Of a stretch of 64,000 nucleotides of DNA, positions 1 to 64,000 are shown piece by piece. The position numbers were made by a program, and so were the translations under genes. The first letter of the stretch is position 1; every line of letters starts with the position of its first letter. The notes under the pieces are model-generated. The model was not told the DNA's origin and made no database searches. It was given only the letters and a program-made list of their open reading frames with translations. Source of the stretch: Pseudooceanicola nanhaiensis (GTDB lineage: Bacteria > Pseudomonadota > Alphaproteobacteria > Rhodobacterales > Rhodobacteraceae); assembly GCF_020171315.1 (NCBI RefSeq), contig NZ_JAIUZP010000001.1:1-64000 (forward strand), written 5' to 3'.

Positions 1-118
1 TGTAAAACGTGCCATCGCTGACGCCGTGCTTCCGGCACAACTCCTTGGCGCCTATCCCGGCTTGGTGCTCCTTCAGGATGCCAATGATCTGCTCTTCGCT
101 GAAACGGCTTTTCCGCAT
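1..118 (-). CDS. IS3-family transposase OrfA, N-terminal part
   Basis: Partial gene, start ATG at 118 on the minus strand, preceded by AGGAGACAG as ribosome binding site; the first 39 codons are present and the frame runs off the left edge. The visible protein starts MRKSRFSEEQIIGILKEHQ and continues with a GIGAKELCRKHGVS segment. This is the classical helix-turn-helix N-terminus of IS3-group OrfA (HTH_8/transposase_8). OrfA binds the terminal repeats and is normally fused to the OrfB DDE integrase by -1 frameshifting; OrfB is not visible here. It starts 65 bp inside the putative terminal repeat, as expected for such elements. Confidence 0.8.
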   Translation of the reverse strand, partial: MRKSRFSEEQIIGILKEHQAGIGAKELCRKHGVSDGTFY

Positions 119-183
119 CGTCTGTCTCCTCGTTTGGAGAACAGGCTAACCTCAAACCGCGGACTTTTCAGGGGAGCAGGTCA
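1..183 (-). mobile_element. IS3-family insertion sequence, 5' end only (cut by window edge)
   Basis: The minus strand at 183 begins TGACCTGCTCCCCTGAAAAG, which looks like an IS3-family (IS51/IS407-like) terminal inverted repeat. It is followed by a short leader and the start of an orfA-type transposase reading out of the window. I place the outer boundary at 183 from the TGACC-type end. The other end, orfB and any target-site duplication lie outside the window, so I cannot say whether the element is intact. Confidence 0.75.
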
Positions 184-1103
184 CCGCCTTCGGTGTCAAT
201 TGTGCTAGCTTTGATTTTGGTCCGCGCCTGAATATCCGATTCGGCGGCGCGGCAGGGGTGCGTTTGCGACCGCAGCGAACGGCAGCTCCCCGCCCGATGT
301 TGAAGACTCCAGTTCCGGATTGTGAGCCTAGCGGAATGTCCGCTTCCGCAGTGGGTCTGGGGCGCTTTCGCGCGTGCGCCGAACTTCCGCTCTCCGCCCA
401 TTTGCGACATGGTCTGCATCGAAACAGCATCATGTCGGCAGCCCGTAGGTTGACCTCGGACCGAAGCACTTTCCCGAAGGACCTTGAACAGGAGCCGCGA
501 CGACGTAATCCAAGTGACATCAAAAAAGCAATCCGCAAGCGGGCTTGGATCTCTTGACCAATATCGCTTGACGGGCGGGGACCCGTTATCGAAGTCCTGA
601 CCCTGGAAGTGGTATGAAATGTGGTGTAGTGCGCTTGGTGTGTCAGGTAAAGTGAGGGATATCAGTTGGTTGTAAAAAAAGGGAGCCGGACACCTCCTCC
701 GGCAATTCGCAATTCATAGCCATTTAAATGGCTTGCTTCAGTTTTCTCGCGCAGGTTTGCCGCAAACGACTATCAAGACAATTGGAGGCGCCTTTGGTCG
801 CTATTCGGCCACGTCTCATCTTCGACATGGGAGATTGCTTCAGTTGACCAGGTGAGTAGTCAGGTAGGCTTCGATCCGCAGGTTGAGCACGGTAGGGTTA
901 CATTCGAGCGCTCCCCTCAGACCTCGGAGTAAGCGATCGGAAAATCTTGGGTTGCGGATGAGTCCGGGTACTCGACCATGGAAAAATCGATCTCAGATTT
1001 TCCTGAGGGGCCCCAATGCGAGTAGCCACATCTGGGCCCCCCAAGCGCACCGAACGCCTGGCGCAGTACCAGTTCTCTCTTCCAAACCCCCCGCTCTGGC
1101 AGG
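184..1103. other. No gene recognised; IS-flanking, probably degraded DNA
   Basis: About 920 bases between the IS end and the ABC operon. Short open frames exist on both strands, but none has recognisable domains, a convincing ribosome binding site or the codon bias of the neighbours. Base composition around 560-900 is visibly more AT-rich than the flanking genes. One minus-strand frame (917-1117, 66 codons) is open but unrecognised. I see no RNA gene, no second terminal repeat and no clear terminator for the ABC operon ending at 1104. Confidence 0.5.
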
Positions 1104-1886
1104 TCACTGCCTGCCACCCACCCTGCGGATCGCCCATTCCGCCATCAGGATCACGACCGTGATCGCCACCAGGAAGGTCGAGACGGCGGCGATGGTCGGT
1201 TCGACCTCCAGCAGCAGCGAGTTCCAGATGCGGACCGGCAGCGTCTGGGTCCGCACGCCGGTCAGGAACAGCGCGATGATCAGCTCGTCAAACGAGGCCA
1301 GGAACGAGAAGAGCGCGGCCGAGATCACGCCGGGCAACGCCAGCGGCACCACCACGGTGGCAAAGATCCGCGCCTGGGAATAGCCCATGCCCGCCGCCGC
1401 CCGTTCCAGCGTCACGTCGATGTTCTGCAATGTCGCCAGCAGGATCAGCAGCACGATGGGCAGGCCGATGACGCTGTGACAGATCGCGACCCACAGCAGG
1501 CTGCCGACCAGCCCCGCCTGCGATGCGGAGTAGAACATCGCGATCGCGGTGATCACCTGCGGCACGATCATCGGCGTCAGCGCCAGCGCCAGCAGCCACA
1601 GCCGCCAGCGCGACTGCGAGCGCACCAGCACATAGGCGCCAAGGAAGCCGATCACGGTGGAAATGGCGCTGGCCATCAGCGCGATCACGGTCGAGGACCA
1701 CAGCGACGACCACCAGCGGCTGGAGCCGAAGAACTTGTCGTACCATTGCAGTGACAGGCTTTCGGGCGGGAACTTCAGGTATCCGTCGCCGCCGAAGGAC
1801 ACGATGACGATGATCAGGATGGGGGCGATCAGCAGTAGCGCGCCGATGGTCACGACCAGGCGCAGGGAGAGGGGCGCGCGGGTCAT
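1104..1886 (-). CDS. ABC transporter permease, polyamine/PotC type
   Basis: Inner-membrane subunit (260 aa) of a binding-protein-dependent importer of the spermidine/putrescine (PotBCD) class. It has a first hydrophobic segment at about residues 8-30, followed by a periplasmic stretch and about five more membrane spans. The cytoplasmic EAA-type loop (ERAAAGMGYSQARIFATVVVPLALPG, about residues 160-185) docks on the ATPase. The start ATG overlaps the stop of the upstream permease by 4 bp (ATGA), so the two are translationally coupled. Last gene of a four-gene minus-strand transporter operon. The substrate is inferred from family only; putrescine, spermidine, 2-aminoethylphosphonate or opines are imported by such systems. 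Confidence 0.9.
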   Translation of the reverse strand: MTRAPLSLRLVVTIGALLLIAPILIIVIVSFGGDGYLKFPPESLSLQWYDKFFGSSRWWSSLWSSTVIALMASAISTVIGFLGAYVLVRSQSRWRLWLLALALTPMIVPQVITAIAMFYSASQAGLVGSLLWVAICHSVIGLPIVLLILLATLQNIDVTLERAAAGMGYSQARIFATVVVPLALPGVISAALFSFLASFDELIIALFLTGVRTQTLPVRIWNSLLLEVEPTIAAVSTFLVAITVVILMAEWAIRRVGGRQ

Positions 1887-2734
1887 TTCAGGTCACTCCC
1901 CACCAGGTGTTTCAGGCCGCCCAGCTTGATGTAGAGCCCGAACAGCAACAGCGTCACCGCCAGCAGCGCAAGCGACAGCACGGCGGCCAGCGGCCAGTTC
2001 AGCATGATCTCGACCTCGTGCTGGATCTTCATGGCGATCATGACGTCGCCCGGCCCGCCCATCAGCGCAGGCGTGATGAAATAGCCCAGCGACAGGATGA
2101 AGACGATCAGCCCGCCCGATACGACGCCGGGCAGCGACAGCGGAAAGTAGACATGGACAAAGCTGTAGAGACGGCTGGCGCCCATCCCCTCGGCTGCCTG
2201 CATCAGGCGCGGGTCGATGGTCTTCATCGCCGCGTAAAGCGTCAGCACCATGTAGGGCAGCAGCACATAGGTCATGCCGATCAGGATGCCGCGCTCGTTA
2301 TAGAGCAACTCAAGCGGGTTGGCGGTGATCCCCAGCGACTGCAGCGTCTGATTGATGATCCCGTTCGACCCCAGCAGCACCATCCAGGCATAGGTCCGCA
2401 CGATGACGGAGGTGAAGTAAGGCACGATCACCGCCAGGATCACCAGGTTGAAGGCCAGCTTGCCCGCCCGCGTCAGGTAATTGGCGATCGGATAGGCCAG
2501 CACGAGCGACAGAAGCGTCACGACGACCGAGATGCGCACCGTGGTGATCAGCGACTGCACGACGGCCTTGGAGGTGATCGCCTTCATCGCATAGGCGAGC
2601 CCGCCGCCGAGGCCGCGCTGGAACAGTTCGCCCAGCGACATGAAGAAGAACCACAGCAACGGTGCGACAAAGACCAGGCTCAGCAGCGCCAGCATGGGCA
2701 GCAGCAGGCCGGTCATCTGGCGGTGGGTGATCAT
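1883..2734 (-). CDS. ABC transporter permease, polyamine/PotB type
   Basis: Partner permease (283 aa) of the preceding gene; together they form the heterodimeric membrane channel. N-terminal span at about residues 8-32, then five further spans. The EAA loop motif (AAEGMGASRLYSFVHVYFPLSLPG) lies near residues 180-205, typical of PotB-like proteins, which are slightly longer than the PotC partner. Overlaps the ATPase gene upstream and the second permease downstream by 4 bp each, so the order ATPase-permease-permease is tightly coupled. Nothing unusual in length or motifs. Confidence 0.9.
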   Translation of the reverse strand: MITHRQMTGLLLPMLALLSLVFVAPLLWFFFMSLGELFQRGLGGGLAYAMKAITSKAVVQSLITTVRISVVVTLLSLVLAYPIANYLTRAGKLAFNLVILAVIVPYFTSVIVRTYAWMVLLGSNGIINQTLQSLGITANPLELLYNERGILIGMTYVLLPYMVLTLYAAMKTIDPRLMQAAEGMGASRLYSFVHVYFPLSLPGVVSGGLIVFILSLGYFITPALMGGPGDVMIAMKIQHEVEIMLNWPLAAVLSLALLAVTLLLFGLYIKLGGLKHLVGSDLK

Positions 2735-3819
2735 GCGCCATCCCCTTCCGGGGCCAGCAGGCGGCAGTCCTGCGCCGCCCAGCCGACGCGCAGGCTGTCG
2801 CCCTCGGCAAAGGCCGGGGTTCCGGTCAGGTTCTGGGCATCTGCCGTCATCTCCTGCCCCAGCACGTCGAGGCCATAGCGGATCACGCTGCCCAGGTAGG
2901 ACACGCGCGTGACCCGGCCCGCGACGTCGTTTTCCAGCCCCGTGGGCGTGGCGGCAAGGCGCAGCTTTTCGGGCCGCACGAACAGCAGCGCCGGCTCCGA
3001 GGTGACGCCGGAGCCCGCATCGCGGCAGGCGAAGGTCGCACCGTCACGCAGCGCGGCGGTGGCCGAGGTCGCGGTGACGGGCAGCAGGTTCGCTTCGCCC
3101 AGGAACTTGCCGACAAAGGCGCTGTCGGGGTGCTGATAGACCTCGGCGGGGGTGCCCAGCTGGGCGATCTGCCCATCGCGCATGATGGCGATCCGGTCGG
3201 ACATGTTCATCGCCTCTTCCTGGTCATGGGTCACGTAGATGACCGTCATGCCCAGGCGGCGCTGGATGTCCTTGATCTCGGTCTGCATGTGGAAACGCAG
3301 GTTCTTGTCCAGCGCGCCCAATGGCTCATCCATCAGGATCACGCGGGGCTGGTAGACGATGGCACGCGCCAGCGCGACGCGCTGCTGCTGGCCGCCAGAC
3401 AGCTGCTTGGGCGAACGGTCCGCGAAATCGGTCAGCTTGACCGTCTCAAGCGCCCATTGCACCCTCTCGCGCCGCTCGGCCGCCGAGAGCTTGCGCACCT
3501 TCAGCGGGAAGGCGACGTTGTCAGCCACGCTCATGTGCGGGAAGAGTGCATAGTTCTGGAACACCATGCCAAAGCCGCGTTCCTTGGGCGGCACGGCGGA
3601 AATGTCCTGATCCCCCAGCCGGATGTGGCCTTCGTCCGTTTCGGCAAAGCCTGCGATCATCATCAGGGTCGTGGTCTTGCCGGAACCGGAGGGCCCGAGG
3701 AGGGAGAAGAACTCCCCCTCCTCGATCGTCACGTTGACGTCCCGCACCACCTTCTGAGCGCCGTAGATCTTGCCGACGCCGGTCAGCGCGATCCGGCCGG
3801 ATGCGTTCGTCTGGTTCAT
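2731..3819 (-). CDS. ABC transporter ATP-binding protein, PotA type
   Basis: Cytoplasmic ATPase (362 aa) powering the importer. Visible motifs: Walker A GPSGSGKTT, Q-loop FQNYALFPHM, signature LSGGQQQRVALARA, Walker B VILMDEPLGALD and the switch His in VTHDQ. The C-terminal third (about residues 270-360) is a TOBE regulatory domain, as in PotA/MalK-type ATPases. I chose the ATG at 3819 (MNQTNASG) over an in-frame upstream ATG at 3873, because it overlaps the binding-protein stop by 4 bp and removes an 18-residue non-conserved extension. Second gene in the operon, after the binding protein. Confidence 0.9.
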   Translation of the reverse strand: MNQTNASGRIALTGVGKIYGAQKVVRDVNVTIEEGEFFSLLGPSGSGKTTTLMMIAGFAETDEGHIRLGDQDISAVPPKERGFGMVFQNYALFPHMSVADNVAFPLKVRKLSAAERRERVQWALETVKLTDFADRSPKQLSGGQQQRVALARAIVYQPRVILMDEPLGALDKNLRFHMQTEIKDIQRRLGMTVIYVTHDQEEAMNMSDRIAIMRDGQIAQLGTPAEVYQHPDSAFVGKFLGEANLLPVTATSATAALRDGATFACRDAGSGVTSEPALLFVRPEKLRLAATPTGLENDVAGRVTRVSYLGSVIRYGLDVLGQEMTADAQNLTGTPAFAEGDSLRVGWAAQDCRLLAPEGDGA

Positions 3820-4889
3820 TCGATCACCCAGTCCGCCCAGCGACGGCTGATTTCCTCGCGGTTGTCTTCCCAATAGGTCACGTCCTGCAGGAAGCCCTTG
3901 GCGGCCAGTTCCGGGCTGCCGGGCATCTCGGCCAGCAGCGCGGGGTCGATCAGGTCATAGGCCTTGGTGTTGGCGGGACCGTAGTTCAGCGCGGTTGCGA
4001 AAACCTCGCCCGGCTTGGCGCCACAGGCGAAGTCGACCAGCTTCTGGGCGTTCTCGGCGTTCGGCGTGTCCTTGAAGATACCATAGGCCTGAACCTGCAG
4101 CATGTTCTCGTTCCACTCGATCGCCAGCGGGGCGCCATCCTTCTGCGCGGTCTGCAGCCGGCCGTTCCAGATCGAGCCCATGACGACCTCTTGGTCCGCC
4201 ATCATCTGGGCCGACAGCGCGCCGCTGTCCCAGAACTTGCGGATGTGCGGCTTGATCTCGGTCAGCTTGGCGAAGGCCTTGTCGAGGTCCAGCGGATAGA
4301 GGTCTTCCTTGGCCACGCCGGCGGCCAGCAGGGCGAATTCCAGGTTCGGCTGGCCGGAGGCGATATCAGCCAGCATCCGCGCGCCCGGGAAGGCATCCGC
4401 GTTCCAGAAATCGGCCCAGGAAGCGGGGTGGTTGTCGGCACCGAAGGCTTCGGTCGAGTAACCCAGCACGGTGGCGAACATGAAGTTGCCGACCATGTAG
4501 CCACGCACGAGGTCCTCGCGCACTTCGGAGGGATCGGTGAAGGTCCAGCTGTCGTAGTCGATCTTTTCCAGCGCGCCTTCGCGTTCCAGCTTCAGCAGCG
4601 AACCATCCGAGGTGTCGATCACGTCCAGCTCAAGGTTGCCGGATTTGTACATCGCCATCAGCTTGGCAAAGGTCGCGGGGACCGAGATCACCTCGATGCC
4701 GGTCGCCTCGGTGAAGGGATCATAGACGGCGCGGCGCATCGTCTCTTCGTAGACGCCGCCGGGGTTACGCACGATCACCTCGTTGCTGGCCGCGCGCGCA
4801 CGGGTGTTCAGGAAGGGCGCGGCAAGTGCTGCGGTGCCGGTCAACGCCAGGAAGCGACGCCGGGGAAGGGTCTTGAACGAAGTCGTCAT
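3816..4889 (-). CDS. Extracellular solute-binding protein, spermidine/putrescine (PotD-like) family
   Basis: Periplasmic receptor (357 aa) of the importer, family 1 (PotD/PotF-like). The N-terminus MTTSFKTLPRRRFLALTG carries a twin-arginine motif followed by a hydrophobic stretch and an A-R-A processing region near residue 33, so Tat export is likely. The mature part begins ASNEVIVRNPGGVYEE and has the two-lobe extended pattern of this family. First gene of the transporter operon and 33 bp downstream of the M24 hydrolase, so probably co-transcribed with it. The hydrolase presumably acts on the imported compound. The exact ligand cannot be told from sequence. Confidence 0.88.
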   Translation of the reverse strand: MTTSFKTLPRRRFLALTGTAALAAPFLNTRARAASNEVIVRNPGGVYEETMRRAVYDPFTEATGIEVISVPATFAKLMAMYKSGNLELDVIDTSDGSLLKLEREGALEKIDYDSWTFTDPSEVREDLVRGYMVGNFMFATVLGYSTEAFGADNHPASWADFWNADAFPGARMLADIASGQPNLEFALLAAGVAKEDLYPLDLDKAFAKLTEIKPHIRKFWDSGALSAQMMADQEVVMGSIWNGRLQTAQKDGAPLAIEWNENMLQVQAYGIFKDTPNAENAQKLVDFACGAKPGEVFATALNYGPANTKAYDLIDPALLAEMPGSPELAAKGFLQDVTYWEDNREEISRRWADWVIE

Positions 4890-4922
4890 GTGTCTTTCCT
4901 CTGTTGGTCTATGGGCGCGCCG

Positions 4923-6098
4923 TCAGGCGGCGACCTCTTGGCTTTCGAAAAGCCGACGGTCAAGTTTCGTCAGCCGCTCGTGCCCCGTCTGGGTGGCGAG
5001 GATGGTTTCGCTGAAGGCGATGCCGTCAGCGACAAGGTACATGTGGAAGGTCATGCCCGGCGCCAGCACCCAGTCCGCTTTCGGGTGGAAGACGCGGTTA
5101 AAATCCGACGTGCGCGGCGTGGCCGGCCCGTTGAAACCGACGGTGTAGCCGGAGATGCCGGTGAAATCCTCGCGCAGACCCTCGGCCACCAGCGCGTCAC
5201 GCACCACGGCGTCGACGTCGCGCGCCATGGCGCCCGGCTTCATCGCCGCGAACTGCGCGTCCTGCAGGGCGATCAGCCGGTCGGCCACGCGCTGCTGGCG
5301 TTCGGTCGCGCCGCCGATGGCGACGGGGCGCATCATGCGGGAACTGTAGCCGGCGATCTTGGGCAGCAGCTCGATATGGCAGATCTCGCCCGCTTTCAGC
5401 GGTTCGGGGCGCAGGTGTCCGTGCAGGAAATCCACGCCCTTGCCCACGGTGATCGGCCCGACGGGCGCCGGATCGGCCCCGCCGTCAAGGTAGGCGCGGT
5501 ACGCCGCCTTGACCACGTCGCGCAGCACCGCGCCCTCTTTGGCCGCCGCGATGGCGGCAATCATAGCGGTGTCCGTCAGGTCGGCGGACCGGCGCAGCAG
5601 GTCCAGTTCGGCCGGCGACTTGATCATCCGGCGGTCGGTCACGATGGCGCCGACATCCGCGAACGCCGTACCGGGCAGCAGACCTTGCAGGGTTTCCAGG
5701 AACCCGACCGGCATGCCGTAGGACGCCTTGTCGATCCCGATCGTGCCATGGTCCATGCCGCGGCCCCGGATCGTCTGCGCGATGACCTCTGCCGGACTGT
5801 CCCAGTCGTTGAAGGTGACCACATCGTCGATCCAGCTGACATCCGTGAAGGGCGCGCAATCCAGCGCGCGGATCAGGAAGATCGGCGCGCCCGTCGCGGG
5901 CAGCAGCAGGCAGCGGTAGATGTTCATCGCCCCCGGGAAACCGGTCAGCCACTGCACAGCCTCGATCTCGTCGTAGATGGCAAGGTCGACGCCTTGCTGG
6001 CGCAGCCCGGCCTGAACGGCGGCGGCGCGGGCCTGGAAGTCTGACGCGGGGAACAGCAGCCGCTTGCTGGCGGGCACCACGAGGGTTTCGGTCGACAT
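4923..6098 (-). CDS. M24 family hydrolase, creatinase / ectoine-hydrolase (DoeA) like
   Basis: Cytoplasmic 391-aa pita-bread-fold protein: N-terminal creatinase_N domain (about 15-160) and C-terminal M24 domain (about 165-385). The five metal ligands of aminopeptidase P are not conserved: the usual first Asp is replaced in GEICHIELLP, the second Asp in the GYSSRMMRP segment, and the later His in GYTVGFN. Instead His226/His228 (LHGHLRPE), Glu243 and Glu364 (FSETI) are kept, matching the metal-free creatinase-type catalytic set. It therefore more likely opens a C-N bond in a small amidine or cyclic compound than cleaves Xaa-Pro peptides. First gene of the ABC operon, divergent from the IclR regulator. 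Confidence 0.8.
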   Translation of the reverse strand: MSTETLVVPASKRLLFPASDFQARAAAVQAGLRQQGVDLAIYDEIEAVQWLTGFPGAMNIYRCLLLPATGAPIFLIRALDCAPFTDVSWIDDVVTFNDWDSPAEVIAQTIRGRGMDHGTIGIDKASYGMPVGFLETLQGLLPGTAFADVGAIVTDRRMIKSPAELDLLRRSADLTDTAMIAAIAAAKEGAVLRDVVKAAYRAYLDGGADPAPVGPITVGKGVDFLHGHLRPEPLKAGEICHIELLPKIAGYSSRMMRPVAIGGATERQQRVADRLIALQDAQFAAMKPGAMARDVDAVVRDALVAEGLREDFTGISGYTVGFNGPATPRTSDFNRVFHPKADWVLAPGMTFHMYLVADGIAFSETILATQTGHERLTKLDRRLFESQEVAA

Positions 6099-6200
6099 GA
6101 AACGGGTCCGGTTGTGATTAGCACTTGACCCGGCTTGTCGTCCTGAGGTCTCACAGGCGTCAACAAAAATGAAACCCAGTTGCTAAATACGGAACTCGAC
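6099..6200. promoter_or_regulatory. Divergent promoter region between the M24/ABC operon and the IclR gene
   Basis: 102-bp intergenic region from which the minus-strand importer operon and the plus-strand IclR gene must both be transcribed. It is AT-richer than its surroundings (CAACAAAAATGAAACCCAGTTGC at its right end). IclR regulators commonly bind between themselves and a divergent target operon, so this is the likely operator, but I cannot delimit a specific inverted repeat with confidence. Confidence 0.5.
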
Positions 6201-6947
6201 ATGTCCTCCCTGTCCAAGGCCTCGGCCATCCTAGCCTGTTTCACGACCGAACAGACGGACCTGTCGGTGTCCTATGTCAGTGAGAAACTGGCCCTGCCCA
6301 AAAGCTCCGTCTCGCGCCTGATGAAGGAAATGGCCGAGCTGGGGCTGCTACAGCGCGGTGATGGCGAGCGGGAATACGGCCCCGGCTACATGCTGTTCCA
6401 GCTGGGCGCGATCTATCAGATGCGGTTCGACCTGATCGAGGTCGTGGATCGCATCGTGCGCGACCTTGTGAAACAAACGGGCTGTACTGGCTACATCGGC
6501 CTGTTAGACGACGGTGAGATCGTGGCCATGCGAAAGCATCTGGGCACAGATGCCGTTCGCTACCGGATCGAGGTCGGGCGGCGCTATCCCGTGACCTACC
6601 TGTCCTTCGGCAAGGCGCTGCTGTCGCGCCGCTCGGATACCGAGATCATGGGCTTCTTCACCAAGTACCCCAAGTCGCGCCCGGCCAACATGAAGGTCTT
6701 CCTGGCCGAGATCGCCGAGATACGCGCCCAGGGCTGGGCCGAAGCGACCAAGACATCCGTGCAGGGCGCCCATGGCATCGGGGTGGCAGTCATCAGCCCT
6801 CTGTCCAGGCAGCAGATCGGCTATTCGCTGTCCTTCCATGCGGATCTGATGGGATCGGAGCAGCGCCGTGAGGTCGCGACAGCCCTGGTGAACAGCGCAC
6901 GCCAGGTCGCAACGCTCATCATGGACGATTACTGGCAGAACGTCTGA
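6201..6947 (+). CDS. IclR-family transcriptional regulator
   Basis: 248-aa DNA-binding regulator. The N-terminal winged HTH (about residues 2-65) contains VSYVSEKLALPKSSVSRLMKEM; the C-terminal effector-binding IclR domain (about 75-245) includes the typical YPVTYLSFGKALLS stretch. I chose ATG at 6201 (GGAA 8 bases upstream) over a TTG 21 bp earlier. Divergent from the M24-ABC operon and separated by about 100 bp, so it is the probable local regulator of uptake and hydrolysis of that compound. Whether it activates or represses cannot be seen. Confidence 0.88.
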   Translation: MSSLSKASAILACFTTEQTDLSVSYVSEKLALPKSSVSRLMKEMAELGLLQRGDGEREYGPGYMLFQLGAIYQMRFDLIEVVDRIVRDLVKQTGCTGYIGLLDDGEIVAMRKHLGTDAVRYRIEVGRRYPVTYLSFGKALLSRRSDTEIMGFFTKYPKSRPANMKVFLAEIAEIRAQGWAEATKTSVQGAHGIGVAVISPLSRQQIGYSLSFHADLMGSEQRREVATALVNSARQVATLIMDDYWQNV

Positions 6948-7167
6948 GCCAAGTCGTCTCTGTCGCGGTCCAACGATCGGCTCTGTACGAACTGCGGACC
7001 TTGGGCCGCTCAATATGCTGCAATGCGCAGCCGATCTCGGAGTTCATCGACGGTCACGGATTGGGCCTGATCGGCACCTCCCGATGCGCGTGCCGAAAGA
7101 AGACTAGCTCCACGGTGTCGCATGCGACTTTCCCCCGGCTTTTGAGCTTCGCCAGAAGCACCTACCA

Positions 7168-7576
7168 ATGACACGACCCTACCACGCTCTTGCGCGCTTC
7201 TCCGGTGGCAGCCCATCGGGTCGCCTTCGACAATCCCTTAGGTCTCGTAGAATGCCTACACATGCTGGAGCGCCGCGACGGACCGGTAGTAGTCCGGGGC
7301 ATGGCCATCGTTGGTGACGATCGTGTGCAGGAACTGGTCGGTCTGCTTCGACGCCCAGAACTGCGCCCAGCCGACAAAGCAGCGCTCGGCTGGGGACATG
7401 CCGTCGATCTCGACATTTTCCTCCGGGTGCTCCTCAAGGTAGACCTTCAGCGCTTCGTAGGCGAGCGTGATGCCACCGACGTCGGCCATGTTCTCTCCGA
7501 CGCCGAGCGCACCGTTGATGTTGAGGCGCGGCAGCACCTCGAAATTGTCAGCCTGTTCGATCAGCTTCTTCGCCAC
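7168..7576 (-). pseudogene. Remnant of an M13-family (neprilysin/PepO) zinc metallopeptidase, C-terminal end
   Basis: The minus-strand frame from 7576 reads AKKLIEQADNFEVLP, then LNINGALGVGENMADVGG and CFVGWAQFWASK. This is the conserved C-terminal part of M13 peptidases, including the downstream GENxADxGG motif. After ...VAALQHV there are two in-frame stop codons around AFYET and GIVEGDPM (about 7257 and 7242), yet the similarity to the family C-terminus continues in the same frame to about 7168. The HExxH zinc site and the whole N-terminal two-thirds of the roughly 650-aa enzyme are missing. It is a truncated gene inactivated by stop codons in a region with no other gene. Confidence 0.75.
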
Positions 7577-7926
7577 GCCTCTTTGCGGATCTGAGCGTTT
7601 CCGTCAGTTGAACAGGAGAGACGTCAGACGACTTTCAAGCCACAGCCGGGATATCGCAGAGAACTTACTGGGCTCTCCCCTCAGACTGTGCAGCACGAGA
7701 TCTCAAGAATTCGAGATGGGTATCTATCGGCGTGTCCGATCGCGGGCAAATCGATCCCGGCTTTTCCACGGGCCGCCATCATCCCCTTTGACCCTGCGGC
7801 CCCGTGGTGACGGTTCGGCTCCATCCGCAGGACATGCTACAATGGGACAGGAGATGCCCGCGGGGGTCTGTCCACCCGCGACCAGCGAAAGGCGGGAAAT
7901 CGTGCCACGTCGACGAGAGCCGGGCC
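7577..7926. other. No gene recognised
   Basis: 350 bases upstream of the CHAD gene. Similarity to M13 peptidases stops abruptly at about 7576 and I see no further coding similarity to the right. The last part must hold the CHAD promoter. An in-frame extension of the CHAD frame back to 7804 is open but has Arg/Pro/His-rich non-conserved content and is more likely untranslated. Confidence 0.45.
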
Positions 7927-9453
7927 ATGGCGAAGGCTGAGACACAGACGCTCTTCCTTCAGGGGGACGGCACCGCCGTTCTTGAGGCGCTCGACGCGGG
8001 CAGGCGCTGGCGTCTGCGGCCCGGCGTGGCCGTGCCGGGGCGCTTTGTGCTGCTCGACACGTTCGACGGCGCTGTGGCGGCCAAGGGGGGCCTCCTGTTG
8101 TGCAGTGAAACCGGTGCAGAGGTGCTGGGCCGGACCGAGCGGATCACTCAGGCGGCATGCCCCGCCGGGCGGGTGGAGGACAGGCCCGCAGGGCCGGTCA
8201 CGTCATGGCTGGCGGGGGGTGTATCACCGCTCCGCGCCCTGATCGCGGTGGCCGAGGGCAAATTCTTCTACCACCGTTTCGACCTGTTCGGCGCGCGGGA
8301 GGAGACCGGGGCGCGCGGCGAGCTTTGGGTCCTGCACTGCCCGGGCCGCCCGCCGCTGTCGATCCTGCGGGTTGATGCGCTGCGCGGTCACGAGGCGGCT
8401 TTGGGCCGGGTTCTGAAAGCGGTCGGAGCCAGCGAGGGACTTGTCGCGCTCAGCCCCTTTGCCGCAAGCGCCGCGCTGCGGGGGCTTACCCCGGCAGAGG
8501 TGGCGGGCGCGGTGGCGGAGGTGGTGCCGGAGGACCGGGTGATGGATGCGGTCACGCGGTTCCTGCGGGCGCAACTCGGCGTGGCGGCACGGAACGAAGC
8601 GGGCATCATCGCGGACCATGACACCGAGTTCCTGCACGACTACCGCGTCGCGTTAAGGCGCGCCCGCTCCGTCGTGTCGCTCTTTGGCGGCGTCTTCGAG
8701 GCCGGGACCAAGGCGGAACTGGAGCGGCGGCTCGGGGCGCTGATGGCACCCACGGGCGCGCTGCGGGACCTCGATGTCTACCTGATCCAACGGGAGACCT
8801 ATGTGGCCCTTGTCGCCCCCGAGCGGCGTCAGGGGCTCTGCCTGCTCTTCGAACGCCTCGCGCAGGAGCGGGCGGCGGCGCAGGCGGAACTGGCGGCATG
8901 GCTGCAGAGCCCCGCCTACCGGCACGCGATGCAGGCCTGCGTGGCGCTTCTGGAGGGGCCGGGCGCCCTCGTGCCTGGGTCGAAGGCGGAGCGCCGCGCC
9001 ATCGACTATGCGCGGCCACTGATCTGGAAACGCTACCGCAAGGTCCTGCGCGACGCGGACGCGATCCAGGCGAATTCCCCCGACGAGGCGGTTCACGCGC
9101 TGCGCATCCACTGCAAGAAACTGCGCTACACGATCGAGTTCTTTGCCCCGCTTTTCGAGGAGAAGGCCCTCCGCAAGCTGCTGAAGCGGCTCAAGAAACT
9201 TCAGGACACCTTGGGCGTGTTCAACGATTGCGCGGTGCAGCTGCGCGCCCTCGAAGCGCAGTCGAAGACACTGGACGCGAGGACACCGGATGCAGTCAAG
9301 ATTGCGATCAGCCTTGGGGCGCTGATGACGGTGCTGGGCCTGCGGCAGGGTGAGGCACGCGCGCAGGTAGAGGCGCGCTTTGCCCGTTTCGATGCCCCCG
9401 ACACGCGCCGGGCGTTCGAAGCCATCTGCAAACCCGGAAAAAGGGGCAGCTGA
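7927..9453 (+). CDS. CHAD domain protein with degenerate CYTH-like N-terminus
   Basis: 508-aa protein. The C-terminal part (about residues 210-495) is a CHAD domain: two four-helix units rich in conserved His/Arg/Lys, e.g. EFLHDYRVALRRARSVVSLF and EAVHALRIHCKKLRYTIEFF. CHAD domains bind inorganic polyphosphate and are often fused to CYTH phosphatases. The first 200 residues keep a CYTH-like outline (LLDTFDGAVAAKGGLLL resembles the YYDTPDxxL strand), but the ExExK catalytic signature is absent, so this half is probably not an active triphosphatase. Start ATG at 7927 was preferred over an upstream in-frame GTG. Convergent with the phosphatase gene that follows. A polyphosphate-binding role is inferred from family. 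Confidence 0.85.
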   Translation: MAKAETQTLFLQGDGTAVLEALDAGRRWRLRPGVAVPGRFVLLDTFDGAVAAKGGLLLCSETGAEVLGRTERITQAACPAGRVEDRPAGPVTSWLAGGVSPLRALIAVAEGKFFYHRFDLFGAREETGARGELWVLHCPGRPPLSILRVDALRGHEAALGRVLKAVGASEGLVALSPFAASAALRGLTPAEVAGAVAEVVPEDRVMDAVTRFLRAQLGVAARNEAGIIADHDTEFLHDYRVALRRARSVVSLFGGVFEAGTKAELERRLGALMAPTGALRDLDVYLIQRETYVALVAPERRQGLCLLFERLAQERAAAQAELAAWLQSPAYRHAMQACVALLEGPGALVPGSKAERRAIDYARPLIWKRYRKVLRDADAIQANSPDEAVHALRIHCKKLRYTIEFFAPLFEEKALRKLLKRLKKLQDTLGVFNDCAVQLRALEAQSKTLDARTPDAVKIAISLGALMTVLGLRQGEARAQVEARFARFDAPDTRRAFEAICKPGKRGS

Positions 9454-9505
9454 AGACCATCGCCGGATCACCGGGCAAGGGCGCGGGCCTCGCGGGGGCA
9501 GGCTG

Positions 9506-10333
9506 TCAGCCGAAGGGACCCAGATCGCGGATCGCTGAGAGCACCTCGACCGAGGAGGACGAGATCAGCCGCCCCGTATGACGTGTCGGGGTGTAGGGCG
9601 TGCCGTCTTCGAAGAGGGAGGTGCCCCCTGCCTCAGCCAGGATCAGCTGGCCCGCGGCGTGATCCCATGGCTTGATCGTGACGGCGGTGACGAAATCCGT
9701 CTGGCCCGCGGCCAGCAGCCGGTACTCGTGGCAGGAGCAGCGCAGCGACTGGACCTGCCGGATCACACCGAAGGGGGCGATGCTGGCCGCACGGTCGGCG
9801 GGCGCGGCCTGGCTGAGGGGGACAAGGCCCTCGATCTGGGCCAGCGGCCGCGGCGCCCGGGTGGTGAGCCGCTTGCGGGTGTCGCCCGCCACGAACCACG
9901 CGCCGCCGCCGCGATGGGCCATGATCCAGTCGTCGCAGACCGGGTCATAGAGCAGGCCGAAGACCGTCTCGCCCCTGTGGGTGACGGCGAGGATCATGCC
10001 AAAGACCGCAAGGCCACGGGCAAAGTTGCTGGTGCCGTCAACCGGATCGAGAATCACGCAGGTCTCGGCCCCGGCGATCTGGGCGACGAGGCTCGGGTCG
10101 TCTTCCACCGCCTCTTCGCCCACCACGGCGCAGCCGGGCAGGATGCGGCGCACGCCCTCGGTCAGCAGGACCTCCGCCTCGCGGTCGGCCACGGTGACAA
10201 GGTCCGTCGGGCTGGTCTTGGCTTCGATCTCGCTTGCCTGCAGGTTCCGGAAGCGGGGCAGGATCGCCTCCGCTGCCACGTCGCGGACAAGGGCGACGAG
10301 CGCCTCGGCGGTCAGGTCGTCAATGGTGCTCAT
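9506..10333 (-). CDS. Inositol monophosphatase family phosphatase
   Basis: 275-aa Mg2+-dependent phosphomonoesterase of the IMPase/FBPase superfamily. Metal-binding motifs are all present: GEEAVEDD (about residues 72-79), DPVDGTSNF (96-104) and WDHAAG (about 220). The substrate could be inositol phosphate, histidinol phosphate or 3'-phosphoadenosine phosphates; nothing here decides between them. I chose ATG at 10333 (MSTIDDLT) because an in-frame extension to 10453 adds 40 Arg/Pro/Ser-rich residues with no family counterpart. Monocistronic, convergent with the CHAD gene and divergent from the RTX gene. Confidence 0.87.
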   Translation of the reverse strand: MSTIDDLTAEALVALVRDVAAEAILPRFRNLQASEIEAKTSPTDLVTVADREAEVLLTEGVRRILPGCAVVGEEAVEDDPSLVAQIAGAETCVILDPVDGTSNFARGLAVFGMILAVTHRGETVFGLLYDPVCDDWIMAHRGGGAWFVAGDTRKRLTTRAPRPLAQIEGLVPLSQAAPADRAASIAPFGVIRQVQSLRCSCHEYRLLAAGQTDFVTAVTIKPWDHAAGQLILAEAGGTSLFEDGTPYTPTRHTGRLISSSSVEVLSAIRDLGPFG

Positions 10334-10641
10334 CAGGGCCTCGGGGCGGAAAAGGAGGGACGGGGAGGTGGACGGGGCAGTGCTGGCGTCCGGTCGGCGC
10401 GGGGCGGTGTCCTTCGGGCGATGCCCTGTCCGGGAAGGGGCGTGGCGCACCACGTCCCGGTTCGGTCACCGCAGCAGGCAGACCGGCATGTCACGGCCCG
10501 GTATAGGTCGCATCGCCCGTCGGGTCGATGCCCGTCTTGCCGTGCGGGCCTTGAAGGTACTGGACATTGATCCCCGTCAATTCGCTTTCCCGGGCGCGGC
10601 GTATGCTTGATGGCCTCTGTGGCCAGTGGGGAGGCTGGAAC

Positions 10642-13146
10642 ATGTCCGATACATCCGGGACCATACCGGGCACTGCGAGGGACGAGACCGTCGCATGGCG
10701 CGCCGAACCCGACCTGATCTACAGCGGTGCCGAAACGCAGGAGCGGCGCTTCACCCTTGGCACCGATACCCCCTCGCATCCGACGCCGGTCGTCGGATCG
10801 TCCTACGCCGCATCCACGGGGGGGGAGACCGCCGCGGTGGCGCAGGCCATCGTCTCCTCCGATCCGCTGACGGCCATCGACTGGGGCACGTCCTGGCCGG
10901 AGACTGTCATCGACATCTACTTCGCACCCGAAGGGGGCTACATCGACGGGGTGACGGATTTCGGGCCGTCACATGGCTTCACCGCCTATCAGAAGCAGCA
11001 GTTTCTCACGGCGATGGCGCAGATCGAAAAGGTCACCAACCTGACCTTCCGCGAGACGACCTCGCAGGTCTCGGCCGAGTTCCGGATGGGAACCTTCGAT
11101 CTCGACGCCTACAACCTGATCGCCTTCATGATGCCCCCGGGCGAGCCCTACGCGGGCTTCATGGGCTTCGATCCGGATTACCTCGGCTGGTATGACGCGG
11201 ACAGCGGCAACCCGCTGCTGGCGCGCGGGGGCTACATGTTCGCGGTGCTGCTGGAGGAGCTGTGCCACGGGCTGGGGCTGGCCCATGCCCATGACGATGG
11301 CGGGACATCCACCGTTCTGGAAGGCGTGGATGCGCCTATCGGGTCCTATGGTGTCGGCGACCTGAACCAGGGCATCTACACCGTCATGGGCTACAACGAG
11401 GGTTGGCCCGCCGGGCCCTACGGGACCGAGTATTTCGATGGAACCTATATCTACGTGAACGACTTCGGCTACGAGGCCGGGCCGATGGCGCTGGATATTG
11501 CCGTGCTCCAGCAGAAGTACGGGGCCAACCAGAGCTGGGCCACGGGCAATGACGTCTACTGGCTGCCCGATGCAAATGCGGTGGGGACGTTCTTCCAATG
11601 TATCTGGGATGCGGGCGGGACAGACACGCTGGCCTATGGCGGCACGCGGGGCGTGACCATCGACCTGCGCGCCGCGACGCTCGAAGGGGCCCCGGGCGGC
11701 GGCGGATACGTGTCCTACGCCATGGGCATCCGCGGCGGATACACCATCGCCAACGGCGTGGTGATCGAGAATGCGACCGGGTCCTCCGGGGCGGACTGGC
11801 TGACGGGAAACGACGCGGCCAACGTCCTGACGGGCAATGCGGGCAATGACGTGCTCAGCGGCCTCGCCGGGCGGGACCTGCTGCAGGGCGGGGTTGGCGA
11901 CGACACGATGTACGGCGGGGATCAGGACGATACGCTCGTCGCCTCTGACGGCAATGACCGCGTGTGGGGGGGCAACGGGCGGGACCTCGTCTATCTCGGC
12001 GCGGGGAATGACCTCTTCGAGGATCACGTTCAGGTGCTCTATGGCGACGACACCGTCTATGGCGACGCCGGCAACGACACGATGCGCGGCAGTGGCGGGA
12101 ACGACCGTTTCTATGGCGGCACGGGGGCCGACACGCTGCTGGGCGGGGACGGGGACGACCTGCTGCGCGGGAATGCGCAGGACGACCGGATCGAGGGCGG
12201 GGCGGGCAACGATACCGTCTATGGCGATCTTGGCCGGGACTACGTTCTGCTGGAGGCGGGCGACGACCTCTTCATCGACGATCCGCAGAACGACGATTTT
12301 GCCCATGACACCGTCTATGGCGGCGACGGCGCGGATCGCCTCCTGGGCGCCGGGGGCAATGATGCTTTCTATGGCGGGACGGGGGCAGACACCCTGATCG
12401 GCGGGGATGGCAACGACCTGCTGCGCGGCAATGCGCAGGACGACCGGATCGAAGGCGGGACGGGCAACGATACCGTCTATGGCGATCTGGGGCGGGATTA
12501 CGTGCTGCTGGAGGCGGGCGACGACGTCTTCATCGACGATGCGCAGGCCGATGCCTTCGGGCAGGACACGGTCTATGGCGGGGAAGGGGCCGACCGGCTC
12601 TTCGGCGCGGGCGGCGATGACCGCCTTTTCGGCGGCACCCACGCCGACACGATCTATGGCGGTGTGGGCAACGATCTGCTGCGCGGCAATGCGCAGGATG
12701 ACTGGATCGACGCCGGGACGGGCGATGATACCGTCTACGGGGACCTCGGGCGCGACTGGTGCTACCTCGGCGACGGCAATGACCTGTTCCTCGACGACGG
12801 GCAGACCGGCATCTACGGCGCGGATACCGTCTTTGGCGGCACTGGCGACGACACCATCGTGGCCCGCGGCGGGGCCGACAGGCTGACCGGAGCGCTTGGG
12901 GCGGATCGGTTCGTCTTCGACGTGGCGGCGATCGGGGCCGATACGATCACGGACTACGTGGCCGGGACGGATGAGTTGAGCTTTACGGCGGCGCTCTGGA
13001 CGGGTCCGCTGGACCAGGCGGGCCTCGAAGCGCTGACGCAGGTCGTTGGCGGTGCGCTGGTGCTCGATTTCGGGGGCGGCAATTCCGTGACCTTCGAGGG
13101 GCTGGTCTCCAACGCAGGGCTGCTGGACGACATCACGCTGATCTAG
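10642..13146 (+). CDS. RTX-repeat secreted protein, serralysin-like metzincin domain with altered zinc motif
   Basis: 834-aa protein. N-terminal part (about 40-370) resembles an M10/serralysin catalytic domain: FTAYQKQQFLTAMAQIEKV, then a zinc-helix region and a Met-turn at Met249 (TVMGYNEGW). The zinc helix reads LLEELCHGLGLAHAHD: His209, Gly212 and His215 are present, but the position of the first zinc His is Glu205, giving EExxHxxGxxH. Residues about 388-755 are GGxGxDxLxG calcium-binding nonapeptide repeats, including three 86-residue super-repeats. The last 80 residues have no repeats and end DDITLI, as in type I secretion signals. ATG at 10642 has a GGGGAGG box. No type I exporter genes are adjacent. 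Confidence 0.85.
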   Translation: MSDTSGTIPGTARDETVAWRAEPDLIYSGAETQERRFTLGTDTPSHPTPVVGSSYAASTGGETAAVAQAIVSSDPLTAIDWGTSWPETVIDIYFAPEGGYIDGVTDFGPSHGFTAYQKQQFLTAMAQIEKVTNLTFRETTSQVSAEFRMGTFDLDAYNLIAFMMPPGEPYAGFMGFDPDYLGWYDADSGNPLLARGGYMFAVLLEELCHGLGLAHAHDDGGTSTVLEGVDAPIGSYGVGDLNQGIYTVMGYNEGWPAGPYGTEYFDGTYIYVNDFGYEAGPMALDIAVLQQKYGANQSWATGNDVYWLPDANAVGTFFQCIWDAGGTDTLAYGGTRGVTIDLRAATLEGAPGGGGYVSYAMGIRGGYTIANGVVIENATGSSGADWLTGNDAANVLTGNAGNDVLSGLAGRDLLQGGVGDDTMYGGDQDDTLVASDGNDRVWGGNGRDLVYLGAGNDLFEDHVQVLYGDDTVYGDAGNDTMRGSGGNDRFYGGTGADTLLGGDGDDLLRGNAQDDRIEGGAGNDTVYGDLGRDYVLLEAGDDLFIDDPQNDDFAHDTVYGGDGADRLLGAGGNDAFYGGTGADTLIGGDGNDLLRGNAQDDRIEGGTGNDTVYGDLGRDYVLLEAGDDVFIDDAQADAFGQDTVYGGEGADRLFGAGGDDRLFGGTHADTIYGGVGNDLLRGNAQDDWIDAGTGDDTVYGDLGRDWCYLGDGNDLFLDDGQTGIYGADTVFGGTGDDTIVARGGADRLTGALGADRFVFDVAAIGADTITDYVAGTDELSFTAALWTGPLDQAGLEALTQVVGGALVLDFGGGNSVTFEGLVSNAGLLDDITLI
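12049..12822 (+). repeat. Three tandem 258-bp (86-codon) repeats inside the RTX gene
   Basis: Copies start at 12049, 12307 and 12565, each opening with a GACACxGTCTATGGCG segment, exactly 258 bp apart. Each encodes a block containing DTVYG, GGTGADTL, NDLLRGNAQDD, TVYGDLGRD and a (F/L)IDD-type spacer. Copies one and two are nearly identical in protein; the third is more diverged. This is a higher-order duplication on top of the ordinary nine-residue RTX repeats and would allow copy-number change by recombination. Confidence 0.9.
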
Positions 13147-13241
13147 GGCCGAAGGGGGTAGAAGGGGGCAGGAGCCGACCGTCCCGGCGCGTGCCCGCAT
13201 CGCCACCGTCAGACCTTCCCAACGCCCTGCCAGAACGAGAA

Positions 13242-13269
13242 ACGGCCCGCCGATTGGCGGGCCGTCTTT
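13242..13269. terminator. Bidirectional terminator between RTX gene and acnB
   Basis: Perfect 10-bp stem ACGGCCCGCC / GGCGGGCCGT with a GATT loop. It is followed by CTTTG on the plus strand and TTTCTCG on the minus strand. It lies about 95 bp after the RTX stop and 28 bp after the acnB stop, between convergent genes. Confidence 0.75.
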
Positions 13270-13292
13270 GTGTCGGAGTGTCGCGCCCCGGA

Positions 13293-16082
13293 TCAGAAGT
13301 GCACGGACAGCGAGTCCAGCGGGGTCTGCTTCGGAGGTGCGAACTTGGTGAGGTTGATGCCCTTCACCGCGTCCTTGTACTCGGTCAGCGTCGGCGTGCG
13401 GCCGAGGATGGCCGACAGCACCACGACCGGGGTCGAGGCCAGCAGCGATTCACCCTTCTTGGTCTCCGAGTCCGCCACGACGCGGCCCTGGAACAGGCGG
13501 GTCGAGGTGGCGAGCACGGTGTCACCCTTCTCGGCCTTCTCCTGGTTGCCCATGCAGAGGTTACAGCCGGGACGCTCGAGGTAGAGGATGTTCTCGTACT
13601 CGGTCCGGGCCTTGGTCTTCAGGTTGACGTCGTCGAACTCGAAGCCCGAGTACTTCTGCAGGATTTCCCAGTCGCCCTCTTCTTTCAGCTCGTCGACGAT
13701 GTTGTAGGTCGGCGCAGCCACGACCAGCGGTGCCTTGAACTCGACGTGGCCGGTTTTTTCTTCGAGGTTCTTGAGCATCTGGGCCACGATCTTGATGTCG
13801 CCCTTGTGCACCATGCAGGAGCCGACGAAGCCCAGGTCGACCTTCTTCTCGGCCATGTAGTAGGAGATCGGCCGGATCGTGTCGTGGGTGTAGCGCTTGG
13901 AGACGTCGGCGTTGTTCACGTCCGGGTCTGCAATCATGGGCTCGTCGATGGCGTCCAGATCGACGACCACCTCTGCGAAGTACTTGGCGTTGGCGTCCGG
14001 CTTCAGGGCAGGCTTCTCGCCCGAGCGGATCTCGGCGATGCGCTTGTCCGCGATGCCGATCAGCTTGGCCAGCATCCCGTTGTCCTGCTCCATACCCTTG
14101 TCGATCATGATCTGGATGCGGTGCTTGGCCAGTTCCAGCGACTCGATCAGGGTGTCGTCGTTCGAGATGCAGATCGAGGCCTTGGCCTTCATCTCGGCCG
14201 TCCAGTCGGTGAAGGTGAAGGCCTGGTCAGCCAGCAGGGTGCCGATGTGCACTTCGATGATCCGGCCCTGGAAGACGTTGTCACCGTGCTGCTTGAGCAT
14301 CTGCGCCTGGGTGGCGTGGACGACATCGCGGAAGTCCATATGCTCGCCCATTTCGCCCTTGAAGGTGACCTTCACGCTCTCGGGGATCGGCATCGAGGCT
14401 TCGCCAGTGGCGAGGGCCAGGGCAACGGTGCCCGAGTCCGCGCCGAAGGCCACGCCCTTGGACATGCGGGTGTGGCTGTCGCCGCCGATGATGATCGCCC
14501 AGTCATCCACGGTGATGTCGTTCAGCACCTTGTGGATCACGTCGGTCAGGGGATGGTACACGCCCTTGGGGTCGCGCCCGGTCACCAGGCCGAACTTGTT
14601 CATGAAGGCCATCAGCTTGGGCGTGTTGGCCTGTGCCTTGGCATCCCACACCGATGCGGTGTGGCAGCCCGACTGGTAGGCACCGTCGACGGCCGGCGAC
14701 AGCACGGTGGCTGCCATGGCTTCGAGTTCCTGAGCCGTCATCGGGCCGGTGGTGTCCTGCGAGCCCACGATGTTGACCTTCACGCGCACATCGGAGCCTG
14801 CATGCAGGACCTTGCCCGGCGTGACGCCGACAGCGTTGGCGTTGAAGATCTTCTCGACGGCGGTCAGGCCCTGATCGTCGGCGGTCACTTCCTTCGACGG
14901 GGCGAAGACGACAGGCGCTTCGACGCCGAGGATTTCGGCAGCCGTGGTCTGGAGCTTCTTGCCGAAGACGATGGCGTAGGAGCCGCCGGCCTTCATGAAT
15001 TCCATTTTCGGCGGCGTGAAGGAGGAGGACAGGTCAGCCAGTTCCTCGCCGTTCTCGTCGAAGAGCTTCTTGGACTTGGTGTTGATCTTCAGCACCTTCC
15101 CGGTCTCGACCGAGAATTTCTGCTCGAGGATCGGGTTGCCGTCGTTGCCGAGGATGGTCTTGCCGTCCTCATCGACCTTCTTGACCCAGTTCTTCAGGTT
15201 CAGGCCGATGCCGCCGGTCACGTCCACCGTGGTCGCGAAGATCGGCGAGATGCCGTTGGTGCCCGCGACGACCGGGGCGTAGTTGACGAAGGGCACGTAG
15301 GGCGACGCCTGCTTGCCGGTCCAGAGCGCCACGTTGTTCACGCCCGACATGCGGGAGGAGCCAACGCCCATGGTGCCCTTTTCGGCGATCAGCATGACCT
15401 GCTTGTCCGGGTGCTGAAGCTTCAGCTCCTGAATGTGCTTCTGGGCCGCCTCGTCGCACATGCACTTGCCGTGCAGTTCGCGGTCTGCGCGGCTGTGCGC
15501 CTGGTTGCCGGGCGACAGAAGGTCGGTCGAGATATCGCCTTCGGCGGCGATGAAGGTGACGACTTCGATCTCTTCGTTCACGTCGGGCAGCGTGGTGAAG
15601 AACTCGGCTTTCGCGTAGCTCTGAAGGATCTCTTCGGCGATCTTGTTGCCGGCCTTATAGGCGGCTTCGAGGCGGCCGGTGTCGGCTTCGTAGAGGAAGA
15701 CCTGCGTCTTCAGCACTGCGGCGGCCTGCTCCGCGATGGCGGCATCGTCGCCGAGCGCGAGATCGAGAAGGACCTCGACCGAGGGGCCGCCCTTCATGTG
15801 CGACAGCAGCTCGAAGGCGAAGGTCTGGTCGATTTCGGGAACGTCAGCGGTTCCGAGGATGATCTCCTTCAGGAACTTGGCCTTCACGCCTGCGGCGCTC
15901 GTGGTGCCGGGCAGGGTGTTGTAGATGAAGAACTGCAGCGAGTCAGCGCGGTGCTCGTTCGCCGGATCTTTGATCTGCGCGATGATTTCTTCGGTCAGCG
16001 CACCATCGTCGATCGGTTTCGGGTGCAGGCCCTGCTCTTTGCGGGCGGCGATTTCTTCGAGATAGGTGGCGTAGAGGCTCAT
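13293..16082 (-). CDS. acnB: Aconitate hydratase B (bifunctional aconitase / 2-methylisocitrate dehydratase)
   Basis: 929-aa TCA-cycle enzyme interconverting citrate and isocitrate through a [4Fe-4S] cluster; AcnB can also hydrate 2-methyl-cis-aconitate. The AcnB domain order is visible: N-terminal HEAT-like domain (MSLYATYLEEIAARKEQG onward, to about residue 160), swivelling domain, then the three-part catalytic core. The cluster region near the C-terminus contains ERPGCNLCMGNQ, and the protein ends with KGINLTKFAPPK-type sequence. Start ATG at 16082 replaces a longer frame to 16160 that lacks similarity. Single gene with its own terminator. Confidence 0.97.
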   Translation of the reverse strand: MSLYATYLEEIAARKEQGLHPKPIDDGALTEEIIAQIKDPANEHRADSLQFFIYNTLPGTTSAAGVKAKFLKEIILGTADVPEIDQTFAFELLSHMKGGPSVEVLLDLALGDDAAIAEQAAAVLKTQVFLYEADTGRLEAAYKAGNKIAEEILQSYAKAEFFTTLPDVNEEIEVVTFIAAEGDISTDLLSPGNQAHSRADRELHGKCMCDEAAQKHIQELKLQHPDKQVMLIAEKGTMGVGSSRMSGVNNVALWTGKQASPYVPFVNYAPVVAGTNGISPIFATTVDVTGGIGLNLKNWVKKVDEDGKTILGNDGNPILEQKFSVETGKVLKINTKSKKLFDENGEELADLSSSFTPPKMEFMKAGGSYAIVFGKKLQTTAAEILGVEAPVVFAPSKEVTADDQGLTAVEKIFNANAVGVTPGKVLHAGSDVRVKVNIVGSQDTTGPMTAQELEAMAATVLSPAVDGAYQSGCHTASVWDAKAQANTPKLMAFMNKFGLVTGRDPKGVYHPLTDVIHKVLNDITVDDWAIIIGGDSHTRMSKGVAFGADSGTVALALATGEASMPIPESVKVTFKGEMGEHMDFRDVVHATQAQMLKQHGDNVFQGRIIEVHIGTLLADQAFTFTDWTAEMKAKASICISNDDTLIESLELAKHRIQIMIDKGMEQDNGMLAKLIGIADKRIAEIRSGEKPALKPDANAKYFAEVVVDLDAIDEPMIADPDVNNADVSKRYTHDTIRPISYYMAEKKVDLGFVGSCMVHKGDIKIVAQMLKNLEEKTGHVEFKAPLVVAAPTYNIVDELKEEGDWEILQKYSGFEFDDVNLKTKARTEYENILYLERPGCNLCMGNQEKAEKGDTVLATSTRLFQGRVVADSETKKGESLLASTPVVVLSAILGRTPTLTEYKDAVKGINLTKFAPPKQTPLDSLSVHF

Positions 16083-16350
16083 CGGCGAATCCGGCTGCTG
16101 ATTGACTGTTGCTGGCGGGGAACGACAGGTGAAATCCACCTCGCGTCGTTCGGTGTACATTCGTATGCAGATTTGCAGCCGGATACAACATCACGGCTTC
16201 CGCGTATAGCCGAAAGATACACGGTGCTGCGCCGCAACAAAATCCCCAACGGGGGGAAAGCGTGAATATCTGTCTATCTGCCGCCCGTGCCGACGGTGGC
16301 AGCGTGCCGCTGAACCCGCTCCGGCGTTGCGGGGCGGGCCCGGGCGTGTT

Positions 16351-16872
16351 TCAGCCGACGATGAGCTGCTTGATCTGAAGTGCTTCGAGTTCGAGCTCGT
16401 TCAGGCGGTAGTAGACGACGTCGCCGATACTGACGAGCGCGACCAGCTTCTCGTCTTCGAGCACGGGCATGTGCCGGAAGCGGCCTTTCGTCATGCGCAT
16501 CAGCACGGTAACCAGCGGTTCGTCCGGCGTGCAGGTCTCGACTTCCTCGGTCATCACCTCCTCGACGCGGTGGGGCAGGGTCTTGCCCGGCGCATCGGCC
16601 AGCTTGCGCACGATGTCCCGCTCCGAAAGGATGCCGGCCAACATGCCGTTGGCGTCGGTGACGACCAGCGCGCCGATCTTGTGATCGCGCAGCAGGTCCA
16701 CGGCCTCGTGCAGGGTCTGGTGCGGGCGGATGGCGTGGACCGTGCGGTCCTTATCCTTGAGCAGGTCCTTCACCAGCGCCGTCGAAGCCGTCGTGTTGGT
16801 CGACACGGATTGGCTGGCGCTGCGTGCGTGCTCGTCGTCTTTCCGCAGGTGGGGGCGGTATGATTCGGGCAT
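16351..16872 (-). CDS. Protein with a pair of CBS domains
   Basis: 173-aa cytoplasmic protein. After a 35-residue polar N-terminus it has two CBS motifs: one from about residue 35 (VHAIRPHQTLHEAVDLLRDHKIGALVVTD) and one from about 100 (EEVMTEEVETCTPDEPLVTVLMRM with RHMPVLEDEKLVALVSIGDVV). CBS pairs bind adenine nucleotides or S-adenosylmethionine and act as energy or redox sensors; stand-alone proteins of this size are common in Rhodobacterales and their targets are mostly unknown. Monocistronic, upstream of acnB on the same strand with a 268-bp gap. Confidence 0.9.
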   Translation of the reverse strand: MPESYRPHLRKDDEHARSASQSVSTNTTASTALVKDLLKDKDRTVHAIRPHQTLHEAVDLLRDHKIGALVVTDANGMLAGILSERDIVRKLADAPGKTLPHRVEEVMTEEVETCTPDEPLVTVLMRMTKGRFRHMPVLEDEKLVALVSIGDVVYYRLNELELEALQIKQLIVG

Positions 16873-16907
16873 GGCGTAGGTCCTTCCTTGAACATTCGGC
16901 GATCTCT

Positions 16908-17141
16908 GTGTCAGAGAGACTAGACCGGAACCGGCGAAGGGCTCGAAAAATTTTCTGGACTGATCATACCATCACACCCGCCATCGCGACGATCATTTTC
17001 GTGATCGCCTGCCTTGCGGGGTATAGTTATCGACGTGTGTGGAAGACCGAGGGGCCGCGCTGGCAGCTCTGGCTCTATGGCGTCATCGCCGCGGCAGGGC
17101 TGCTGAGCCTTGCCTTTTTCCCGATGGATTTGCCGGGCTGA
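16908..17141 (+). CDS. Small two-span membrane protein of unknown function
   Basis: About 77 aa. After a basic N-terminus there are two hydrophobic helices, ATIIFVIACLAGYSY and QLWLYGVIAAAGLLSLAFF, separated by RRVWKTEGPRW. Unrecognised. The start is uncertain: I propose GTG at 16908; ATG at 16860 would overlap the CBS gene start on the other strand. A hairpin terminator follows at 17154. The codon pattern in the second half looks coding, so I favour a real gene with modest confidence. Confidence 0.45.
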   Translation: MSERLDRNRRRARKIFWTDHTITPAIATIIFVIACLAGYSYRRVWKTEGPRWQLWLYGVIAAAGLLSLAFFPMDLPG

Positions 17142-17153
17142 CGGGGTCTGGAC

Positions 17154-17173
17154 GGGGCCTGAGCGCAGGCCCC
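17154..17173. terminator. Hairpin between the small membrane protein gene and nqrM
   Basis: 8-bp perfect stem GGGGCCTG / CAGGCCCC with AGCG loop, 13 bp after the stop of the small plus-strand gene and 17 bp beyond the stop of the convergent nqrM. There is no long T-tract, so it may act in both directions weakly. Confidence 0.55.
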
Positions 17174-17189
17174 GAAAGGAGGCGCGTGG

Positions 17190-17426
17190 TTAGCCCTGTG
17201 CCTCTGCCTGCTCCATCATGCGACGGGCGCGGGGGCAGGCGAGGCGTTCGCGCAGCGGGCTGTTCGGGTCGATTTCCTTGTGACACACAAGGCATTGGTC
17301 CGCGTCGCCGATCGCGTTGAGCCCGCCACAGCTGCCCTTGATTCGCCGGCCCGAGAAAATCACGCCAACGGCCATGCCGAAGACGATCAGGCAGAGAAAG
17401 ACGAATGCCAGGATTGCGGTTTCCAT
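17190..17426 (-). CDS. nqrM: Na+-NQR maturation protein NqrM
   Basis: 78-aa small membrane protein needed to assemble the Na+-translocating NADH:quinone oxidoreductase, thought to help deliver iron to the Cys-coordinated Fe centre between NqrD and NqrE. It has one N-terminal membrane helix (residues 3-25) followed by the family motif IKGSCGGLNAIGDADQCLVCHKE. The cluster Cys33, Cys45 and Cys48 is conserved. Usual family length. Follows apbE on the same strand (17-bp gap), divergent from nqrABCDEF; in many proteobacteria the same two genes lie downstream of nqrF instead. Confidence 0.92.
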   Translation of the reverse strand: METAILAFVFLCLIVFGMAVGVIFSGRRIKGSCGGLNAIGDADQCLVCHKEIDPNSPLRERLACPRARRMMEQAEAQG

Positions 17427-17443
17427 AGCGGGCTCCCTTCCGG

Positions 17444-18469
17444 TCAGGCTTGGAGCGAAGTGTAGCGGCTGCTGGCGGTCGTGGTGAAGCCCTTGCCGGG
17501 CTCACGATCGATAAACACAACGGCAAGACCGCGCTCTTCGGCGATTTCCATGCCGCGTTCGCGCCCGACGACCAGCATCGCGGTCGCCCATGCATCGGCC
17601 ATCATCGCGTTCTCGGTCAGCACCGTGGTCGACACCGTGTGGTGGGTGATCGGACGGCCGGTGGTCGGGTCGATGATGTGGGAATAGCGGGTGTCGCCGT
17701 CTTCGAAGAAGTTGCGGTAATCACCCGAGGTCGCCATGCCGAGGCCCGACACATGCGCGACGCTGTGCAGCGCGCGGTCACCGGCGACGGGCGATTCGAT
17801 CCCGATCTGCCAGGGCATCCCATCGGGGTTGCGGCCCGAAGCGTAGAGATCGCCGCCGATTTCGACCATGAAGTCTTTCAGGCCCAGATCGTGCACGGCC
17901 TTGGCCACGCGGTCCACGCCATAGCCCTTGCCGATGGCGGAGAGATAGATCTCGGCGCCCTGTGCCGATTTCGTCAGCGTGTTGCCGTTCAGGGTCAGCA
18001 CGCGTTCCTGGCCGCTGCGGGTCATCGCGTCGGCGATATCCGCGTCGGAGGGAATGTGGGGGGCAACGCCGGTGGAGCCGAAGCCCCAGAGGTCGATCAG
18101 CGGGCCGACGGTGACGTCGAAACGCCCGTCGCTTGCCTTGTGCACTTCGTTGGCCGAGTTCATCACCATCGCCAGCGCGGGCGACAGGGTCAGGGCTTCG
18201 CCAGCGGCGGCTGCGTTCACGCGCGAAATCTCGGAGGACGCATCCCAGTTCGACATTTCGGTATTCACGTCGGCCAGAGCGGTCCGGATCGCCTTGTCGA
18301 GGTCCTTTGCATCCACGCCGGTGCTGCCGTTTCGGGCCACAACGTGATACGTAGTACCCATCGTGGAACCGGTCAGCTTCAGCACCTCGTCTTCGGCCTT
18401 GCAGGCCGCGAGGGTCGCGGTCGATAGGATCAGGAACGTTCGGCGGGTGAACTTTTGGGTGCCGGACAC
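17444..18469 (-). CDS. apbE: FAD:protein FMN transferase
   Basis: 341-aa flavin transferase that covalently attaches FMN to Thr residues of NqrB and NqrC, using FAD as donor and Mg2+. The N-terminus MSGTQKFTRRTFLIL has an RR pair, and a lipobox-like ATLAACK with Cys23 suggests an exported lipoprotein. Family landmarks: LTGSTMGTTYHV near 35, MSNWDASSEISRVN near 90, FDVTVGPLIDLWGFG near 140 and IDPTTGRPI near 265. Its targets are visible in the adjacent nqr operon: DGFSGAT in NqrB and DALSGAT in NqrC. Divergent from nqrA with a 159-bp shared promoter region. Confidence 0.95.
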   Translation of the reverse strand: MSGTQKFTRRTFLILSTATLAACKAEDEVLKLTGSTMGTTYHVVARNGSTGVDAKDLDKAIRTALADVNTEMSNWDASSEISRVNAAAAGEALTLSPALAMVMNSANEVHKASDGRFDVTVGPLIDLWGFGSTGVAPHIPSDADIADAMTRSGQERVLTLNGNTLTKSAQGAEIYLSAIGKGYGVDRVAKAVHDLGLKDFMVEIGGDLYASGRNPDGMPWQIGIESPVAGDRALHSVAHVSGLGMATSGDYRNFFEDGDTRYSHIIDPTTGRPITHHTVSTTVLTENAMMADAWATAMLVVGRERGMEIAEERGLAVVFIDREPGKGFTTTASSRYTSLQA

Positions 18470-18628
18470 TGGACATGCCTCCTAAGGGTGCTTGCGCTCG
18501 CGGCGCTGTGCTTGCATATGACTTCGGGTTTGCGGCTGCAACCTGTGCATCCGCAAAAAAATCACGAAAAGTGGCCCGCCCACGGTTTTGCTCGGCGTCG
18601 AGCCGTTGCATAAGGTGACAAAAAGCAG

Positions 18629-19984
18629 ATGGCGATCCAAGTGCAGAATTATTCTCTCAAACGAGGACTCGATCTTCCGATCAGCGGAGCGGCGCAGAGC
18701 GGTTCAGTGGGAACCCCGGCTGTCGGAACTGTCGCGATCCTCGGTGCGGACTACATCGGACTTAAACCGCGGCTTTCGGTCGACGAAGGTGATGTCGTCG
18801 CCCGCGGTGCTCCCTTGATGGTTCACAAGGACAACCCCGAAGCGCAAATCACCTCTCCGGTATCGGGTCGCGTCAAGGCGATTCACCGGGGCGCGCGCCG
18901 CAAGCTGATTAGCATCGAGATCGAGGTGGACGAGGCTGCGGCCGCGCCGGTCGATTTCTCGGCCATCGGCGATGTGAGCACGGCCGAGGGCGTGGCGGAG
19001 CGGCTCTGTGCCGCGGGTCTCTGGACCGCCTTCCGCACCCGGCCCTATTCGCATGTGCCGCTGTCCACGGACCGGCCCGCCGCGATCTACGTGACCGCGA
19101 TGGACAGCGAGCCGCTGTCGCCCGATCCCGCCCCGATCATCGCCGAGGAGGCCGAGGCCTTCACGCGCGGTCTGGCCGCGATCGCGCTGCTGACCGAGGG
19201 CAACACCTATCTGTGCCATGAAACCGGTGCCAACGTGCCCGGGGGCGACCTGCCCGGGATCACCGCTGCCGGCTTCTCGGGGCCGCACCCCGCGGGCCTC
19301 GCCGGCACCCACATGCATTTCCTCGAGCCGCCGACCGCCGCGCGGTTCGTCTGGACCATCGGCTACCATGACGTCATCGCCATCGGGCGGCTTCTGACGA
19401 CGGGAACGCTCGACACCACCCGCACGATCGCGATCGTCGGGCCGCTGGCGAATGCTCCGCGGCTGGTGCGCACCGTTGCGGGCGCCGCGATGGCCGAGCT
19501 TTGCGCGGGCGACAATCCGCAGGGCCTGCCGATGCGGGTCATCTCCGGGTCGGTCCTGTCGGGCCGGGCAGGGGAGGGGGCGGACGCCTATCTTGGCCGC
19601 TACGCACGCCAGATCACCCTGATGAAGGAAGACCACGACCAGATCCCCATGGGGTGGATTCGGCCGATGTCGTCCAAGTACGCGGTTCAGCCGGTGCTGG
19701 GCTCTGCCTTCACCAAGAAGATTTACGACCTGACGACCAACCTCAACGGTGGTCGGCGGGCGATGGTGCCGCTTGGCACCTTCGAAAAACTGATGCCGCA
19801 GGACTTCCTGCCCACTCAGCTTCTGCGTGCCCTGCTGGTGATGGACACCGATCAGGCGCAGGCGCTTGGCGCCCTGGAGCTGGACGAGGAAGATCTCGGG
19901 CTGTGCGGATTTGCCTGCCCGGCCAAGTATGAATACGGGATGGCGCTGCGGGACTGCCTGACCAAGATTGAAAAGGAAGGCTGA
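18629..19984 (+). CDS. nqrA: Na+-translocating NADH:quinone reductase subunit A
   Basis: 451-aa peripheral cytoplasmic subunit of the six-subunit Na+-NQR, linked to ubiquinone binding. Recognisable by its N-terminal start (IQVQNYSLKRGLDLPISG), RnfC-like domain and the C-terminal EEDLGLCGFACPAKYEYG region. First gene of nqrABCDEF; preceded by AAGGTGACAAAAAGCAG as ribosome binding site and by a divergent promoter region shared with apbE-nqrM. Only 3 bp separate it from nqrB. Length is normal for the subunit. Confidence 0.97.
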   Translation: MAIQVQNYSLKRGLDLPISGAAQSGSVGTPAVGTVAILGADYIGLKPRLSVDEGDVVARGAPLMVHKDNPEAQITSPVSGRVKAIHRGARRKLISIEIEVDEAAAAPVDFSAIGDVSTAEGVAERLCAAGLWTAFRTRPYSHVPLSTDRPAAIYVTAMDSEPLSPDPAPIIAEEAEAFTRGLAAIALLTEGNTYLCHETGANVPGGDLPGITAAGFSGPHPAGLAGTHMHFLEPPTAARFVWTIGYHDVIAIGRLLTTGTLDTTRTIAIVGPLANAPRLVRTVAGAAMAELCAGDNPQGLPMRVISGSVLSGRAGEGADAYLGRYARQITLMKEDHDQIPMGWIRPMSSKYAVQPVLGSAFTKKIYDLTTNLNGGRRAMVPLGTFEKLMPQDFLPTQLLRALLVMDTDQAQALGALELDEEDLGLCGFACPAKYEYGMALRDCLTKIEKEG

Positions 19985-19987
19985 GGC

Positions 19988-21190
19988 ATGGGGCTGCGAA
20001 GCTTCTTCGACCGGATCGAGCCGCAATTCACCAAGGGCGGCAAGTACGAGAAGTTCTTCCCTCTCTACGAGATGGTGGAGAGCTTTCTCTACACACCCAA
20101 GACGGTGACCACGGCCGCGCCCCACGCGCGGTCCTACATCGACATGAAGCGGATCATGACCTACGTGGTCATCGCCACGATCCCCTGCATCCTCTTCGGG
20201 CTCTATAACACCGGTCTCCAGACCAACCTGGCCATCCAGGAACTGGGCACCTCTTCGGGCTGGCGCGCGTGGATCATCGACACGCTCGGGATCGGCTTCA
20301 ACCCGTCGAACCCGCTGGCGAACATGCTGCACGGGCTGCTCTACTTCCTGCCGATCTACATCGTCACCCTGGCCGTCGGCGGCATCTGGGAAGTGATCTT
20401 CGCCACCGTGCGCGGGCATGAAGTGAACGAGGGCTTCCTCGTCACCTCGATGCTCTACACGCTGATCCTGCCCGCTTCGACGCCGCTGTGGCAGGTTGCG
20501 CTGGGGATTTCCTTCGGCGTGGTCATCGGCAAGGAAGTCTTTGGCGGCACCGGCAAGAACTTTCTCAACCCGGCGCTCGTCGGGCGTGCCTTCCTCTACT
20601 TCGCCTATCCCGCCTACATGTCGGGCGATACGATCTGGACCCCGGTTGACGGTTTCTCGGGCGCGACCGCGCTGGCCGTGACCGCCTCTGAAGGGGCAGG
20701 GGCCCTCGCAGGTTACGGCATCACCTGGATGGACGCCTTCATCGGCACGATTCAGGGCTGCCTCGGGGAAACCTCGACCATCGCCTGCCTGATCGGCCTC
20801 GCGTTCCTGCTTGCGACCCGGATCGCCAACTACCGCATGGTGGTCGGCTGCCTCGCCGGCATGATCGCCTTCTCCTCGCTGCTGAACTGGATCGGCTCCG
20901 ACACCAACCCGGCCTTCGCGACGCCCTGGTACTGGCACCTCGTGCTGGGCGGCTATGCCTTCGGCCTCGTGTTCATGGTCACGGAACCCGTCTCCGGCTC
21001 GCACACCAACCTCGGCCGTTACATCTATGGCGCCCTGATCGGCTTCATGGTCGTGATGATCCGGGTCGTGAACCCGGCCTTCCCCGAGGGCATGATGCTG
21101 GCCATCCTGTTCGGCAACGTCTTTGCCCCGCTGATCGACTATTTCGTCGTGCAGGCCAACATCCGTCGGAGGGCTCGCCGTCATGCCTGA
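19988..21190 (+). CDS. nqrB: Na+-translocating NADH:quinone reductase subunit B
   Basis: 400-aa membrane subunit (RnfD-like, about 9-10 spans) that binds riboflavin and covalent FMN and takes part in Na+ translocation. The flavinylation motif DGFSGAT is at residues 221-227, with Thr227 the expected FMN attachment site, consistent with an apbE gene nearby. N-terminal cytoplasmic part up to about residue 52, followed by membrane segments starting RIMTYVVIATIPCILFGLY. The gene overlaps nqrC by 8 bp. Confidence 0.97.
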   Translation: MGLRSFFDRIEPQFTKGGKYEKFFPLYEMVESFLYTPKTVTTAAPHARSYIDMKRIMTYVVIATIPCILFGLYNTGLQTNLAIQELGTSSGWRAWIIDTLGIGFNPSNPLANMLHGLLYFLPIYIVTLAVGGIWEVIFATVRGHEVNEGFLVTSMLYTLILPASTPLWQVALGISFGVVIGKEVFGGTGKNFLNPALVGRAFLYFAYPAYMSGDTIWTPVDGFSGATALAVTASEGAGALAGYGITWMDAFIGTIQGCLGETSTIACLIGLAFLLATRIANYRMVVGCLAGMIAFSSLLNWIGSDTNPAFATPWYWHLVLGGYAFGLVFMVTEPVSGSHTNLGRYIYGALIGFMVVMIRVVNPAFPEGMMLAILFGNVFAPLIDYFVVQANIRRRARRHA

Positions 21191-22019
21191 CAAGGACATC
21201 AACGCCTCGCAAGGGGATGCCGTGAAGGGTGGCCTGCTGCGCCGCTTCCTCGACACGCCGCCGGACAACACGGTCAAGACGCTGGTGATCGCCATCGGTC
21301 TTTGCCTGCTCGCCTCGATGGTCGTCTCTGCCGCTGCCGTGAGCCTGCGCCCGCTGCAACAGCAGAACGCCGCGCTCGACAAGCAGGTGAACATCCTCGA
21401 AGTGGCCGGCGTCTACGAGCCGGGCATGGACGTGGCTGCCGCCTTCGACAAGTTCGAGCCGCATGTGCTGGAACTGTCCACCGGCACCTTCACCGACCAG
21501 TTCGACCCGGCCGAATTCGATGACCGCGCCGCGGCCTCGGACCCGGAGCTGTCGCACGCTCTGGACAGCGATCCGGCCAGCATCGGCCGTCAGGCGGACT
21601 TCGTGACCGTCTACCTGCTGCGCGACGCGGACGGGGCGCTGGATAAGGTGATCCTGCCGATCTACGGCTACGGCCTGTGGTCCACCCTCTACGGCTTCAT
21701 CGCCGTCGAGGAAGATGGCAACACGATCTACGGCCTCCAGTTCTACGAACACGCCGAGACCCCCGGTCTGGGCGCCGAGGTCGACAACCCGCGCTGGAAG
21801 GCGCTCTGGAATGGCAAGCAGCTGCGCACCGAAGACGGCGCAGGCGAGCTGGCGATCACCGTCGCCAAGGCGCCGCCGCCCGAAGGCCGCGACTACTTCG
21901 TCGACGCGCTGTCCGGGGCCACGCTCACCTCGCGCGGGGTGAACAACCTGGTGAAGTTCTGGATGAGCGAACGTGGCTTCGAGCCGTTCCTCGAACGTGT
22001 AAGAGCAGGAGAGATCTGA
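21183..22019 (+). CDS. nqrC: Na+-translocating NADH:quinone reductase subunit C
   Basis: 278-aa subunit with one N-terminal membrane anchor (about residues 32-55) and a periplasmic FMN-binding domain. Covalent FMN attachment motif [10 protein letters not shown], with Thr247 as the predicted site, recognised by ApbE. The domain also shows the [14 protein letters not shown] and [10 protein letters not shown] segments typical of NqrC/RnfG. Overlaps nqrB by 8 bp and shares one base with the nqrD start (TGATG). Confidence 0.97.
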
Positions 22020-22671
22020 TGGCACAGACCTACCGGACCATGCTCGTCGACCCGATGGTCGACAACAACCCGATCACGCTGCAGGTGCTGGGCATCTGTT
22101 CTGCGCTCGCCGTGACCTCGTCGCTCAAGGTGGCGCTCGTCATGGCCCTCGCGGTGACCCTCGTGACGGCCTTCTCCTCGATGTTCATCTCGGTGCTGCG
22201 GTCGCAGATTCCCTCTTCGATCCGGATCATCGTGCAGATGATCATCATCGCCAGCCTCGTGATCGTGGTGGACCAGGTCCTCAAGGCCTACGCCTACGAG
22301 ATCTCCAAGACGCTGTCGGTCTTCGTCGGCCTGATCATCACGAACTGCATCGTGATGGGCCGCGCCGAGGCCTTCGCGATGAAGAACCCCCCGATCGCCT
22401 CCTTCGTGGACGGTGTCGGCAACGGGATGGGCTATGGCCTGATCCTGATGCTGGTGGGCTTCATCCGTGAGCTGTTCGGCTCGGGCTCGCTGTTCGGGAT
22501 CACCATCCTGCCGACCGTCAACAACGGTGGCTGGTACGTGCCCAACGGCCTGCTGCTGCTGCCGCCCTCGGCGTTCTTCGTGATCGGTCTGCTGATCTGG
22601 GGCTTCCGCTCGTGGAAACCCGAACAGGTCGAAGACCGCGAATACCGCATCCAGACCGTGGAGGCCCACTG

Positions 22672-22672
<1 letters not shown>
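22019..22672 (+). CDS. nqrD: Na+-translocating NADH:quinone reductase subunit D
   Basis: 217-aa integral membrane subunit with about six spans, homologous to RnfE. With NqrE it holds the intramembrane Fe centre; the Cys residues at [10 protein letters not shown] (near residue 27) and [15 protein letters not shown] (near 108) are the expected ligands. Start ATG at 22019 lies in a TGATG overlap with nqrC and the stop is in a TGATG overlap with nqrE, so these genes are translationally coupled. Confidence 0.96.
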
Positions 22673-23280
<608 letters not shown>

Positions 23281-23290
23281 GGGGCCAGAG

Positions 23291-24514
23291 ATGCAGACTT
23301 TTACCCTCGGCGTCGTCCTGTTCTCGCTGATCGTCATCGCTCTGGTGACGCTCATCATGCTGGCGCGGTCGCGTCTGGTGTCCACGGGCAACGTCAACAT
23401 CACCATCAACGGTGAGAAGACCATCTCGGTCCCGGCTGGCGGCAAGCTGCTGCAGACCCTCGCGTCGGCCAACCTCTTCGTCCCCTCCGCCTGCGGCGGC
23501 GGCGGCACCTGTGCCCAGTGCCGGGTCCGCATCCACGAAGGCGGCGGCTCGATCCTGCCGACCGAGGAAAGCCACATCACCAAGCGTGAGGCCGCCTGCG
23601 GTGACCGCCTGTCCTGTCAGGTTGCGGTCAAGCAGGACATGCAGGTCGAAGTGCCCGAAGAAGTGTTCGGCGTGAAGAAGTGGGAGTGCACCGTGCGCTC
23701 CAACGACAACGTCGCGACCTTCATTAAGAACCTCGTTCTGGAACTGCCCGAAGGCGAGGATGTGAACTTCCGCGCCGGCGGCTACATCCAGATCGAAGCT
23801 CCCGCCCACCACGTCAGCTACAAGGACTTCGACGTGGCCGAGGAGTACCGGGAGGACTGGGACAAGTTCAACATCTGGCAGTACGAGTCGACCCTCGACG
23901 AGCCGATCGAGCGGGCCTATTCGATGGCCAACTACCCCGATGAAAAGGGGCTGATCATGCTCAACGTACGGATCGCGACCCCGCCGCCGCGCACCGAAGG
24001 CGTCCCGCCGGGCAAGATGTCGTCCTACATCTTCAACCTGAAACCCGGTGACAAGGTCACCATTTCCGGCCCGTTCGGCGAATTCTTCGCCCGCGACACC
24101 AAGAAGGAAATGGTCTTCGTCGGCGGTGGTGCCGGTATGGCGCCGATGCGGTCGCACATCTTCGACCAGCTCAAGCGGCTGGAGAACCGCGACCGGAAGA
24201 TCACCTTCTGGTACGGCGCCCGCTCCAAGCGCGAAATGTTCTTCGTGGAAGATTTCGACCAGCTGGCGGAAGAGTTCGACAACTTCGAATGGCACGTGGC
24301 GCTCTCCGATGCGCTGCCCGACGACAACTGGGGCGGCTACACCGGGTTCATCCACAACGTGCTCTACGAGGAATACCTCAAGAACCACCCGAACCCGGAA
24401 GACTGCGAGTTCTACATGTGTGGTCCGCCGATCATGAACCAGTCGGTCATCAACATGCTGCTGGAACTCGGCGTGGACCGCGAGGACATCATGCTGGATG
24501 ACTTCGGCGGCTGA
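23291..24514 (+). CDS. nqrF: Na+-translocating NADH:quinone reductase subunit F (NADH dehydrogenase)
   Basis: 407-aa electron-input subunit. One N-terminal membrane helix (residues 4-25), a [2Fe-2S] ferredoxin domain with [11 protein letters not shown] and a later AACGDRLSC (about 70-112), then an FAD-binding ferredoxin-reductase domain with RAYSMANYP and an NADH domain ([28 protein letters not shown]). It ends in the typical DDFGG. NADH passes electrons via FAD to the 2Fe-2S centre. Last gene of the operon, followed by a strong intrinsic terminator. Confidence 0.97.
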
Positions 24515-24536
24515 GGCTACCGCAAGCGATTTCTCG

Positions 24537-24568
24537 AAAAGCCGGTCAGCTCCGCTGACCGGCTTTTT
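24537..24568 (+). terminator. Intrinsic terminator of the nqr operon
   Basis: 14-bp stem AAAAGCCGGTCAGC / GCTGACCGGCTTTT with a TCC loop and a T-run, 22 bp after the nqrF stop. Textbook Rho-independent structure; the A-run on the 5' side means it could also work on the opposite strand. Confidence 0.93.
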
Positions 24569-24858
24569 GCTGTCCGGGAGGGGCGATGCGATGCCGCGAA
24601 AAGGCTGTTCCGCAGGCGGCCGCGACCATTCCACGGACAAAGCGCTGTCCGTTGCCTTCCCGTGTCGCGTGCGGACCGCAATGGGGTTGCACTTCGCTGC
24701 AAACTCCGCTGAAACAGGTGCAACGGTTGCGATCCCCCCGCCATTCGCGACCGGTTCTCTGCCTTTCTCCACGCGTCTTCTGCCTCTGGCGCAGCCCCAA
24801 CTGCGCAGGGCGGACGCAAGGCCCGTGGTCCGCCCCTCGACCCCGACGAAAGCCCCGC

Positions 24859-26052
24859 ATGTCTGCTTCTCCCCGATACAGGATGGCCCAGATCGCCACG
24901 GCGCTGTCCATCATGACGGCCCTTCTGGGCAGCACGGCGCCCAGCCCGCTCTACCCGATCTACATCGCACGCATGGGTCTCGATCACGCGGTCAGCACGA
25001 TGGTTTTTGCCATGTACGCCGTCGGGACGCTGGTCTCGCTCGTGCTCTGCACCTGGCTGGGTCCCCGGGTGCCGGACCTGAGGCGCATCCTGTTGCCGGG
25101 CCTGGTCGTCACTGCCGCCGGGGCGCTGATCTTCGGCCATGCGGAGACCCTTCAGATGCTGTTGACAGGGCGGTTCCTCAACGGGTTCGGCACCGGGGCG
25201 ATCACCGGGATGGGCTCTGCCGCGCTCTATGCGCTCTCCGCGCCGGAGCGGAAGCATATCGGGGCGGCCATCGCCACGCTTGCCTTCACCGGCGGGGCGG
25301 CGGGCGGGCCAATCATCAGTTCGATCGCCCTCTCCCTCGACCTTGCCCCGACTCTGTCGCCCTTCCTGCTGATCGTGGCGCTGGCGGTGCTGAGCTTTGC
25401 GATGCTGCTGCTCTCGCCGTGGCCGCCCGTCTCGCGGGCCGGTCGGGGGGCGGATACGGAAGAGACCGGCCGGGCGCAATGGGCACTCTACCTTCTGGCC
25501 TGCACCGGCGTCGTGACGGCCTGGGCCGTGGGCTCGGCCATGATGGCGCTGGGGACCGATCTTGCGATCAACGTCTACCATTTCCAGTCCATCGGCATGG
25601 CGGGTCTCGTCGCCGCCGCGTTCCAACTGTCCGCCGGGGTCGGTCAGGCCGTCTTTGGCCGCAAGCGGTCCTATCCCTTCATGATCGCAGGCTTCGCCAG
25701 CACCGCCGTGGCACTGGGCCTTCTGGCCGGCTTCGCGGGCAACGGGTCTGCGGCTCTGATGATGCTGGCGATGCCGATCAGCGGCCTCGCCTACGGGGCG
25801 CTCTTCGTGCAGGCGCTGATGTTGGCGAGCGCGGCCGCGCCGCCGCAGATCCGCCCCGCGCTGATCGCGGTCTTCTACGCGGTGGGCTACCTCTCGAACT
25901 CGATTCCGATCGTCGCCGTCGGCCTGCTGTCGGATCGCATCGGCCTTGCCTTGGCGTTCCAGTGGTTCTCGCTCATTGTCGTCTGCGTGGCGGTCGCGGG
26001 CGGTCTGTGGGCCGCGCAGGTCCGCAGGCGCTCCGCTCTGTCGTTCGCGTAA
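24859..26052 (+). CDS. MFS transporter, drug/sugar efflux type
   Basis: 397-aa major facilitator with about 12 membrane spans in two six-helix halves. The first half begins MAQIATALSIMTALLGSTAPSPLYPIY; the inter-domain loop around residue 195-205 (SRAGRGADTEETGRAQ) is polar. Proteins of this type export small molecules by proton antiport; the substrate is unknown. Start is uncertain: I chose ATG at 24859 (MSASPRYRM), and ATG at 24883 is an alternative. The open frame extends upstream to 24586 but that part is Arg/Pro-rich and lies just after the nqr terminator. Monocistronic. Confidence 0.85.
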   Translation: MSASPRYRMAQIATALSIMTALLGSTAPSPLYPIYIARMGLDHAVSTMVFAMYAVGTLVSLVLCTWLGPRVPDLRRILLPGLVVTAAGALIFGHAETLQMLLTGRFLNGFGTGAITGMGSAALYALSAPERKHIGAAIATLAFTGGAAGGPIISSIALSLDLAPTLSPFLLIVALAVLSFAMLLLSPWPPVSRAGRGADTEETGRAQWALYLLACTGVVTAWAVGSAMMALGTDLAINVYHFQSIGMAGLVAAAFQLSAGVGQAVFGRKRSYPFMIAGFASTAVALGLLAGFAGNGSAALMMLAMPISGLAYGALFVQALMLASAAAPPQIRPALIAVFYAVGYLSNSIPIVAVGLLSDRIGLALAFQWFSLIVVCVAVAGGLWAAQVRRRSALSFA

Positions 26053-26253
26053 CGGCTGCGGGGCGTAGAGCACCCGTCTTCGGAGAGCATTGTCCTGCCC
26101 TTCACGGCGCCGGGTCCTGCGCCGCTTGAAGCGGCAGTCACCCGCGGACCGGGCCCTGTCGCGGTGCCGGAGCTTGACGGGTTCGCGGGCGCCGATCACA
26201 ATTTTTCCAATTATTTAAGAGATTCGAACATTTAGACAGCCTGGGGTTGTCCA

Positions 26254-27063
26254 ATGCCGATTGCGACGAAGCCATTCGATTCCGTGGCGAACAAGGTCAC
26301 GACGATCATTCCGTGTTTCAACGATTCCGCATCCCTGCGCCGAAGCGTTCAGTCAGTGCAGTCCCAGCCCTGCGCGTCCCGGATCGTGATCGTTGACGAT
26401 GGCTCGGACCCGGCGCATGCCGCCGAGATCGGACGGATCGCGGCAGAGTTCGATGCCACCGCGATCCGGCTGGATGAACGCCGCGGGCCTGCGGCGGCGC
26501 GCAATGCCGGGCTCGATATCTGCCGGACGCCCTACGTGGCCTTCCTCGATGCGGACGACGTGTGGCTGCCGGGCAAGCTGGCGGCCCAACTCTCCGAGAT
26601 GGAGGCCCGGGCGCTGTCCTTCAGCTACATGCGCTATGCGAATGTCTGTCGGGGGCGGGCCAAGGTCATGCCGGCGCCGCAGAGCCTGTCGCGGGCGGAA
26701 CTGCTGCGCAACACGGCCATCGGCTGCTCCACCGTGATGGTGGCGCGGGCCTTCATCGGCGAGAGGCGCTTCGTCGAGGCGGAGTGCGAAGACCTTGCCT
26801 TCTGGGCGATCCTGCTGGACGGGGCGCAGCGTGCCTACCGGATCGGAACCGAACCGATGGTCCTGCGCCACCTCGGGGGCCGGTCGCGGCACCGTGGTCG
26901 GGCGGCGCTGCACTACTGGCGGACGCTGCGCGGGCCACTGCGCCTCCCGCCGGGGGAGGCGACGCGCAACTTCGTGTCCTATGCAGGACGGGCGATGTGG
27001 AAACACTGGGTGCCCACGGGCCGCACCGATGCCCGGCTCGCAGCACTGGGGCCCGTGTCATGA
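26254..27063 (+). CDS. Glycosyltransferase family 2 protein
   Basis: 269-aa cytoplasmic GT-A fold enzyme. Nucleotide-sugar-binding strand VTTIIPCFNDSASLRRSVQSV at the start, IVIVDDGSDP near residue 47 and the metal-binding LDADDVWLPGKL near 95, as in GT2 enzymes. It would transfer a sugar from a nucleotide donor onto a growing surface glycan. The preceding 200 bp become AT-rich just before the gene (AATTTTTCCAATTATTTAAG), where the promoter of the cluster probably is. Its stop overlaps the next start by 4 bp (ATGA). Confidence 0.85.
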   Translation: MPIATKPFDSVANKVTTIIPCFNDSASLRRSVQSVQSQPCASRIVIVDDGSDPAHAAEIGRIAAEFDATAIRLDERRGPAAARNAGLDICRTPYVAFLDADDVWLPGKLAAQLSEMEARALSFSYMRYANVCRGRAKVMPAPQSLSRAELLRNTAIGCSTVMVARAFIGERRFVEAECEDLAFWAILLDGAQRAYRIGTEPMVLRHLGGRSRHRGRAALHYWRTLRGPLRLPPGEATRNFVSYAGRAMWKHWVPTGRTDARLAALGPVS

Positions 27064-28238
27064 CGGGCCTGCCGCATGTGGTTCTGTTCTATGACGTGCA
27101 GGACTGGGCGTTTCACAACGTCGCCCGCAACGTGGCGCGGATCCTGACCGGCGAGGCGCGCTTCACACTGGCCGGGCGGGACGATTGGTTCGGGCGCCGG
27201 GGCGTGGCCTCCGACCTTGCGCAGCGCGCGGATGTCCTTGTCTTCCTCTGGCGGTTCGATGTCCTCGCCTTTCTCGACAGCCTCGACAGCCGGGGCTGGG
27301 ACAGGATGACCGGAGCAGAGCGCCCGGCGGTGGTGACCATGGTCTACGATCACCTCTACCAATCCGCCGCAGAACTTGCCGAGATCGGCAATCCCTTTCC
27401 CTGTTCCGACAGGATCGGTGCATCGTCGAACCGGCTGGCGCGGGTCTATGCCGCCTCGAAGGCGCTGCCCGATATCGACGTGGTGGCGCCGGATGGCGTG
27501 GACATCGCGCAGTTCCGGCCTGCGGCGGGGTCCCGGGCGGGGCCGCTGCGGATCGGCTGGGTGGGCAACAGCGCCTGGGGCAGCACCGTCGCGGCGGACC
27601 TCAAGGGCAGGCACAGCATCTTCGACCCGGCCATCGCCCGGCTGCAGGCGGCGGGCGTCCCGCTGGAGGTCAGGGTGGCGGACCGCGCCGAGGCGCGTCT
27701 CCCGCGCGAGGCCATGCCTGAATACTACCGCGGGATCGAAGTCCTCGTGTGCAGTTCGGCCATCGAGGGGACGCCGAATCCCGTGCTGGAGGCCATGGCC
27801 GCGGGCGTGGCGGTGGTGAGCACGGATGTGGGCATCGTGCCGGATGTGCTTGGTCCCGCACAGCGCCGCTTCATCCTGCCCGAGCGGTCGGTCGAGGCGC
27901 TTGTGCGGGCGCTTGAAGAGCTCGCCGCTGCGCCGGGGCTTGTGGCCGATCTGAAGGCCGAGAACCTGTCACGCCGCGAGACGCTTTCGTGGGAGACCCG
28001 CGCCGCCCTCTGGCGCGACCTGCTGATCGGCGCGCTGGAGGCGCGCGATACACCGGCGGGTCTGGCCTGCACGCAATCCATCCGACGCCTGCGCCAGCGG
28101 GAGCGGAGCGGGCTGGAACGGATGCGGCGGCTGGTGGCGACGAACCGGCTCGCCTATCGCGCCTATGATCTGCTGAATGCCCGCTGCCCGGCGCTGATCC
28201 GTCACTCGAAACGCCTTCTGGCACGGAGGGCGGGATGA
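27060..28238 (+). CDS. Glycosyltransferase, GT4-like (GT-B fold), paralogue A
   Basis: 392 aa. The C-terminal half is a Glycos_transf_1-type domain: LRIGWVGNSAWGS near residue 160, then LVCSSAIEGTPNPVLEAMAAGV and VGIVPDVLGP, with the E-x7-E donor-binding pattern. The N-terminal half is unusual for GT4 (VVTMVYDHLY; DVLVFLWRFDVLAF). The gene at 29194 encodes a clearly related protein with the same landmarks, so the two are paralogues separated by the epimerase gene. Coupled by ATGA overlaps to both neighbours. Acceptor and donor sugars are unknown. Confidence 0.82.
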   Translation: MTGLPHVVLFYDVQDWAFHNVARNVARILTGEARFTLAGRDDWFGRRGVASDLAQRADVLVFLWRFDVLAFLDSLDSRGWDRMTGAERPAVVTMVYDHLYQSAAELAEIGNPFPCSDRIGASSNRLARVYAASKALPDIDVVAPDGVDIAQFRPAAGSRAGPLRIGWVGNSAWGSTVAADLKGRHSIFDPAIARLQAAGVPLEVRVADRAEARLPREAMPEYYRGIEVLVCSSAIEGTPNPVLEAMAAGVAVVSTDVGIVPDVLGPAQRRFILPERSVEALVRALEELAAAPGLVADLKAENLSRRETLSWETRAALWRDLLIGALEARDTPAGLACTQSIRRLRQRERSGLERMRRLVATNRLAYRAYDLLNARCPALIRHSKRLLARRAG

Positions 28239-29197
28239 CGGCGCATTGGCTGGTCACCGGAGGGGCGGGGTTCATCGGCGGGCATCTGGTGCGCCGGCTC
28301 TGCGCGCAGGGCGACCGGGTGACCGTGGTCGACGACCTCTCGACCGGGCGCCGCGCAAACCTGCCGCAGGGGCGCCGTGCGCCTGCGCTCGACCTCGTGG
28401 TCGGCGACATCGCGGAGCCGGAGGTGCTGGACCGGGCGATGACCGGCGTGGCCGGGGTCTTTCACTGCGCGGCCACGGTGAACGTGCAGGATTGCATCGC
28501 GGACTGGCTCGGGGCGCACCGGGCCAATTCGACCGGCACGCTGCATGTCTTCGACACGGCGCAACGGTTGGGCAGGCTGCCCGTGGTCTATGCCTCCTCC
28601 GCCGCCGTCTATGGCAACCGGTCGGGCGAGCGGTGCCACGAGGAGATGCCGGAACGCCCCCTGTCGCCCTATGGCGCGGACAAGCTGGCCTGCGAACATC
28701 AGGCGCGGGCCTTCTGGGAAATCCATGGGCTGCCAAGCGCGGGGCTGCGGCTCTTCAACGTCTACGGGCCGGGGCAGCAGGATGGATCGCCCTATTCCGG
28801 TGTCCTCGCGCGGTTCCTGCGCAACCGGGCCGAGGGCAGCGGCCACGTCGTCTTTGGCGACGGGCAGCAGACCCGCGATTTCGTCCACGTCAGCGACGTG
28901 GTGCAAGCCATGCTCGCGGCGATGGCCCGGCTGACCGAGCGGCCGCAGAGCTTTGTCTCGAACGTCTGCACGGGCCACAGCGCCTCCCTGATCGAACTGT
29001 CCTGCCTGCTCGACGGGCTGTCGCCGGGGGCGCCCGCGCCGATCACCTTCCACCCGGAACGCCCGGGCGACATTCGCCACTCAAGCGGGGACACGCGCCG
29101 GATGCGGTCGCTGCTCGGGTTGACCCATCTCGTGTCCCTCGAAGAGGGGCTCAGGGCGCAGCTACTGGCGCCCGCGACTCTGAGGCATGTTTCGTGA
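28235..29197 (+). CDS. NAD-dependent epimerase/dehydratase, UDP-glucose 4-epimerase-like
   Basis: 320-aa extended short-chain dehydrogenase. NAD-binding GGAGFIGGHL at residues 9-18, VVDDLSTGRR as the adenine-ribose-binding segment, and the active-site Ser/Tyr/Lys arrangement with VYASSAAVYG and SPYGADKLACE. It probably makes or epimerises a UDP-sugar for the neighbouring glycosyltransferases. It lacks decarboxylase-type features; distinguishing GalE-, WbpP- or dehydratase-type activity needs phylogeny. ATGA overlap at its start and GTGA overlap at its end bind it into the operon. Confidence 0.87.
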   Translation: MTAHWLVTGGAGFIGGHLVRRLCAQGDRVTVVDDLSTGRRANLPQGRRAPALDLVVGDIAEPEVLDRAMTGVAGVFHCAATVNVQDCIADWLGAHRANSTGTLHVFDTAQRLGRLPVVYASSAAVYGNRSGERCHEEMPERPLSPYGADKLACEHQARAFWEIHGLPSAGLRLFNVYGPGQQDGSPYSGVLARFLRNRAEGSGHVVFGDGQQTRDFVHVSDVVQAMLAAMARLTERPQSFVSNVCTGHSASLIELSCLLDGLSPGAPAPITFHPERPGDIRHSSGDTRRMRSLLGLTHLVSLEEGLRAQLLAPATLRHVS

Positions 29198-30438
29198 CAC
29201 GACCCCGCGTCCTGCTCTGCCCCGATACGCCGAACTGGGCCTATGACAACATCTGCGACCAGATCGTGCGGCATCACGGCGACACCTACGAGTTCGAGCG
29301 CTATTACATGGCGGGCAGTGTCGGCTATCCGCATGTCTTCCTGAATCAGGTCTTCGACATCATGGGCCGGTTCGACATCATCCACTTCTTCTGGCGCGAG
29401 GACGTGCAGCACCTGCTGAACCCGGAAACGATCTACAAGGCGGCGACCTCGTTTCGGCTGCGCCCCGAAGACCTCTTCGACGCCATGAGCCGCCCGGTGA
29501 TCACCTCTTCCGTCTACGACCACCTCTTCCTCGAGCCCGAGCATTTCGCATGGCGGGAGCGGGCCTTCTGGTACATGGACGGCTATTCGGTCTCTTCCAA
29601 CCTGCTCGACGGGATCTATCGCGACACCCCGGTGTTCCCTGATCCGATCGCCGTTTTGCCCGACGGGATCGACCTCGACCGCTTTCAGCCTCGCAGCCTC
29701 GACCGGTTCGCCTGCCAAGACAGGCCGCTGCGCATCGGCTGGGTCGGGAATTCCCAATGGGGCAATGATCCCAAGCGCGACGCCAAGGGGTTGCACAGCA
29801 TCCTCGTGCCCGCGCTGGAGGTCCTTGAGCAGGAGGGCCTCGCCATCGAGCGCCACTTCGCCGATTCCACGGTGCGCCGCCGGAACAAGGACGAGATGGT
29901 CGCCTATTACGACGAGATCGACCTGCTGGTCTGTTCGTCCGAGATCGAGGGCACGCCGAACCCTGTGCTGGAGGCGATGGCCATGGGCGTGCCCGTCGTT
30001 TCGACCCGGGTCGGGATCGTGCCCGATGTGCTGGGGCCGCAGCAGCAGGCCTTCATCCTGCCCGAGCGGTCGGTCGAGGCGATGACCACCGCGCTGCGCC
30101 AACTGGTTCAGGACCGGGGCAGACTGGCGGCGCTTTCGGAGGAGAACCTGACTGCGATCCGCGACTGGACATGGGAGAAGACCACCGCAGGCTGGCCTGC
30201 CTTCTGGGACGCGGCGCTCGCGCGGCACCACGATGGGCAGCGCGGGCCGCTCAAGCGCCACCTCCTGCAGGAACGCTATGCCGCATGGTACAGCGAGAAC
30301 GTGCGCCACAAGGACAGCTGGAAGGTTGCCTCCGGCCCGACCCGCATGAAGCGGTCGGCGCGGATGGCGCTGGTGGACTGGATCTATCGCACGCCCCGGC
30401 GCGCGGCCCTGATCAACACTCTGCGCGGACGGAGGTAG
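29194..30438 (+). CDS. Glycosyltransferase, GT4-like (GT-B fold), paralogue B
   Basis: 414 aa from a GTG start inside a GTGA overlap with the epimerase stop; a frame open further upstream is an accident of the high GC. Landmarks match paralogue A: PVITSSVYDHLF, LRIGWVGNSQWGND, LVCSSEIEGTPNPVLEAMAMGV, VGIVPDVLGPQQQAFILPERSVEA. The basic C-terminal 60 residues (RTPRRAALINTLRGRR at the end) may contact membrane or acceptor. It likely adds a different residue of the same glycan as its paralogue. Confidence 0.82.
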   Translation: MTRPRVLLCPDTPNWAYDNICDQIVRHHGDTYEFERYYMAGSVGYPHVFLNQVFDIMGRFDIIHFFWREDVQHLLNPETIYKAATSFRLRPEDLFDAMSRPVITSSVYDHLFLEPEHFAWRERAFWYMDGYSVSSNLLDGIYRDTPVFPDPIAVLPDGIDLDRFQPRSLDRFACQDRPLRIGWVGNSQWGNDPKRDAKGLHSILVPALEVLEQEGLAIERHFADSTVRRRNKDEMVAYYDEIDLLVCSSEIEGTPNPVLEAMAMGVPVVSTRVGIVPDVLGPQQQAFILPERSVEAMTTALRQLVQDRGRLAALSEENLTAIRDWTWEKTTAGWPAFWDAALARHHDGQRGPLKRHLLQERYAAWYSENVRHKDSWKVASGPTRMKRSARMALVDWIYRTPRRAALINTLRGRR

Positions 30439-30440
30439 GC

Positions 30441-31226
30441 ATGTCGGCCGGGCATCAGGAGATGGTGGGGCCACATGCGCCCTTCGTGCTGCTGATGCCC
30501 TGGGGGCGAGTGGGCAGCAACCTCGTCACCTCGGCACTTGCACAGCGCGCCGAGGTCCGGATCCAGAACGAGCCGACCACGCGGATACGCACCTACGGCC
30601 ACCGCCGGGGCCGCAGCCGCGACCACATGCGGGACCAGCAGTTCCTGCATCTCAGGGGGGTCGTGGCGCGGGCGCAGCGGACCTCTCTCGTGCTGGGGCT
30701 CAAGCTGTCCTATCGCTCGCTCCTCGCCCCGGAGGCCTACTTGGGCGAACTCTCCGCCGCGCGGTTCCGCGTGGTGCTGATGGTGCGGGAGAATGCGCTG
30801 AAATGCGCAGTGTCGCAGATGCGGGCGTTGGCCCGGGCGCAGGCGGCGCAGGACGATGCCCCGTGGCAGAGCCCGTGGTCCATCGGCCTGACGGAACCCA
30901 AGCCCGGCCCCAGCGAGATCGACCCCGAGGAGGCGATCCGCCTGACCCATGTCTTCGCAAAGATGCACGACCAGATGGTGGCCTCGGCGCAGGCGGCCTT
31001 CGGGGACGCGGCGCTGGTGGTGGAGTACCGGGCCCTTGCGGCAGAGCCAGAGGCCACCATGGCCCGCATCTTTGCCCATGTCGGCCTCGTGCCGCCCGAG
31101 CGGATCGACCTGCTGCACCGCAAGGCGACCTCTGACGATCTGCGCGAGGAGATCCCCGGCTACGAGGGTTTCGCCGCCCGGGTGACCGAGGCGGGGCTGG
31201 GCCGGTTCCTCGCCCCGGAGGCCTGA
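30441..31226 (+). CDS. Sulfotransferase-like protein
   Basis: 261 aa. The N-terminal segment FVLLMPWGRVGSNLVTSAL (residues 14-32) has the shape of the PAPS 5'-phosphosulfate loop. RFRVVLMVRENALKCAVSQM near 115 fits the 3'-phosphate-binding Arg/Ser motif, and a C-terminal helix with VEYRALAAEPEATMARIFAHVGL is typical of bacterial sulfotransferases. It would use 3'-phosphoadenylylsulfate to sulfate a sugar or glycolipid. Start ATG at 30441, 2 bp after the GT stop, with GGAGG just upstream. Its last 67 bp overlap the 3' end of the convergent next gene. Stf0/NodH-like family membership is probable but not proven. Confidence 0.72.
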   Translation: MSAGHQEMVGPHAPFVLLMPWGRVGSNLVTSALAQRAEVRIQNEPTTRIRTYGHRRGRSRDHMRDQQFLHLRGVVARAQRTSLVLGLKLSYRSLLAPEAYLGELSAARFRVVLMVRENALKCAVSQMRALARAQAAQDDAPWQSPWSIGLTEPKPGPSEIDPEEAIRLTHVFAKMHDQMVASAQAAFGDAALVVEYRALAAEPEATMARIFAHVGLVPPERIDLLHRKATSDDLREEIPGYEGFAARVTEAGLGRFLAPEA

Positions 31227-32998
31227 CCGATCCGGTCCCGCAGACGGCGGCTGACCCGGCCCATCGGCCCGTGTTCCGAGAGCGTCAGCGTCGCCCGGTC
31301 GCCGGTGAGTTCGAGGCAGTAGAGCGTGTAGTCCTCGGCACTGCTCTCGTCGAGGAGACGCACGCCCTCGCGGGTTGCCAGATGGCGCCACGGGCGGCCG
31401 TTCAGCCGCAGCCTCAGCACCCCGCCGCGCGGTCCGGCGATCGTCAGGTGCGGCCCGTCGCGCCCCACGTGCCAGCGGCTTTCAAGATGGCGTTGCAGGC
31501 GCGGGGCCGCCCCGCTGGTGGAGGTGAACTGCAGCCACGGCGCGCGCCGTCTGACGGTGGTGAAGATCTGGCCCAGCTGGTCCAGCAGCCCTGTCTGCCC
31601 ACCCCGCGTGCGCCAAGGGCGGGCCGCGGGGTTGCGCTTGTCATAGCCCGCCACGCCCCGGCCCGGAATGTCGGCCACGTCGTCCGCATGCAGGAAATGG
31701 GTCCAGAGGCCGAGGCTGGCGATCTGGCTCATGGCGTCGAACTGCACCTCGTCGCGGCATTCATGCCCGGCGGTGACCCGGGGCATGGCCAGCAGCGCGG
31801 GGCGCCACGGCTCGGGCCCGAAATCGCGGTTCTGTTCGGGCTTGTCCCGGCGGCCGTTGAAGACCCCGCAAAGCGTGGTGATCTCGGGGAAGACGGCGCC
31901 GAGGGCGGCCAGCCCGGTTGCGTCATATTCATTGCCGGGCGGCACATAGGAGTTGGGCATCGCGCCCAGCCCGGCGCGGCCCCAGGCCTCCCGGGCGCGG
32001 GCAAGGGCGGCGCGCATGGCCGGCTCACCGTCGAAGGGACCCAGCTTCAGGTAGCGGTGATCGAACCCGTGCAGGCCAAGCTCCGCCGCGCCGTGCTGCC
32101 GGATGGCCGCGAAGGTCTGCGAGGCCGCTTCATGGGCGAGGATATGATCCGACGCGCCCGGCAGCGCATAGCTGAAGGTGACGTAGCAGCTGTAGTCGAG
32201 CCCGTGCCTGCGCCCGAGGCGCTTGAGGTCGGGATACCAGACCTGGCTATAGAACTGGTCCGCGTCCATCCCGGGATAGGCGGCCTGCACGACATCGGGA
32301 AGGGTCCCGCCGAGCGGCGCGGGGAAATCGTCGATCTGCACGACGCCCGCGTTCGCCACCGGCAGGACGGAGACGGCGCAGATGCATTGCAGCGTTTCGA
32401 TGATCAGGCCCGCGCAGCGCTGCTCGGTCAGGGCGATGCTGTCCCAGTAGACCGTGCAACCCTGCCCGACTGCATGGCGCCAGGCCAGGGGTTTGCCACC
32501 GATGGTGGTGGCGATGATCTGGGCCTCGTAGACCGGCTGCAGGCCGAGCCCCTGGTGAGAGATCGTCTGGCGCTCCGGCAGGCTCAGCCCCTGGAAGGAG
32601 GGCAGGGCCATGCCGGGGAAATGCAGCCCCCCGCCCTGATGGCCCGCCGCGACCGCCGCAGCGAAGCGTTCGGGCGGGACGATGCCCAGAACCTCGTCGA
32701 AGGCCGGGTGCCGCGCGGGGTAAAGCTGTGCCCAACCCCCGCCGCCGGAGAGGTAGCGCCCGATCCGGGGGAGGGCGGCCGCCGGGGCCGAGAGGTCGTT
32801 CGTCAGGCAGAGCACGGCGGTGACGCCGTCGAGCGCGGGCAGGGCGGGGTCGTGAGCGAGGTCGTGCAGCCGGTAGGCGACCCGCGCCTTGGCGAGCGCG
32901 GTCTGCAGGTTGGGCAGGGCCCAGGGCGGGACGTCATCGCCACTGTGATGCAGCACGAGCGTCACATCGGGCGGCAGGGCTTGAAGGTCGCGGGACAA
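31160..32998 (-). CDS. Polysaccharide-deacetylase-like protein (DUF2194-type)
   Basis: 612-aa protein. The N-terminal 200 residues resemble a glutamine-amidotransferase-like/Rossmann region without a clear active site. The middle part (about 225-430) has a CE4-like metal triad candidate: the Asp pair in VVQIDDFPAP and the HxxxH of LGLHGFDHRYL, followed by SYVPPGNEYD. The C-terminal 120 residues are beta-rich (LTIAGPRGGVLRLRLNGRPW). This layout fits DUF2194-type proteins of exopolysaccharide loci. No signal peptide is visible at the ATG used (MSRDLQALPPDV), so it may be cytoplasmic or the start may differ. Convergent with the glycan operon. Confidence 0.6.
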   Translation of the reverse strand: MSRDLQALPPDVTLVLHHSGDDVPPWALPNLQTALAKARVAYRLHDLAHDPALPALDGVTAVLCLTNDLSAPAAALPRIGRYLSGGGGWAQLYPARHPAFDEVLGIVPPERFAAAVAAGHQGGGLHFPGMALPSFQGLSLPERQTISHQGLGLQPVYEAQIIATTIGGKPLAWRHAVGQGCTVYWDSIALTEQRCAGLIIETLQCICAVSVLPVANAGVVQIDDFPAPLGGTLPDVVQAAYPGMDADQFYSQVWYPDLKRLGRRHGLDYSCYVTFSYALPGASDHILAHEAASQTFAAIRQHGAAELGLHGFDHRYLKLGPFDGEPAMRAALARAREAWGRAGLGAMPNSYVPPGNEYDATGLAALGAVFPEITTLCGVFNGRRDKPEQNRDFGPEPWRPALLAMPRVTAGHECRDEVQFDAMSQIASLGLWTHFLHADDVADIPGRGVAGYDKRNPAARPWRTRGGQTGLLDQLGQIFTTVRRRAPWLQFTSTSGAAPRLQRHLESRWHVGRDGPHLTIAGPRGGVLRLRLNGRPWRHLATREGVRLLDESSAEDYTLYCLELTGDRATLTLSEHGPMGRVSRRLRDRIGQASGARNRPSPASVTRAAKPS

Positions 32999-33246
32999 GG
33001 GCGGGGCCTCTCGGGCAACGGCGGCGCAGGGTGGGCCGGACGGCCCTGACGGAATGGTCCGTCACCTCGGCGCGAAAGCGAAACGCTTTCTGCTCTTCGG
33101 GCGGATTTGCGGCTCAGACGCCGGGCCTTCGCTGACGGTCTGGGCCGTGTCCGTTCGGCGTGCAGCCTCAAGACGGTTCTGATGGGCAAGGGACGCGGGG
33201 CCGCCCGATGACCTAGACACCAACGGGAATGGGACCGACACCACAC

Positions 33247-33279
33247 AAGAAAAGGGCCGCCTCGCGAGAGACGGCCCTT
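33247..33279 (-). terminator. Intrinsic terminator of the proVWX operon
   Basis: On the minus strand: stem AAGGGCCG / CGGCCCTT extended by three further pairs across one mismatch, loop of four bases, then TTTTCTTG. It lies 22 bp after the proX stop codon. Confidence 0.88.
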
Positions 33280-33300
33280 CGGTACGTGCCGGGCGCGCGA

Positions 33301-34329
33301 TTAGCCGGCGGCTGCGGCCTTGGCGGCAGCAAGCCAGGCGTCATAGGTGGCGCGGTTTTCCTCGATCCAGCCCGCTGCGATCTTGCGGATCGCGCGGTCG
33401 GAGTTGTCGCCCTTCATCTGGGTTTCCCAGGTCGACCAGGTTGCCAGTGGCCATTCCATTTCCTCGGCCAGCTTGGCGATGGCGGGGTTCTCGGCGATGA
33501 AGTCGCGGTTGGCGGCGATTTCCCAGTTCCACGACCCCGTGGCCATCCGGCAGGAGGGGGCATCCCCCGCGCAGCCCACCACGCCCTCGACGAGGTGGCC
33601 GTTCGGCACCGACACGCCTTCGGGCGCGGCGTCATAGGGGATCGGCAGCCAGACGACGTCCTTGCCGGGCACCAGCGTCTCGGTCACGAAGGAGGGGCTC
33701 CAGGTGTAGTAGAGCACCGGCTTGCCCTGGCGGAACTGGGCGAAGGTCTCGGCCAGCAGGGGCTCGTACTTGGCACGCACGGATTCCACCGTGTCGCCGA
33801 GGCCGAATTCCTCGAGCTGGTAGTCCACCACGTCGCCGCAGCTCCAGCCGGGATCGCAGTTCATCAGGTCGGCCTTGCCGTCGCCATCGTTGTCGAAGAG
33901 CTTGGCAATCTCGGGATCGGCGAGGGCGCTGAGGTCCTTGATGCCGTATTCATCCGCGGTGGCCTTGTCGATCAGGTAGCCGTTGATGCCGCCGCCGCCG
34001 ATGGTGCCGCCGCTGAGCAGGGTCACATCATCGGCCACGGTGTCATACTGCAGCGCCCGTTGCGGCATGTTGATGTCGCCCGAGATGTCGAGGTCGCCCT
34101 GCGCGGCGGCCTGCAGGAAGGCCGAGGTGCCGACGTTGGTCATCGACACGTCATAGCCGAGGTCTTCCAGCGCGGTCTTGAGGATCTCGTCCTGAATGTA
34201 CTGGGTGCCAAGGCTGTCGCTACGCGACATCCGCACGTCCTTGCCCTCGCCGGGGAGGGATTGCGCGAGCGCGGGCAGGGCTGCGGCGCAGACGAGCGCG
34301 GTGGTCAGAGAGAAGGTCTTGGTCTTCAT
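33301..34329 (-). CDS. proX: Glycine betaine/choline/proline ABC transporter substrate-binding protein
   Basis: 342-aa periplasmic receptor of the OpuAC/ProX family. Sec signal peptide MKTKTFSLTTALVCAAALPALAQ with cleavage near residue 22. Trp/Tyr-rich segments expected for the cation-pi box appear in YYTWSPSF and near the C-terminus. Two Cys pairs (MNCDPGWSCGD and VGCAGDAPSCR) may form disulfides. Third gene of a minus-strand ProVWX operon, with 128 bp between it and proW; this spacer has inverted-repeat character around CCGCCGCCGGGGG, as often seen before highly expressed binding-protein genes. The ligand could be a betaine, choline or a related ammonium compound. Confidence 0.88.
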   Translation of the reverse strand: MKTKTFSLTTALVCAAALPALAQSLPGEGKDVRMSRSDSLGTQYIQDEILKTALEDLGYDVSMTNVGTSAFLQAAAQGDLDISGDINMPQRALQYDTVADDVTLLSGGTIGGGGINGYLIDKATADEYGIKDLSALADPEIAKLFDNDGDGKADLMNCDPGWSCGDVVDYQLEEFGLGDTVESVRAKYEPLLAETFAQFRQGKPVLYYTWSPSFVTETLVPGKDVVWLPIPYDAAPEGVSVPNGHLVEGVVGCAGDAPSCRMATGSWNWEIAANRDFIAENPAIAKLAEEMEWPLATWSTWETQMKGDNSDRAIRKIAAGWIEENRATYDAWLAAAKAAAAG

Positions 34330-34457
34330 GGAGGTCTCCTACTGTCGGTCTGGGTCAGGCTGCTTGGCGCAGCTCGTTGGGGTAAGCGGGGACCCTCCGC
34401 CGCCGGGGGCGCAGCGCCGGTCTGGCGGCAGAGGGGTGGGGAAGTCGCGGGAAGGCG

Positions 34458-35405
34458 TCAGTTCTTGCTGTCGAGCGAGGCCTCCAGCTTGCCTTCGGCC
34501 TGCCGGTGGCCGCTGCCGAAGAGCCGCGAGAGGGCGGCCCCGATCCGGGCCTTGCCGGAGCTAGCCCGCGGGTCACGTTCGGCCACGGCCTGCGTCAGCC
34601 GGTCGAGGATGATCGCCATCAGCACGATGCCGATGCCCCCCACCGCGGCGCGGCCCACGTCGAGACGGCCAAGACCCTGCAGCACCACGAGGCCAAGCCC
34701 CTCGGCCCCGATCATGGCGACGATGACGGACATCACCATGGCCAGCAGCACGGTCTGGTTCAGCCCGCCGAGGATCGTGGGCAGCGCCTGCGGCAGCTGG
34801 ATTTCCCACAGCAGCTGGCGGTCGGTGGCGCCAAAGGCGATGCCGGCCTCGATCAGTTCCTCGTTCACGCCGCGGATGCCGATGTTGGTGAAGCGGATCA
34901 ACGGCGGCACGGCCACCACGATGACGGCCACCGCACCGGGCACGGTGCCCACGCCGAAGAGCATCACGACCGGGATCAGGTAGACGAAGCTGGGCGTGGT
35001 CTGCATCACGTCGAGCACGGGCCGGATGATGCCCCAGGCCCGGTCGCTGCGGGCGCAGAGGATCCCCAGCGGGATGCCGATGATCACGCAGACGACGATG
35101 GCCGTGGCGATCAGCGACAGCGTGGTCAGCGTCTCCAGCCAGATGCCGAGCAGCAGGATGAAGAGCATCGAGACCACGGTGAAGAGCGCCGTGCGCTTGC
35201 CCGCGAGCCAGAGCGCCAGCCCCCCGAAGAGGGCGATCAGCAGCAGCGGCGGGATCGCCTCAAGCGTGCCGTTGATGACGTTCAGCAGCTCATCCACCGG
35301 CCAGCGGATCGAGCGGAAGAGGGGGCGGAAATGATCCGCGATCCATTCGATGCCGACCTGGATCCAGCGGTCGAGGGGGATGTAGACTTCTTCCGGATCA
35401 AGCAT
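34458..35405 (-). CDS. proW: Glycine betaine/proline ABC transporter permease
   Basis: 315-aa membrane subunit with a polar N-terminus containing VYIPLDRWIQVGIEWI, which is typical of ProW, then about six or seven spans. The coupling loop is NEELIEAGIAFGATDRQLLWEIQLPQALP (about 205-233). The C-terminal tail after the last span (ERDPRASSGKARIGAA) is hydrophilic. It overlaps proV by 8 bp. Confidence 0.92.
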   Translation of the reverse strand: MLDPEEVYIPLDRWIQVGIEWIADHFRPLFRSIRWPVDELLNVINGTLEAIPPLLLIALFGGLALWLAGKRTALFTVVSMLFILLLGIWLETLTTLSLIATAIVVCVIIGIPLGILCARSDRAWGIIRPVLDVMQTTPSFVYLIPVVMLFGVGTVPGAVAVIVVAVPPLIRFTNIGIRGVNEELIEAGIAFGATDRQLLWEIQLPQALPTILGGLNQTVLLAMVMSVIVAMIGAEGLGLVVLQGLGRLDVGRAAVGGIGIVLMAIILDRLTQAVAERDPRASSGKARIGAALSRLFGSGHRQAEGKLEASLDSKN

Positions 35406-36570
35406 CGGTCCGGCTTCCTTTCATGGTCTCTTTGGCGCCGGCGATCCCGGCGAGCAGGGCCTCATCGGTGATGCGGCCGCGGAACTTGCCCTCGGCATCC
35501 ACCACGGCGATCGGGCCGCGCCTGCGGGCGGCGGCGCCCGCGATCTCGATCAGCGTCGTTTCGGGGCGCACGGCGAGGTAGCCGTCGCTCATGGCTTCGC
35601 CGTTCGGGGCCTGCCAGCCCGCCACTTCGCCTGCGTCGTTCAGCACGAAACGGCCACCCTGCGCGTCGGCGGGGCCCTCGCTCATGACCGAGGCCGCATC
35701 GAAGAGCCGCGCGCGGTCCACGTTGCGGGTGAAGGCGGCGACATAGTCGTGGCCCGGGTCGATGACGATCTCCTGCGGGGTGCCGTCACGGATCACGGCA
35801 CCATCGGCCATCACGGCGATCTTGGTGCCGAGGCGCAGCGCCTCCTGAAAATCGTGGGTGATGAAGAGCACGGTCTTGTGCAGCGTGTTCTGGAGGCGCA
35901 GCAGTTCGTCCTGCATCTCGGTCCGGATCAGCGGGTCGAGGGCGCTGAAGGCCTCGTCCATGATCAGCACGTCGGCCTCGGTGGCGAGCGCCCGGGCAAG
36001 GCCCACCCGCTGGCGCATCCCGCCCGAAAGTTCACCGGGCAGATGCGAGGCCCATTCCGACAGGCCCACCGTCTCCAGCATCTCGCCCGCCTTCTTGTGG
36101 CGTTCGGCCAGCGGCACCTTTCGGAGCTTGAGGCCGAAGGCGACGTTGTCGATGACGGTCTGGTTCGGCAGCAGGCCGAAGTTCTGGAACACCATCGAGA
36201 TGCGGCGGCGGCGAATCTCGCGCATCCTTGCATCAGAGCATTTGGTGTAATCCTCGCCATCCAGCAGGATCTGGCCCGCGTCCGGCTCCAGAATGCGGTT
36301 CACGCAGCGCGCCAGCGTCGACTTGCCGGAGCCCGACAGCCCCATGATGACCGAGATCGAGCCCTTCGGCACGCTGAGCGAGACGTTGTTCACGCCCACC
36401 ACGGCCTGCGTCCGTTCGAGGATTTCGGACTTGCCCTTGCCCTCGCGGACGAGCGCCAGTGCCTCCTCCTTGCGGCGTCCGAAAATCTTGTAGACGTCGC
36501 GTATCTCGATCCTGTCTGTCACTGTGGAAATATCCCTGTCGGTCTGGTCGGTCTTGGGTTGTGAAATCAT
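35398..36570 (-). CDS. proV: Glycine betaine/proline ABC transporter ATP-binding protein
   Basis: 390-aa ATPase. Begins with ProV-type IEIRDVYKIFGRRKEEALALV; Walker A GLSGSGKSTLARC, signature LSGGMRQRVGLARAL, Walker B VLIMDEAFSALD and switch FITHD. The C-terminal 110 residues form a CBS-type region (GYLAVRPETTLIEIAGAAARR, GPIAVVDAEGKFRGRITDEAL), which in this family senses ionic strength or nucleotide. Start ATG at 36570 chosen over 36627. Divergent from the catabolic block that starts at 36703, so the 132-bp gap holds both promoters. Confidence 0.92.
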   Translation of the reverse strand: MISQPKTDQTDRDISTVTDRIEIRDVYKIFGRRKEEALALVREGKGKSEILERTQAVVGVNNVSLSVPKGSISVIMGLSGSGKSTLARCVNRILEPDAGQILLDGEDYTKCSDARMREIRRRRISMVFQNFGLLPNQTVIDNVAFGLKLRKVPLAERHKKAGEMLETVGLSEWASHLPGELSGGMRQRVGLARALATEADVLIMDEAFSALDPLIRTEMQDELLRLQNTLHKTVLFITHDFQEALRLGTKIAVMADGAVIRDGTPQEIVIDPGHDYVAAFTRNVDRARLFDAASVMSEGPADAQGGRFVLNDAGEVAGWQAPNGEAMSDGYLAVRPETTLIEIAGAAARRRGPIAVVDAEGKFRGRITDEALLAGIAGAKETMKGSRTDA

Positions 36571-36702
36571 TAATGCGCCATGAAGCTTTTCTGTCTTCCT
36601 ATGTTTCGTAGGAGCGCGGCTTTGCATTCTTCATGCGAAGGCATCATGATCGCCGGGGCCTTCGCCGTTAGCGAGGAGGGCAGCAGGAAAAGGGCATCTC
36701 TT

Positions 36703-37371
36703 ATGCATCTCTCTCCCTTGGACTTCGACGCCGCGCCAGATCTGCCGCCCGTGACGCGCCCCGCGCTGGTGGTCGTGGACATGCAGAACGATTTTCTCCT
36801 GCCCGGAGCGCCCATGGAATGTGCAGAAGGCCGCGCGATCCTGCCCGGTCTGGCCGGGATGATCGCGGCGTTCCGCGCCGCCGGCCTGCCGGTGGTCTTC
36901 CTGCGCTTCACCGCCTCCACGCGGTTCGACCCTCTCGCCGGGCGGATGAGGTGGATCAGGACCATGGCGGCACCGGTGATGGCCTGCCAGCCCGGCCATC
37001 TGCGCCGGTTCGACGACGGGACCGAGGCCGAGGGCTTTGCCATCCACGCCGCGCTTGCGCCGCTGCCCGGCGAGGCGGTGGTGGACAAGGATTTCTTCGG
37101 TGGCTTTCACGACACCGGCCTCGACGCGCGGCTGCGCGCGCTTGGGGCCGACATGCTCTGCATCACAGGCGTGCTGACCGAGATGTGCGTCGAGGACACC
37201 GCCCGGCAGGCGGTGCATCACGGCTATCCCACGGCGCTGATCCGGGACCTCGTGGCCAGTTCCGACCCGGTCGCGGCCAAGGCCACGCTGCGCGCCTTCG
37301 GGCGGCATTTCGGCTGGGTCCTTTCGGCCGCCGAGGTAACCGCCGCGATCCGCACGGAGACCCCCGCATGA
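36703..37371 (+). CDS. Isochorismatase-family cysteine hydrolase
   Basis: 222-aa cytoplasmic amidase-type hydrolase. Catalytic triad visible: Asp26 (VVVDMQNDFLLPG), Lys129 (VVDKDFFGGF) and Cys162 (ITGVLTEMCVEDTA, with the usual cis-peptide preceding). Members cleave C-N or C-O bonds, e.g. nicotinamide, N-carbamoylsarcosine or ureidoacrylate. I chose ATG at 36703, with AGGAAAAGGG upstream; two earlier in-frame ATGs add an unconserved stretch. First gene of an operon with the PucR-type regulator (ATGA overlap) and divergent from proV. Confidence 0.88.
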   Translation: MHLSPLDFDAAPDLPPVTRPALVVVDMQNDFLLPGAPMECAEGRAILPGLAGMIAAFRAAGLPVVFLRFTASTRFDPLAGRMRWIRTMAAPVMACQPGHLRRFDDGTEAEGFAIHAALAPLPGEAVVDKDFFGGFHDTGLDARLRALGADMLCITGVLTEMCVEDTARQAVHHGYPTALIRDLVASSDPVAAKATLRAFGRHFGWVLSAAEVTAAIRTETPA

Positions 37372-39146
37372 CGTTGCTCGAGATCGAGACGCCGGGCCTC
37401 GAACATGCCCGCGCCGACCAGTTCCGCCAGCTCTCCGAGATCACGCGGCTGATCAACGAGGGCGGGGATTTCCACGACGTCCTTGTGCGGCTGACCGAGG
37501 GGGTCTGCCGTCATTCCCACTGGGCGATTTCCTCGGTCATGGTGATGGACACCGAGCGGCAGCTTTCCATCTCCACCGTGCGCTTCGACCAGTTCCTCTC
37601 CGAGGCGGCGCGCCGTGCGACGATGCAATGGGATCTCTCCGGCAGCCCGGTGCGCGAGGTCGTGGCCCGGGGCCGCCCGCTGGTGATCCCCGACGCCGCC
37701 GCGCAGGAGAAATACACCGCCTTCCGCGATGACGCCCGGGTGCGCGGCTACCACACCGTCGTGCTGGTGCCGCTGAAGTTCCCCGACGAGGAAGGCCGCG
37801 CCATCGTGCTCTCCGTCCTTGCCAATGAGCGGGTCGAGGTGGACGAGGTCGAGCTCAGTTTTCTTCAATGTCTTGCGGACCTTGCCGATGTGGCCGTGCG
37901 CCGGATGCAGGCCCTGCGGGAGGAGCGCCGCGAGGGCGAGCGCCTGCGCGAGATCACCACGAACCTGACCTCGGCGCTGACCACGACGCTGGATCCGGAC
38001 CATGCGACGGACCTCTACGGCTCGCTCTCTCGGCTCTTTCCGACGGGCTGGTTCGCCATCGACTTGACCACGGGGCAGATGCTCTGCGATCCCGACAGCG
38101 CGTCGCCGCTGCTACACCAGCTGGCCCGCCGGATGCCTGAGACGGTGATGCGCACCGCGACGAAGGCCGACAGCGACATCGGCGATCAAACCGTGCGCCT
38201 GCTGGTGGAGGGAGATACCTACGCCGCGCTGATGCGGCCGCTCTTCATCGACGGCAGCCGGGTGGGCGCGCTCTTCCTGCTGGATGCGACCGAATTTTCG
38301 CCCAACGAACAGATCGCGGCAGACGCGGGCCAGCTGGCGCTGGCGACGCTGATCCTGCGCAACTACATGGCCTTCCGCACCCGCGAACAATCGGCGCGGC
38401 GGCTGATCTCGCGGCTCTGTCAGGGCGACCTGCGCGACCTCGGCACCCTGCGCGAGGAGGCGCGGATGCTGGGCTTCGAACTGGATCAGCCGATGTACCT
38501 CGTGGGGCTGCGCAGCGCGGGCGGCGCGGTGCCGGGGGAGGATGCGCACAGCTTCGTCCTGCGCACGGCGCAGCGGACGCTGGGCAAGGCGGTCTCCTAC
38601 CGGGACGGGGAGGAGATCTACCTGCTGATCCGCGATGGCGAGGATATGCGCAGCGCCAAGCAGCGCGACCTCTTCATGCAGCGCATCCGCCCGATCCTGC
38701 CCGAGGCGATTGCCGTTCAGTCCGACCGGATCGACCGGCTGGAGCATGTGGCCCCCGCACGCGAGGCCTGCGCGTGGAACCTGCAGGTGGCCGAGAAGAT
38801 GAATGCCCGCAACTGGGTCGACCGGCGCAACGTGGGCTCTCTGCCCTCGCTGATGGCCTCGGTCAGCAGCCGGGTGGCGGACCAGTTCCTCGGCGATACG
38901 ATCGCCTGGCTGACCGAGGACGGAACGGAGAAATCCGCTGTCATGCTTCAGACGCTGGAAGCCTACCTCGCCACCGGGCGGCGCCCGCAGGAGACGGCGG
39001 ACCTGCTGGACATCCATGTCTCGACCCTGCGCTACCGGATCGGGCGGCTGGCCGAGAAGTCGGGCGTGGATCTGAACGATCCGGAGGAGTGTTTCCAGCT
39101 GGAACTGGCCCTGCGCATCCACAAGTTCAGAACCTCCTACAGATAG
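37368..39146 (+). CDS. GAF-domain, PucR-type transcriptional regulator
   Basis: 592-aa regulator. An N-terminal GAF-like domain (about 20-185) and a second sensor region (about 195-345) are followed by a GGDEF-like CdaR/PucR middle part (about 365-500). A C-terminal PucR HTH_30 region runs from MLQTLEAYLATGRRPQETADLLDIHVSTLRYRIGRL to the end. PucR/CdaR proteins are usually activators of catabolic operons responding to a pathway compound. It sits between the hydrolase and the flavin-dependent oxidation genes and probably controls them. The hydrolase stop and this start overlap (ATGA). A short inverted repeat TCCTAC-AGATA-GTAGGA lies exactly at its 3' end, before the downstream genes. Confidence 0.85.
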   Translation: MTLLEIETPGLEHARADQFRQLSEITRLINEGGDFHDVLVRLTEGVCRHSHWAISSVMVMDTERQLSISTVRFDQFLSEAARRATMQWDLSGSPVREVVARGRPLVIPDAAAQEKYTAFRDDARVRGYHTVVLVPLKFPDEEGRAIVLSVLANERVEVDEVELSFLQCLADLADVAVRRMQALREERREGERLREITTNLTSALTTTLDPDHATDLYGSLSRLFPTGWFAIDLTTGQMLCDPDSASPLLHQLARRMPETVMRTATKADSDIGDQTVRLLVEGDTYAALMRPLFIDGSRVGALFLLDATEFSPNEQIAADAGQLALATLILRNYMAFRTREQSARRLISRLCQGDLRDLGTLREEARMLGFELDQPMYLVGLRSAGGAVPGEDAHSFVLRTAQRTLGKAVSYRDGEEIYLLIRDGEDMRSAKQRDLFMQRIRPILPEAIAVQSDRIDRLEHVAPAREACAWNLQVAEKMNARNWVDRRNVGSLPSLMASVSSRVADQFLGDTIAWLTEDGTEKSAVMLQTLEAYLATGRRPQETADLLDIHVSTLRYRIGRLAEKSGVDLNDPEECFQLELALRIHKFRTSYR

Positions 39147-39248
39147 TAGGAAACTTTTCCGCCATTCTCGCCAGTTTCGCGGGAGGACTGGTCCGAAAGC
39201 TGCAGCCTAAGGTCATCTTTAGCACCTGCTGAAAGACCGAGGCCCCCC

Positions 39249-39770
39249 GTGAAGACCGCTCCCCAAGCTGCCCCCATCGACCGCGCCGACCTGCGCCGCG
39301 CCTTTGGCCGTTTCGCCACCGGCGTGACCATCGTCACCGCCTGCGACGGCACCGGCGCCCCGGTGGGGTTCACCGCCAATTCCTTTACCTCCGTCTCGCT
39401 GGACCCGGCGCTGCTGCTGGTGTGCATCGGTAAGACCTCCTCCAACCTCGCGATCTTCCGCGACGGGGGGGCGTTTGCCGTCAACATCCTCGCCGCCGAC
39501 CAGACCGAGCTGTCGAACCGCTTTGCCTCGCGCAAGGTGGCGGACCGCTTTGCCGGTGTCGGCTGGCAGGCGGGCCCCACTGGCGCGCCCCTGCTGGAGG
39601 ATTGCGCCGCGGGCTTCGACTGCGAGACCCACGACGTCGTCGATGCGGGCGATCACCTCGTGCTGATCGGCCGCGTGGTGGCGCTGGAGCGCAGCATCCG
39701 CCCGGCGCTCGTCTTTGCCGATGGCCAGTACCTCGTTCCCGCCGCGCTCACCGCGCAGGCTTCCGTTTGA
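39249..39770 (+). CDS. Flavin reductase (two-component monooxygenase partner)
   Basis: 173-aa protein of the HpaC/RutF-like flavin reductase domain family. FATGVTIVTACDGTGAPVGFTANSFTSVSLDPALLLVCIG is the diagnostic N-terminal part, and the C-terminal GDHLVLIGRVVALE strand completes the split-barrel. It reduces FMN or FAD with NAD(P)H and supplies it to a monooxygenase, here most likely the luciferase-like enzyme at 41323. GTG start at 39249 with GAGG about 7 bp upstream. First gene of a set of six closely spaced plus-strand genes. Confidence 0.9.
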   Translation: MKTAPQAAPIDRADLRRAFGRFATGVTIVTACDGTGAPVGFTANSFTSVSLDPALLLVCIGKTSSNLAIFRDGGAFAVNILAADQTELSNRFASRKVADRFAGVGWQAGPTGAPLLEDCAAGFDCETHDVVDAGDHLVLIGRVVALERSIRPALVFADGQYLVPAALTAQASV

Positions 39771-39792
39771 TCAAGACACAGGACCGACTTTC

Positions 39793-41301
39793 ATGATCCG
39801 CTTTACCCCCGAGGCCCTCGAAGGCAGCTGCCTGCCGCTCTTCATCAACAACGAACTGGTCACCTCGCAGGGCGAGAGCTTCCCCAGCTACGACCCCGCC
39901 ACCGGGCAGCCGTGGTCCTCGATGGCTGATGCGACGCTGGACGAGGTCGACCGCGCGGTGATGGCGGCGCGTGGCGCGATGAACAACCCGGCGTGGCGCG
40001 ACATGGCCCAGACCGACCGGGGCGCGCTGCTCTATCGTCTGGCCGAGCTGATCACCCAGAACGTGGACCGCCTGTCGCGGCTGGAAGTGCGCGACAACGG
40101 CAAGCTGCTGAAGGAGATGACGGCGCTGACCCATGCGGTCGCGGCCTCCATGCGCTATTTCGCGGGCATGGCCGACAAGATCGAGGGCACGACGATCCCG
40201 GTCAACAAGCCCGACATGCTGAACTTCACCCTGCGCGAACCGGTGGGCGTGATCGCCGCCATCGTGCCGTGGAATTCGCCCCTGCTGCTTTTGAACCGCG
40301 CGTTCTCGCCCGCCGTGGCCTGCGGCAACGCGATGGTGGTGAAACCGTCCGAACATTCCGCCGCCTCGATCCTCGCCTTCGCCGAACTGGTGGCCGAGGC
40401 GGGCTTCCCGGCCGGGGTCTTCAACGTGGTGACGGGCAATGGCCGCACCGTGGGCGACGCGCTGGTGCGCCACCCCGAGGTCGACAAGATCGACTTCACT
40501 GGCGGACCCGAGACCGGGCGCATCATCGCGGGCAGCGCGGCGCAGAACCTGACGCCCTCGATCCTTGAACTGGGGGGCAAGTCGCCCAATATCATCTGCG
40601 CCGATGCCGATCTTGACCGCGCCGTGACCGGCGTCGTCTCGGGCATCTTCGCCGCCGGGGGGCAGACCTGCGTCGCGGGCTCGCGCTGCCTTGTGCATGA
40701 CAGCATCTATGACGAGGTGGCCGACCGGCTGATCGCCCGCGCCGCCGAGATCCGCATCGGCACGCCCACGGACGAGGCCACGCAACTGGGGCCGCTCGCG
40801 CTCTGGTCGCAGGTCGAGAAGGTGGGCCGCTTCGTCGAGGGGGCCAAAGCCTCGGGCGCCAAGCTGCTGGCCGGCGGTGGCCGCGCCGAGGAGATGGGCG
40901 CGGGCTGGTACGTCCAGCCCACGATCTTCGGTGACGTCACCAACGAGATGGACATCGCCCGGAACGAGATCTTCGGCCCGGTCCTCGGCCTGATCCGCTA
41001 CAGCGATGACGAGGACATGATCGCCAAGGCGAACGACACCCGCTACGGCCTCGCCTCGGGCCTGTGGACCAACGACATGGAGCGCGCGATGCGCTTCATG
41101 CGCCGGATCAACGCCGGGATGGTCTGGATCAACACCTATCGCAGCCCCTCCGTCATGGCACCGTCCGGTGGCTACAAGGACTCGGGCTACGGCAAGCACA
41201 ACGGCTTTGCTGCCATCAACGAATTCACCCGCATCAAGACCGTCGTCATCGATTACTCGGGCAAGACGCACGATCCCTTCGTCATGCGGGTCCAGAAATA
41301 A
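39793..41301 (+). CDS. Aldehyde dehydrogenase, NAD(P)-dependent
   Basis: 502-aa ALDH-superfamily enzyme oxidising an aldehyde to the acid. Catalytic Cys293 (GGQTCVAGSR) and general base Glu259 (LELGGKSPN) are intact. The cofactor region VPWNSPLLLL and VKPSEHSAAS, and the C-terminal GYKDSGYGKHNG, are normal. Start ATG at 39793 chosen; 22 bp after the flavin reductase. It probably handles an aldehyde produced by the monooxygenase of the same operon. The substrate cannot be inferred from motifs alone; it is closest in appearance to betaine-aldehyde/medium-chain type ALDHs. Confidence 0.92.
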   Translation: MIRFTPEALEGSCLPLFINNELVTSQGESFPSYDPATGQPWSSMADATLDEVDRAVMAARGAMNNPAWRDMAQTDRGALLYRLAELITQNVDRLSRLEVRDNGKLLKEMTALTHAVAASMRYFAGMADKIEGTTIPVNKPDMLNFTLREPVGVIAAIVPWNSPLLLLNRAFSPAVACGNAMVVKPSEHSAASILAFAELVAEAGFPAGVFNVVTGNGRTVGDALVRHPEVDKIDFTGGPETGRIIAGSAAQNLTPSILELGGKSPNIICADADLDRAVTGVVSGIFAAGGQTCVAGSRCLVHDSIYDEVADRLIARAAEIRIGTPTDEATQLGPLALWSQVEKVGRFVEGAKASGAKLLAGGGRAEEMGAGWYVQPTIFGDVTNEMDIARNEIFGPVLGLIRYSDDEDMIAKANDTRYGLASGLWTNDMERAMRFMRRINAGMVWINTYRSPSVMAPSGGYKDSGYGKHNGFAAINEFTRIKTVVIDYSGKTHDPFVMRVQK

Positions 41302-41322
41302 GAGCCGGAACAGGAGAGAGAC

Positions 41323-42393
41323 ATGCGTTTTTCCATCGCAGTGAACCCGGGGCGCCCCAACCCCAACACCGACATGCGGCAGATCATGGCCGAGGCGCTG
41401 GACCTCGTGAAAATCGCCGATCAGGGCGGTTTCGATGTCGCCTGGACGGCTGAGCACCACACGATCGAGCTGACCGTCTCGCCGAACCCGTTTCAGACCC
41501 TGACCCACTGGGCCGGGCATACGAAGAACATCCGCCTCGGCACGGCCATCGTCTCGGCGCCCTACTGGAACCCAATCCGGCTGGCGGGGGAGGCGGCGCT
41601 TTGCGACATCTACTCCGGCGGGCGGCTGGAAATGGGTCTGGGCCGTGGCGCCTACCAGTATGAATTCGACCGCATGGCAGGCGGGATGCCGCAGCAGGAA
41701 GGCGGCTCCTTCCTGCGCGAGATCGTCCCGGTGGTGAAGGGCCTCTGGGCCGGGGAATTCGCCCACGAGGGCAAGCATTTCTCCTTCCCGGCCACCACCA
41801 GCGTGCCGCAACCGCTGCAAAAGGAGGTCCCGCTGTGGATCGCCGCGCGGGACGAGAGCACCTTCCGCTTTGCCGCCGAGAACGGCTGCAACATCATGTC
41901 GACCGCGCTGCGCAAGCCGATCGGCGAGGTCGAGGACCTGCAGCGCAAGTTCAACGAGGTCGTCTCCACTACCCCCGGCGCGCAGGGGCTGAAACACGCG
42001 ACCCTGCGCACCGCCTGCGTCTTCACCGACAAGGCGGGCGAGGAGCAAGCCGTGCGCTCGATGATCGACTTTGGCCGCTCGTTCGAGAACCTGTTCAAGA
42101 ACGTGGGCGAGGTCCGCAACGGCTATCCGCAGCCGGTGGACTTCGACGTAGTCGCCAACCGGGACGAGTACCAGCCCGAGCAGCTGCTGGAGAACATGAT
42201 GTTCGGCCACCCCGAGCAGATCATCGAGAAGCTGGAGGCCTATCAGGCCATCGGCATCGACCACTTCATCTATGGCGGCACCTTCTTCCTGCCGCACAGG
42301 GATGCGGTGCGCTCGCTGGAACTGTTCTGCGATCAGGTGCTGCCGCACTTCCGCAACAAGGCCGCCGCCAAGGAAGCGGCGCTGGCCAGCTGA
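41323..42393 (+). CDS. Luciferase-like (LLM) flavin-dependent monooxygenase
   Basis: 356-aa TIM-barrel oxygenase using reduced flavin, presumably from the flavin reductase two genes upstream. Family features: DVAWTAEHHTIE near residue 45, IRLGTAIVSAPYWNPIRLAGEAALCDIYSGGRLEMGLGRG (about 75-110) and VPLWIAARDESTF near 170. Closer in outline to alkanal/LuxA-like and nitrogen-compound monooxygenases than to RutA. It follows the ALDH by 21 bp with GGAGAG upstream. It is likely the committing oxidative step of the pathway. Confidence 0.88.
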   Translation: MRFSIAVNPGRPNPNTDMRQIMAEALDLVKIADQGGFDVAWTAEHHTIELTVSPNPFQTLTHWAGHTKNIRLGTAIVSAPYWNPIRLAGEAALCDIYSGGRLEMGLGRGAYQYEFDRMAGGMPQQEGGSFLREIVPVVKGLWAGEFAHEGKHFSFPATTSVPQPLQKEVPLWIAARDESTFRFAAENGCNIMSTALRKPIGEVEDLQRKFNEVVSTTPGAQGLKHATLRTACVFTDKAGEEQAVRSMIDFGRSFENLFKNVGEVRNGYPQPVDFDVVANRDEYQPEQLLENMMFGHPEQIIEKLEAYQAIGIDHFIYGGTFFLPHRDAVRSLELFCDQVLPHFRNKAAAKEAALAS

Positions 42394-42463
42394 TCCGAGG
42401 GGCCGATGCCCATGGCGCCCGGACAGCGGGCGCCGCCCTGTCTCTGACGGAAAGGAAACGCGG

Positions 42464-43270
42464 GTGCAGACCAGCGACAAGCAGATCACTTATTACCGCG
42501 AGGGCCACGGCACGCCGCTGGTCCTCGTCCATGGCGTGGGCGCCAGTGCCGAAAGCTGGGGTGCCGTCGCCGACCGGCTGAAGGATCGGTTCGACATCAT
42601 CCGCCCCGACCTGCGCGGCCACGGCCGCTCGGCGCAGATCGACGCGCCGATCACCATCGACACCTTCGCAGACGACATCATCCGCGTCATGGACGAGGCG
42701 GGCGTGGAGAAGGCGCATCTGGCGGGCTTCTCGCTGGGCGGGCTGATCACGCAGCGCCTCGCCGTGGGCTGGCCGGACCGGTTCGAGCGGATCGTGATCC
42801 TCTCGGCGGTGGCGGGCCGCACGGAGGAGGAGCGCGCCAAGGTGGTGGCCCGGCTCCAGATGATCCGCGACGGCGGCATGAAGGCGATCACCGGCGCCGC
42901 CCGCGAGCGCTGGTTCACGCCCGAGTTCGTGCGCGACAACGAGGCGGCCATCCTTCACCGGATTGCCGAGTTGGAGGCCGTGCACGTGCCCTCCTACCTC
43001 GAGGCCTACCGCGTCTTCAGCCAGACCGAGCTGGTCGAGACGCTGGATCAGATCCGCCAGCCCACGCTGGTGATGACCGGCGAGAACGATGTCGGCTCCA
43101 ACCCGCGCATGTCCGAGACGATGCACCGGCTGATCCCCAATTCCGAACTCGAGATCCTGCCGCGGCTCAAGCATTCGGTGCTGCTGGAGGCGCCGGATCT
43201 GATCGCCGAGAAGATCGGAACCTTCCTCACCAAGACCACGACGAATGCACAGGAGGTGCAGCATGGATAA
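42464..43270 (+). CDS. Alpha/beta hydrolase
   Basis: 268 aa from a GTG start at 42464 with AAAGGAAA upstream (an open extension to 42272 overlaps the previous gene and is not used). Oxyanion-hole HGVGAS near residue 23, nucleophile Ser90 in GFSLGG, acid in TGENDVG, and His in RLKHSVLLEAPD complete the triad. RutD/enol-lactonase/ester hydrolase-like. Overlaps the next start by 8 bp. It probably hydrolyses an ester, lactone or carbamate formed by the monooxygenase. Confidence 0.87.
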   Translation: MQTSDKQITYYREGHGTPLVLVHGVGASAESWGAVADRLKDRFDIIRPDLRGHGRSAQIDAPITIDTFADDIIRVMDEAGVEKAHLAGFSLGGLITQRLAVGWPDRFERIVILSAVAGRTEEERAKVVARLQMIRDGGMKAITGAARERWFTPEFVRDNEAAILHRIAELEAVHVPSYLEAYRVFSQTELVETLDQIRQPTLVMTGENDVGSNPRMSETMHRLIPNSELEILPRLKHSVLLEAPDLIAEKIGTFLTKTTTNAQEVQHG

Positions 43271-43646
43271 GGCGCTCTACGACAAGGGGCTGGAACAGCG
43301 CAAGGCGACGCTTGGCGCGGCCTATGTGGAGAAATCGCTGGGCAATGCCACCGACTTCTCGAAGGAGTTTCAATCCTTCATCACGGAGTATTGCTGGGGC
43401 GCGGGCTGGGGCGACGAGACCCTGCCGCCCAAGACCCGCTCGATGCTGAACATCGTGATGATCGCGGCGCTGAACCGGATGCACGAGTGGGAGCTGCACT
43501 TCCGCGGTGCGCTGAACAACGGCGTCACGGTGGACGAGCTGAAGGCGATGATCACCCATATCACCATCTACTGCGGCGTGCCCGTGGGCGTGGAATGCCA
43601 CCGCATCGCGAACAAGGTGCTGGCCGAACAGGGGCTTCAGGCGTGA
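43263..43646 (+). CDS. Carboxymuconolactone decarboxylase family protein
   Basis: 127-aa small all-helical protein of the CMD/AhpD-like family. The central stretch TRSMLNIVMIAALNRMHEWELHFRGALNNGVTVDELKAMI matches gamma-carboxymuconolactone decarboxylase. No CxxC peroxidase motif is present, so it is a CMD-type decarboxylase or isomerase rather than AhpD. It starts 8 bp before the preceding stop and overlaps the next gene by 4 bp (GTGA), so it is tightly coupled. Its role in this pathway is unknown; decarboxylation of a ring-opened lactone is one possibility. Confidence 0.85.
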   Translation: MDKALYDKGLEQRKATLGAAYVEKSLGNATDFSKEFQSFITEYCWGAGWGDETLPPKTRSMLNIVMIAALNRMHEWELHFRGALNNGVTVDELKAMITHITIYCGVPVGVECHRIANKVLAEQGLQA

Positions 43647-44248
43647 GCGAGGTCGTCATCCGCAAGATCGTCGATTTCGTCGAGGACATCCTGATCGAGG
43701 GCGGCAAGCCTGCCGAAAAACCGCTGCGCATGGCCGCCTGCGCCGCCGTGATCCGGAACCCCTGGGGGCGTGAGTATGTCGAGGACCTGCAACCGGCGAT
43801 CCACGCCCATGCCGCCGTGCTGGGCGAGGCGCTGGTGCCGCGTCTGGTGGCGCTGATGGGCGGGCCCGAGGGGATCGAGGCCTTCGGCAAATGCGCCGTG
43901 GTGGGGACCGAGGGGGAGGTGGAACATGCCGCGGGCCTGATCCACACGCTGCATTTCGGCAATGTCTACCGGACCGGCGCGGGGGGCGACAGCTTCCTGC
44001 CCTTCACCAACAAGCGGGCCGGGGCGGGGACGGCGATCACCATCCCGATGACCCACAAGTCGCAGGACCACAAGGGCGCCCGGACGCACTTCCTGACCAT
44101 GGAGTTCACGATCCCTGACGCGCCCGCGGCGGATGAGATCGTCGTGGCCCTCGGCGCCACCAGCGGCGGGCGGGTGCATGCCCGCATCGGTGACCGCTTC
44201 AAGGACATGGAGTACATGGGCGTCGATCAGGCCGGCCGACCGCTCTGA
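43643..44248 (+). CDS. DUF1185 ("amino acid synthesis") family protein
   Basis: 201 aa from a GTG start within a GTGA overlap. Characteristic sequence: IRKIVDFVEDILIEGGKPAEKP near the N-terminus, AAVIRNPWGREYVEDL and the C-terminal strand GGRVHARIGDRFKDMEYMG. The family has structures but no firmly established reaction, and the name is historical. Members commonly lie in operons with luciferase-like monooxygenases and hydrolases, as here. Last gene of the block; a hairpin follows at 44346. Confidence 0.8.
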   Translation: MSEVVIRKIVDFVEDILIEGGKPAEKPLRMAACAAVIRNPWGREYVEDLQPAIHAHAAVLGEALVPRLVALMGGPEGIEAFGKCAVVGTEGEVEHAAGLIHTLHFGNVYRTGAGGDSFLPFTNKRAGAGTAITIPMTHKSQDHKGARTHFLTMEFTIPDAPAADEIVVALGATSGGRVHARIGDRFKDMEYMGVDQAGRPL

Positions 44249-44345
44249 CGCAGCAGGGATGGGCCGCGCAGAGACCTCGCGGCCCGTGGCCATGCGCCTT
44301 ACTGATGAGCTTTCTGAATCGTTGCCGGGCCTTGTCCGGCCCTGC

Positions 44346-44372
44346 GCGACAGGCCGCCGGGCGGCCTGTCGC
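44346..44372. terminator. Hairpin between convergent operons
   Basis: 13-bp perfect inverted repeat GCGACAGGCCGCC / GGCGGCCTGTCGC with a single central base (in practice a shorter stem with a five-base loop), between the DUF1185 gene and the convergent aminopeptidase gene. There is no T-tract on either side, so termination strength is uncertain. Confidence 0.55.
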
Positions 44373-44392
44373 TGTCTGCCTGGCAGGAGCGC

Positions 44393-45631
44393 TTACCGCG
44401 CCCATTCGCCCTTGCGGAAGACCGGCACGCGGGTGCCGTCGGCGCGGACGCCGTCGATGTCCGTCTCGGGCCCGCCGATCATCCAGTCCACATGGATGAC
44501 CGAGCTGTTGCCGCCCTGTGCCGCGATCTCCTCGGAGGAGAGCGACGCCCCATCGAGGAAGCACTTGGAGTAGCACTGCCCCATGGCGATGTGGCAGGCG
44601 GCGTTTTCGTCGAAGAGCGTGTTGTAGAACAGCAGACCCGTCTGGGAGATCGGCGAGGAGAAGGGCACCAGCGCCACCTCGCCAAGACGCCGCGCGCCCT
44701 CGTCGCTGTCGATCATCCTGTGCAGGACGGTTTCGCCCTTGCTGGAACGCGCCTCGACCGCGCGGCCCCCTTCGAAGCGCATCTCGATCTCCTCGATCAG
44801 CGCACCGTTGTAGGACAGCGGCTTGGTGGCCCGCACCGTGCCGTCGACGCGGTAGGCGTGGGGCGTGGTGAAGACTTCCTCGGTCGGGATGTTCGGGTTG
44901 CAGGTCACGCCGTTCTGCGCGGTGGAGGCACCGCCGTGCCATTCGTGGCCCTCGGCCAGTCCGACCATCAGATCGGTGCCCGGCCCGGTGAAATGCAGCG
45001 CGTCGAAGCGTTCCGCGTTCAGCCAGCTGGAGCGTTCGCGCAGCGCGGCGTTATGCGCGGCCCAGGCCCCGACGGGATCGTCGCCCGTCACCCGCGAGGC
45101 GGCAAAGATCGCATCGGCCAGTTTCAGCACGGCCTCGTCCTCCGGCAGATCGGGGAAGACCTGCCGCGCCCAGCCGACAGTGGGATAGGCCGCGATGGTC
45201 CAGTTGATCTCGAAGGTCGAGATCTTTTCCAGCGCGGGCTTGTAGGCCAGCGAGTTGGCCTTGTTGGCGCGGGCGACCTTCTCGGGGTCCTCATGGGCGA
45301 GTGCCATGGGATCGGCCCCGGAGATCGCCATGCGGCCTGCGCCGGCGTCGAAGGCCTGCGCCATCCCGGCATAGAGCCAGTCCGGCGCGCGATCGAAGCT
45401 GGCATCGGGGGCATTGCGGAAACGGGCACGCGCGATCTCGTCATCGGAGAGGATCGGCGTGACGACACCCGCCCCGGCGCGATAGGCGCTCGAGGCGATT
45501 TCACGGACCAGCGGCAGGGCCTCGGCCGGGGCGGTGAGGATCAGGTCCTGCCCCGGTTGCAGGTTCAGGCCGACATTCACGGCAACATCGGCGAGGCGGG
45601 CGAGACGCGCGGAATCGAGGGGGGCTGTCAT
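44393..45631 (-). CDS. M29 family aminopeptidase
   Basis: 412-aa metallo-aminopeptidase of the thermophilic (AmpS/AmpT) M29 family, which removes N-terminal residues from peptides using two metal ions. Family landmarks: NLQPGQDLILTAPAEALPLVREI near residue 24, FTGPGTDLMVGLAEGHEW near 235, NIPTEEVFTTPHAYRVDG near 265 and NSSVIHVDWMIG near 385. ATG at 45631 chosen; an upstream extension to 45727 is Pro/Arg-rich. Monocistronic and divergent from the PadR-reductase gene, though the 290-bp gap makes joint regulation uncertain. Confidence 0.9.
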   Translation of the reverse strand: MTAPLDSARLARLADVAVNVGLNLQPGQDLILTAPAEALPLVREIASSAYRAGAGVVTPILSDDEIARARFRNAPDASFDRAPDWLYAGMAQAFDAGAGRMAISGADPMALAHEDPEKVARANKANSLAYKPALEKISTFEINWTIAAYPTVGWARQVFPDLPEDEAVLKLADAIFAASRVTGDDPVGAWAAHNAALRERSSWLNAERFDALHFTGPGTDLMVGLAEGHEWHGGASTAQNGVTCNPNIPTEEVFTTPHAYRVDGTVRATKPLSYNGALIEEIEMRFEGGRAVEARSSKGETVLHRMIDSDEGARRLGEVALVPFSSPISQTGLLFYNTLFDENAACHIAMGQCYSKCFLDGASLSSEEIAAQGGNSSVIHVDWMIGGPETDIDGVRADGTRVPVFRKGEWAR

Positions 45632-45869
45632 GGGGACTCCTTGGCTGGTTCCGGCCCCCTGTGGTGGCGGGACCGACGGTCGCAGCCTGCCGATCTGGAC
45701 GCGGAGTGCAAGGGGCCGAGGCGTCACACATCCGTTGTCGGACCGGGGCGGAGGGGATCACGGTTTCGTTGGACGATGCGCGTGGGGACCGGGCGGGGAG
45801 GGGTAAGTCTATGATATGTCGTGGAATTGCCCGTGGCTGCCCGTGGTGCCGGGGGCGTGTGTCTCCCGC

Positions 45870-45909
45870 TTGACATATTCTAGATATATCGAGATTTTAG
45901 ATATATCGA
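45870..45909 (+). promoter_or_regulatory. Promoter and probable PadR operator with two GATATATC palindromes
   Basis: TTGACA at 45870 is a good -35 box. Two copies of TAGATATATCGA start at 45881 and 45898; each contains the perfect 8-bp palindrome GATATATC and they are 17 bp apart. They overlap the spacer and -10 region of the promoter, 13 bp before the ribosome binding site, so a bound PadR dimer would block transcription. Very AT-rich compared with the flanks. Confidence 0.8.
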
Positions 45910-45921
45910 AAAGGATAGAAG

Positions 45922-47301
45922 ATGAAGCATCGAGAATTCGACGAAACAGGCGCTCCGCATCCGGCGGGCGCAAAAGGGGGGCGCGGCGAGCGGTCCCGGT
46001 CTGGCAGGGCGCGCGGCCATGGCCAGCATGAGGGACGGCCTGAGGGCCGCCATGAAGGGCGTCACGAAGGCCGCCGGGGTCGCAAAAGGATGTTCGACTA
46101 CGGCGAATTGCGGCTGCTGGTCCTGCTGATGATCAGCGAGCGCCCGCGCCACGGGTATGAGCTCATCAAGCTGATCACCGAGCAGTTCAACGGCAGCTAC
46201 AGCCCGAGCCCGGGGGTAATCTATCCGACGTTGCAGTGGCTGGAGGACATGGGCTTCGTGACCATCGAGGCCGATGACGCCGGTCGCAAGAGCTCCCGGA
46301 TCACCAGCGAGGGCGAGGCCTTCCTGGCCGCCAACAAGGCCGCCGCGCAGGACCTCCTGACGCGCAAGCCGCCGCTGGGGCGGGGCGATGCGCCGGTGGA
46401 AATCGTCGCGGCGATGGACCGGCTGAAGGAGGCACTGCGCCTGCGGCTCCATGCGCCCGGTGCCGCGCCGGAGACAGCGGCGATCCTTGCCGGAGAGATC
46501 GACGGGCTGGCAGAGCGTCTGGCCGCAGGGGCTCAGCCTGCCGAGGCCACCCCGACGGAAGAGCCGGTCATCCTGCGCCACAAGTTCGACATCCGGCGGC
46601 GCAGCCTGACGGTGCAGCAGGTAGACCGCCTGACGCCGCACATGGTCCGCATCGTCCTGCACAGCGAAGACCTCGCGGATTTCACCAGCCTCGGCGCGGA
46701 TGACCACATCAAGCTCTTCTTCGACGGCGAAGGCGACAAGCCCGAGATGCGGGATTACACCCCGCGGCGCTACGACAATGCAGCCTGCACGCTGACGCTG
46801 GATTTCGCCCTGCACGAGGCTGGCCCGGCGACCGACTGGGCCCTGAAGGCGCAGGTCGGGGACAGCCTGAACATCGGTGGCCCCAGAGGCTCGGCGGTGA
46901 TTGCGCCGGTCTTTGACTGGTACCTGCTGATCGGGGACGAGACCGCGCTGCCCGCCATTGGCCGCAAGGCCGAGGAACTGGGCGCAGGCGTGCAGGTGAT
47001 CACCCTCGCCGCCGTGCCGGAGGCCGCCGATGAACAGGTGTTCGAGACCGCGGCGGACCTGCGCCAGCACTGGGTGCACCGGCCCGTTGAGGCGGCGACG
47101 GATCCGGAGACGCTGCTGGCGGCCGCGCGGGACATCGCCCTGCCCGAGGGGCGCGGCTTCGTCTGGATCGCGGCCGAGGCACAGGTGGCCCGGGCGCTGC
47201 GCGATGCCTTCCTCGAACGGGGACATCCGAAGTCCTGGCTCAAGGCGGCGGGCTACTGGGTGAAGGGGACGGCCGCAACCAGCGACAAGGCCCTGAGCTG
47301 A
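45922..47301 (+). CDS. PadR regulator fused to siderophore-interacting ferric reductase (YqjI-YqjH type fusion)
   Basis: 459 aa. Residues 1-56 are a polar Gly/Arg/His tail with H33, H36, H44 and H48 in EGRH-like repeats. Residues 57-135 are a PadR winged helix (FDYGELRLLVLLMISERPRHGYELI, SPSPGVIYPTLQWLEDMG), closest in style to E. coli YqjI, a nickel-responsive repressor with a His-rich N-terminus. After a helical linker, residues about 217-450 form a siderophore-interacting FAD-binding reductase: FAD motif RDYTPRRY (277-284), YLLIGDETALPAIGR near 333 and a GYWVKG ending. In E. coli YqjI represses the separate gene yqjH; here both are one protein with an operator directly upstream. Start supported by AAGGATAGAAG. 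Confidence 0.88.
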   Translation: MKHREFDETGAPHPAGAKGGRGERSRSGRARGHGQHEGRPEGRHEGRHEGRRGRKRMFDYGELRLLVLLMISERPRHGYELIKLITEQFNGSYSPSPGVIYPTLQWLEDMGFVTIEADDAGRKSSRITSEGEAFLAANKAAAQDLLTRKPPLGRGDAPVEIVAAMDRLKEALRLRLHAPGAAPETAAILAGEIDGLAERLAAGAQPAEATPTEEPVILRHKFDIRRRSLTVQQVDRLTPHMVRIVLHSEDLADFTSLGADDHIKLFFDGEGDKPEMRDYTPRRYDNAACTLTLDFALHEAGPATDWALKAQVGDSLNIGGPRGSAVIAPVFDWYLLIGDETALPAIGRKAEELGAGVQVITLAAVPEAADEQVFETAADLRQHWVHRPVEAATDPETLLAAARDIALPEGRGFVWIAAEAQVARALRDAFLERGHPKSWLKAAGYWVKGTAATSDKALS

Positions 47302-47314
47302 GCCCTGAGCTGAG
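47291..47314 (+). repeat. 12-bp perfect tandem duplication over the stop codon
   Basis: CCCTGAGCTGAG occurs twice in direct succession (47291-47302 and 47303-47314). The first copy contains the last codons and the TGA stop of the PadR-reductase gene; the second copy is untranslated. This probably reflects a recent slippage duplication with no effect on the protein. Confidence 0.85.
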
Positions 47315-47662
47315 TCCCGTGCGGTCCGGGCTGGCCTTAGCCTGAACCGGACCAGAACCGAGTCGCGGTGCCGCTTGCGCGGGACGGGGTTTCCCCACGC
47401 GCCCGACTCCTTGCCGGAGGCGGGCGCTCTCGTTTCGGGGTCACGGGACCGTGTCGGGCGGGGAGGGCTGACGCCTCGTCATGATCGCGCTTGCCGCCGC
47501 GGGAGGGTGCCCCGCGCAAAGGGAAAGTGCTTGGGCACAGGTAGGGCGAAGGCACATCCGGCCCCCGGACCTGCGCGCGGGGTCATGAAGTATCCTCTTG
47601 TGAACGTGATGAATTTGGACCTAGATTTGCCGCAGTCATTTCAATGGAAGTTGGGAGCTACC
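47302..47662. other. 361-bp intergenic region upstream of the TAXI transporter
   Basis: No gene recognised. The left half is GC-rich with several short inverted repeats (for example around CCCGACTCCTTGCCGGAGGCGGG). The right end, from about 47580, becomes AT-rich (ATGAATTTGGACCTAGATTTGCC) and probably carries the promoter. GGGAGC lies just before the TAXI binding-protein start. Confidence 0.5.
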
Positions 47663-48667
47663 ATGAAACACACGAAAATTTTCGCCGGTGTCGCCCTGGC
47701 ACTGGGCCTGTCGGCCCCGATGGCCAGCGCGCAGGACATGGCGTTCTTCCGCATCGGCACCGGCGGCACCGCCGGCACCTATTACCCGATCGGCGGTCTG
47801 CTCGCGAATGCGATCTCGAACCCGCCGGGCTCGCGCGCCTGTGACCAGGGCGGCTCCTGCGGCGTGCCCGGGCTGATCGCCTCGGCGCTGTCGGCCAACG
47901 GCTCGGTTGCCAACATCAACGCCATCGCGGGCGGCTCGCTCGAGTCTGGCTTCTCGCAGTCGGACGTGGCCACCTGGGCCTACACCGGCACCGGCATCTG
48001 GGAAGGCAAGGCACCGGTCGAGAAGCTGCGCGCCATCGCCAACCTCTACCCCGAGAGCATCCACCTCGTCGCCAGCGCCGACTCGGGCATTTCGAGCGTC
48101 GCGGACCTGAAGGGCAAGCGCGTCTCGATGGACGAGCCCGGGTCCGGCACGCTGGTTGACGCCAAGATTATCCTCGAGGGCTACGGCATCGCCGAGAGCG
48201 ACATCCAGCCCGAGTACCTGAAGCCCGACCAGGCCGCCGACCGCATGCGCGACGGTGCCATGGACGCCTTCTTCTTCGTGGGCGGCTACCCCGCTGGCGC
48301 GATTTCCGAGCTGGCCAGCCAGCACGAGGTCAAGCTGATCCCGATCAGCTGTGACGAAGCCCCCAAGATCTGCGAGGACTTCGGGTTCTTCGCGCCTGAC
48401 ACCGTGCCCGGCGGCACCTACGAGGGCAACGCGGATGACGTGAACACGCTCTCCGTCGGCGCCCAGTGGGTCACCAGCGCGGACCAGCCCGAAGAGCTGA
48501 TCTACGAGATCACCAAGGCACTCTGGAACGACAACACCCGCAAGCAACTCGACGCGGGTCACGCCAAGGGCAAGATGATCACCAAGGAGACCGCCCTGAA
48601 CGGTATCGGCATCCCGCTGCACCCCGGCGCCGAGAAGTTCTACAAGGAAGCGGGTCTGCTTCAGTAA
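47663..48667 (+). CDS. TAXI family TRAP transporter solute-binding protein
   Basis: 334-aa periplasmic receptor. Signal peptide MKHTKIFAGVALALGLSAPMASAQ with cleavage near residue 24. The mature start FFRIGTGGTAGTYYPIGGLLANAIS is diagnostic of TAXI proteins, with later GGSLESGFSQSD and RVSMDEPGSGT. TAXI receptors bind carboxylates such as glutamate or 2-oxoglutarate; the ligand here is unknown. Start ATG at 47663 after GGGAGC; longer in-frame extensions have no signal-peptide logic. Followed by the fused permease 100 bp downstream, with a hairpin between. Confidence 0.93.
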   Translation: MKHTKIFAGVALALGLSAPMASAQDMAFFRIGTGGTAGTYYPIGGLLANAISNPPGSRACDQGGSCGVPGLIASALSANGSVANINAIAGGSLESGFSQSDVATWAYTGTGIWEGKAPVEKLRAIANLYPESIHLVASADSGISSVADLKGKRVSMDEPGSGTLVDAKIILEGYGIAESDIQPEYLKPDQAADRMRDGAMDAFFFVGGYPAGAISELASQHEVKLIPISCDEAPKICEDFGFFAPDTVPGGTYEGNADDVNTLSVGAQWVTSADQPEELIYEITKALWNDNTRKQLDAGHAKGKMITKETALNGIGIPLHPGAEKFYKEAGLLQ

Positions 48668-48675
48668 ATCGGTCC

Positions 48676-48696
48676 GGCGCGGGACACTCCCGCGCC
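48676..48696 (+). terminator. Intercistronic hairpin between TAXI receptor and permease genes
   Basis: Perfect 8-bp stem GGCGCGGG / CCCGCGCC with ACACT loop, 9 bp after the stop. No T-run, so it is more likely a partial attenuator or a 3' mRNA-stabilising structure that gives more receptor than permease. Confidence 0.6.
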
Positions 48697-48767
48697 TGCC
48701 ACGTTTCAGGGGGTTGCGAGCATGATCGCGGCCCCCTTTTTCCTCTATCCCCACAGGAGCGTCACTG

Positions 48768-50849
48768 ATGACCGAGGACCGCAGCAAGCCGGGTGTGGAC
48801 GATATCCGCGAACTGACCGCCGATGAACTGCAGGCCATCGAAGAGGAGTTCGACCCCGAACTCCGCTTCCGTGTCCTGGTCTGGCCGCTGACGTTGATCA
48901 GCGCGGCGATCCTGTTCCTGCTCTCGTGCTACCACTTCTACACCGCGGGCTTCGGCATCCCGCAGGCGACCGTGCACCGCGGGTTCCACCTCGGCGTCAC
49001 GCTGCTGGTCGTCTTCCTCAGCTTCTCGGCCTTTGGCCGCAAGGAGATGGGCCATGGCTGGCGCTCGCCCTTCGGGCTGCCGCTGCTGGACTGGGTGCTG
49101 GCCATCGCGGGCATCGTCAGCGCGCTCTACGTGCCGTGGATCTACAGCGAACTGGCCTTCCGGGTCGGGAACCCGCTGCCGATCGACGTGGCCATGGGCA
49201 CGATTCTGATCGTCGTTCTGCTGGAGGCGGTACGCCGTTCGATGGGCTGGCCGCTGCCGGTGATCGCGATCCTCTTCATCGCCTATGCCTACTTCGGCAA
49301 GTCGATGCCGGGCATCCTCGTCCATCCCGGGGCGAGCTGGTCGAACATTGTCAACCACCTCTACCTGACCTCGCAGGGCATCTATGGCACCGCGCTCGGG
49401 GTGATTGCGACCTATGTGTTCCACTTCGTGCTCTTCGGCGTGATGGCGACGCGGATCGGCCTCGGGCAGCTCTTCATCGACATCGCCTCGGCGCTTGCCG
49501 GGCGCTACGCGGGCGGCCCGGCCAAGGTCTCGGTCCTGTCCTCGGCGCTGCTCGGCTCGATCTCGGGCTCCTCGATCGCGAATACGGTGACCACCGGTGC
49601 GCTGACGATCCCGGCGATGATCCGCATCGGCTATCCCCGCCACTTCGCCGCCGCCGTGGAGGCCGCCGCCTCGACGGGCGGGCAGATCACGCCGCCGGTC
49701 ATGGGGGCCGTGGCCTTCCTGATGATCGAATACCTCGGCGTGCCGCTGACCACGATCCTGACCGCGGCGCTGGTGCCGGCCTTCATGCACTTCTTCGGCG
49801 TGCTGGTGCAGGTGCACCTCGAAGCCCGTCGCCTCGGCCTGCGCGGCCTCTCGGCGGCGGAGCTGCCGAACGCGTGGAAGGTGCTCAAGGCGGGCTGGCT
49901 CTCGGTCGTGCCGCTGGTGATCCTCGTGGCGGTGCTGCTGTCGGGCCGCACGCCCTTCGCCGCGGCCTTCTGGTCGATCTCGGCCTGTATCGTCGTGCTG
50001 TCGATCCAGCAGATCCGCGCAGGCGGGCTGATGGACGGCCTCAAGGGCACGGCGCATGGCATCTGGGAAGGCTTCATCCTCGGCGCCAAGCAGTCGCTTT
50101 CGGTCACGGCCGCAGCGGCGCTGGTGGGCGTGGTGATCGGCGTCGTCACCCTGACGGGTGTCGGCTTCAAGATCGCCTACATGGTCACCAGCATCGCGCA
50201 GGGCTGGGCCACCTCGCTGCACGAGACGCTGGCCTTCCTGCCCTTTGAGGTCATGACCGTGCCGTCGCTTACGCTGCTCTTCACGCTGATCCTGACGGCG
50301 GTGGTCTGCATCCTGATGGGCTGCGGCATCCCCACCACGGCGAATTACATCATCATGGTGGCCGTGGCGGCGCCGATCCTCGGCATGCTGGGCGTGCAGC
50401 AGATGGTCGCGCACTACTTCGTCTTCTACTACGGGGTGCTGGCGGATGTGACGCCACCTGTGGCGATGGCGGCCTATGCGGGCGCGGGGATCGCCGGGGC
50501 GAACGCCTTCAAGGCGGGCAACACCGCCTTCCGGCTCAGCATGGGCAAGGCGCTGGTGCCCTTCGTCTTTGCCTTCCAGCCAGCGCTGCTGATCGTGACC
50601 GACGGGTTCACCTGGCAGGCCTTCGCACTGGCCTTCAGCGGGGCAACGCTGGGGATCTGGATCCTCGCCTCGGCGGTGTCGAGCTGGCTCTTCGCGCCGC
50701 TCTACTGGTTCGAGCGGCTGGTGCTGGTCTTCGCGGCGCTGCTGCTGGTGGCGCCCAACCTGACGGCCAGCGTCATTGGCCTGCTGCTGGTGGTGCCGAT
50801 CGCGCTGCGGCAGCTCTTGCCGAAATGGCGCGGCGGGGCCGCGGCCTGA
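48768..50849 (+). CDS. TRAP transporter fused permease (DctQM type)
   Basis: 693-aa membrane protein joining the small (4-span) and large (12-span) TRAP subunits, as is usual in TAXI systems. The N-terminal 35 residues are acidic and cytoplasmic. The transport core contains SSALLGSISGSSIANTVTTGALTIPAMIRIGYP and AAASTGGQITPPVMGAVAF in the first half, and CGIPTTANYIIMVAVAAPIL with VTPPVAMAAYAGAGIAG in the second. These motifs line the Na+/substrate site of DctM proteins. Uptake is driven by ion gradients, perhaps by the Na+ gradient the Na+-NQR of this genome makes. Confidence 0.94.
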   Translation: MTEDRSKPGVDDIRELTADELQAIEEEFDPELRFRVLVWPLTLISAAILFLLSCYHFYTAGFGIPQATVHRGFHLGVTLLVVFLSFSAFGRKEMGHGWRSPFGLPLLDWVLAIAGIVSALYVPWIYSELAFRVGNPLPIDVAMGTILIVVLLEAVRRSMGWPLPVIAILFIAYAYFGKSMPGILVHPGASWSNIVNHLYLTSQGIYGTALGVIATYVFHFVLFGVMATRIGLGQLFIDIASALAGRYAGGPAKVSVLSSALLGSISGSSIANTVTTGALTIPAMIRIGYPRHFAAAVEAAASTGGQITPPVMGAVAFLMIEYLGVPLTTILTAALVPAFMHFFGVLVQVHLEARRLGLRGLSAAELPNAWKVLKAGWLSVVPLVILVAVLLSGRTPFAAAFWSISACIVVLSIQQIRAGGLMDGLKGTAHGIWEGFILGAKQSLSVTAAAALVGVVIGVVTLTGVGFKIAYMVTSIAQGWATSLHETLAFLPFEVMTVPSLTLLFTLILTAVVCILMGCGIPTTANYIIMVAVAAPILGMLGVQQMVAHYFVFYYGVLADVTPPVAMAAYAGAGIAGANAFKAGNTAFRLSMGKALVPFVFAFQPALLIVTDGFTWQAFALAFSGATLGIWILASAVSSWLFAPLYWFERLVLVFAALLLVAPNLTASVIGLLLVVPIALRQLLPKWRGGAAA

Positions 50850-50874
50850 CGGCGATCCGACACACGCATGAGAG

Positions 50875-50905
50875 ACGCCGCCTTCGACCCGAAGGCGGCG
50901 TTTCG
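50875..50905 (+). terminator. Intrinsic terminator of the TAXI-TRAP operon
   Basis: 11-bp stem ACGCCGCCTTC / GAAGGCGGCGT with a GACCC loop followed by TTCGCATTT, 26 bp after the permease stop. The stop of the convergent small lipoprotein gene lies 27 bp further on, so it may serve both. Confidence 0.85.
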
Positions 50906-50931
50906 CATTTCAGGGGGGGGTGAGCCGGGGC

Positions 50932-51126
50932 TTACCAGTTCGGGTGGTAATACTTGCCCTTGTTCAGCCCGACGTAGAGCGGCCCGCAGCTTTGACCGAC
51001 GGAAACGCCGGTGTGCACGCCACCTCCGCCGATGCCGACATTGAGGTTGGCGTTCGGGCTCGGGCTGCATTTCTCGCAACCGGCGAGGGCGGTGCCCGCG
51101 AAGGCGAGGGCTAGAACCAGGCGCAT
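50932..51126 (-). CDS. Small lipoprotein of unknown function
   Basis: 64 aa. Signal peptide MRLVLALAFAGTALAGC with a lipobox (ALAGC) and lipidation at Cys17. The mature 48 residues contain two more Cys (one in the CEKC segment, one in QSCGPLYVG), a Gly-rich stretch VGIGGGGVHTGVSVG and a YYHPNW end. AGGGAGATAGG lies upstream of the ATG. Not recognised; the Gly-rich envelope lipoprotein character is clear but the function is not. Confidence 0.7.
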   Translation of the reverse strand: MRLVLALAFAGTALAGCEKCSPSPNANLNVGIGGGGVHTGVSVGQSCGPLYVGLNKGKYYHPNW

Positions 51127-51362
51127 TCCTATCTCCCTGTCGTCGGTGCCTGCCCGCGTGGCAGGGCTGCCTTGAGCCTAGGCGGGGCGGTGGCGTCGCG
51201 GCAAGGGCTAAGGCCCGGCAGGCCGCCGCGTCTTTCCGCCTCGCCGTGAAATGCGAAGGAGCGCACAGGAGATGCGCCGGTGAATTCCGGTTGACTCGTT
51301 GCCGGGTCAGGCCGCATGGGAAGCGTTCCGCGCCACGTGCGCCCGCTTGCAGGATCAAGACC

Positions 51363-52031
51363 GTGACCGCGAACCCCTACGAAAAGGCTGGCTTCTACGA
51401 GACGGCGATTGCCGCCGGGCAGCATCGCGCCATCGTCGGCGGGCGGTGGGATGAGACGGGGCGCATCCAGATGGAGGTCCTGCGCGAGGCGGGGCTGGAA
51501 CCGCATCACCGGCTGCTGGACATCGGCGCAGGATCGCTGCGGCTGGGGTGCAAGGCGGTGGAATATCTCGCGCCGGGTCACTACTGGGCGACCGATGCCT
51601 CGCGCGAGATCATGCTGGCCGGTCACCGGGCGGAGCTGAGCGATCCCACGCGGCTCGACCCGGCGCAGCTGGTGGAAGACGCGCGGTTCGCGTTCCCCGG
51701 CATCCCCGATGACATCACCCACGCCATCGCCTTTGCCGTGTTCCCGCATCTGACGATGGTGCACCTGCGCCGGGCGCTGACCGCGCTGCACCGCTTCGAG
51801 CGGCTGGAGTGCTTCCTCTTCACCGTCTTCCTCGCCCCGGACGTTCAGGCGTCCCTCGGGCCGGTGCGGCAGCCGGATGGTGTCGTGACCCACGATGCCC
51901 GCGCGCCCTATCACGTGCTCGAGGCCGACGTGGCGCATTTCGCCCGCTGCAGCGGGTGGGAACTGTCCCGTGAGAAAGTCATGCTGCCGCGCGGGCAGGT
52001 GCTGTTCGTGGCCCGCCCCCTGCGCGGGTAA
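51363..52031 (+). CDS. Class I SAM-dependent methyltransferase
   Basis: 222 aa from a GTG start at 51363. The SAM-binding motif LLDIGAGSLRLGCKAVEYL is near residues 52-70, the acidic motif II ATDASREIM near 80 and ITHAIAFAVFPHLTM near 122. A 39-residue in-frame upstream stretch is Arg/Cys-rich and excluded. Substrate unknown. It follows the lipoprotein gene divergently and precedes a convergent cytochrome c gene; no operon is evident. Confidence 0.75.
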   Translation: MTANPYEKAGFYETAIAAGQHRAIVGGRWDETGRIQMEVLREAGLEPHHRLLDIGAGSLRLGCKAVEYLAPGHYWATDASREIMLAGHRAELSDPTRLDPAQLVEDARFAFPGIPDDITHAIAFAVFPHLTMVHLRRALTALHRFERLECFLFTVFLAPDVQASLGPVRQPDGVVTHDARAPYHVLEADVAHFARCSGWELSREKVMLPRGQVLFVARPLRG

Positions 52032-52046
52032 CGGGCCGGTCGCTGC

Positions 52047-52460
52047 CTACTGCTGGATGCTCTCGAGGTAGTCGAGGAGCCCGGCCAGTTCGCGCGGGGT
52101 CGGGGTCAGCACGCCGTCGATCTCGACCGGGACGAGGTCGTCCGCCATCGCGCCGCCGAATTCCGGCATGACGCGCGCCAGGTGACCCTGCACCGGATCG
52201 CCGTAGATGAAGGCCAGGGCGCGGGCCTCCGGGAAGGTGCCGCCGTTGCCGGCGCTCAGCATCGTCAGATCGGCGGGGGCGGTGGCGAGGCCAGCTGCCA
52301 GCGGCCCGTCGCCGCGCCCCTCCGCCCCGTGGCAGGAGACGCAGTTCGCCGCGAAGAAGGCGGCGCCATCCCGGCGGTCGGGCATCCGCGCCTCGGTGCA
52401 GGCCGCGAGCACGGCGGCCGCGACGACGGAGATGGATGCAAGGTAGATCGTAGTGCCCAT
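52047..52460 (-). CDS. Cytochrome c, class I, lipoprotein type
   Basis: 137-aa monohaem cytochrome. Signal peptide with lipobox AVLAAC (Cys21) after a hydrophobic stretch, so it is anchored to the membrane and faces the periplasm. Haem-binding CVSCH at residues 40-44; the axial Met is probably that of RVMPEFGG near 94. Pro-rich linker PTPRELAGLLDYLESI at the C-terminus is the usual last helix. ATG at 52460 chosen over 52517. A generic electron carrier; its partner is not in this window. Confidence 0.87.
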   Translation of the reverse strand: MGTTIYLASISVVAAAVLAACTEARMPDRRDGAAFFAANCVSCHGAEGRGDGPLAAGLATAPADLTMLSAGNGGTFPEARALAFIYGDPVQGHLARVMPEFGGAMADDLVPVEIDGVLTPTPRELAGLLDYLESIQQ

Positions 52461-52789
52461 TGTGCCCCCTCTTTGCCGGTCTTGGGGCCCTCCTGCGGGG
52501 CGCGCCGGCATCAGCATGTCAGGCCCAGATGATCACAAGTTCGCGCGGAGGAAAAGTGGCCGCGCCGCGATGCGGAGGGGGGTATCCGGCCCGGCGCGTG
52601 GGGGCGAGGCAGGCCAGGGGCGGACCGGTCGGCAGGATAACGCTCCGGGATGTCTTGCATGACACAATTGCATGGCCCGAGGTATTCTCCGGCCCCGCAA
52701 AATATGCGAAGCCGATCCCGGTTCCGGGTGGCCCCCATCGGCTGATCCCGCGTGTTTTCCGGCCCCCGCGCCGACAATTCGGAGTTTCC
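52461..52789. other. 329-bp divergent intergenic region, no gene seen
   Basis: It separates the minus-strand cytochrome c gene from the plus-strand aminotransferase gene and must hold both promoters. A region around 52665-52715 (TGCATGACACAATTGCATGG and CGCAAAATATGCG) is AT-richer and contains short inverted repeats. Nothing else recognised. GGAG precedes the aminotransferase start. Confidence 0.45.
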
Positions 52790-53962
52790 ATGCAAATCGG
52801 TCCTCGCATTCCCCGTATCAAGGCTGCCGGCAGTGACGGCTGGGAAATTGTCTACCGCGCCCGCGCCCTCGTCGCGGCCGGAGAGCACGTCCTGAACCTG
52901 ACGATCGGAGAGCCGGACCGTACGACCGATCCGCGCGTCCTGACCGCGATGCACGAGGCCGCCATGGGCGGTCTCACGGGCTATACCTTCGGGCCGGGTC
53001 TGCCGGAGCTGCGCCGGGCCATCGCCGCCCGGGTGACCGAGCGGACCGGCGTCGCCACCCGCCCCGAAAGCGTGATCGTCACGCCGGGCGGGCAGGCGGC
53101 GCTCTTTGCGGCCCATATGGTGCTGCTGTCGCAGGGCGATACCGGGCTCTACATCACGCCGCACTACCCGACCTATCCGACAACGATCCTCGCCACCGGG
53201 GCCGAGGCCGTCTCGGTCGCGGCTAGTGCCGAGGCAGGCTTCCAGCCCAAAGCGGAGGCGATCCTCGAAGCGCAGGCCCGTACCGGCGCACGCAGCCTGC
53301 TGATCAACACGCCGAACAACCCCACCGGGGTCGTCTACACCCCCGAGACCGTCGCCGGGATCGCGGACGCGTGCCGCGAGGCGAACCTCTGGCTGATCTC
53401 CGACGAGGTCTATGACACCCAGATCTGGGAAGGCGCGCATCACACGCCCCGGGCGCTGCCGGGGATGGAAGAGCGCACCGTGGTCATCGGCTCGATGTCC
53501 AAGAGCCATGCCATGACCGGCTCGCGCCTCGGCTGGATCGTCGCGCCGGATGAGGTGGTCGAGGCGGCCACCGTGCTGGCGACGAACACGACCTACGGCG
53601 TGGTGCCCTACATCCAGAAGGGTGCCCTTGCCGCGCTGGAGCTCGGGCCCGACTTCGAGGAGGAGATCGCCGCGCCGTTCCGGCGTCGCCGGGCACTGGT
53701 GCAGGCCGCCGTCGCGGGCAGCGACAAGGTCAGCACCGCGCCTGCGGCCGGGGCGATGTACGTGATGCTCGACATCCGCGAGACCGGGATCTCGGGCGAG
53801 GCCTTTGCCCGCCGCCTGATCGAGGAAGAGCGCATCGCGGTCATGCCGGGCGAGAGCTTCGGCGCCGCTGCGGCCGGGCATCTGCGCGTCGCCCTGACGC
53901 TGCCCGATGCGGACCTCTCGGAGGCCGTGACGCGGATCGTGGCCTTCGCCGAGGGGCTCTGA
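52790..53962 (+). CDS. PLP-dependent aminotransferase, class I/II
   Basis: 390-aa fold-type I aminotransferase. VLNLTIGEPDRTTDPRV near the N-terminus, the INTPNNPTGVVY motif near 168 and SDEVYDTQIWE near 203 are standard. The PLP lysine is Lys238 in SMSKSHAMTGSRLGW. Related to aspartate/aromatic or valine-pyruvate-type enzymes; the substrate is undetermined. Start ATG at 52790 with GGAG 6 bp upstream. Its stop codon lies in a hairpin shared with the convergent ion-channel gene. Confidence 0.92.
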   Translation: MQIGPRIPRIKAAGSDGWEIVYRARALVAAGEHVLNLTIGEPDRTTDPRVLTAMHEAAMGGLTGYTFGPGLPELRRAIAARVTERTGVATRPESVIVTPGGQAALFAAHMVLLSQGDTGLYITPHYPTYPTTILATGAEAVSVAASAEAGFQPKAEAILEAQARTGARSLLINTPNNPTGVVYTPETVAGIADACREANLWLISDEVYDTQIWEGAHHTPRALPGMEERTVVIGSMSKSHAMTGSRLGWIVAPDEVVEAATVLATNTTYGVVPYIQKGALAALELGPDFEEEIAAPFRRRRALVQAAVAGSDKVSTAPAAGAMYVMLDIRETGISGEAFARRLIEEERIAVMPGESFGAAAAGHLRVALTLPDADLSEAVTRIVAFAEGL

Positions 53963-53977
53963 CCGGGTCAGAGCCCC
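53953..53977. terminator. Shared bidirectional terminator hairpin containing both stop codons
   Basis: Perfect 11-bp stem GGGGCTCTGAC / GTCAGAGCCCC with a CGG loop. The aminotransferase TGA (53960-53962) lies in the left arm and the stop of the minus-strand channel gene (53968-53970) lies in the right arm. TTGGGG follows on the plus strand. A single compact structure therefore ends both genes. Confidence 0.7.
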
Positions 53978-54972
53978 TTGGGGTGCGGATGCGGGGCGGG
54001 GGGCTGCGTCTCTTCCTCGGGATCGAAGATATGGCCGCAGGCCGGGCAGCGACAGCCCGGCTGCGGCATCTGCCGCAGGCGCACCTCTGACAGGATCGTG
54101 TGGGCAATGTCGCGGCTGATACCAAGCTCGCGGCGCAGCAGTTCGATCTGACGCCCTTCGCCGAGGTCAATCTTGCCGTCCTCAAGCGCCAGCCGGAATT
54201 CGTTGCGCAGGTGATCCCGGCGCCTATGCAGGTGGTAGGCCAGCCCGCTGGCGATGATACCGGCGGGCAGGGCGGCCATGCCGACGCCCAGCACGGTGAT
54301 CAGCCCGCCAAAGATGCGCCCCAGCGGCGTGATCGGCGTGACATCCCCGTAGCCGACGGTCGTCAGCGTCACCAGCGCCCACCACATCGCCGCAGGGATC
54401 GAGCCGAAATCCTCGGGCTGGGCCTGATGCTCGACGAGGTAGGCGCCGGTGGCCGCGAAGACGAGCAGGATGGACAGGATCGAGAAGGCCGCGGTCAGGG
54501 CTGCGGCCTCTTCCCGGATGACCGTGAACAGCACGGACAGGGCGGGTGAGTAGCGGGTGAGCTTGTATATCCGGAACAGGCGCAGGATGCGCAGGATCTG
54601 CAGGTTCGAGGAAAACAGCAGCCCGAGGAAGAAGGGCAGGATCGCCGCGAGGTCGATCAGGGCCAGCGGGCTGCGCATGTACGCCAGCCGCGCCTGCCAG
54701 TGCGGATGGGTCGGGGTTTTCTCGACGCTGGCCCAGACCCGCAGCAGGTATTCGGCCGAGAAGATCGCCACCGAGATCGTGTCGAAGGTTCCGAAGGTCG
54801 CGTGATGCGCGCTGTAGAAGCCGGGGATCGTCTCCAGCGTCACGGCGAGGACGTTCGCGATGATCAGCGCGATCAGGGAGAAGTCGATCAGGCGCGCCAG
54901 TTTCGAGCCGCGCCGGGGGTCTTCTAGCAGCAGGTAGACCTGCTGGCGGAGGGTCGCGGTGTCCGGCATCAT
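53968..54972 (-). CDS. Voltage-gated potassium channel-like protein with C-terminal Cys motif
   Basis: 334-aa six-span channel subunit. S4 carries regularly spaced basic residues (R128, R131, R134, K137, R140). The pore has the K+ selectivity filter TVGYGD at 205-210, followed by S6 with a GxGxxxxPAG hinge region (GVGMAALPAGII). The cytoplasmic tail contains a short helical part and then GCRCPACGH (Cys307, Cys309, Cys312, His314), which looks like a metal-binding knuckle, and a Pro/His-rich end. Tetrameric K+ conductance in the inner membrane is inferred from family. Tail-to-tail with the aminotransferase gene. Confidence 0.9.
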   Translation of the reverse strand: MMPDTATLRQQVYLLLEDPRRGSKLARLIDFSLIALIIANVLAVTLETIPGFYSAHHATFGTFDTISVAIFSAEYLLRVWASVEKTPTHPHWQARLAYMRSPLALIDLAAILPFFLGLLFSSNLQILRILRLFRIYKLTRYSPALSVLFTVIREEAAALTAAFSILSILLVFAATGAYLVEHQAQPEDFGSIPAAMWWALVTLTTVGYGDVTPITPLGRIFGGLITVLGVGMAALPAGIIASGLAYHLHRRRDHLRNEFRLALEDGKIDLGEGRQIELLRRELGISRDIAHTILSEVRLRQMPQPGCRCPACGHIFDPEEETQPPAPHPHPKGL

Positions 54973-55311
54973 GCGCCCAGGGCCTGCCGGGCCGGGCCGG
55001 TCGCGGCGTGCGTCGCAGCGGGGCGGGGCGCCCTGCCGGCGCCGGAGGTCTTCGGATGCAGCATTCGGATCAGTCCCAAGCGGTCGCCTGTCCCATGCGG
55101 GGGCGCATGGGGTCCCCTCTTTCTAGCAGCGGGCGCGGGGCGGGCCTACTGGCCATCTGGCCGCAAGCCCCGGACCCCGGTGAAGACGATCACCGGGTAG
55201 TCACGACAGGCATCACCGCGCCGATCCCGGCGCGGTGTTCGCCTACGGGCTTGCTCGGGCGAGGATCCCGGGCGGGGCCGCGCGGGCGCGACAGGCCCGG
55301 TGATCTTTCTC
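54973..55311. other. 339-bp intergenic region, hairpins only
   Basis: No gene recognised. Two inverted repeats are visible: CCCGGTGA / TCACCGGG (55176-55197) and CACCGCGCC / GGCGCGGTG (55214-55237). Both lie downstream of the minus-strand dehydratase small-subunit gene and could help end its transcription, although neither has a T-tract. The channel promoter should lie at the left end. Confidence 0.5.
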
Positions 55312-55809
55312 TCAGCCCGCCGGTGCGATGTGGCCGGAGCGTTCGAGGACCGGGAAGATACCCCCGCCCTGCATGATCTTCAGAAGGCTCTCGGGCACGG
55401 GCCGGATCGCGAGGCGATTGCCCCCTTCGGCTGGCCCTGCCTGCCAGGTTTCAAGGTCCACCGACAGGTCCATCCCTTCCTGGGCGAGCGCGCCGATGCC
55501 GGGGCATTCCACCGCCAGCAGGCCGAAGCTGACGCAGTTGCGCAGGAAGATCCCGTTGATGCTGTCAGCGAGCAGGCAGGCGCAGCCGAGGTTGCGCAGC
55601 GAGCGCGCCGCCGGGCGGCTGGAGCCGGTGCCGAAGTTCAGCCCGCCGGTGATGATGTCGCCCGGCGTGAAGGCATCGGCAAACCCCGGCCGCACCGCGC
55701 TGAAGGTGGCCTTGGTCTGGGCCTCCTCGGATTGGTCGTAGACCCAGCCCGGCATGATGAGATCGGTGTTGATGTGGTCCCCGAAGGACCAGACGCGCCC
55801 GGTGATCAT
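55312..55809 (-). CDS. LeuD-like hydro-lyase small subunit
   Basis: 165-aa swivelling-domain subunit of the 3-isopropylmalate dehydratase/homoaconitase/2,3-dimethylmalate dehydratase family. It has GRVWSFGDHINTDLIMPG at the start and NFGTGSSRPAARSLRNLGCACLLADSINGIFLRN in the middle, the family's substrate-recognition loop. It forms the active enzyme with the LeuC-like protein encoded upstream (ATGA overlap). There is no leuB or leuA nearby, and the neighbours are degradative, so a role in a catabolic pathway is more likely than in leucine synthesis. Confidence 0.87.
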   Translation of the reverse strand: MITGRVWSFGDHINTDLIMPGWVYDQSEEAQTKATFSAVRPGFADAFTPGDIITGGLNFGTGSSRPAARSLRNLGCACLLADSINGIFLRNCVSFGLLAVECPGIGALAQEGMDLSVDLETWQAGPAEGGNRLAIRPVPESLLKIMQGGGIFPVLERSGHIAPAG

Positions 55810-57071
55810 GCCGTTGCCTCCGCGTTCGGAACAGGGACGCCCGCGATCCGCCCGGCCACCGCCGAGGCGGCAACCACGGCGGAGGAGGCCATGAAGATCC
55901 GCGCCGACGGGTCGCCCATGCGGCCCCGGAAGTTGCGGGTGGAGGAGGTGATGCAGGTCTCGCCCGCGCTGAGAAGGCCCATGTGCGCGCCGCAGCAGGC
56001 ACCGCAGGTGGCATTGGTCACCACTGCGCCCGCCTCCATCAGCGTCGCGATGTAGCCAAGGCGCAGCGCCTCGCGGTAGACGGCCTGCGAGCTTGGCGTG
56101 ACGATCAGCCGGACGCCCGGGGCAACCAGCCGGCCCTCCAGCACCTCTGCCGCCATGCGCAGATCGTCGAGCGTGCCATTGGCGCAGGACCCGATGAAGG
56201 CCTGCTGGATCGGCTCTCCCACGGCCTCCTGAAGCGACGCGGTATTGCCGAGGATGGAATGGGGCAGGGCGACCCGCGGACGCACCGCGCCAAGGTCGAT
56301 CCGGCGCAGCTCGGCATAGGTGGCGTCGGGGTCGGGGCTTTGCGGGGTGAAGGGCCGGTCGGTTCGCGCGCGCATGAAGTCGAGCAGCCGCTGATCCGCC
56401 TCGAAGGTGCAGAAATCGCTGCCCAGTTCGGCGGCCATGGTGGCGAAGGTCCGTCGCGCGTCCATCCCGAGGGAGGCAAGGCCGGGCCCGCCGACCTCGA
56501 TGTTATGGCCGGTGTGCGCGCCGTAGAGCCCGGCAATCCAGAGGAAGAGGTCCTTGGCGGCCACGCCTTCGGGCAGGATGCCGGTCAGCTCGTAGCGGAT
56601 CGTCGGGGCCACGCGGAACCACGTCCGCCCGGTGGTGACAGACTGGATCATGTCCGGCTCGCCCACGCCCATGGCGGCGCAGTTGAAGGCCCCGGCGGCG
56701 CAGGTGTGGCTGTCGTCGCATACGAGGACGGAGCCCGGCAGGCCATAGCCCCGTTCGGCGATGACAGCATGAGCGATGCCCATGTCGCGCCCCACGTCAT
56801 GAACCCGTTCGATGCCGTATGTCTCGACGAAGGCGCGGCCGACGCGGTGCGCCTCGGCGGCGCGGTTGTCGGGGGCGGGGGTGCGGTGGTCAAAGATCAC
56901 GGCCACCTTCTCGGGGGCGGCGACCTTCAGCACCTCGCGCCAGGCGGCGGGGTAGAAGTTGGTGTCGATGAGCACCGCGAGGTCCACCGCCACGTCGACG
57001 ATGTCCCCCGGTGTCACGCTGTCCCGCCCGGCGGCGCGGGCAAGGATCTTCTCGATGATCGTCTGTCCCAT
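55806..57071 (-). CDS. LeuC-like hydro-lyase large subunit (aconitase superfamily)
   Basis: 421-aa catalytic subunit carrying a [4Fe-4S] cluster. Cys ligands are in FIGSCANGTLDD (about residue 290) and NATCGACCGAHMG (about 350-355); CDDSHTCAAGAFNCAAMG near 120 is the other family signature. It hydrates/dehydrates a C4-C6 hydroxy diacid. At 421 aa it is the short archaeal/DmdA-like form rather than the roughly 470-aa proteobacterial LeuC. It lies 17 bp after the C-C lyase gene in the same minus-strand set, so the two reactions are probably consecutive. Confidence 0.88.
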   Translation of the reverse strand: MGQTIIEKILARAAGRDSVTPGDIVDVAVDLAVLIDTNFYPAAWREVLKVAAPEKVAVIFDHRTPAPDNRAAEAHRVGRAFVETYGIERVHDVGRDMGIAHAVIAERGYGLPGSVLVCDDSHTCAAGAFNCAAMGVGEPDMIQSVTTGRTWFRVAPTIRYELTGILPEGVAAKDLFLWIAGLYGAHTGHNIEVGGPGLASLGMDARRTFATMAAELGSDFCTFEADQRLLDFMRARTDRPFTPQSPDPDATYAELRRIDLGAVRPRVALPHSILGNTASLQEAVGEPIQQAFIGSCANGTLDDLRMAAEVLEGRLVAPGVRLIVTPSSQAVYREALRLGYIATLMEAGAVVTNATCGACCGAHMGLLSAGETCITSSTRNFRGRMGDPSARIFMASSAVVAASAVAGRIAGVPVPNAEATA

Positions 57072-57088
57072 GCTGCGCCCCCGTCCGC

Positions 57089-57970
57089 TCAGTCCGGCAG
57101 TTCGTACTTGTCGTTCAGGGCGTCCACCTCGGGCAGGCCGATCATGGTGTTGAAGGCGCCGAAGCGCATCATCATCCCGTCGTCGGGATAATTTCCGCCC
57201 TGCAGGATCGACCGGTACATATGCGCCAGCCCGCCCGCCGCGGCCATGATCGAATCCGGGTAGGAGAGGATGCGGTAGCCGAGCTTGGACAGGTCCTCCA
57301 ACTGCGGCACCGGCGACAGGCCGTCCCAGCTGGCGTTGTACATCAGCGGCACGTCGAAGCGGCGCGGGATCTCGTTCATCTGCCAGTCGTCCACCGGGGC
57401 TTCGATAAAGATCACGTCGGCACCGGCCTCGACATACATGTGGGCGCGTTCGCAGGCGGCCTCGAATCCGTCAGTGGCGATGGCATCGGTGCGCGCGATC
57501 AGGACGAAGTTGTCATCGGAGCGGGCATCGCAGATCGCCTTGATCTTGTCGCACATCTCCTTCGCCGGGCCGAGCCGCTTGCCGGCCATGTGGCCGCAGC
57601 GCTTGGGGAACATCTGGTCCTCGATGTGCATGCCCGAGGCGCCGGCCTTCTCCACGTCGCGGATGAGGCGGGTGGCGTTCATGTAGTTGCCATAGCAGGT
57701 GTCGCCATCGGCCACGACCGGGGCCGAGACCGCATCGCAGATGCGCGAGACCATCTCGACGTTCTCGGGCATGGTCAGGTAGCCCACGTCTGGCATCCCG
57801 AGGCGCGAGGCAGAGATGCCGAAGCCCGAGGCGTAGATGATCGGGAAGCCCGCGGCCTCTGCCAGCTTGGCCGAGACGCCGTCGAAGGTGCCGCCCATGG
57901 GCAGAGGCTTGTCGCCGTTGATCATCTCGCGGAGTTTCGCGGTGCGCGCGCGGGTCGAGGGTGTACTCAT
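57089..57970 (-). CDS. Isocitrate lyase/PEP mutase family C-C lyase
   Basis: 293-aa TIM barrel. Metal-binding DGD (residues 88-90), IEDQMFPKRCGHMAGK with the catalytic Cys125 (motif KRCGH) and the GTFDGVSAKLAEAAGFPIIYASGFG opening typical of methylisocitrate, dimethylmalate and oxaloacetate lyases. It splits a 2-hydroxy diacid to pyruvate, glyoxylate or oxaloacetate plus a second acid. A 44-bp gap from the aminotransferase gene upstream. Start ATG at 57970. Immediately followed by the LeuCD-like pair, which resembles the dimethylmalate dehydratase/lyase pairing known from nicotinate fermentation. Confidence 0.88.
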   Translation of the reverse strand: MSTPSTRARTAKLREMINGDKPLPMGGTFDGVSAKLAEAAGFPIIYASGFGISASRLGMPDVGYLTMPENVEMVSRICDAVSAPVVADGDTCYGNYMNATRLIRDVEKAGASGMHIEDQMFPKRCGHMAGKRLGPAKEMCDKIKAICDARSDDNFVLIARTDAIATDGFEAACERAHMYVEAGADVIFIEAPVDDWQMNEIPRRFDVPLMYNASWDGLSPVPQLEDLSKLGYRILSYPDSIMAAAGGLAHMYRSILQGGNYPDDGMMMRFGAFNTMIGLPEVDALNDKYELPD

Positions 57971-58014
57971 CAGGCGTCTCCTGTCAGGTTGCGGCCCCGT
58001 GAGGGGAGGCCGGT

Positions 58015-59331
58015 TCAGCTTGTCACCAGCGGTGCGATCACCGCGAGGAAATGGTCGATCTCGGCCCGGCCAATGCAGAGCGGCGGGCGAATTTTGAGCA
58101 CGTTGCCGTCCGGGCCGGTGGCGCTGATCAGCACGCCGCGGTCGCGCAGGTCCGAGACGAGGCGCGCGGCCAGCGGGCCGTCGGGCTGACCGTCCGTCTC
58201 CACGTCGACCCCGACGAAGAGACCGGCGCCCCGGACATCGCCCAGGATGGCGGAGGTCTTTGCAATCCCGCGCAGCCCGTCGGCGAGGTAGGCGCCAAGG
58301 GTGGCGGAGTTCTCCATCAGCCCTTCGTCCCGGATCACGCCAAGCACGGCGAGGGCCGCGGCGCAGGCCACGGGGCTGCCGCCGAATGTGTTGAAATAGC
58401 GGGCCTTGGCCCCGAAGTCTGCCAGCACGTCGGGCTGGATTGCCATCGCGGCTACGGGCTGGCCGTTGCCCATCGGCTTGCCCATGGTGACGATATCCGG
58501 CACCAGCCCGTGCCGCTGGAAGCCCCACATGGCAGCGCCGGTGCGGGCAAATCCGGGCTGCACCTCGTCCGCGATGAAAAGCCCGCCCGCGGCACGGACC
58601 GCCGCCACCGCATCGGCAAGGAAGCCGGGGGGATCGGCATAGACGCCGTCGCTGGAAAAGATCGTGTCGCAGATCAGCGCGGCGACGCCGTGACCGCTGG
58701 CCTGAAGGTCCGCGATGGCGGCCTCGACACCTGCCGCGAAGGCGGCGCCCACGTCGCCTGCGCCCTGCGGCGCGGGCACGATCCGCACGTGATCACCCCG
58801 GGGCACGCCCGCCCCGAGGGAGGGCGAGATCTCGGACACCACCGAGGTCACGCCGTGGTAAGCGTTGGTGGTGACGATGACGCCCTTCGCCCCCGTACGG
58901 TGCCATGCGACCCGCAGGGCAAGGTCGTTCGCCTCGCTGCCGGTGCAGGTGAACATGATATTGGCGAGCGCCTCGGGCATGGTGCCGAGGATCGCCTCGG
59001 CGCAGTCGAGAATCGTCTCGTGCAGGTAGCGGGTGTGGGTGTTCAGCTGCCGCGCCTGACGGTCGATCGCATCCAGCACCGCCGGATGGGCGTGACCGAC
59101 CGAGGCGACGTTGTTGTAGAGATCGAGGTAACGCCGTCCCTGCGCATCCTCCAGCCAGACGCCCTTGCCGCGCACGATGTGCAGCGGTTCGCGGTAGAAG
59201 AGCCTGTAGGCCGGGCCCAGCACCCGGGCACGCCGGGCGATCAGCTGCTGCATCTCATCCGGCAGGTCGCCCGCCGTGGCGGCGTCGAACCCGTTGGCCA
59301 TGGCCCCGGGGGCCTGCATCGCGAGGGTCAT
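58015..59331 (-). CDS. Class III PLP enzyme, phospho-lyase (AGXT2L/PHYKPL) type
   Basis: 438-aa fold-type I PLP protein. LYNNVASVGHAHPAVLDAI and LNTHTRYLHETILDCAEAI (residues 71-113) closely match the ethanolamine-phosphate/5-phosphohydroxylysine phospho-lyase subgroup. PLP-binding GSEAND is at 131-136, DEVQPGF from 255, and the Schiff-base Lys285 is in GKPMGNG. Such enzymes eliminate phosphate and ammonia from a phosphorylated amino alcohol to give an aldehyde or ketone. Its start overlaps the stop of the kinase gene (ATGA), matching the known hydroxylysine kinase/phospho-lyase pairing. A transaminase function is the alternative. Confidence 0.85.
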   Translation of the reverse strand: MTLAMQAPGAMANGFDAATAGDLPDEMQQLIARRARVLGPAYRLFYREPLHIVRGKGVWLEDAQGRRYLDLYNNVASVGHAHPAVLDAIDRQARQLNTHTRYLHETILDCAEAILGTMPEALANIMFTCTGSEANDLALRVAWHRTGAKGVIVTTNAYHGVTSVVSEISPSLGAGVPRGDHVRIVPAPQGAGDVGAAFAAGVEAAIADLQASGHGVAALICDTIFSSDGVYADPPGFLADAVAAVRAAGGLFIADEVQPGFARTGAAMWGFQRHGLVPDIVTMGKPMGNGQPVAAMAIQPDVLADFGAKARYFNTFGGSPVACAAALAVLGVIRDEGLMENSATLGAYLADGLRGIAKTSAILGDVRGAGLFVGVDVETDGQPDGPLAARLVSDLRDRGVLISATGPDGNVLKIRPPLCIGRAEIDHFLAVIAPLVTS

Positions 59332-60419
59332 GCGCGGGCCTCCACGGCGGTCAGGACCATGTCGCGCAACTGGCCGTCTGCCATGCCGCGCAGGGCGGCA
59401 AGGGAGGTCCAGGCGCCCGCGTTGTTGCGCAGGATATAGTCGCGGTTCTCGGGGTAGCGGGCGGCGCGCCATTCGGTGATCGACACGGTCAGGACCTGCC
59501 GTGCCGCGATCAGGTCGGGCAGCAGGGCCAGCTCCGCCTCGGTCAGCGGGGTGATCTCGTGGTAGGCAGAGATCACCGCCGCCAGCGTCTCGGCCCAGTC
59601 GGGCTGTGCGTAGTCCTCGTAGGCGGCGGCAACGGCCAGTTCGTTGATCAGCGGTGCCTCCACCATGTCGCCGAAATCCAGAAACCCGCTGGGGTGTTCC
59701 GGCCGGGTGGGGTCGACGACGATGTTGTAGGGGTTCAGGTCGTTGTGGATGAACTGCCGACGCAGCCCGTGCAGTTGCGGCAGCACGTGGTCGCAGAACC
59801 GGTCGAGGAAGACGCCCGCGAGCGCCCGTCGCTCATCGCCGGCGATCCGACTCAGAAGGGGACGGACGCGGTGGGTTTCGCTGATGTCCCACAGGATGTC
59901 CTGCGCGACGCCGGGGTGCGGCAGGTCCGAGAGGGCGCGGTCGAGACGGGCCGCCATGCGCGCGATGTTGCAGCGCAGGGCACGGGACTGGACCGCGTGG
60001 CGCAGTTGCTGACCGGGCAGATAGGTCATGATCCGGGCCCGGGTCACCCCGCCGCCGGGCAGCTTGATAGAGGCCGCGAATTCCCCATCCCGCGTGGGTA
60101 CCGTGCGCGGCACCGGCAGCCCCGGGTCGCGCCGGGCAATATGTTCCAGCGTCGCGACCTGCGCGCGGGTGATCTCTTCGGCCTCGGCCGGGTTGGTGAT
60201 CTTCAGAACGTAGCTGCTGCCGTCCGCGCAGGAGAGGCGGAAGTTCTGGTCCCGCTCGCTGGTCAGAAGGCTGCATTGCCCCGTCAGGCCGAAGTGATGC
60301 TCCGCGATCGCGGCGGCATCGCTTTCCTCAAGGCGCGGGGGGGCCGCGACGAACTGCGAGCCGCCGGGGATGAGGTCGGGGTCGGTCTTCACTTGCGCCA
60401 TGTCGAATCTCCTGCTCAT
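59328..60419 (-). CDS. Aminoglycoside-phosphotransferase-fold kinase, hydroxylysine-kinase-like
   Basis: 363-aa kinase. ATP-binding Lys73 (SYVLKITNP), catalytic loop FIHNDLNPYNIVVD with Asp227 and Asn232, and metal-binding LDFGDM with Asp248. The family phosphorylates small amino alcohols (choline, homoserine, hydroxylysine, ethanolamine). Coupling with the phospho-lyase gene suggests it activates an amino alcohol for phosphate elimination. First gene of the minus-strand operon; a 17-bp palindrome-containing element lies 13 bp upstream of its start. ATG at 60401 is an alternative start. Confidence 0.85.
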   Translation of the reverse strand: MSRRFDMAQVKTDPDLIPGGSQFVAAPPRLEESDAAAIAEHHFGLTGQCSLLTSERDQNFRLSCADGSSYVLKITNPAEAEEITRAQVATLEHIARRDPGLPVPRTVPTRDGEFAASIKLPGGGVTRARIMTYLPGQQLRHAVQSRALRCNIARMAARLDRALSDLPHPGVAQDILWDISETHRVRPLLSRIAGDERRALAGVFLDRFCDHVLPQLHGLRRQFIHNDLNPYNIVVDPTRPEHPSGFLDFGDMVEAPLINELAVAAAYEDYAQPDWAETLAAVISAYHEITPLTEAELALLPDLIAARQVLTVSITEWRAARYPENRDYILRNNAGAWTSLAALRGMADGQLRDMVLTAVEARA

Positions 60420-60431
60420 CGCTCAATATGC

Positions 60432-60448
60432 GATATTTGATGCATCAG
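60432..60448. promoter_or_regulatory. Probable GntR operator, copy 1
   Basis: GATATTTGATGCATCAG, containing the perfect 10-bp palindrome TGATGCATCA. The same 17 bases recur at 61346-61362. It sits between the GntR gene stop (60504) and the kinase start (60419), in an AT-rich stretch where the kinase operon promoter must be. Confidence 0.8.
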
Positions 60449-60503
60449 GCAATCCTGCAAAATTTTTTGCGGCCCGGCGGACGCTGTTTCGTGGGGGGCG
60501 GCG

Positions 60504-61223
60504 TCAGAACGCCGCCGCGAGTCCTTCCTGTTCGGGGAAGTGCTGGACGAGGGAGTGAGTCGCCGATTCGATGTCCCGGGCGATCTCCTTGCTGGCCAGA
60601 TCCGCGTCGCGGGCCTGCAGGGCTTCGACGATGCGTTGATGCGGCTCGTTCGCATGGGGGACGTAATCGCCATCGACGAGCAGCTGGCTGAAGTAGGGGC
60701 CAACCTGGCTCCAGAGTTCGGTGATCTTCTGCAGCAGGATCGGGGCCTGCGCCTGTTCGTAGATCGTGAAGTGGAACTCCTGATTGATCCGCGTGTAGGC
60801 GGGGCTGTCGCCTGCCTCGGCCGCTTCGGTGCCTTCCAGGACTAGGCCCTGCAAACGGTGAAGATGGGAAAGTTTCAGGTTTGGCGTGGCCTTGCGCGTG
60901 GCCAAACCCTCCATCAATACACGGATTTCTGACGCTTCGCGCAGCAGGGCCTGTGTTAGGACGGGCACGGCGAAGGTTCGATTCGGCATCATGACGAGGA
61001 GCCGTTCAGCCACCAGTCGCAGCATCGCATCGCGCACCGGCGTGACGGAGATGCCGAAATCGGCAGCCAATGTCCGGATCACCAGAGGTTGGCCGGGCTT
61101 CACCGCGCCGCTGACCAGCTGGCGGCGGATCTCGTGGTAGGCTCTTTCATTCAGCGTCTGATGCTCGAACCGCACTGTCCGTTCCTCCGTTCTCTCCGCC
61201 TGCAACCTCGGCAGCTTATCCAA
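60504..61223 (-). CDS. GntR-family transcriptional regulator, FCD (FadR) subfamily
   Basis: 239-aa regulator. Winged HTH at about residues 20-90 (NERAYHEIRRQLVSGAVKPGQPLVIRTLAADFGISVTPVRDAMLRL) and all-helical FCD ligand-binding domain (about 95-225). FCD metal-ligand candidates include the Asp/His-containing segment INQEFHFTIYEQA and the His in PHQRIVEAL. The ATG at 61223 is used; a GTG at 61175 (VRFEHQ) is an alternative. It lies between the kinase operon and the divergent importer operon, and both have the same palindromic element, so it probably represses both until the substrate is present. Confidence 0.9.
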   Translation of the reverse strand: MDKLPRLQAERTEERTVRFEHQTLNERAYHEIRRQLVSGAVKPGQPLVIRTLAADFGISVTPVRDAMLRLVAERLLVMMPNRTFAVPVLTQALLREASEIRVLMEGLATRKATPNLKLSHLHRLQGLVLEGTEAAEAGDSPAYTRINQEFHFTIYEQAQAPILLQKITELWSQVGPYFSQLLVDGDYVPHANEPHQRIVEALQARDADLASKEIARDIESATHSLVQHFPEQEGLAAAF

Positions 61224-61345
61224 TCCTGCCGGGGCTGTCCGCTTTTGCGTGCCTTTTCCCGGAATTTGGCCGCGCGGTCCCGATCGGGGCCGTCGCGAGA
61301 AGTGCTGTGATTACCTCTTAGCCCAATCGGGGGCAACCGCGTAAA

Positions 61346-61362
61346 GATATTTGATGCATCAG
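61346..61362. promoter_or_regulatory. Probable GntR operator, copy 2
   Basis: Second identical copy of GATATTTGATGCATCAG, within the 300-bp divergent region between the GntR gene and the importer operon. A further half-site-like CATCATGCATTGACA follows at once. Distances to the two starts are about 120 bp (GntR) and 160 bp (binding protein), compatible with control of both promoters. Confidence 0.8.
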
Positions 61363-61523
61363 ACATCATGCATTGACAGAAAACGACTCGCATGCCTAGC
61401 GTCGAGGCATCGCCGACCCCTGGCCGCCTGAACCGGGCAGGGGCCGGCGGCTGGGAAGTCGTTCACCGAAACCTTCGCCGGTCACCCGTCCAGCACGGCC
61501 GGTTCATCCATGGGGACAGAAAG

Positions 61524-63131
61524 ATGAAATCTGCACGTTACCTCGGGGCGGCCGCGACGCTTGCCCTCATCGCCACAACCGCGGCGCAGGCGCAGGATGC
61601 CTGCCCGACCAAGGGCGGCACGCTCACCTTCAGCTACACCGCCGAGCCGGTCGCGCTGTCGACGCTGCGCACCACGGCCGTCACGGTCTCGCTCATGGCG
61701 GGCAAGATCTACGAGGGGCTGGTGTCCTACGAGGGGCCTGAGATGACGCCCGTTCCGGGCCTGGCCGAAAGCTGGGACATCTCGGAGGATGGCACCGTCT
61801 ACACCTTCCACCTGCGCGACGGCGTGAAGTGGCACGACGGGGAACCCTTCACCAGCGCCGACGTGAAATTCGGCATCGAGAACGCGATCCGGCCCTACCA
61901 CTCGCGCGGCAAGATCTTCTTCGGCAACGTCACCTCCATCGAGACGCCCGACCCGCTGACGGTGATCTTCACCCTCGCGTCGCCGGTGGAATACTTCATG
62001 CAGGGGTTCCAGATGACCTCGGCGCCGATGCTGCCCAAGCATATCCTCGAGACGCTGGACGTCTCGGACCGGCAGGCGCTGATCAACTCCTCGCTCACCT
62101 CCGAGCCGATCGGCACCGGCCCGTTCAAGTTCAAGGAATGGGTGCATGGCGATCACATCACCCTGACCCGCAACCCGGATTACTGGCAGGCGGGCCTGCC
62201 CTGCCTCGACAACATCGTGATGCGCTCGATCCCCGACGGGGTGGCCCGCGGCATCGCGCTTGAAAACGGCGAGATCGACCTGCTGCCGATGAACTCGGTG
62301 CTCGACAGCGATATCGCGCGCTTCGAAGACATGGACAGCCTCGAAGTCAGTATGCGCGGCGACGAAGGTCTGGGCGGGATCATCTGGCTTGACGTGAACA
62401 ACCGCGAAGAGCCGCTCTCCGATCCGATGGTCCGCAAGGCGATCAGCCTGTCGCTGGACCGCGAAACCATCCGCGACGTGATCTGGTATGGCTATGGCGT
62501 TCCGGCACGTGGTCCGCTCGTCTCGACCAACCCGTTCTTCAACGAGAAACTGCCCGAGCTGGAGTTCGACCTCGAGAAGGCGGCGGCGCTGCTGGACGAG
62601 GCCGGTTATCCCGCTGATGCGAACGGCCACCGCTTCACCATCACGCAACGCGCACTGCCCAACGGTGAGAAGTTCATCCGCCTTGCCGAATACGTGCGCC
62701 AGCAACTGGGCAAGGTGGGGATCGAGGCCAAGATCGAAACCTCGGACTACGCCGGTTGGCTGAAGTCGGTCTTCACCGACTACAACTACGGCATCACCAG
62801 CACCTCGACCGACAACCGGAACGATCCGACGATCGGCACGGGGCGGCGCTTCCACACCAAGAACATCAAGGTCGGCGCGACCTTCGAGAACGCCGGCGCC
62901 TACTCGAACCCCGAGGTGGACCGCCTGTTCGACGAGGGCGCAGTGGCCCCGACCCGCGAGGCCCGCAAGGCGATCTTCGACGAGGTTCAGGAGATCCTCG
63001 TGGACGATATGCCCGTCGTCTACCTGCTGGAGATCCCCCGCGTTTCGGTCTGGAACGCCAAGGTGCACGGCCTGATCACCAACGGGATCTCGTTCTACGA
63101 CAACTGGGCCAAGGTCTACAAAGAGGAGTAA
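61524..63131 (+). CDS. Dipeptide/oligopeptide-type ABC transporter substrate-binding protein
   Basis: 535-aa periplasmic receptor of family 5 (DppA/OppA). Signal peptide MKSARYLGAAATLALIATTAAQAQ, cleavage near residue 24. It contains the family stretch YEGLVSYEGPEMTPVPGLAESWDISEDGTVYTFHLRDGVKWHDGEPFTSADVKF (about 72-125). Family members bind peptides, nickel, opines or other amino compounds. Start ATG at 61524 after GGGGACAGAAAG. First gene of a plus-strand importer operon, 6 bp before the permease gene. Confidence 0.92.
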   Translation: MKSARYLGAAATLALIATTAAQAQDACPTKGGTLTFSYTAEPVALSTLRTTAVTVSLMAGKIYEGLVSYEGPEMTPVPGLAESWDISEDGTVYTFHLRDGVKWHDGEPFTSADVKFGIENAIRPYHSRGKIFFGNVTSIETPDPLTVIFTLASPVEYFMQGFQMTSAPMLPKHILETLDVSDRQALINSSLTSEPIGTGPFKFKEWVHGDHITLTRNPDYWQAGLPCLDNIVMRSIPDGVARGIALENGEIDLLPMNSVLDSDIARFEDMDSLEVSMRGDEGLGGIIWLDVNNREEPLSDPMVRKAISLSLDRETIRDVIWYGYGVPARGPLVSTNPFFNEKLPELEFDLEKAAALLDEAGYPADANGHRFTITQRALPNGEKFIRLAEYVRQQLGKVGIEAKIETSDYAGWLKSVFTDYNYGITSTSTDNRNDPTIGTGRRFHTKNIKVGATFENAGAYSNPEVDRLFDEGAVAPTREARKAIFDEVQEILVDDMPVVYLLEIPRVSVWNAKVHGLITNGISFYDNWAKVYKEE

Positions 63132-63137
63132 TCCGGA

Positions 63138-64000
63138 ATGGCCTTCAGCATCCCGCCCTTCCTGCAGTTCATGTTCCGGCGTGTCCTGCAGATCATCCCG
63201 GTGGTCATCGCGATCGCCGCGCTGAACTTCCTCCTGCTCAGCCTCGCGCCGGGCGACGCGGCCGACGTGATCTCGGCCAACAATGGCGGCGCCAGCGCCG
63301 AGGAGGTGCAGGCCCTGCGTGAATCCCTTGGCCTCGACCGGCCGATGATCGTGCAGTTCTTCAGCTACATGGGCGGGGTGCTGACCCTTGATCTGGGGCA
63401 GTCCTACGTGCGGGGCATGCCCGTGCTGGACCTCGTGATGTCACGGGTTCCGGCGACCCTGCTGCTGATGGTGACCTCGCTGGCGCTTGCGGTGCTGGCG
63501 GGGATCCTCCTCGGCATCCTGTCCTCGACCCGCTACGGCAGCCTGCTCGACCGGGTGATGAGCATCATCTCCCTGTTGCTCTATTCCACGCCGCATTTCT
63601 GGCTGGCGCTGATGATGATCGTCTTCTTCTCGGTGCATCTCGGGCTTCTGCCCTCGGGCAACATCGCGACGATCGGCGGGGATTTCAGTTTCCTTGGCCG
63701 GGTCTGGGACGTCTTCGTCCACCTGATCCTGCCGGCGGTGACGATGGCCATGTTCTATATCGCCGTCTACATGCGGCTGATGCGCTCCTCCATGCTGGAG
63801 GTGCTGGACCTGGACTATATCACCGCCGCCCGTGCCCGGGGCGCGAGCGAGAAGAAGATCGCCTACAGCCACGCGGCGCGCAACGCGCTGCTGCCCGTGG
63901 TCACGCTGGCCGGTGTCCAGATCGGCCACGCCCTCGGCGGGTCCGTCCTGATCGAAACGGTCTTCGGCTGGCCCGGGCTGGGGCGGCTCGTCTACGAATC
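63138..64000 (+). CDS. Dipeptide-type ABC transporter permease, DppB-like (partial)
   Basis: The frame is open from ATG 63138 (GGA at 63135, 6 bp after the receptor stop) to the right edge; 287 codons are present. Starts MAFSIPPFLQFMFRRVLQIIPVV, with LLLSLAPGDAADVISAN and LRESLGLDRPMIVQFFSY as in DppB N-termini. The cytoplasmic coupling loop is DYITAARARGASEKKIAYSHAARNALLPVV, and VLIETVFGWPGLGRL is the conserved late motif. Only the last span or so is missing. The partner permease and ATPases lie beyond the window. Confidence 0.93.
   Translation, partial: MAFSIPPFLQFMFRRVLQIIPVVIAIAALNFLLLSLAPGDAADVISANNGGASAEEVQALRESLGLDRPMIVQFFSYMGGVLTLDLGQSYVRGMPVLDLVMSRVPATLLLMVTSLALAVLAGILLGILSSTRYGSLLDRVMSIISLLLYSTPHFWLALMMIVFFSVHLGLLPSGNIATIGGDFSFLGRVWDVFVHLILPAVTMAMFYIAVYMRLMRSSMLEVLDLDYITAARARGASEKKIAYSHAARNALLPVVTLAGVQIGHALGGSVLIETVFGWPGLGRLVYE

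Follow-up and report, generated by a model that had tools for sequence, protein, structure and literature searches.

A fusion of an NfeR-like PadR regulator with an NfeF-like siderophore-interacting reductase in Pseudooceanicola nanhaiensis and its recurrence in relatives

In Escherichia coli, the PadR-type regulator NfeR (YqjI) and the reductase NfeF (YqjH)—gene names taken from the E. coli record—are encoded by two divergent genes. According to passages of PMC7981267, NfeR represses nfeF and excess nickel relieves this repression; among the works cited there are a 2011 paper whose title names Fur control of nfeF, and the studies of Wang et al. (2011, 2014) on YqjI and its binding sites. The region between the two genes bears a GATATATC box, with AGATATATCTA found near both genes, and NfeR itself carries a tail rich in Cys and His.

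Enzymes that bear a DNA-binding domain of their own are few: a survey of E. coli arrives at five such enzymes, including PutA and NadR (PMC8249747). Trifunctional PutA combines flavin-dependent enzyme activity with repression of its own regulon, for which it has an N-terminal DNA-binding domain (PMC5293562).

Here, we describe a gene in the first 64,000 nucleotides of contig NZ_JAIUZP010000001.1 of Pseudooceanicola nanhaiensis—the whole stretch being referred to as the window—in which counterparts of both E. coli proteins are joined in one polypeptide. Its N-terminal part is 34% identical to NfeR (BLASTP, 63 of 185 columns), sharing HGYELIK and PSPGVIYPTL, and its C-terminal part is 34% identical to NfeF (84 of 249 columns). 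The GATATATC box stands upstream of this gene as it does between the E. coli genes; in contrast to these, the window holds one fused gene, whose tail is devoid of Cys. The same genes in the same order occur as adjacent PadR–SIP pairs in Alloyangia, Salipiger, Sinirhodobacter, Asticcacaulis and other alphaproteobacteria, but there PadR stops at a TGA and SIP begins with a start codon of its own, while other single-frame fusions show the architecture of the window gene. The layout is also like that of PutA, which however uses a ribbon-helix-helix fold, acts in proline catabolism and switches to the membrane, whereas the window protein combines PadR with, by homology, ferric-siderophore reduction. 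Judged by its sequence, the locus unites a regulator and an enzyme that are both known, in a single chain that is unusual yet recurrent. Searches of an open-licence library for a PadR–SIP fusion showed none, going by titles and the opening of abstracts, and publication elsewhere is possible. As one and the same box accompanies divergent pairs, operons, fusions with a nested start and complete fusions, the effect of fusion on regulation could be compared directly.

The fused gene and its predicted protein

The frame of the fused gene is free of internal stops (Table 1). Since 11 other intact single-frame fusions were found, it is no sequencing accident, and a frame error was rejected as the source of the fusion. 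Pfam recognizes PadR (E 2.2e-14, 53.6 bits against a cut-off of 27), FAD_binding_9 (E 6.6e-30, 104.2 bits) and SIP (E 7.9e-32, 110.7 bits, over the full profile), both reductase domains being complete, and the PadR domain is the only one above the cut-off in the whole genome. Solved relatives matched by phmmer are 4yhb (best, E 1.2e-38), 8c4l and 2gpj for SIP and, among PadR-type proteins, 2esh as the best (E 2.1e-6). Residues of both halves, in the PadR motif as well as in the reductase motifs, are invariant across the 12 intact fusions. The window protein would be expected to bind FAD and to perform NAD(P)H-dependent ferric reduction, the SIP domain presumably forming the NAD(P)H side. An earlier note on this DNA, made from the letters alone, had read here a single 459-codon frame, a complete SIP-type FAD reductase with RDYTPRRY, the loss of the Cys-rich part of the E. 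coli tail and, taken together, a YqjI–YqjH fusion; the frame, the reductase with its motif and the missing Cys were all found as claimed, and the identities to both E. coli partners support the fusion.

Table 1 Features of the fused gene and its upstream region (window positions)
Feature	Position	Strand	Remarks
TTGACA, putative -35 element	45870..45875	+	sequence only; no promoter passed the sigma-70 scan
Operator box 1 (putative), TAGATATATCGA	45881..45892	.	core GATATATC 45883-45890; conserved in relatives
Operator box 2 (putative), TAGATATATCGA	45898..45909	.	core GATATATC 45900-45907; 17 bp after box 1
Ribosome-binding region, AAAGGATAGAAG	45910..45921	+	anti-SD duplex -4.7 kcal/mol
Fused gene	45922..47301	+	ATG 45922, stop at 47301; 459 aa; NfeR-like PadR and NfeF-like siderophore-interacting FAD reductase
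His/Gly/Arg-rich tail	45922..46092	+	residues 1-57; 6 His, 0 Cys; mostly low-confidence
PadR winged-helix domain	46120..46329	+	Pfam residues 67-136; HGYE and PSPGVIYPTL, as E. coli NfeR
Two C-terminal helices of PadR half	46396..46530	+	residues 159-203; predicted structure
Linker, short, lower-confidence	46531..46569	+	residues 204-216; lacks the ATG kept here by 8 other fusions
FAD-binding domain (FAD_binding_9)	46579..46893	+	contains RDYTPRR
SIP domain	46912..47268	+	residues 331-449; GDETALPA and AAGYW

AlphaFold2, run on an alignment of 56 rows, gave a mean pLDDT of 85.6 and a pTM of 0.62. Most blocks of both domains reach a pLDDT of 86–98, residues 15–45 fall below 50, and a further weak stretch at about residues 204–216 includes residues 208–211 below 50. 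The two domains are hence well predicted, and the model leaves the placing of PadR relative to the reductase unfixed. The tail is probably disordered, and the two helices that close the PadR half might serve dimerisation.

Putative operator boxes before the gene and in relatives

Two GATATATC palindromes had been noticed before the gene and described as overlapping the promoter. Both are present, each inside an exact copy of TAGATATATCGA. Their position between TTGACA and the ribosome-binding region fits that description, but a sigma-70 scan of 45700-47700 found no promoter above threshold, and thus only the positional part of it stands. In the 64-kb window, GATATATC is observed twice against 0.18 expected, and none of 100 shuffles reached two; together with the conservation of the box in relatives, this rejects chance palindromes.

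Across the 4.8-Mb genome, GATATATC occurs exactly in five places, two of them before the fused gene, which therewith bears the only exact tandem pair; a pair search allowing 3 mismatches returned two other, nearly alike places with 3 mismatches each. With no other exact pair in the genome, a wider regulon of tandem box pairs was rejected. The remaining three exact places lie in an integrase-like frame, in a CPBP-like frame and between GntR-like and monooxygenase-like frames—labels that were read from the translations, with no family search. At the last of these (L166:2022-2029), the single box follows shortly after a TTGACA between the GntR-like and FAD-monooxygenase-like ORFs; it is possible, going by its sequence setting, that this box marks a second regulatory target.

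Among related loci, the exact box stands before 60 of 66 PadR-bearing loci (fused, paired or alone; duplicates removed by a hand list) versus 6 of 82 SIP loci with no PadR next to them, counted in the 400 nt upstream of the PadR match or, for lone SIP loci, upstream of SIP—the latter including duplicate sequences, and "lone" meaning no PadR match in the available flank of mostly 1.5 or 4 kb. By class, it is found in 11 of 13 fused rows, in 21 of 23 co-directional operons—the adjacent alphaproteobacterial pairs introduced above—in all seven divergent pairs (E. coli included) and before 21 of 23 PadR genes without SIP nearby. The two fused rows lacking an exact box are the truncated L068 and L080, the latter with two boxes of one mismatch each, again 17 bp apart. 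This spacing is the commonest between successive exact boxes (28 of 42 pairs overall) and holds for 9/9 in fused, 11/16 in co-directional and 8/11 in PadR loci without SIP, while divergent pairs show a spacing of 10 bp in 5 of 6. Five divergent rhizobial pairs (L043, L046, L047, L049 and L052) combine the 10-bp spacing with tails of 11–18 His.

By its distribution, the box is an attribute of the NfeR type of PadR, and the boxes presumably represent the PadR binding site. Since such an NfeR-type box stands before the fused gene, an autoregulatory loop—already proposed in the earlier note—is likely.

Tail, junction and proposed mode of regulation

We think it probable that a single polypeptide is at once an NAD(P)H-dependent ferric-siderophore reductase and a repressor that acts on the gene encoding it. 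The fusion would reduce ferric siderophores in the cytoplasm using NAD(P)H, while PadR dimers would bind the two GATATATC boxes and hold expression low; an inducing signal would free PadR from the DNA, which would yield more reductase and, hence, more repressor. Such a cassette would be self-contained and probably single-target, and would have arisen from an NfeR/NfeF pair when the border separating two neighbouring genes was lost. The sequences themselves show the fused frame with its two domains, the conserved box pair that is unique in the genome, the recurrence of the fusion and the missing internal start; that the protein dimerises, represses, catalyses and answers an inducing signal is what we infer from them. 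By domain content, the protein unites an enzyme and a DNA-binding domain in one chain, as trigger enzymes do.

What the signal is might be approached from the tail. The window tail bears its six His at positions 3, 13, 33, 36, 44 and 48, as compared with 12 His and 7 Cys in the E. coli NfeR tail as scored. Fusion tails have 0–7 His with a median of 3 and no Cys (11 scored, with L089 unscored and L068 left out), against a median of 14 His in divergent pairs (n=7). The suggestion that the sensed signal may differ from that of E. coli draws support from this comparison, but unfused co-directional pairs have a median of 3 His as well (n=23), and therefore tail loss is not specific to the fusion and seems to accompany operonic and fused layouts alike.

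A release of DNA by Ni2+ bound to the His tail, as in E. coli, with the reductase merely carried along, could be expected from the NfeR homology, from the relief of NfeR repression by excess nickel (a passage of PMC7981267) and from the six His of the window tail, which include the run RHEGRHEGR. Against this speak the absence of Cys, the low median in the fusions and a fusion without any tail His. As the tail lacks Cys and this last fusion, L080, belongs to the same genus, nickel sensing by the window protein is doubtful, and we consider the E. coli-like scheme unlikely.

The junction between the halves bears on the other alternatives. In 8 of the 11 other intact fusions, an internal ATG is retained where the separate reductase once began, six residues ahead of the SIP match and behind linker residues that are unconserved. 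SD-like pairing at these eight ATGs is stronger, with a mean best of -5.2 versus -2.7 kcal/mol among the scored codons of the fusions (permutation p 0.0037, treating eight related genes as independent); single genes are unremarkable, 4–30% of the codons of the same gene pairing as well as the internal ATG. These eight fusions may thus make free reductase besides the fusion. In L076 an ATG lies 20 residues ahead of the SIP match. At the junction, only a GTG is present in L002 and in the truncated L068, and window and L080 have neither ATG, GTG nor TTG; all four proteins of the window clade thus lack an ATG where the separate reductase once began. Because no start codon is left at its junction, every reductase molecule made from the window gene should carry a DNA-binding domain.

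That the halves work independently, with no other effect of the fusion than to hold repressor and enzyme at 1:1, comes close to an even chance in our estimate: the same boxes also precede pairs in which the two halves are distinct neighbouring genes, and the kept internal ATGs with their stronger SD-like pairing would permit free reductase in eight fusions. The junctions of window and L080 fit this less well, as there the reductase should stay tied to the DNA-binding half. A closer coupling, in which PadR would hold or leave the DNA depending directly on the redox or ligand state of the reductase, after the manner of PutA-type trigger enzymes, would agree with the missing ATG throughout the window clade and with the His-poor tails of most fusions (none in L080, and Cys in none of the 11), from which the input may have moved; PutA itself, as a flavoenzyme repressing its own regulon, sets the precedent (parts of PMC5293562). 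However, the pTM and the less confident linker do not point to a fixed contact between the domains, tails are equally poor in unfused co-directional pairs, and the DNA affinity of PutA itself, according to the same parts of that paper, falls only 2-fold when its flavin is reduced. Direct coupling hence appears rather improbable. It is very improbable that the PadR half is a relic with no part in regulation: a second Donghicola copy (L068), with a transposase-like ORF at the PadR start, the box gone and the SIP half open, illustrates such decay, yet the PadR motif residues are invariant in the 12 intact fusions and the boxes are kept in most fused rows.

Autorepression by the fused reductase—the reading we prefer—might also take different forms in different fusions. 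Speculatively, and with a small chance of being right, the reductase of the window clade would have taken over sensing from the metal tail, with PadR freed from the two boxes by the redox state of the flavin or by bound ferric siderophore, and the other fusions would pair a fused repressor with internally initiated free reductase. If true, the window fusion would be a one-protein, one-target iron-reduction thermostat.

Occurrence and origin of the fusions

The fusion is genuine and recurs in relatives, but few genomes have it. A GTDB scan gave 77 related loci; after addition of whole-genome and plasmid loci, 19 fused rows represent 13 distinct proteins, namely 12 intact fusions including that of the window, and the IS-truncated L068, to which the frame-broken L074 may be set in addition. 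The other single-frame fusions come from Paracoccus yeei, P. litorisediminis, Mangrovicoccus, Poseidonocella, Donghicola, the Paracoccaceae La 6 plasmid and Rhizobium paknamense. Counting the window's own, an intact fusion is present in 2 of 22 genomes of the genus, at least 4 of 394 of the family, at least 1 of 390 of the order, at least 1 of 385 of the class and at least 1 of 398 of the phylum—all lower bounds, as strict E limits applied to all five draws, at most four candidates were scored per genome in family, class, order and phylum, and 20 of the phylum matches were classified. Only the window's own is fused among the 35 classified order and phylum loci L172–L206, which stand outside tree and box counts. 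The earlier note had proposed a search for this domain architecture and for its conservation in Rhodobacterales: the fusion proved not to be unique, and it recurs in this order in a patchy manner rather than being generally conserved.

Of 512 plasmid records with a match, eight have a single place covering at least 80% of the query; two of these were inspected, and one of the two, La 6, is a fusion. Its gene is annotated solely as yqjH, that is, as a reductase, an annotation that would change. L074 (Paracoccus mutanolyticus) is related to the P. yeei fusion at 95% DNA identity but is broken, with several indels. In the second Donghicola fusion (L068:3242-3958), the ORF that replaces PadR start and boxes looks like an IS transposase by reading of its translation.

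In a tree of 43 joined PadR and SIP rows, and with the broken L074 set aside, fusions appear in about five places: the window clade of L001, L068, L002 and L080 (support 93/88); La 6 (L089); Paracoccus (L008, L009); Mangrovicoccus–Poseidonocella–Donghicola (L006, L010–L012, L090); and R. paknamense (L076), which falls among divergent rhizobial pairs (94/85, not starred). A single clade of all Rhodobacterales fusions was rejected (p-AU 2.3e-7, for 13 rows with the broken L074 and the truncated L068 included). The five places may have arisen by repeated fusion or equally—since the tree, counted by hand, needs as many changes—by repeated fission of one old fusion. At least two origins of the fusion seem likely, because the junction of L076 differs and L076 groups with divergent rhizobial pairs. 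The window protein lies closer in the tree to the Donghicola copy than to the copy of its own genus (G015, L080), which suggests horizontal transfer of the window fusion.

At 18 PadR–SIP junctions from loci between L003 and L075, every PadR frame ends in TGA, one of them (L074) being broken. An excess of same-frame unfused pairs was considered and rejected: 6 of the 17 intact pairs, L074 left out, share a frame, which at about one third is no excess. Outside the class, L177 (G872):1477-3075 has PadR followed by SIP without a frame shift, separated by one stop codon, a layout one step short of fusion.

The window gene has as neighbours an M29 peptidase and, together with a DctM permease, a binding protein of NMT1-like type. 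Around the 11 other fusions lie 43 flanking frames, of which 20 were scanned; 10 of these matched a Pfam family at the limits applied, none of them an iron-uptake family. The neighbours examined have no link to iron and differ between fusions, and hence fit a stand-alone gene. In R. paknamense, the fusion lies between a CRISPR-like array (L076:3619-3894), whose repeats are about 29 nt long and recur at intervals of 61 nt, and a Cas3-domain frame (L076:5322-8102).
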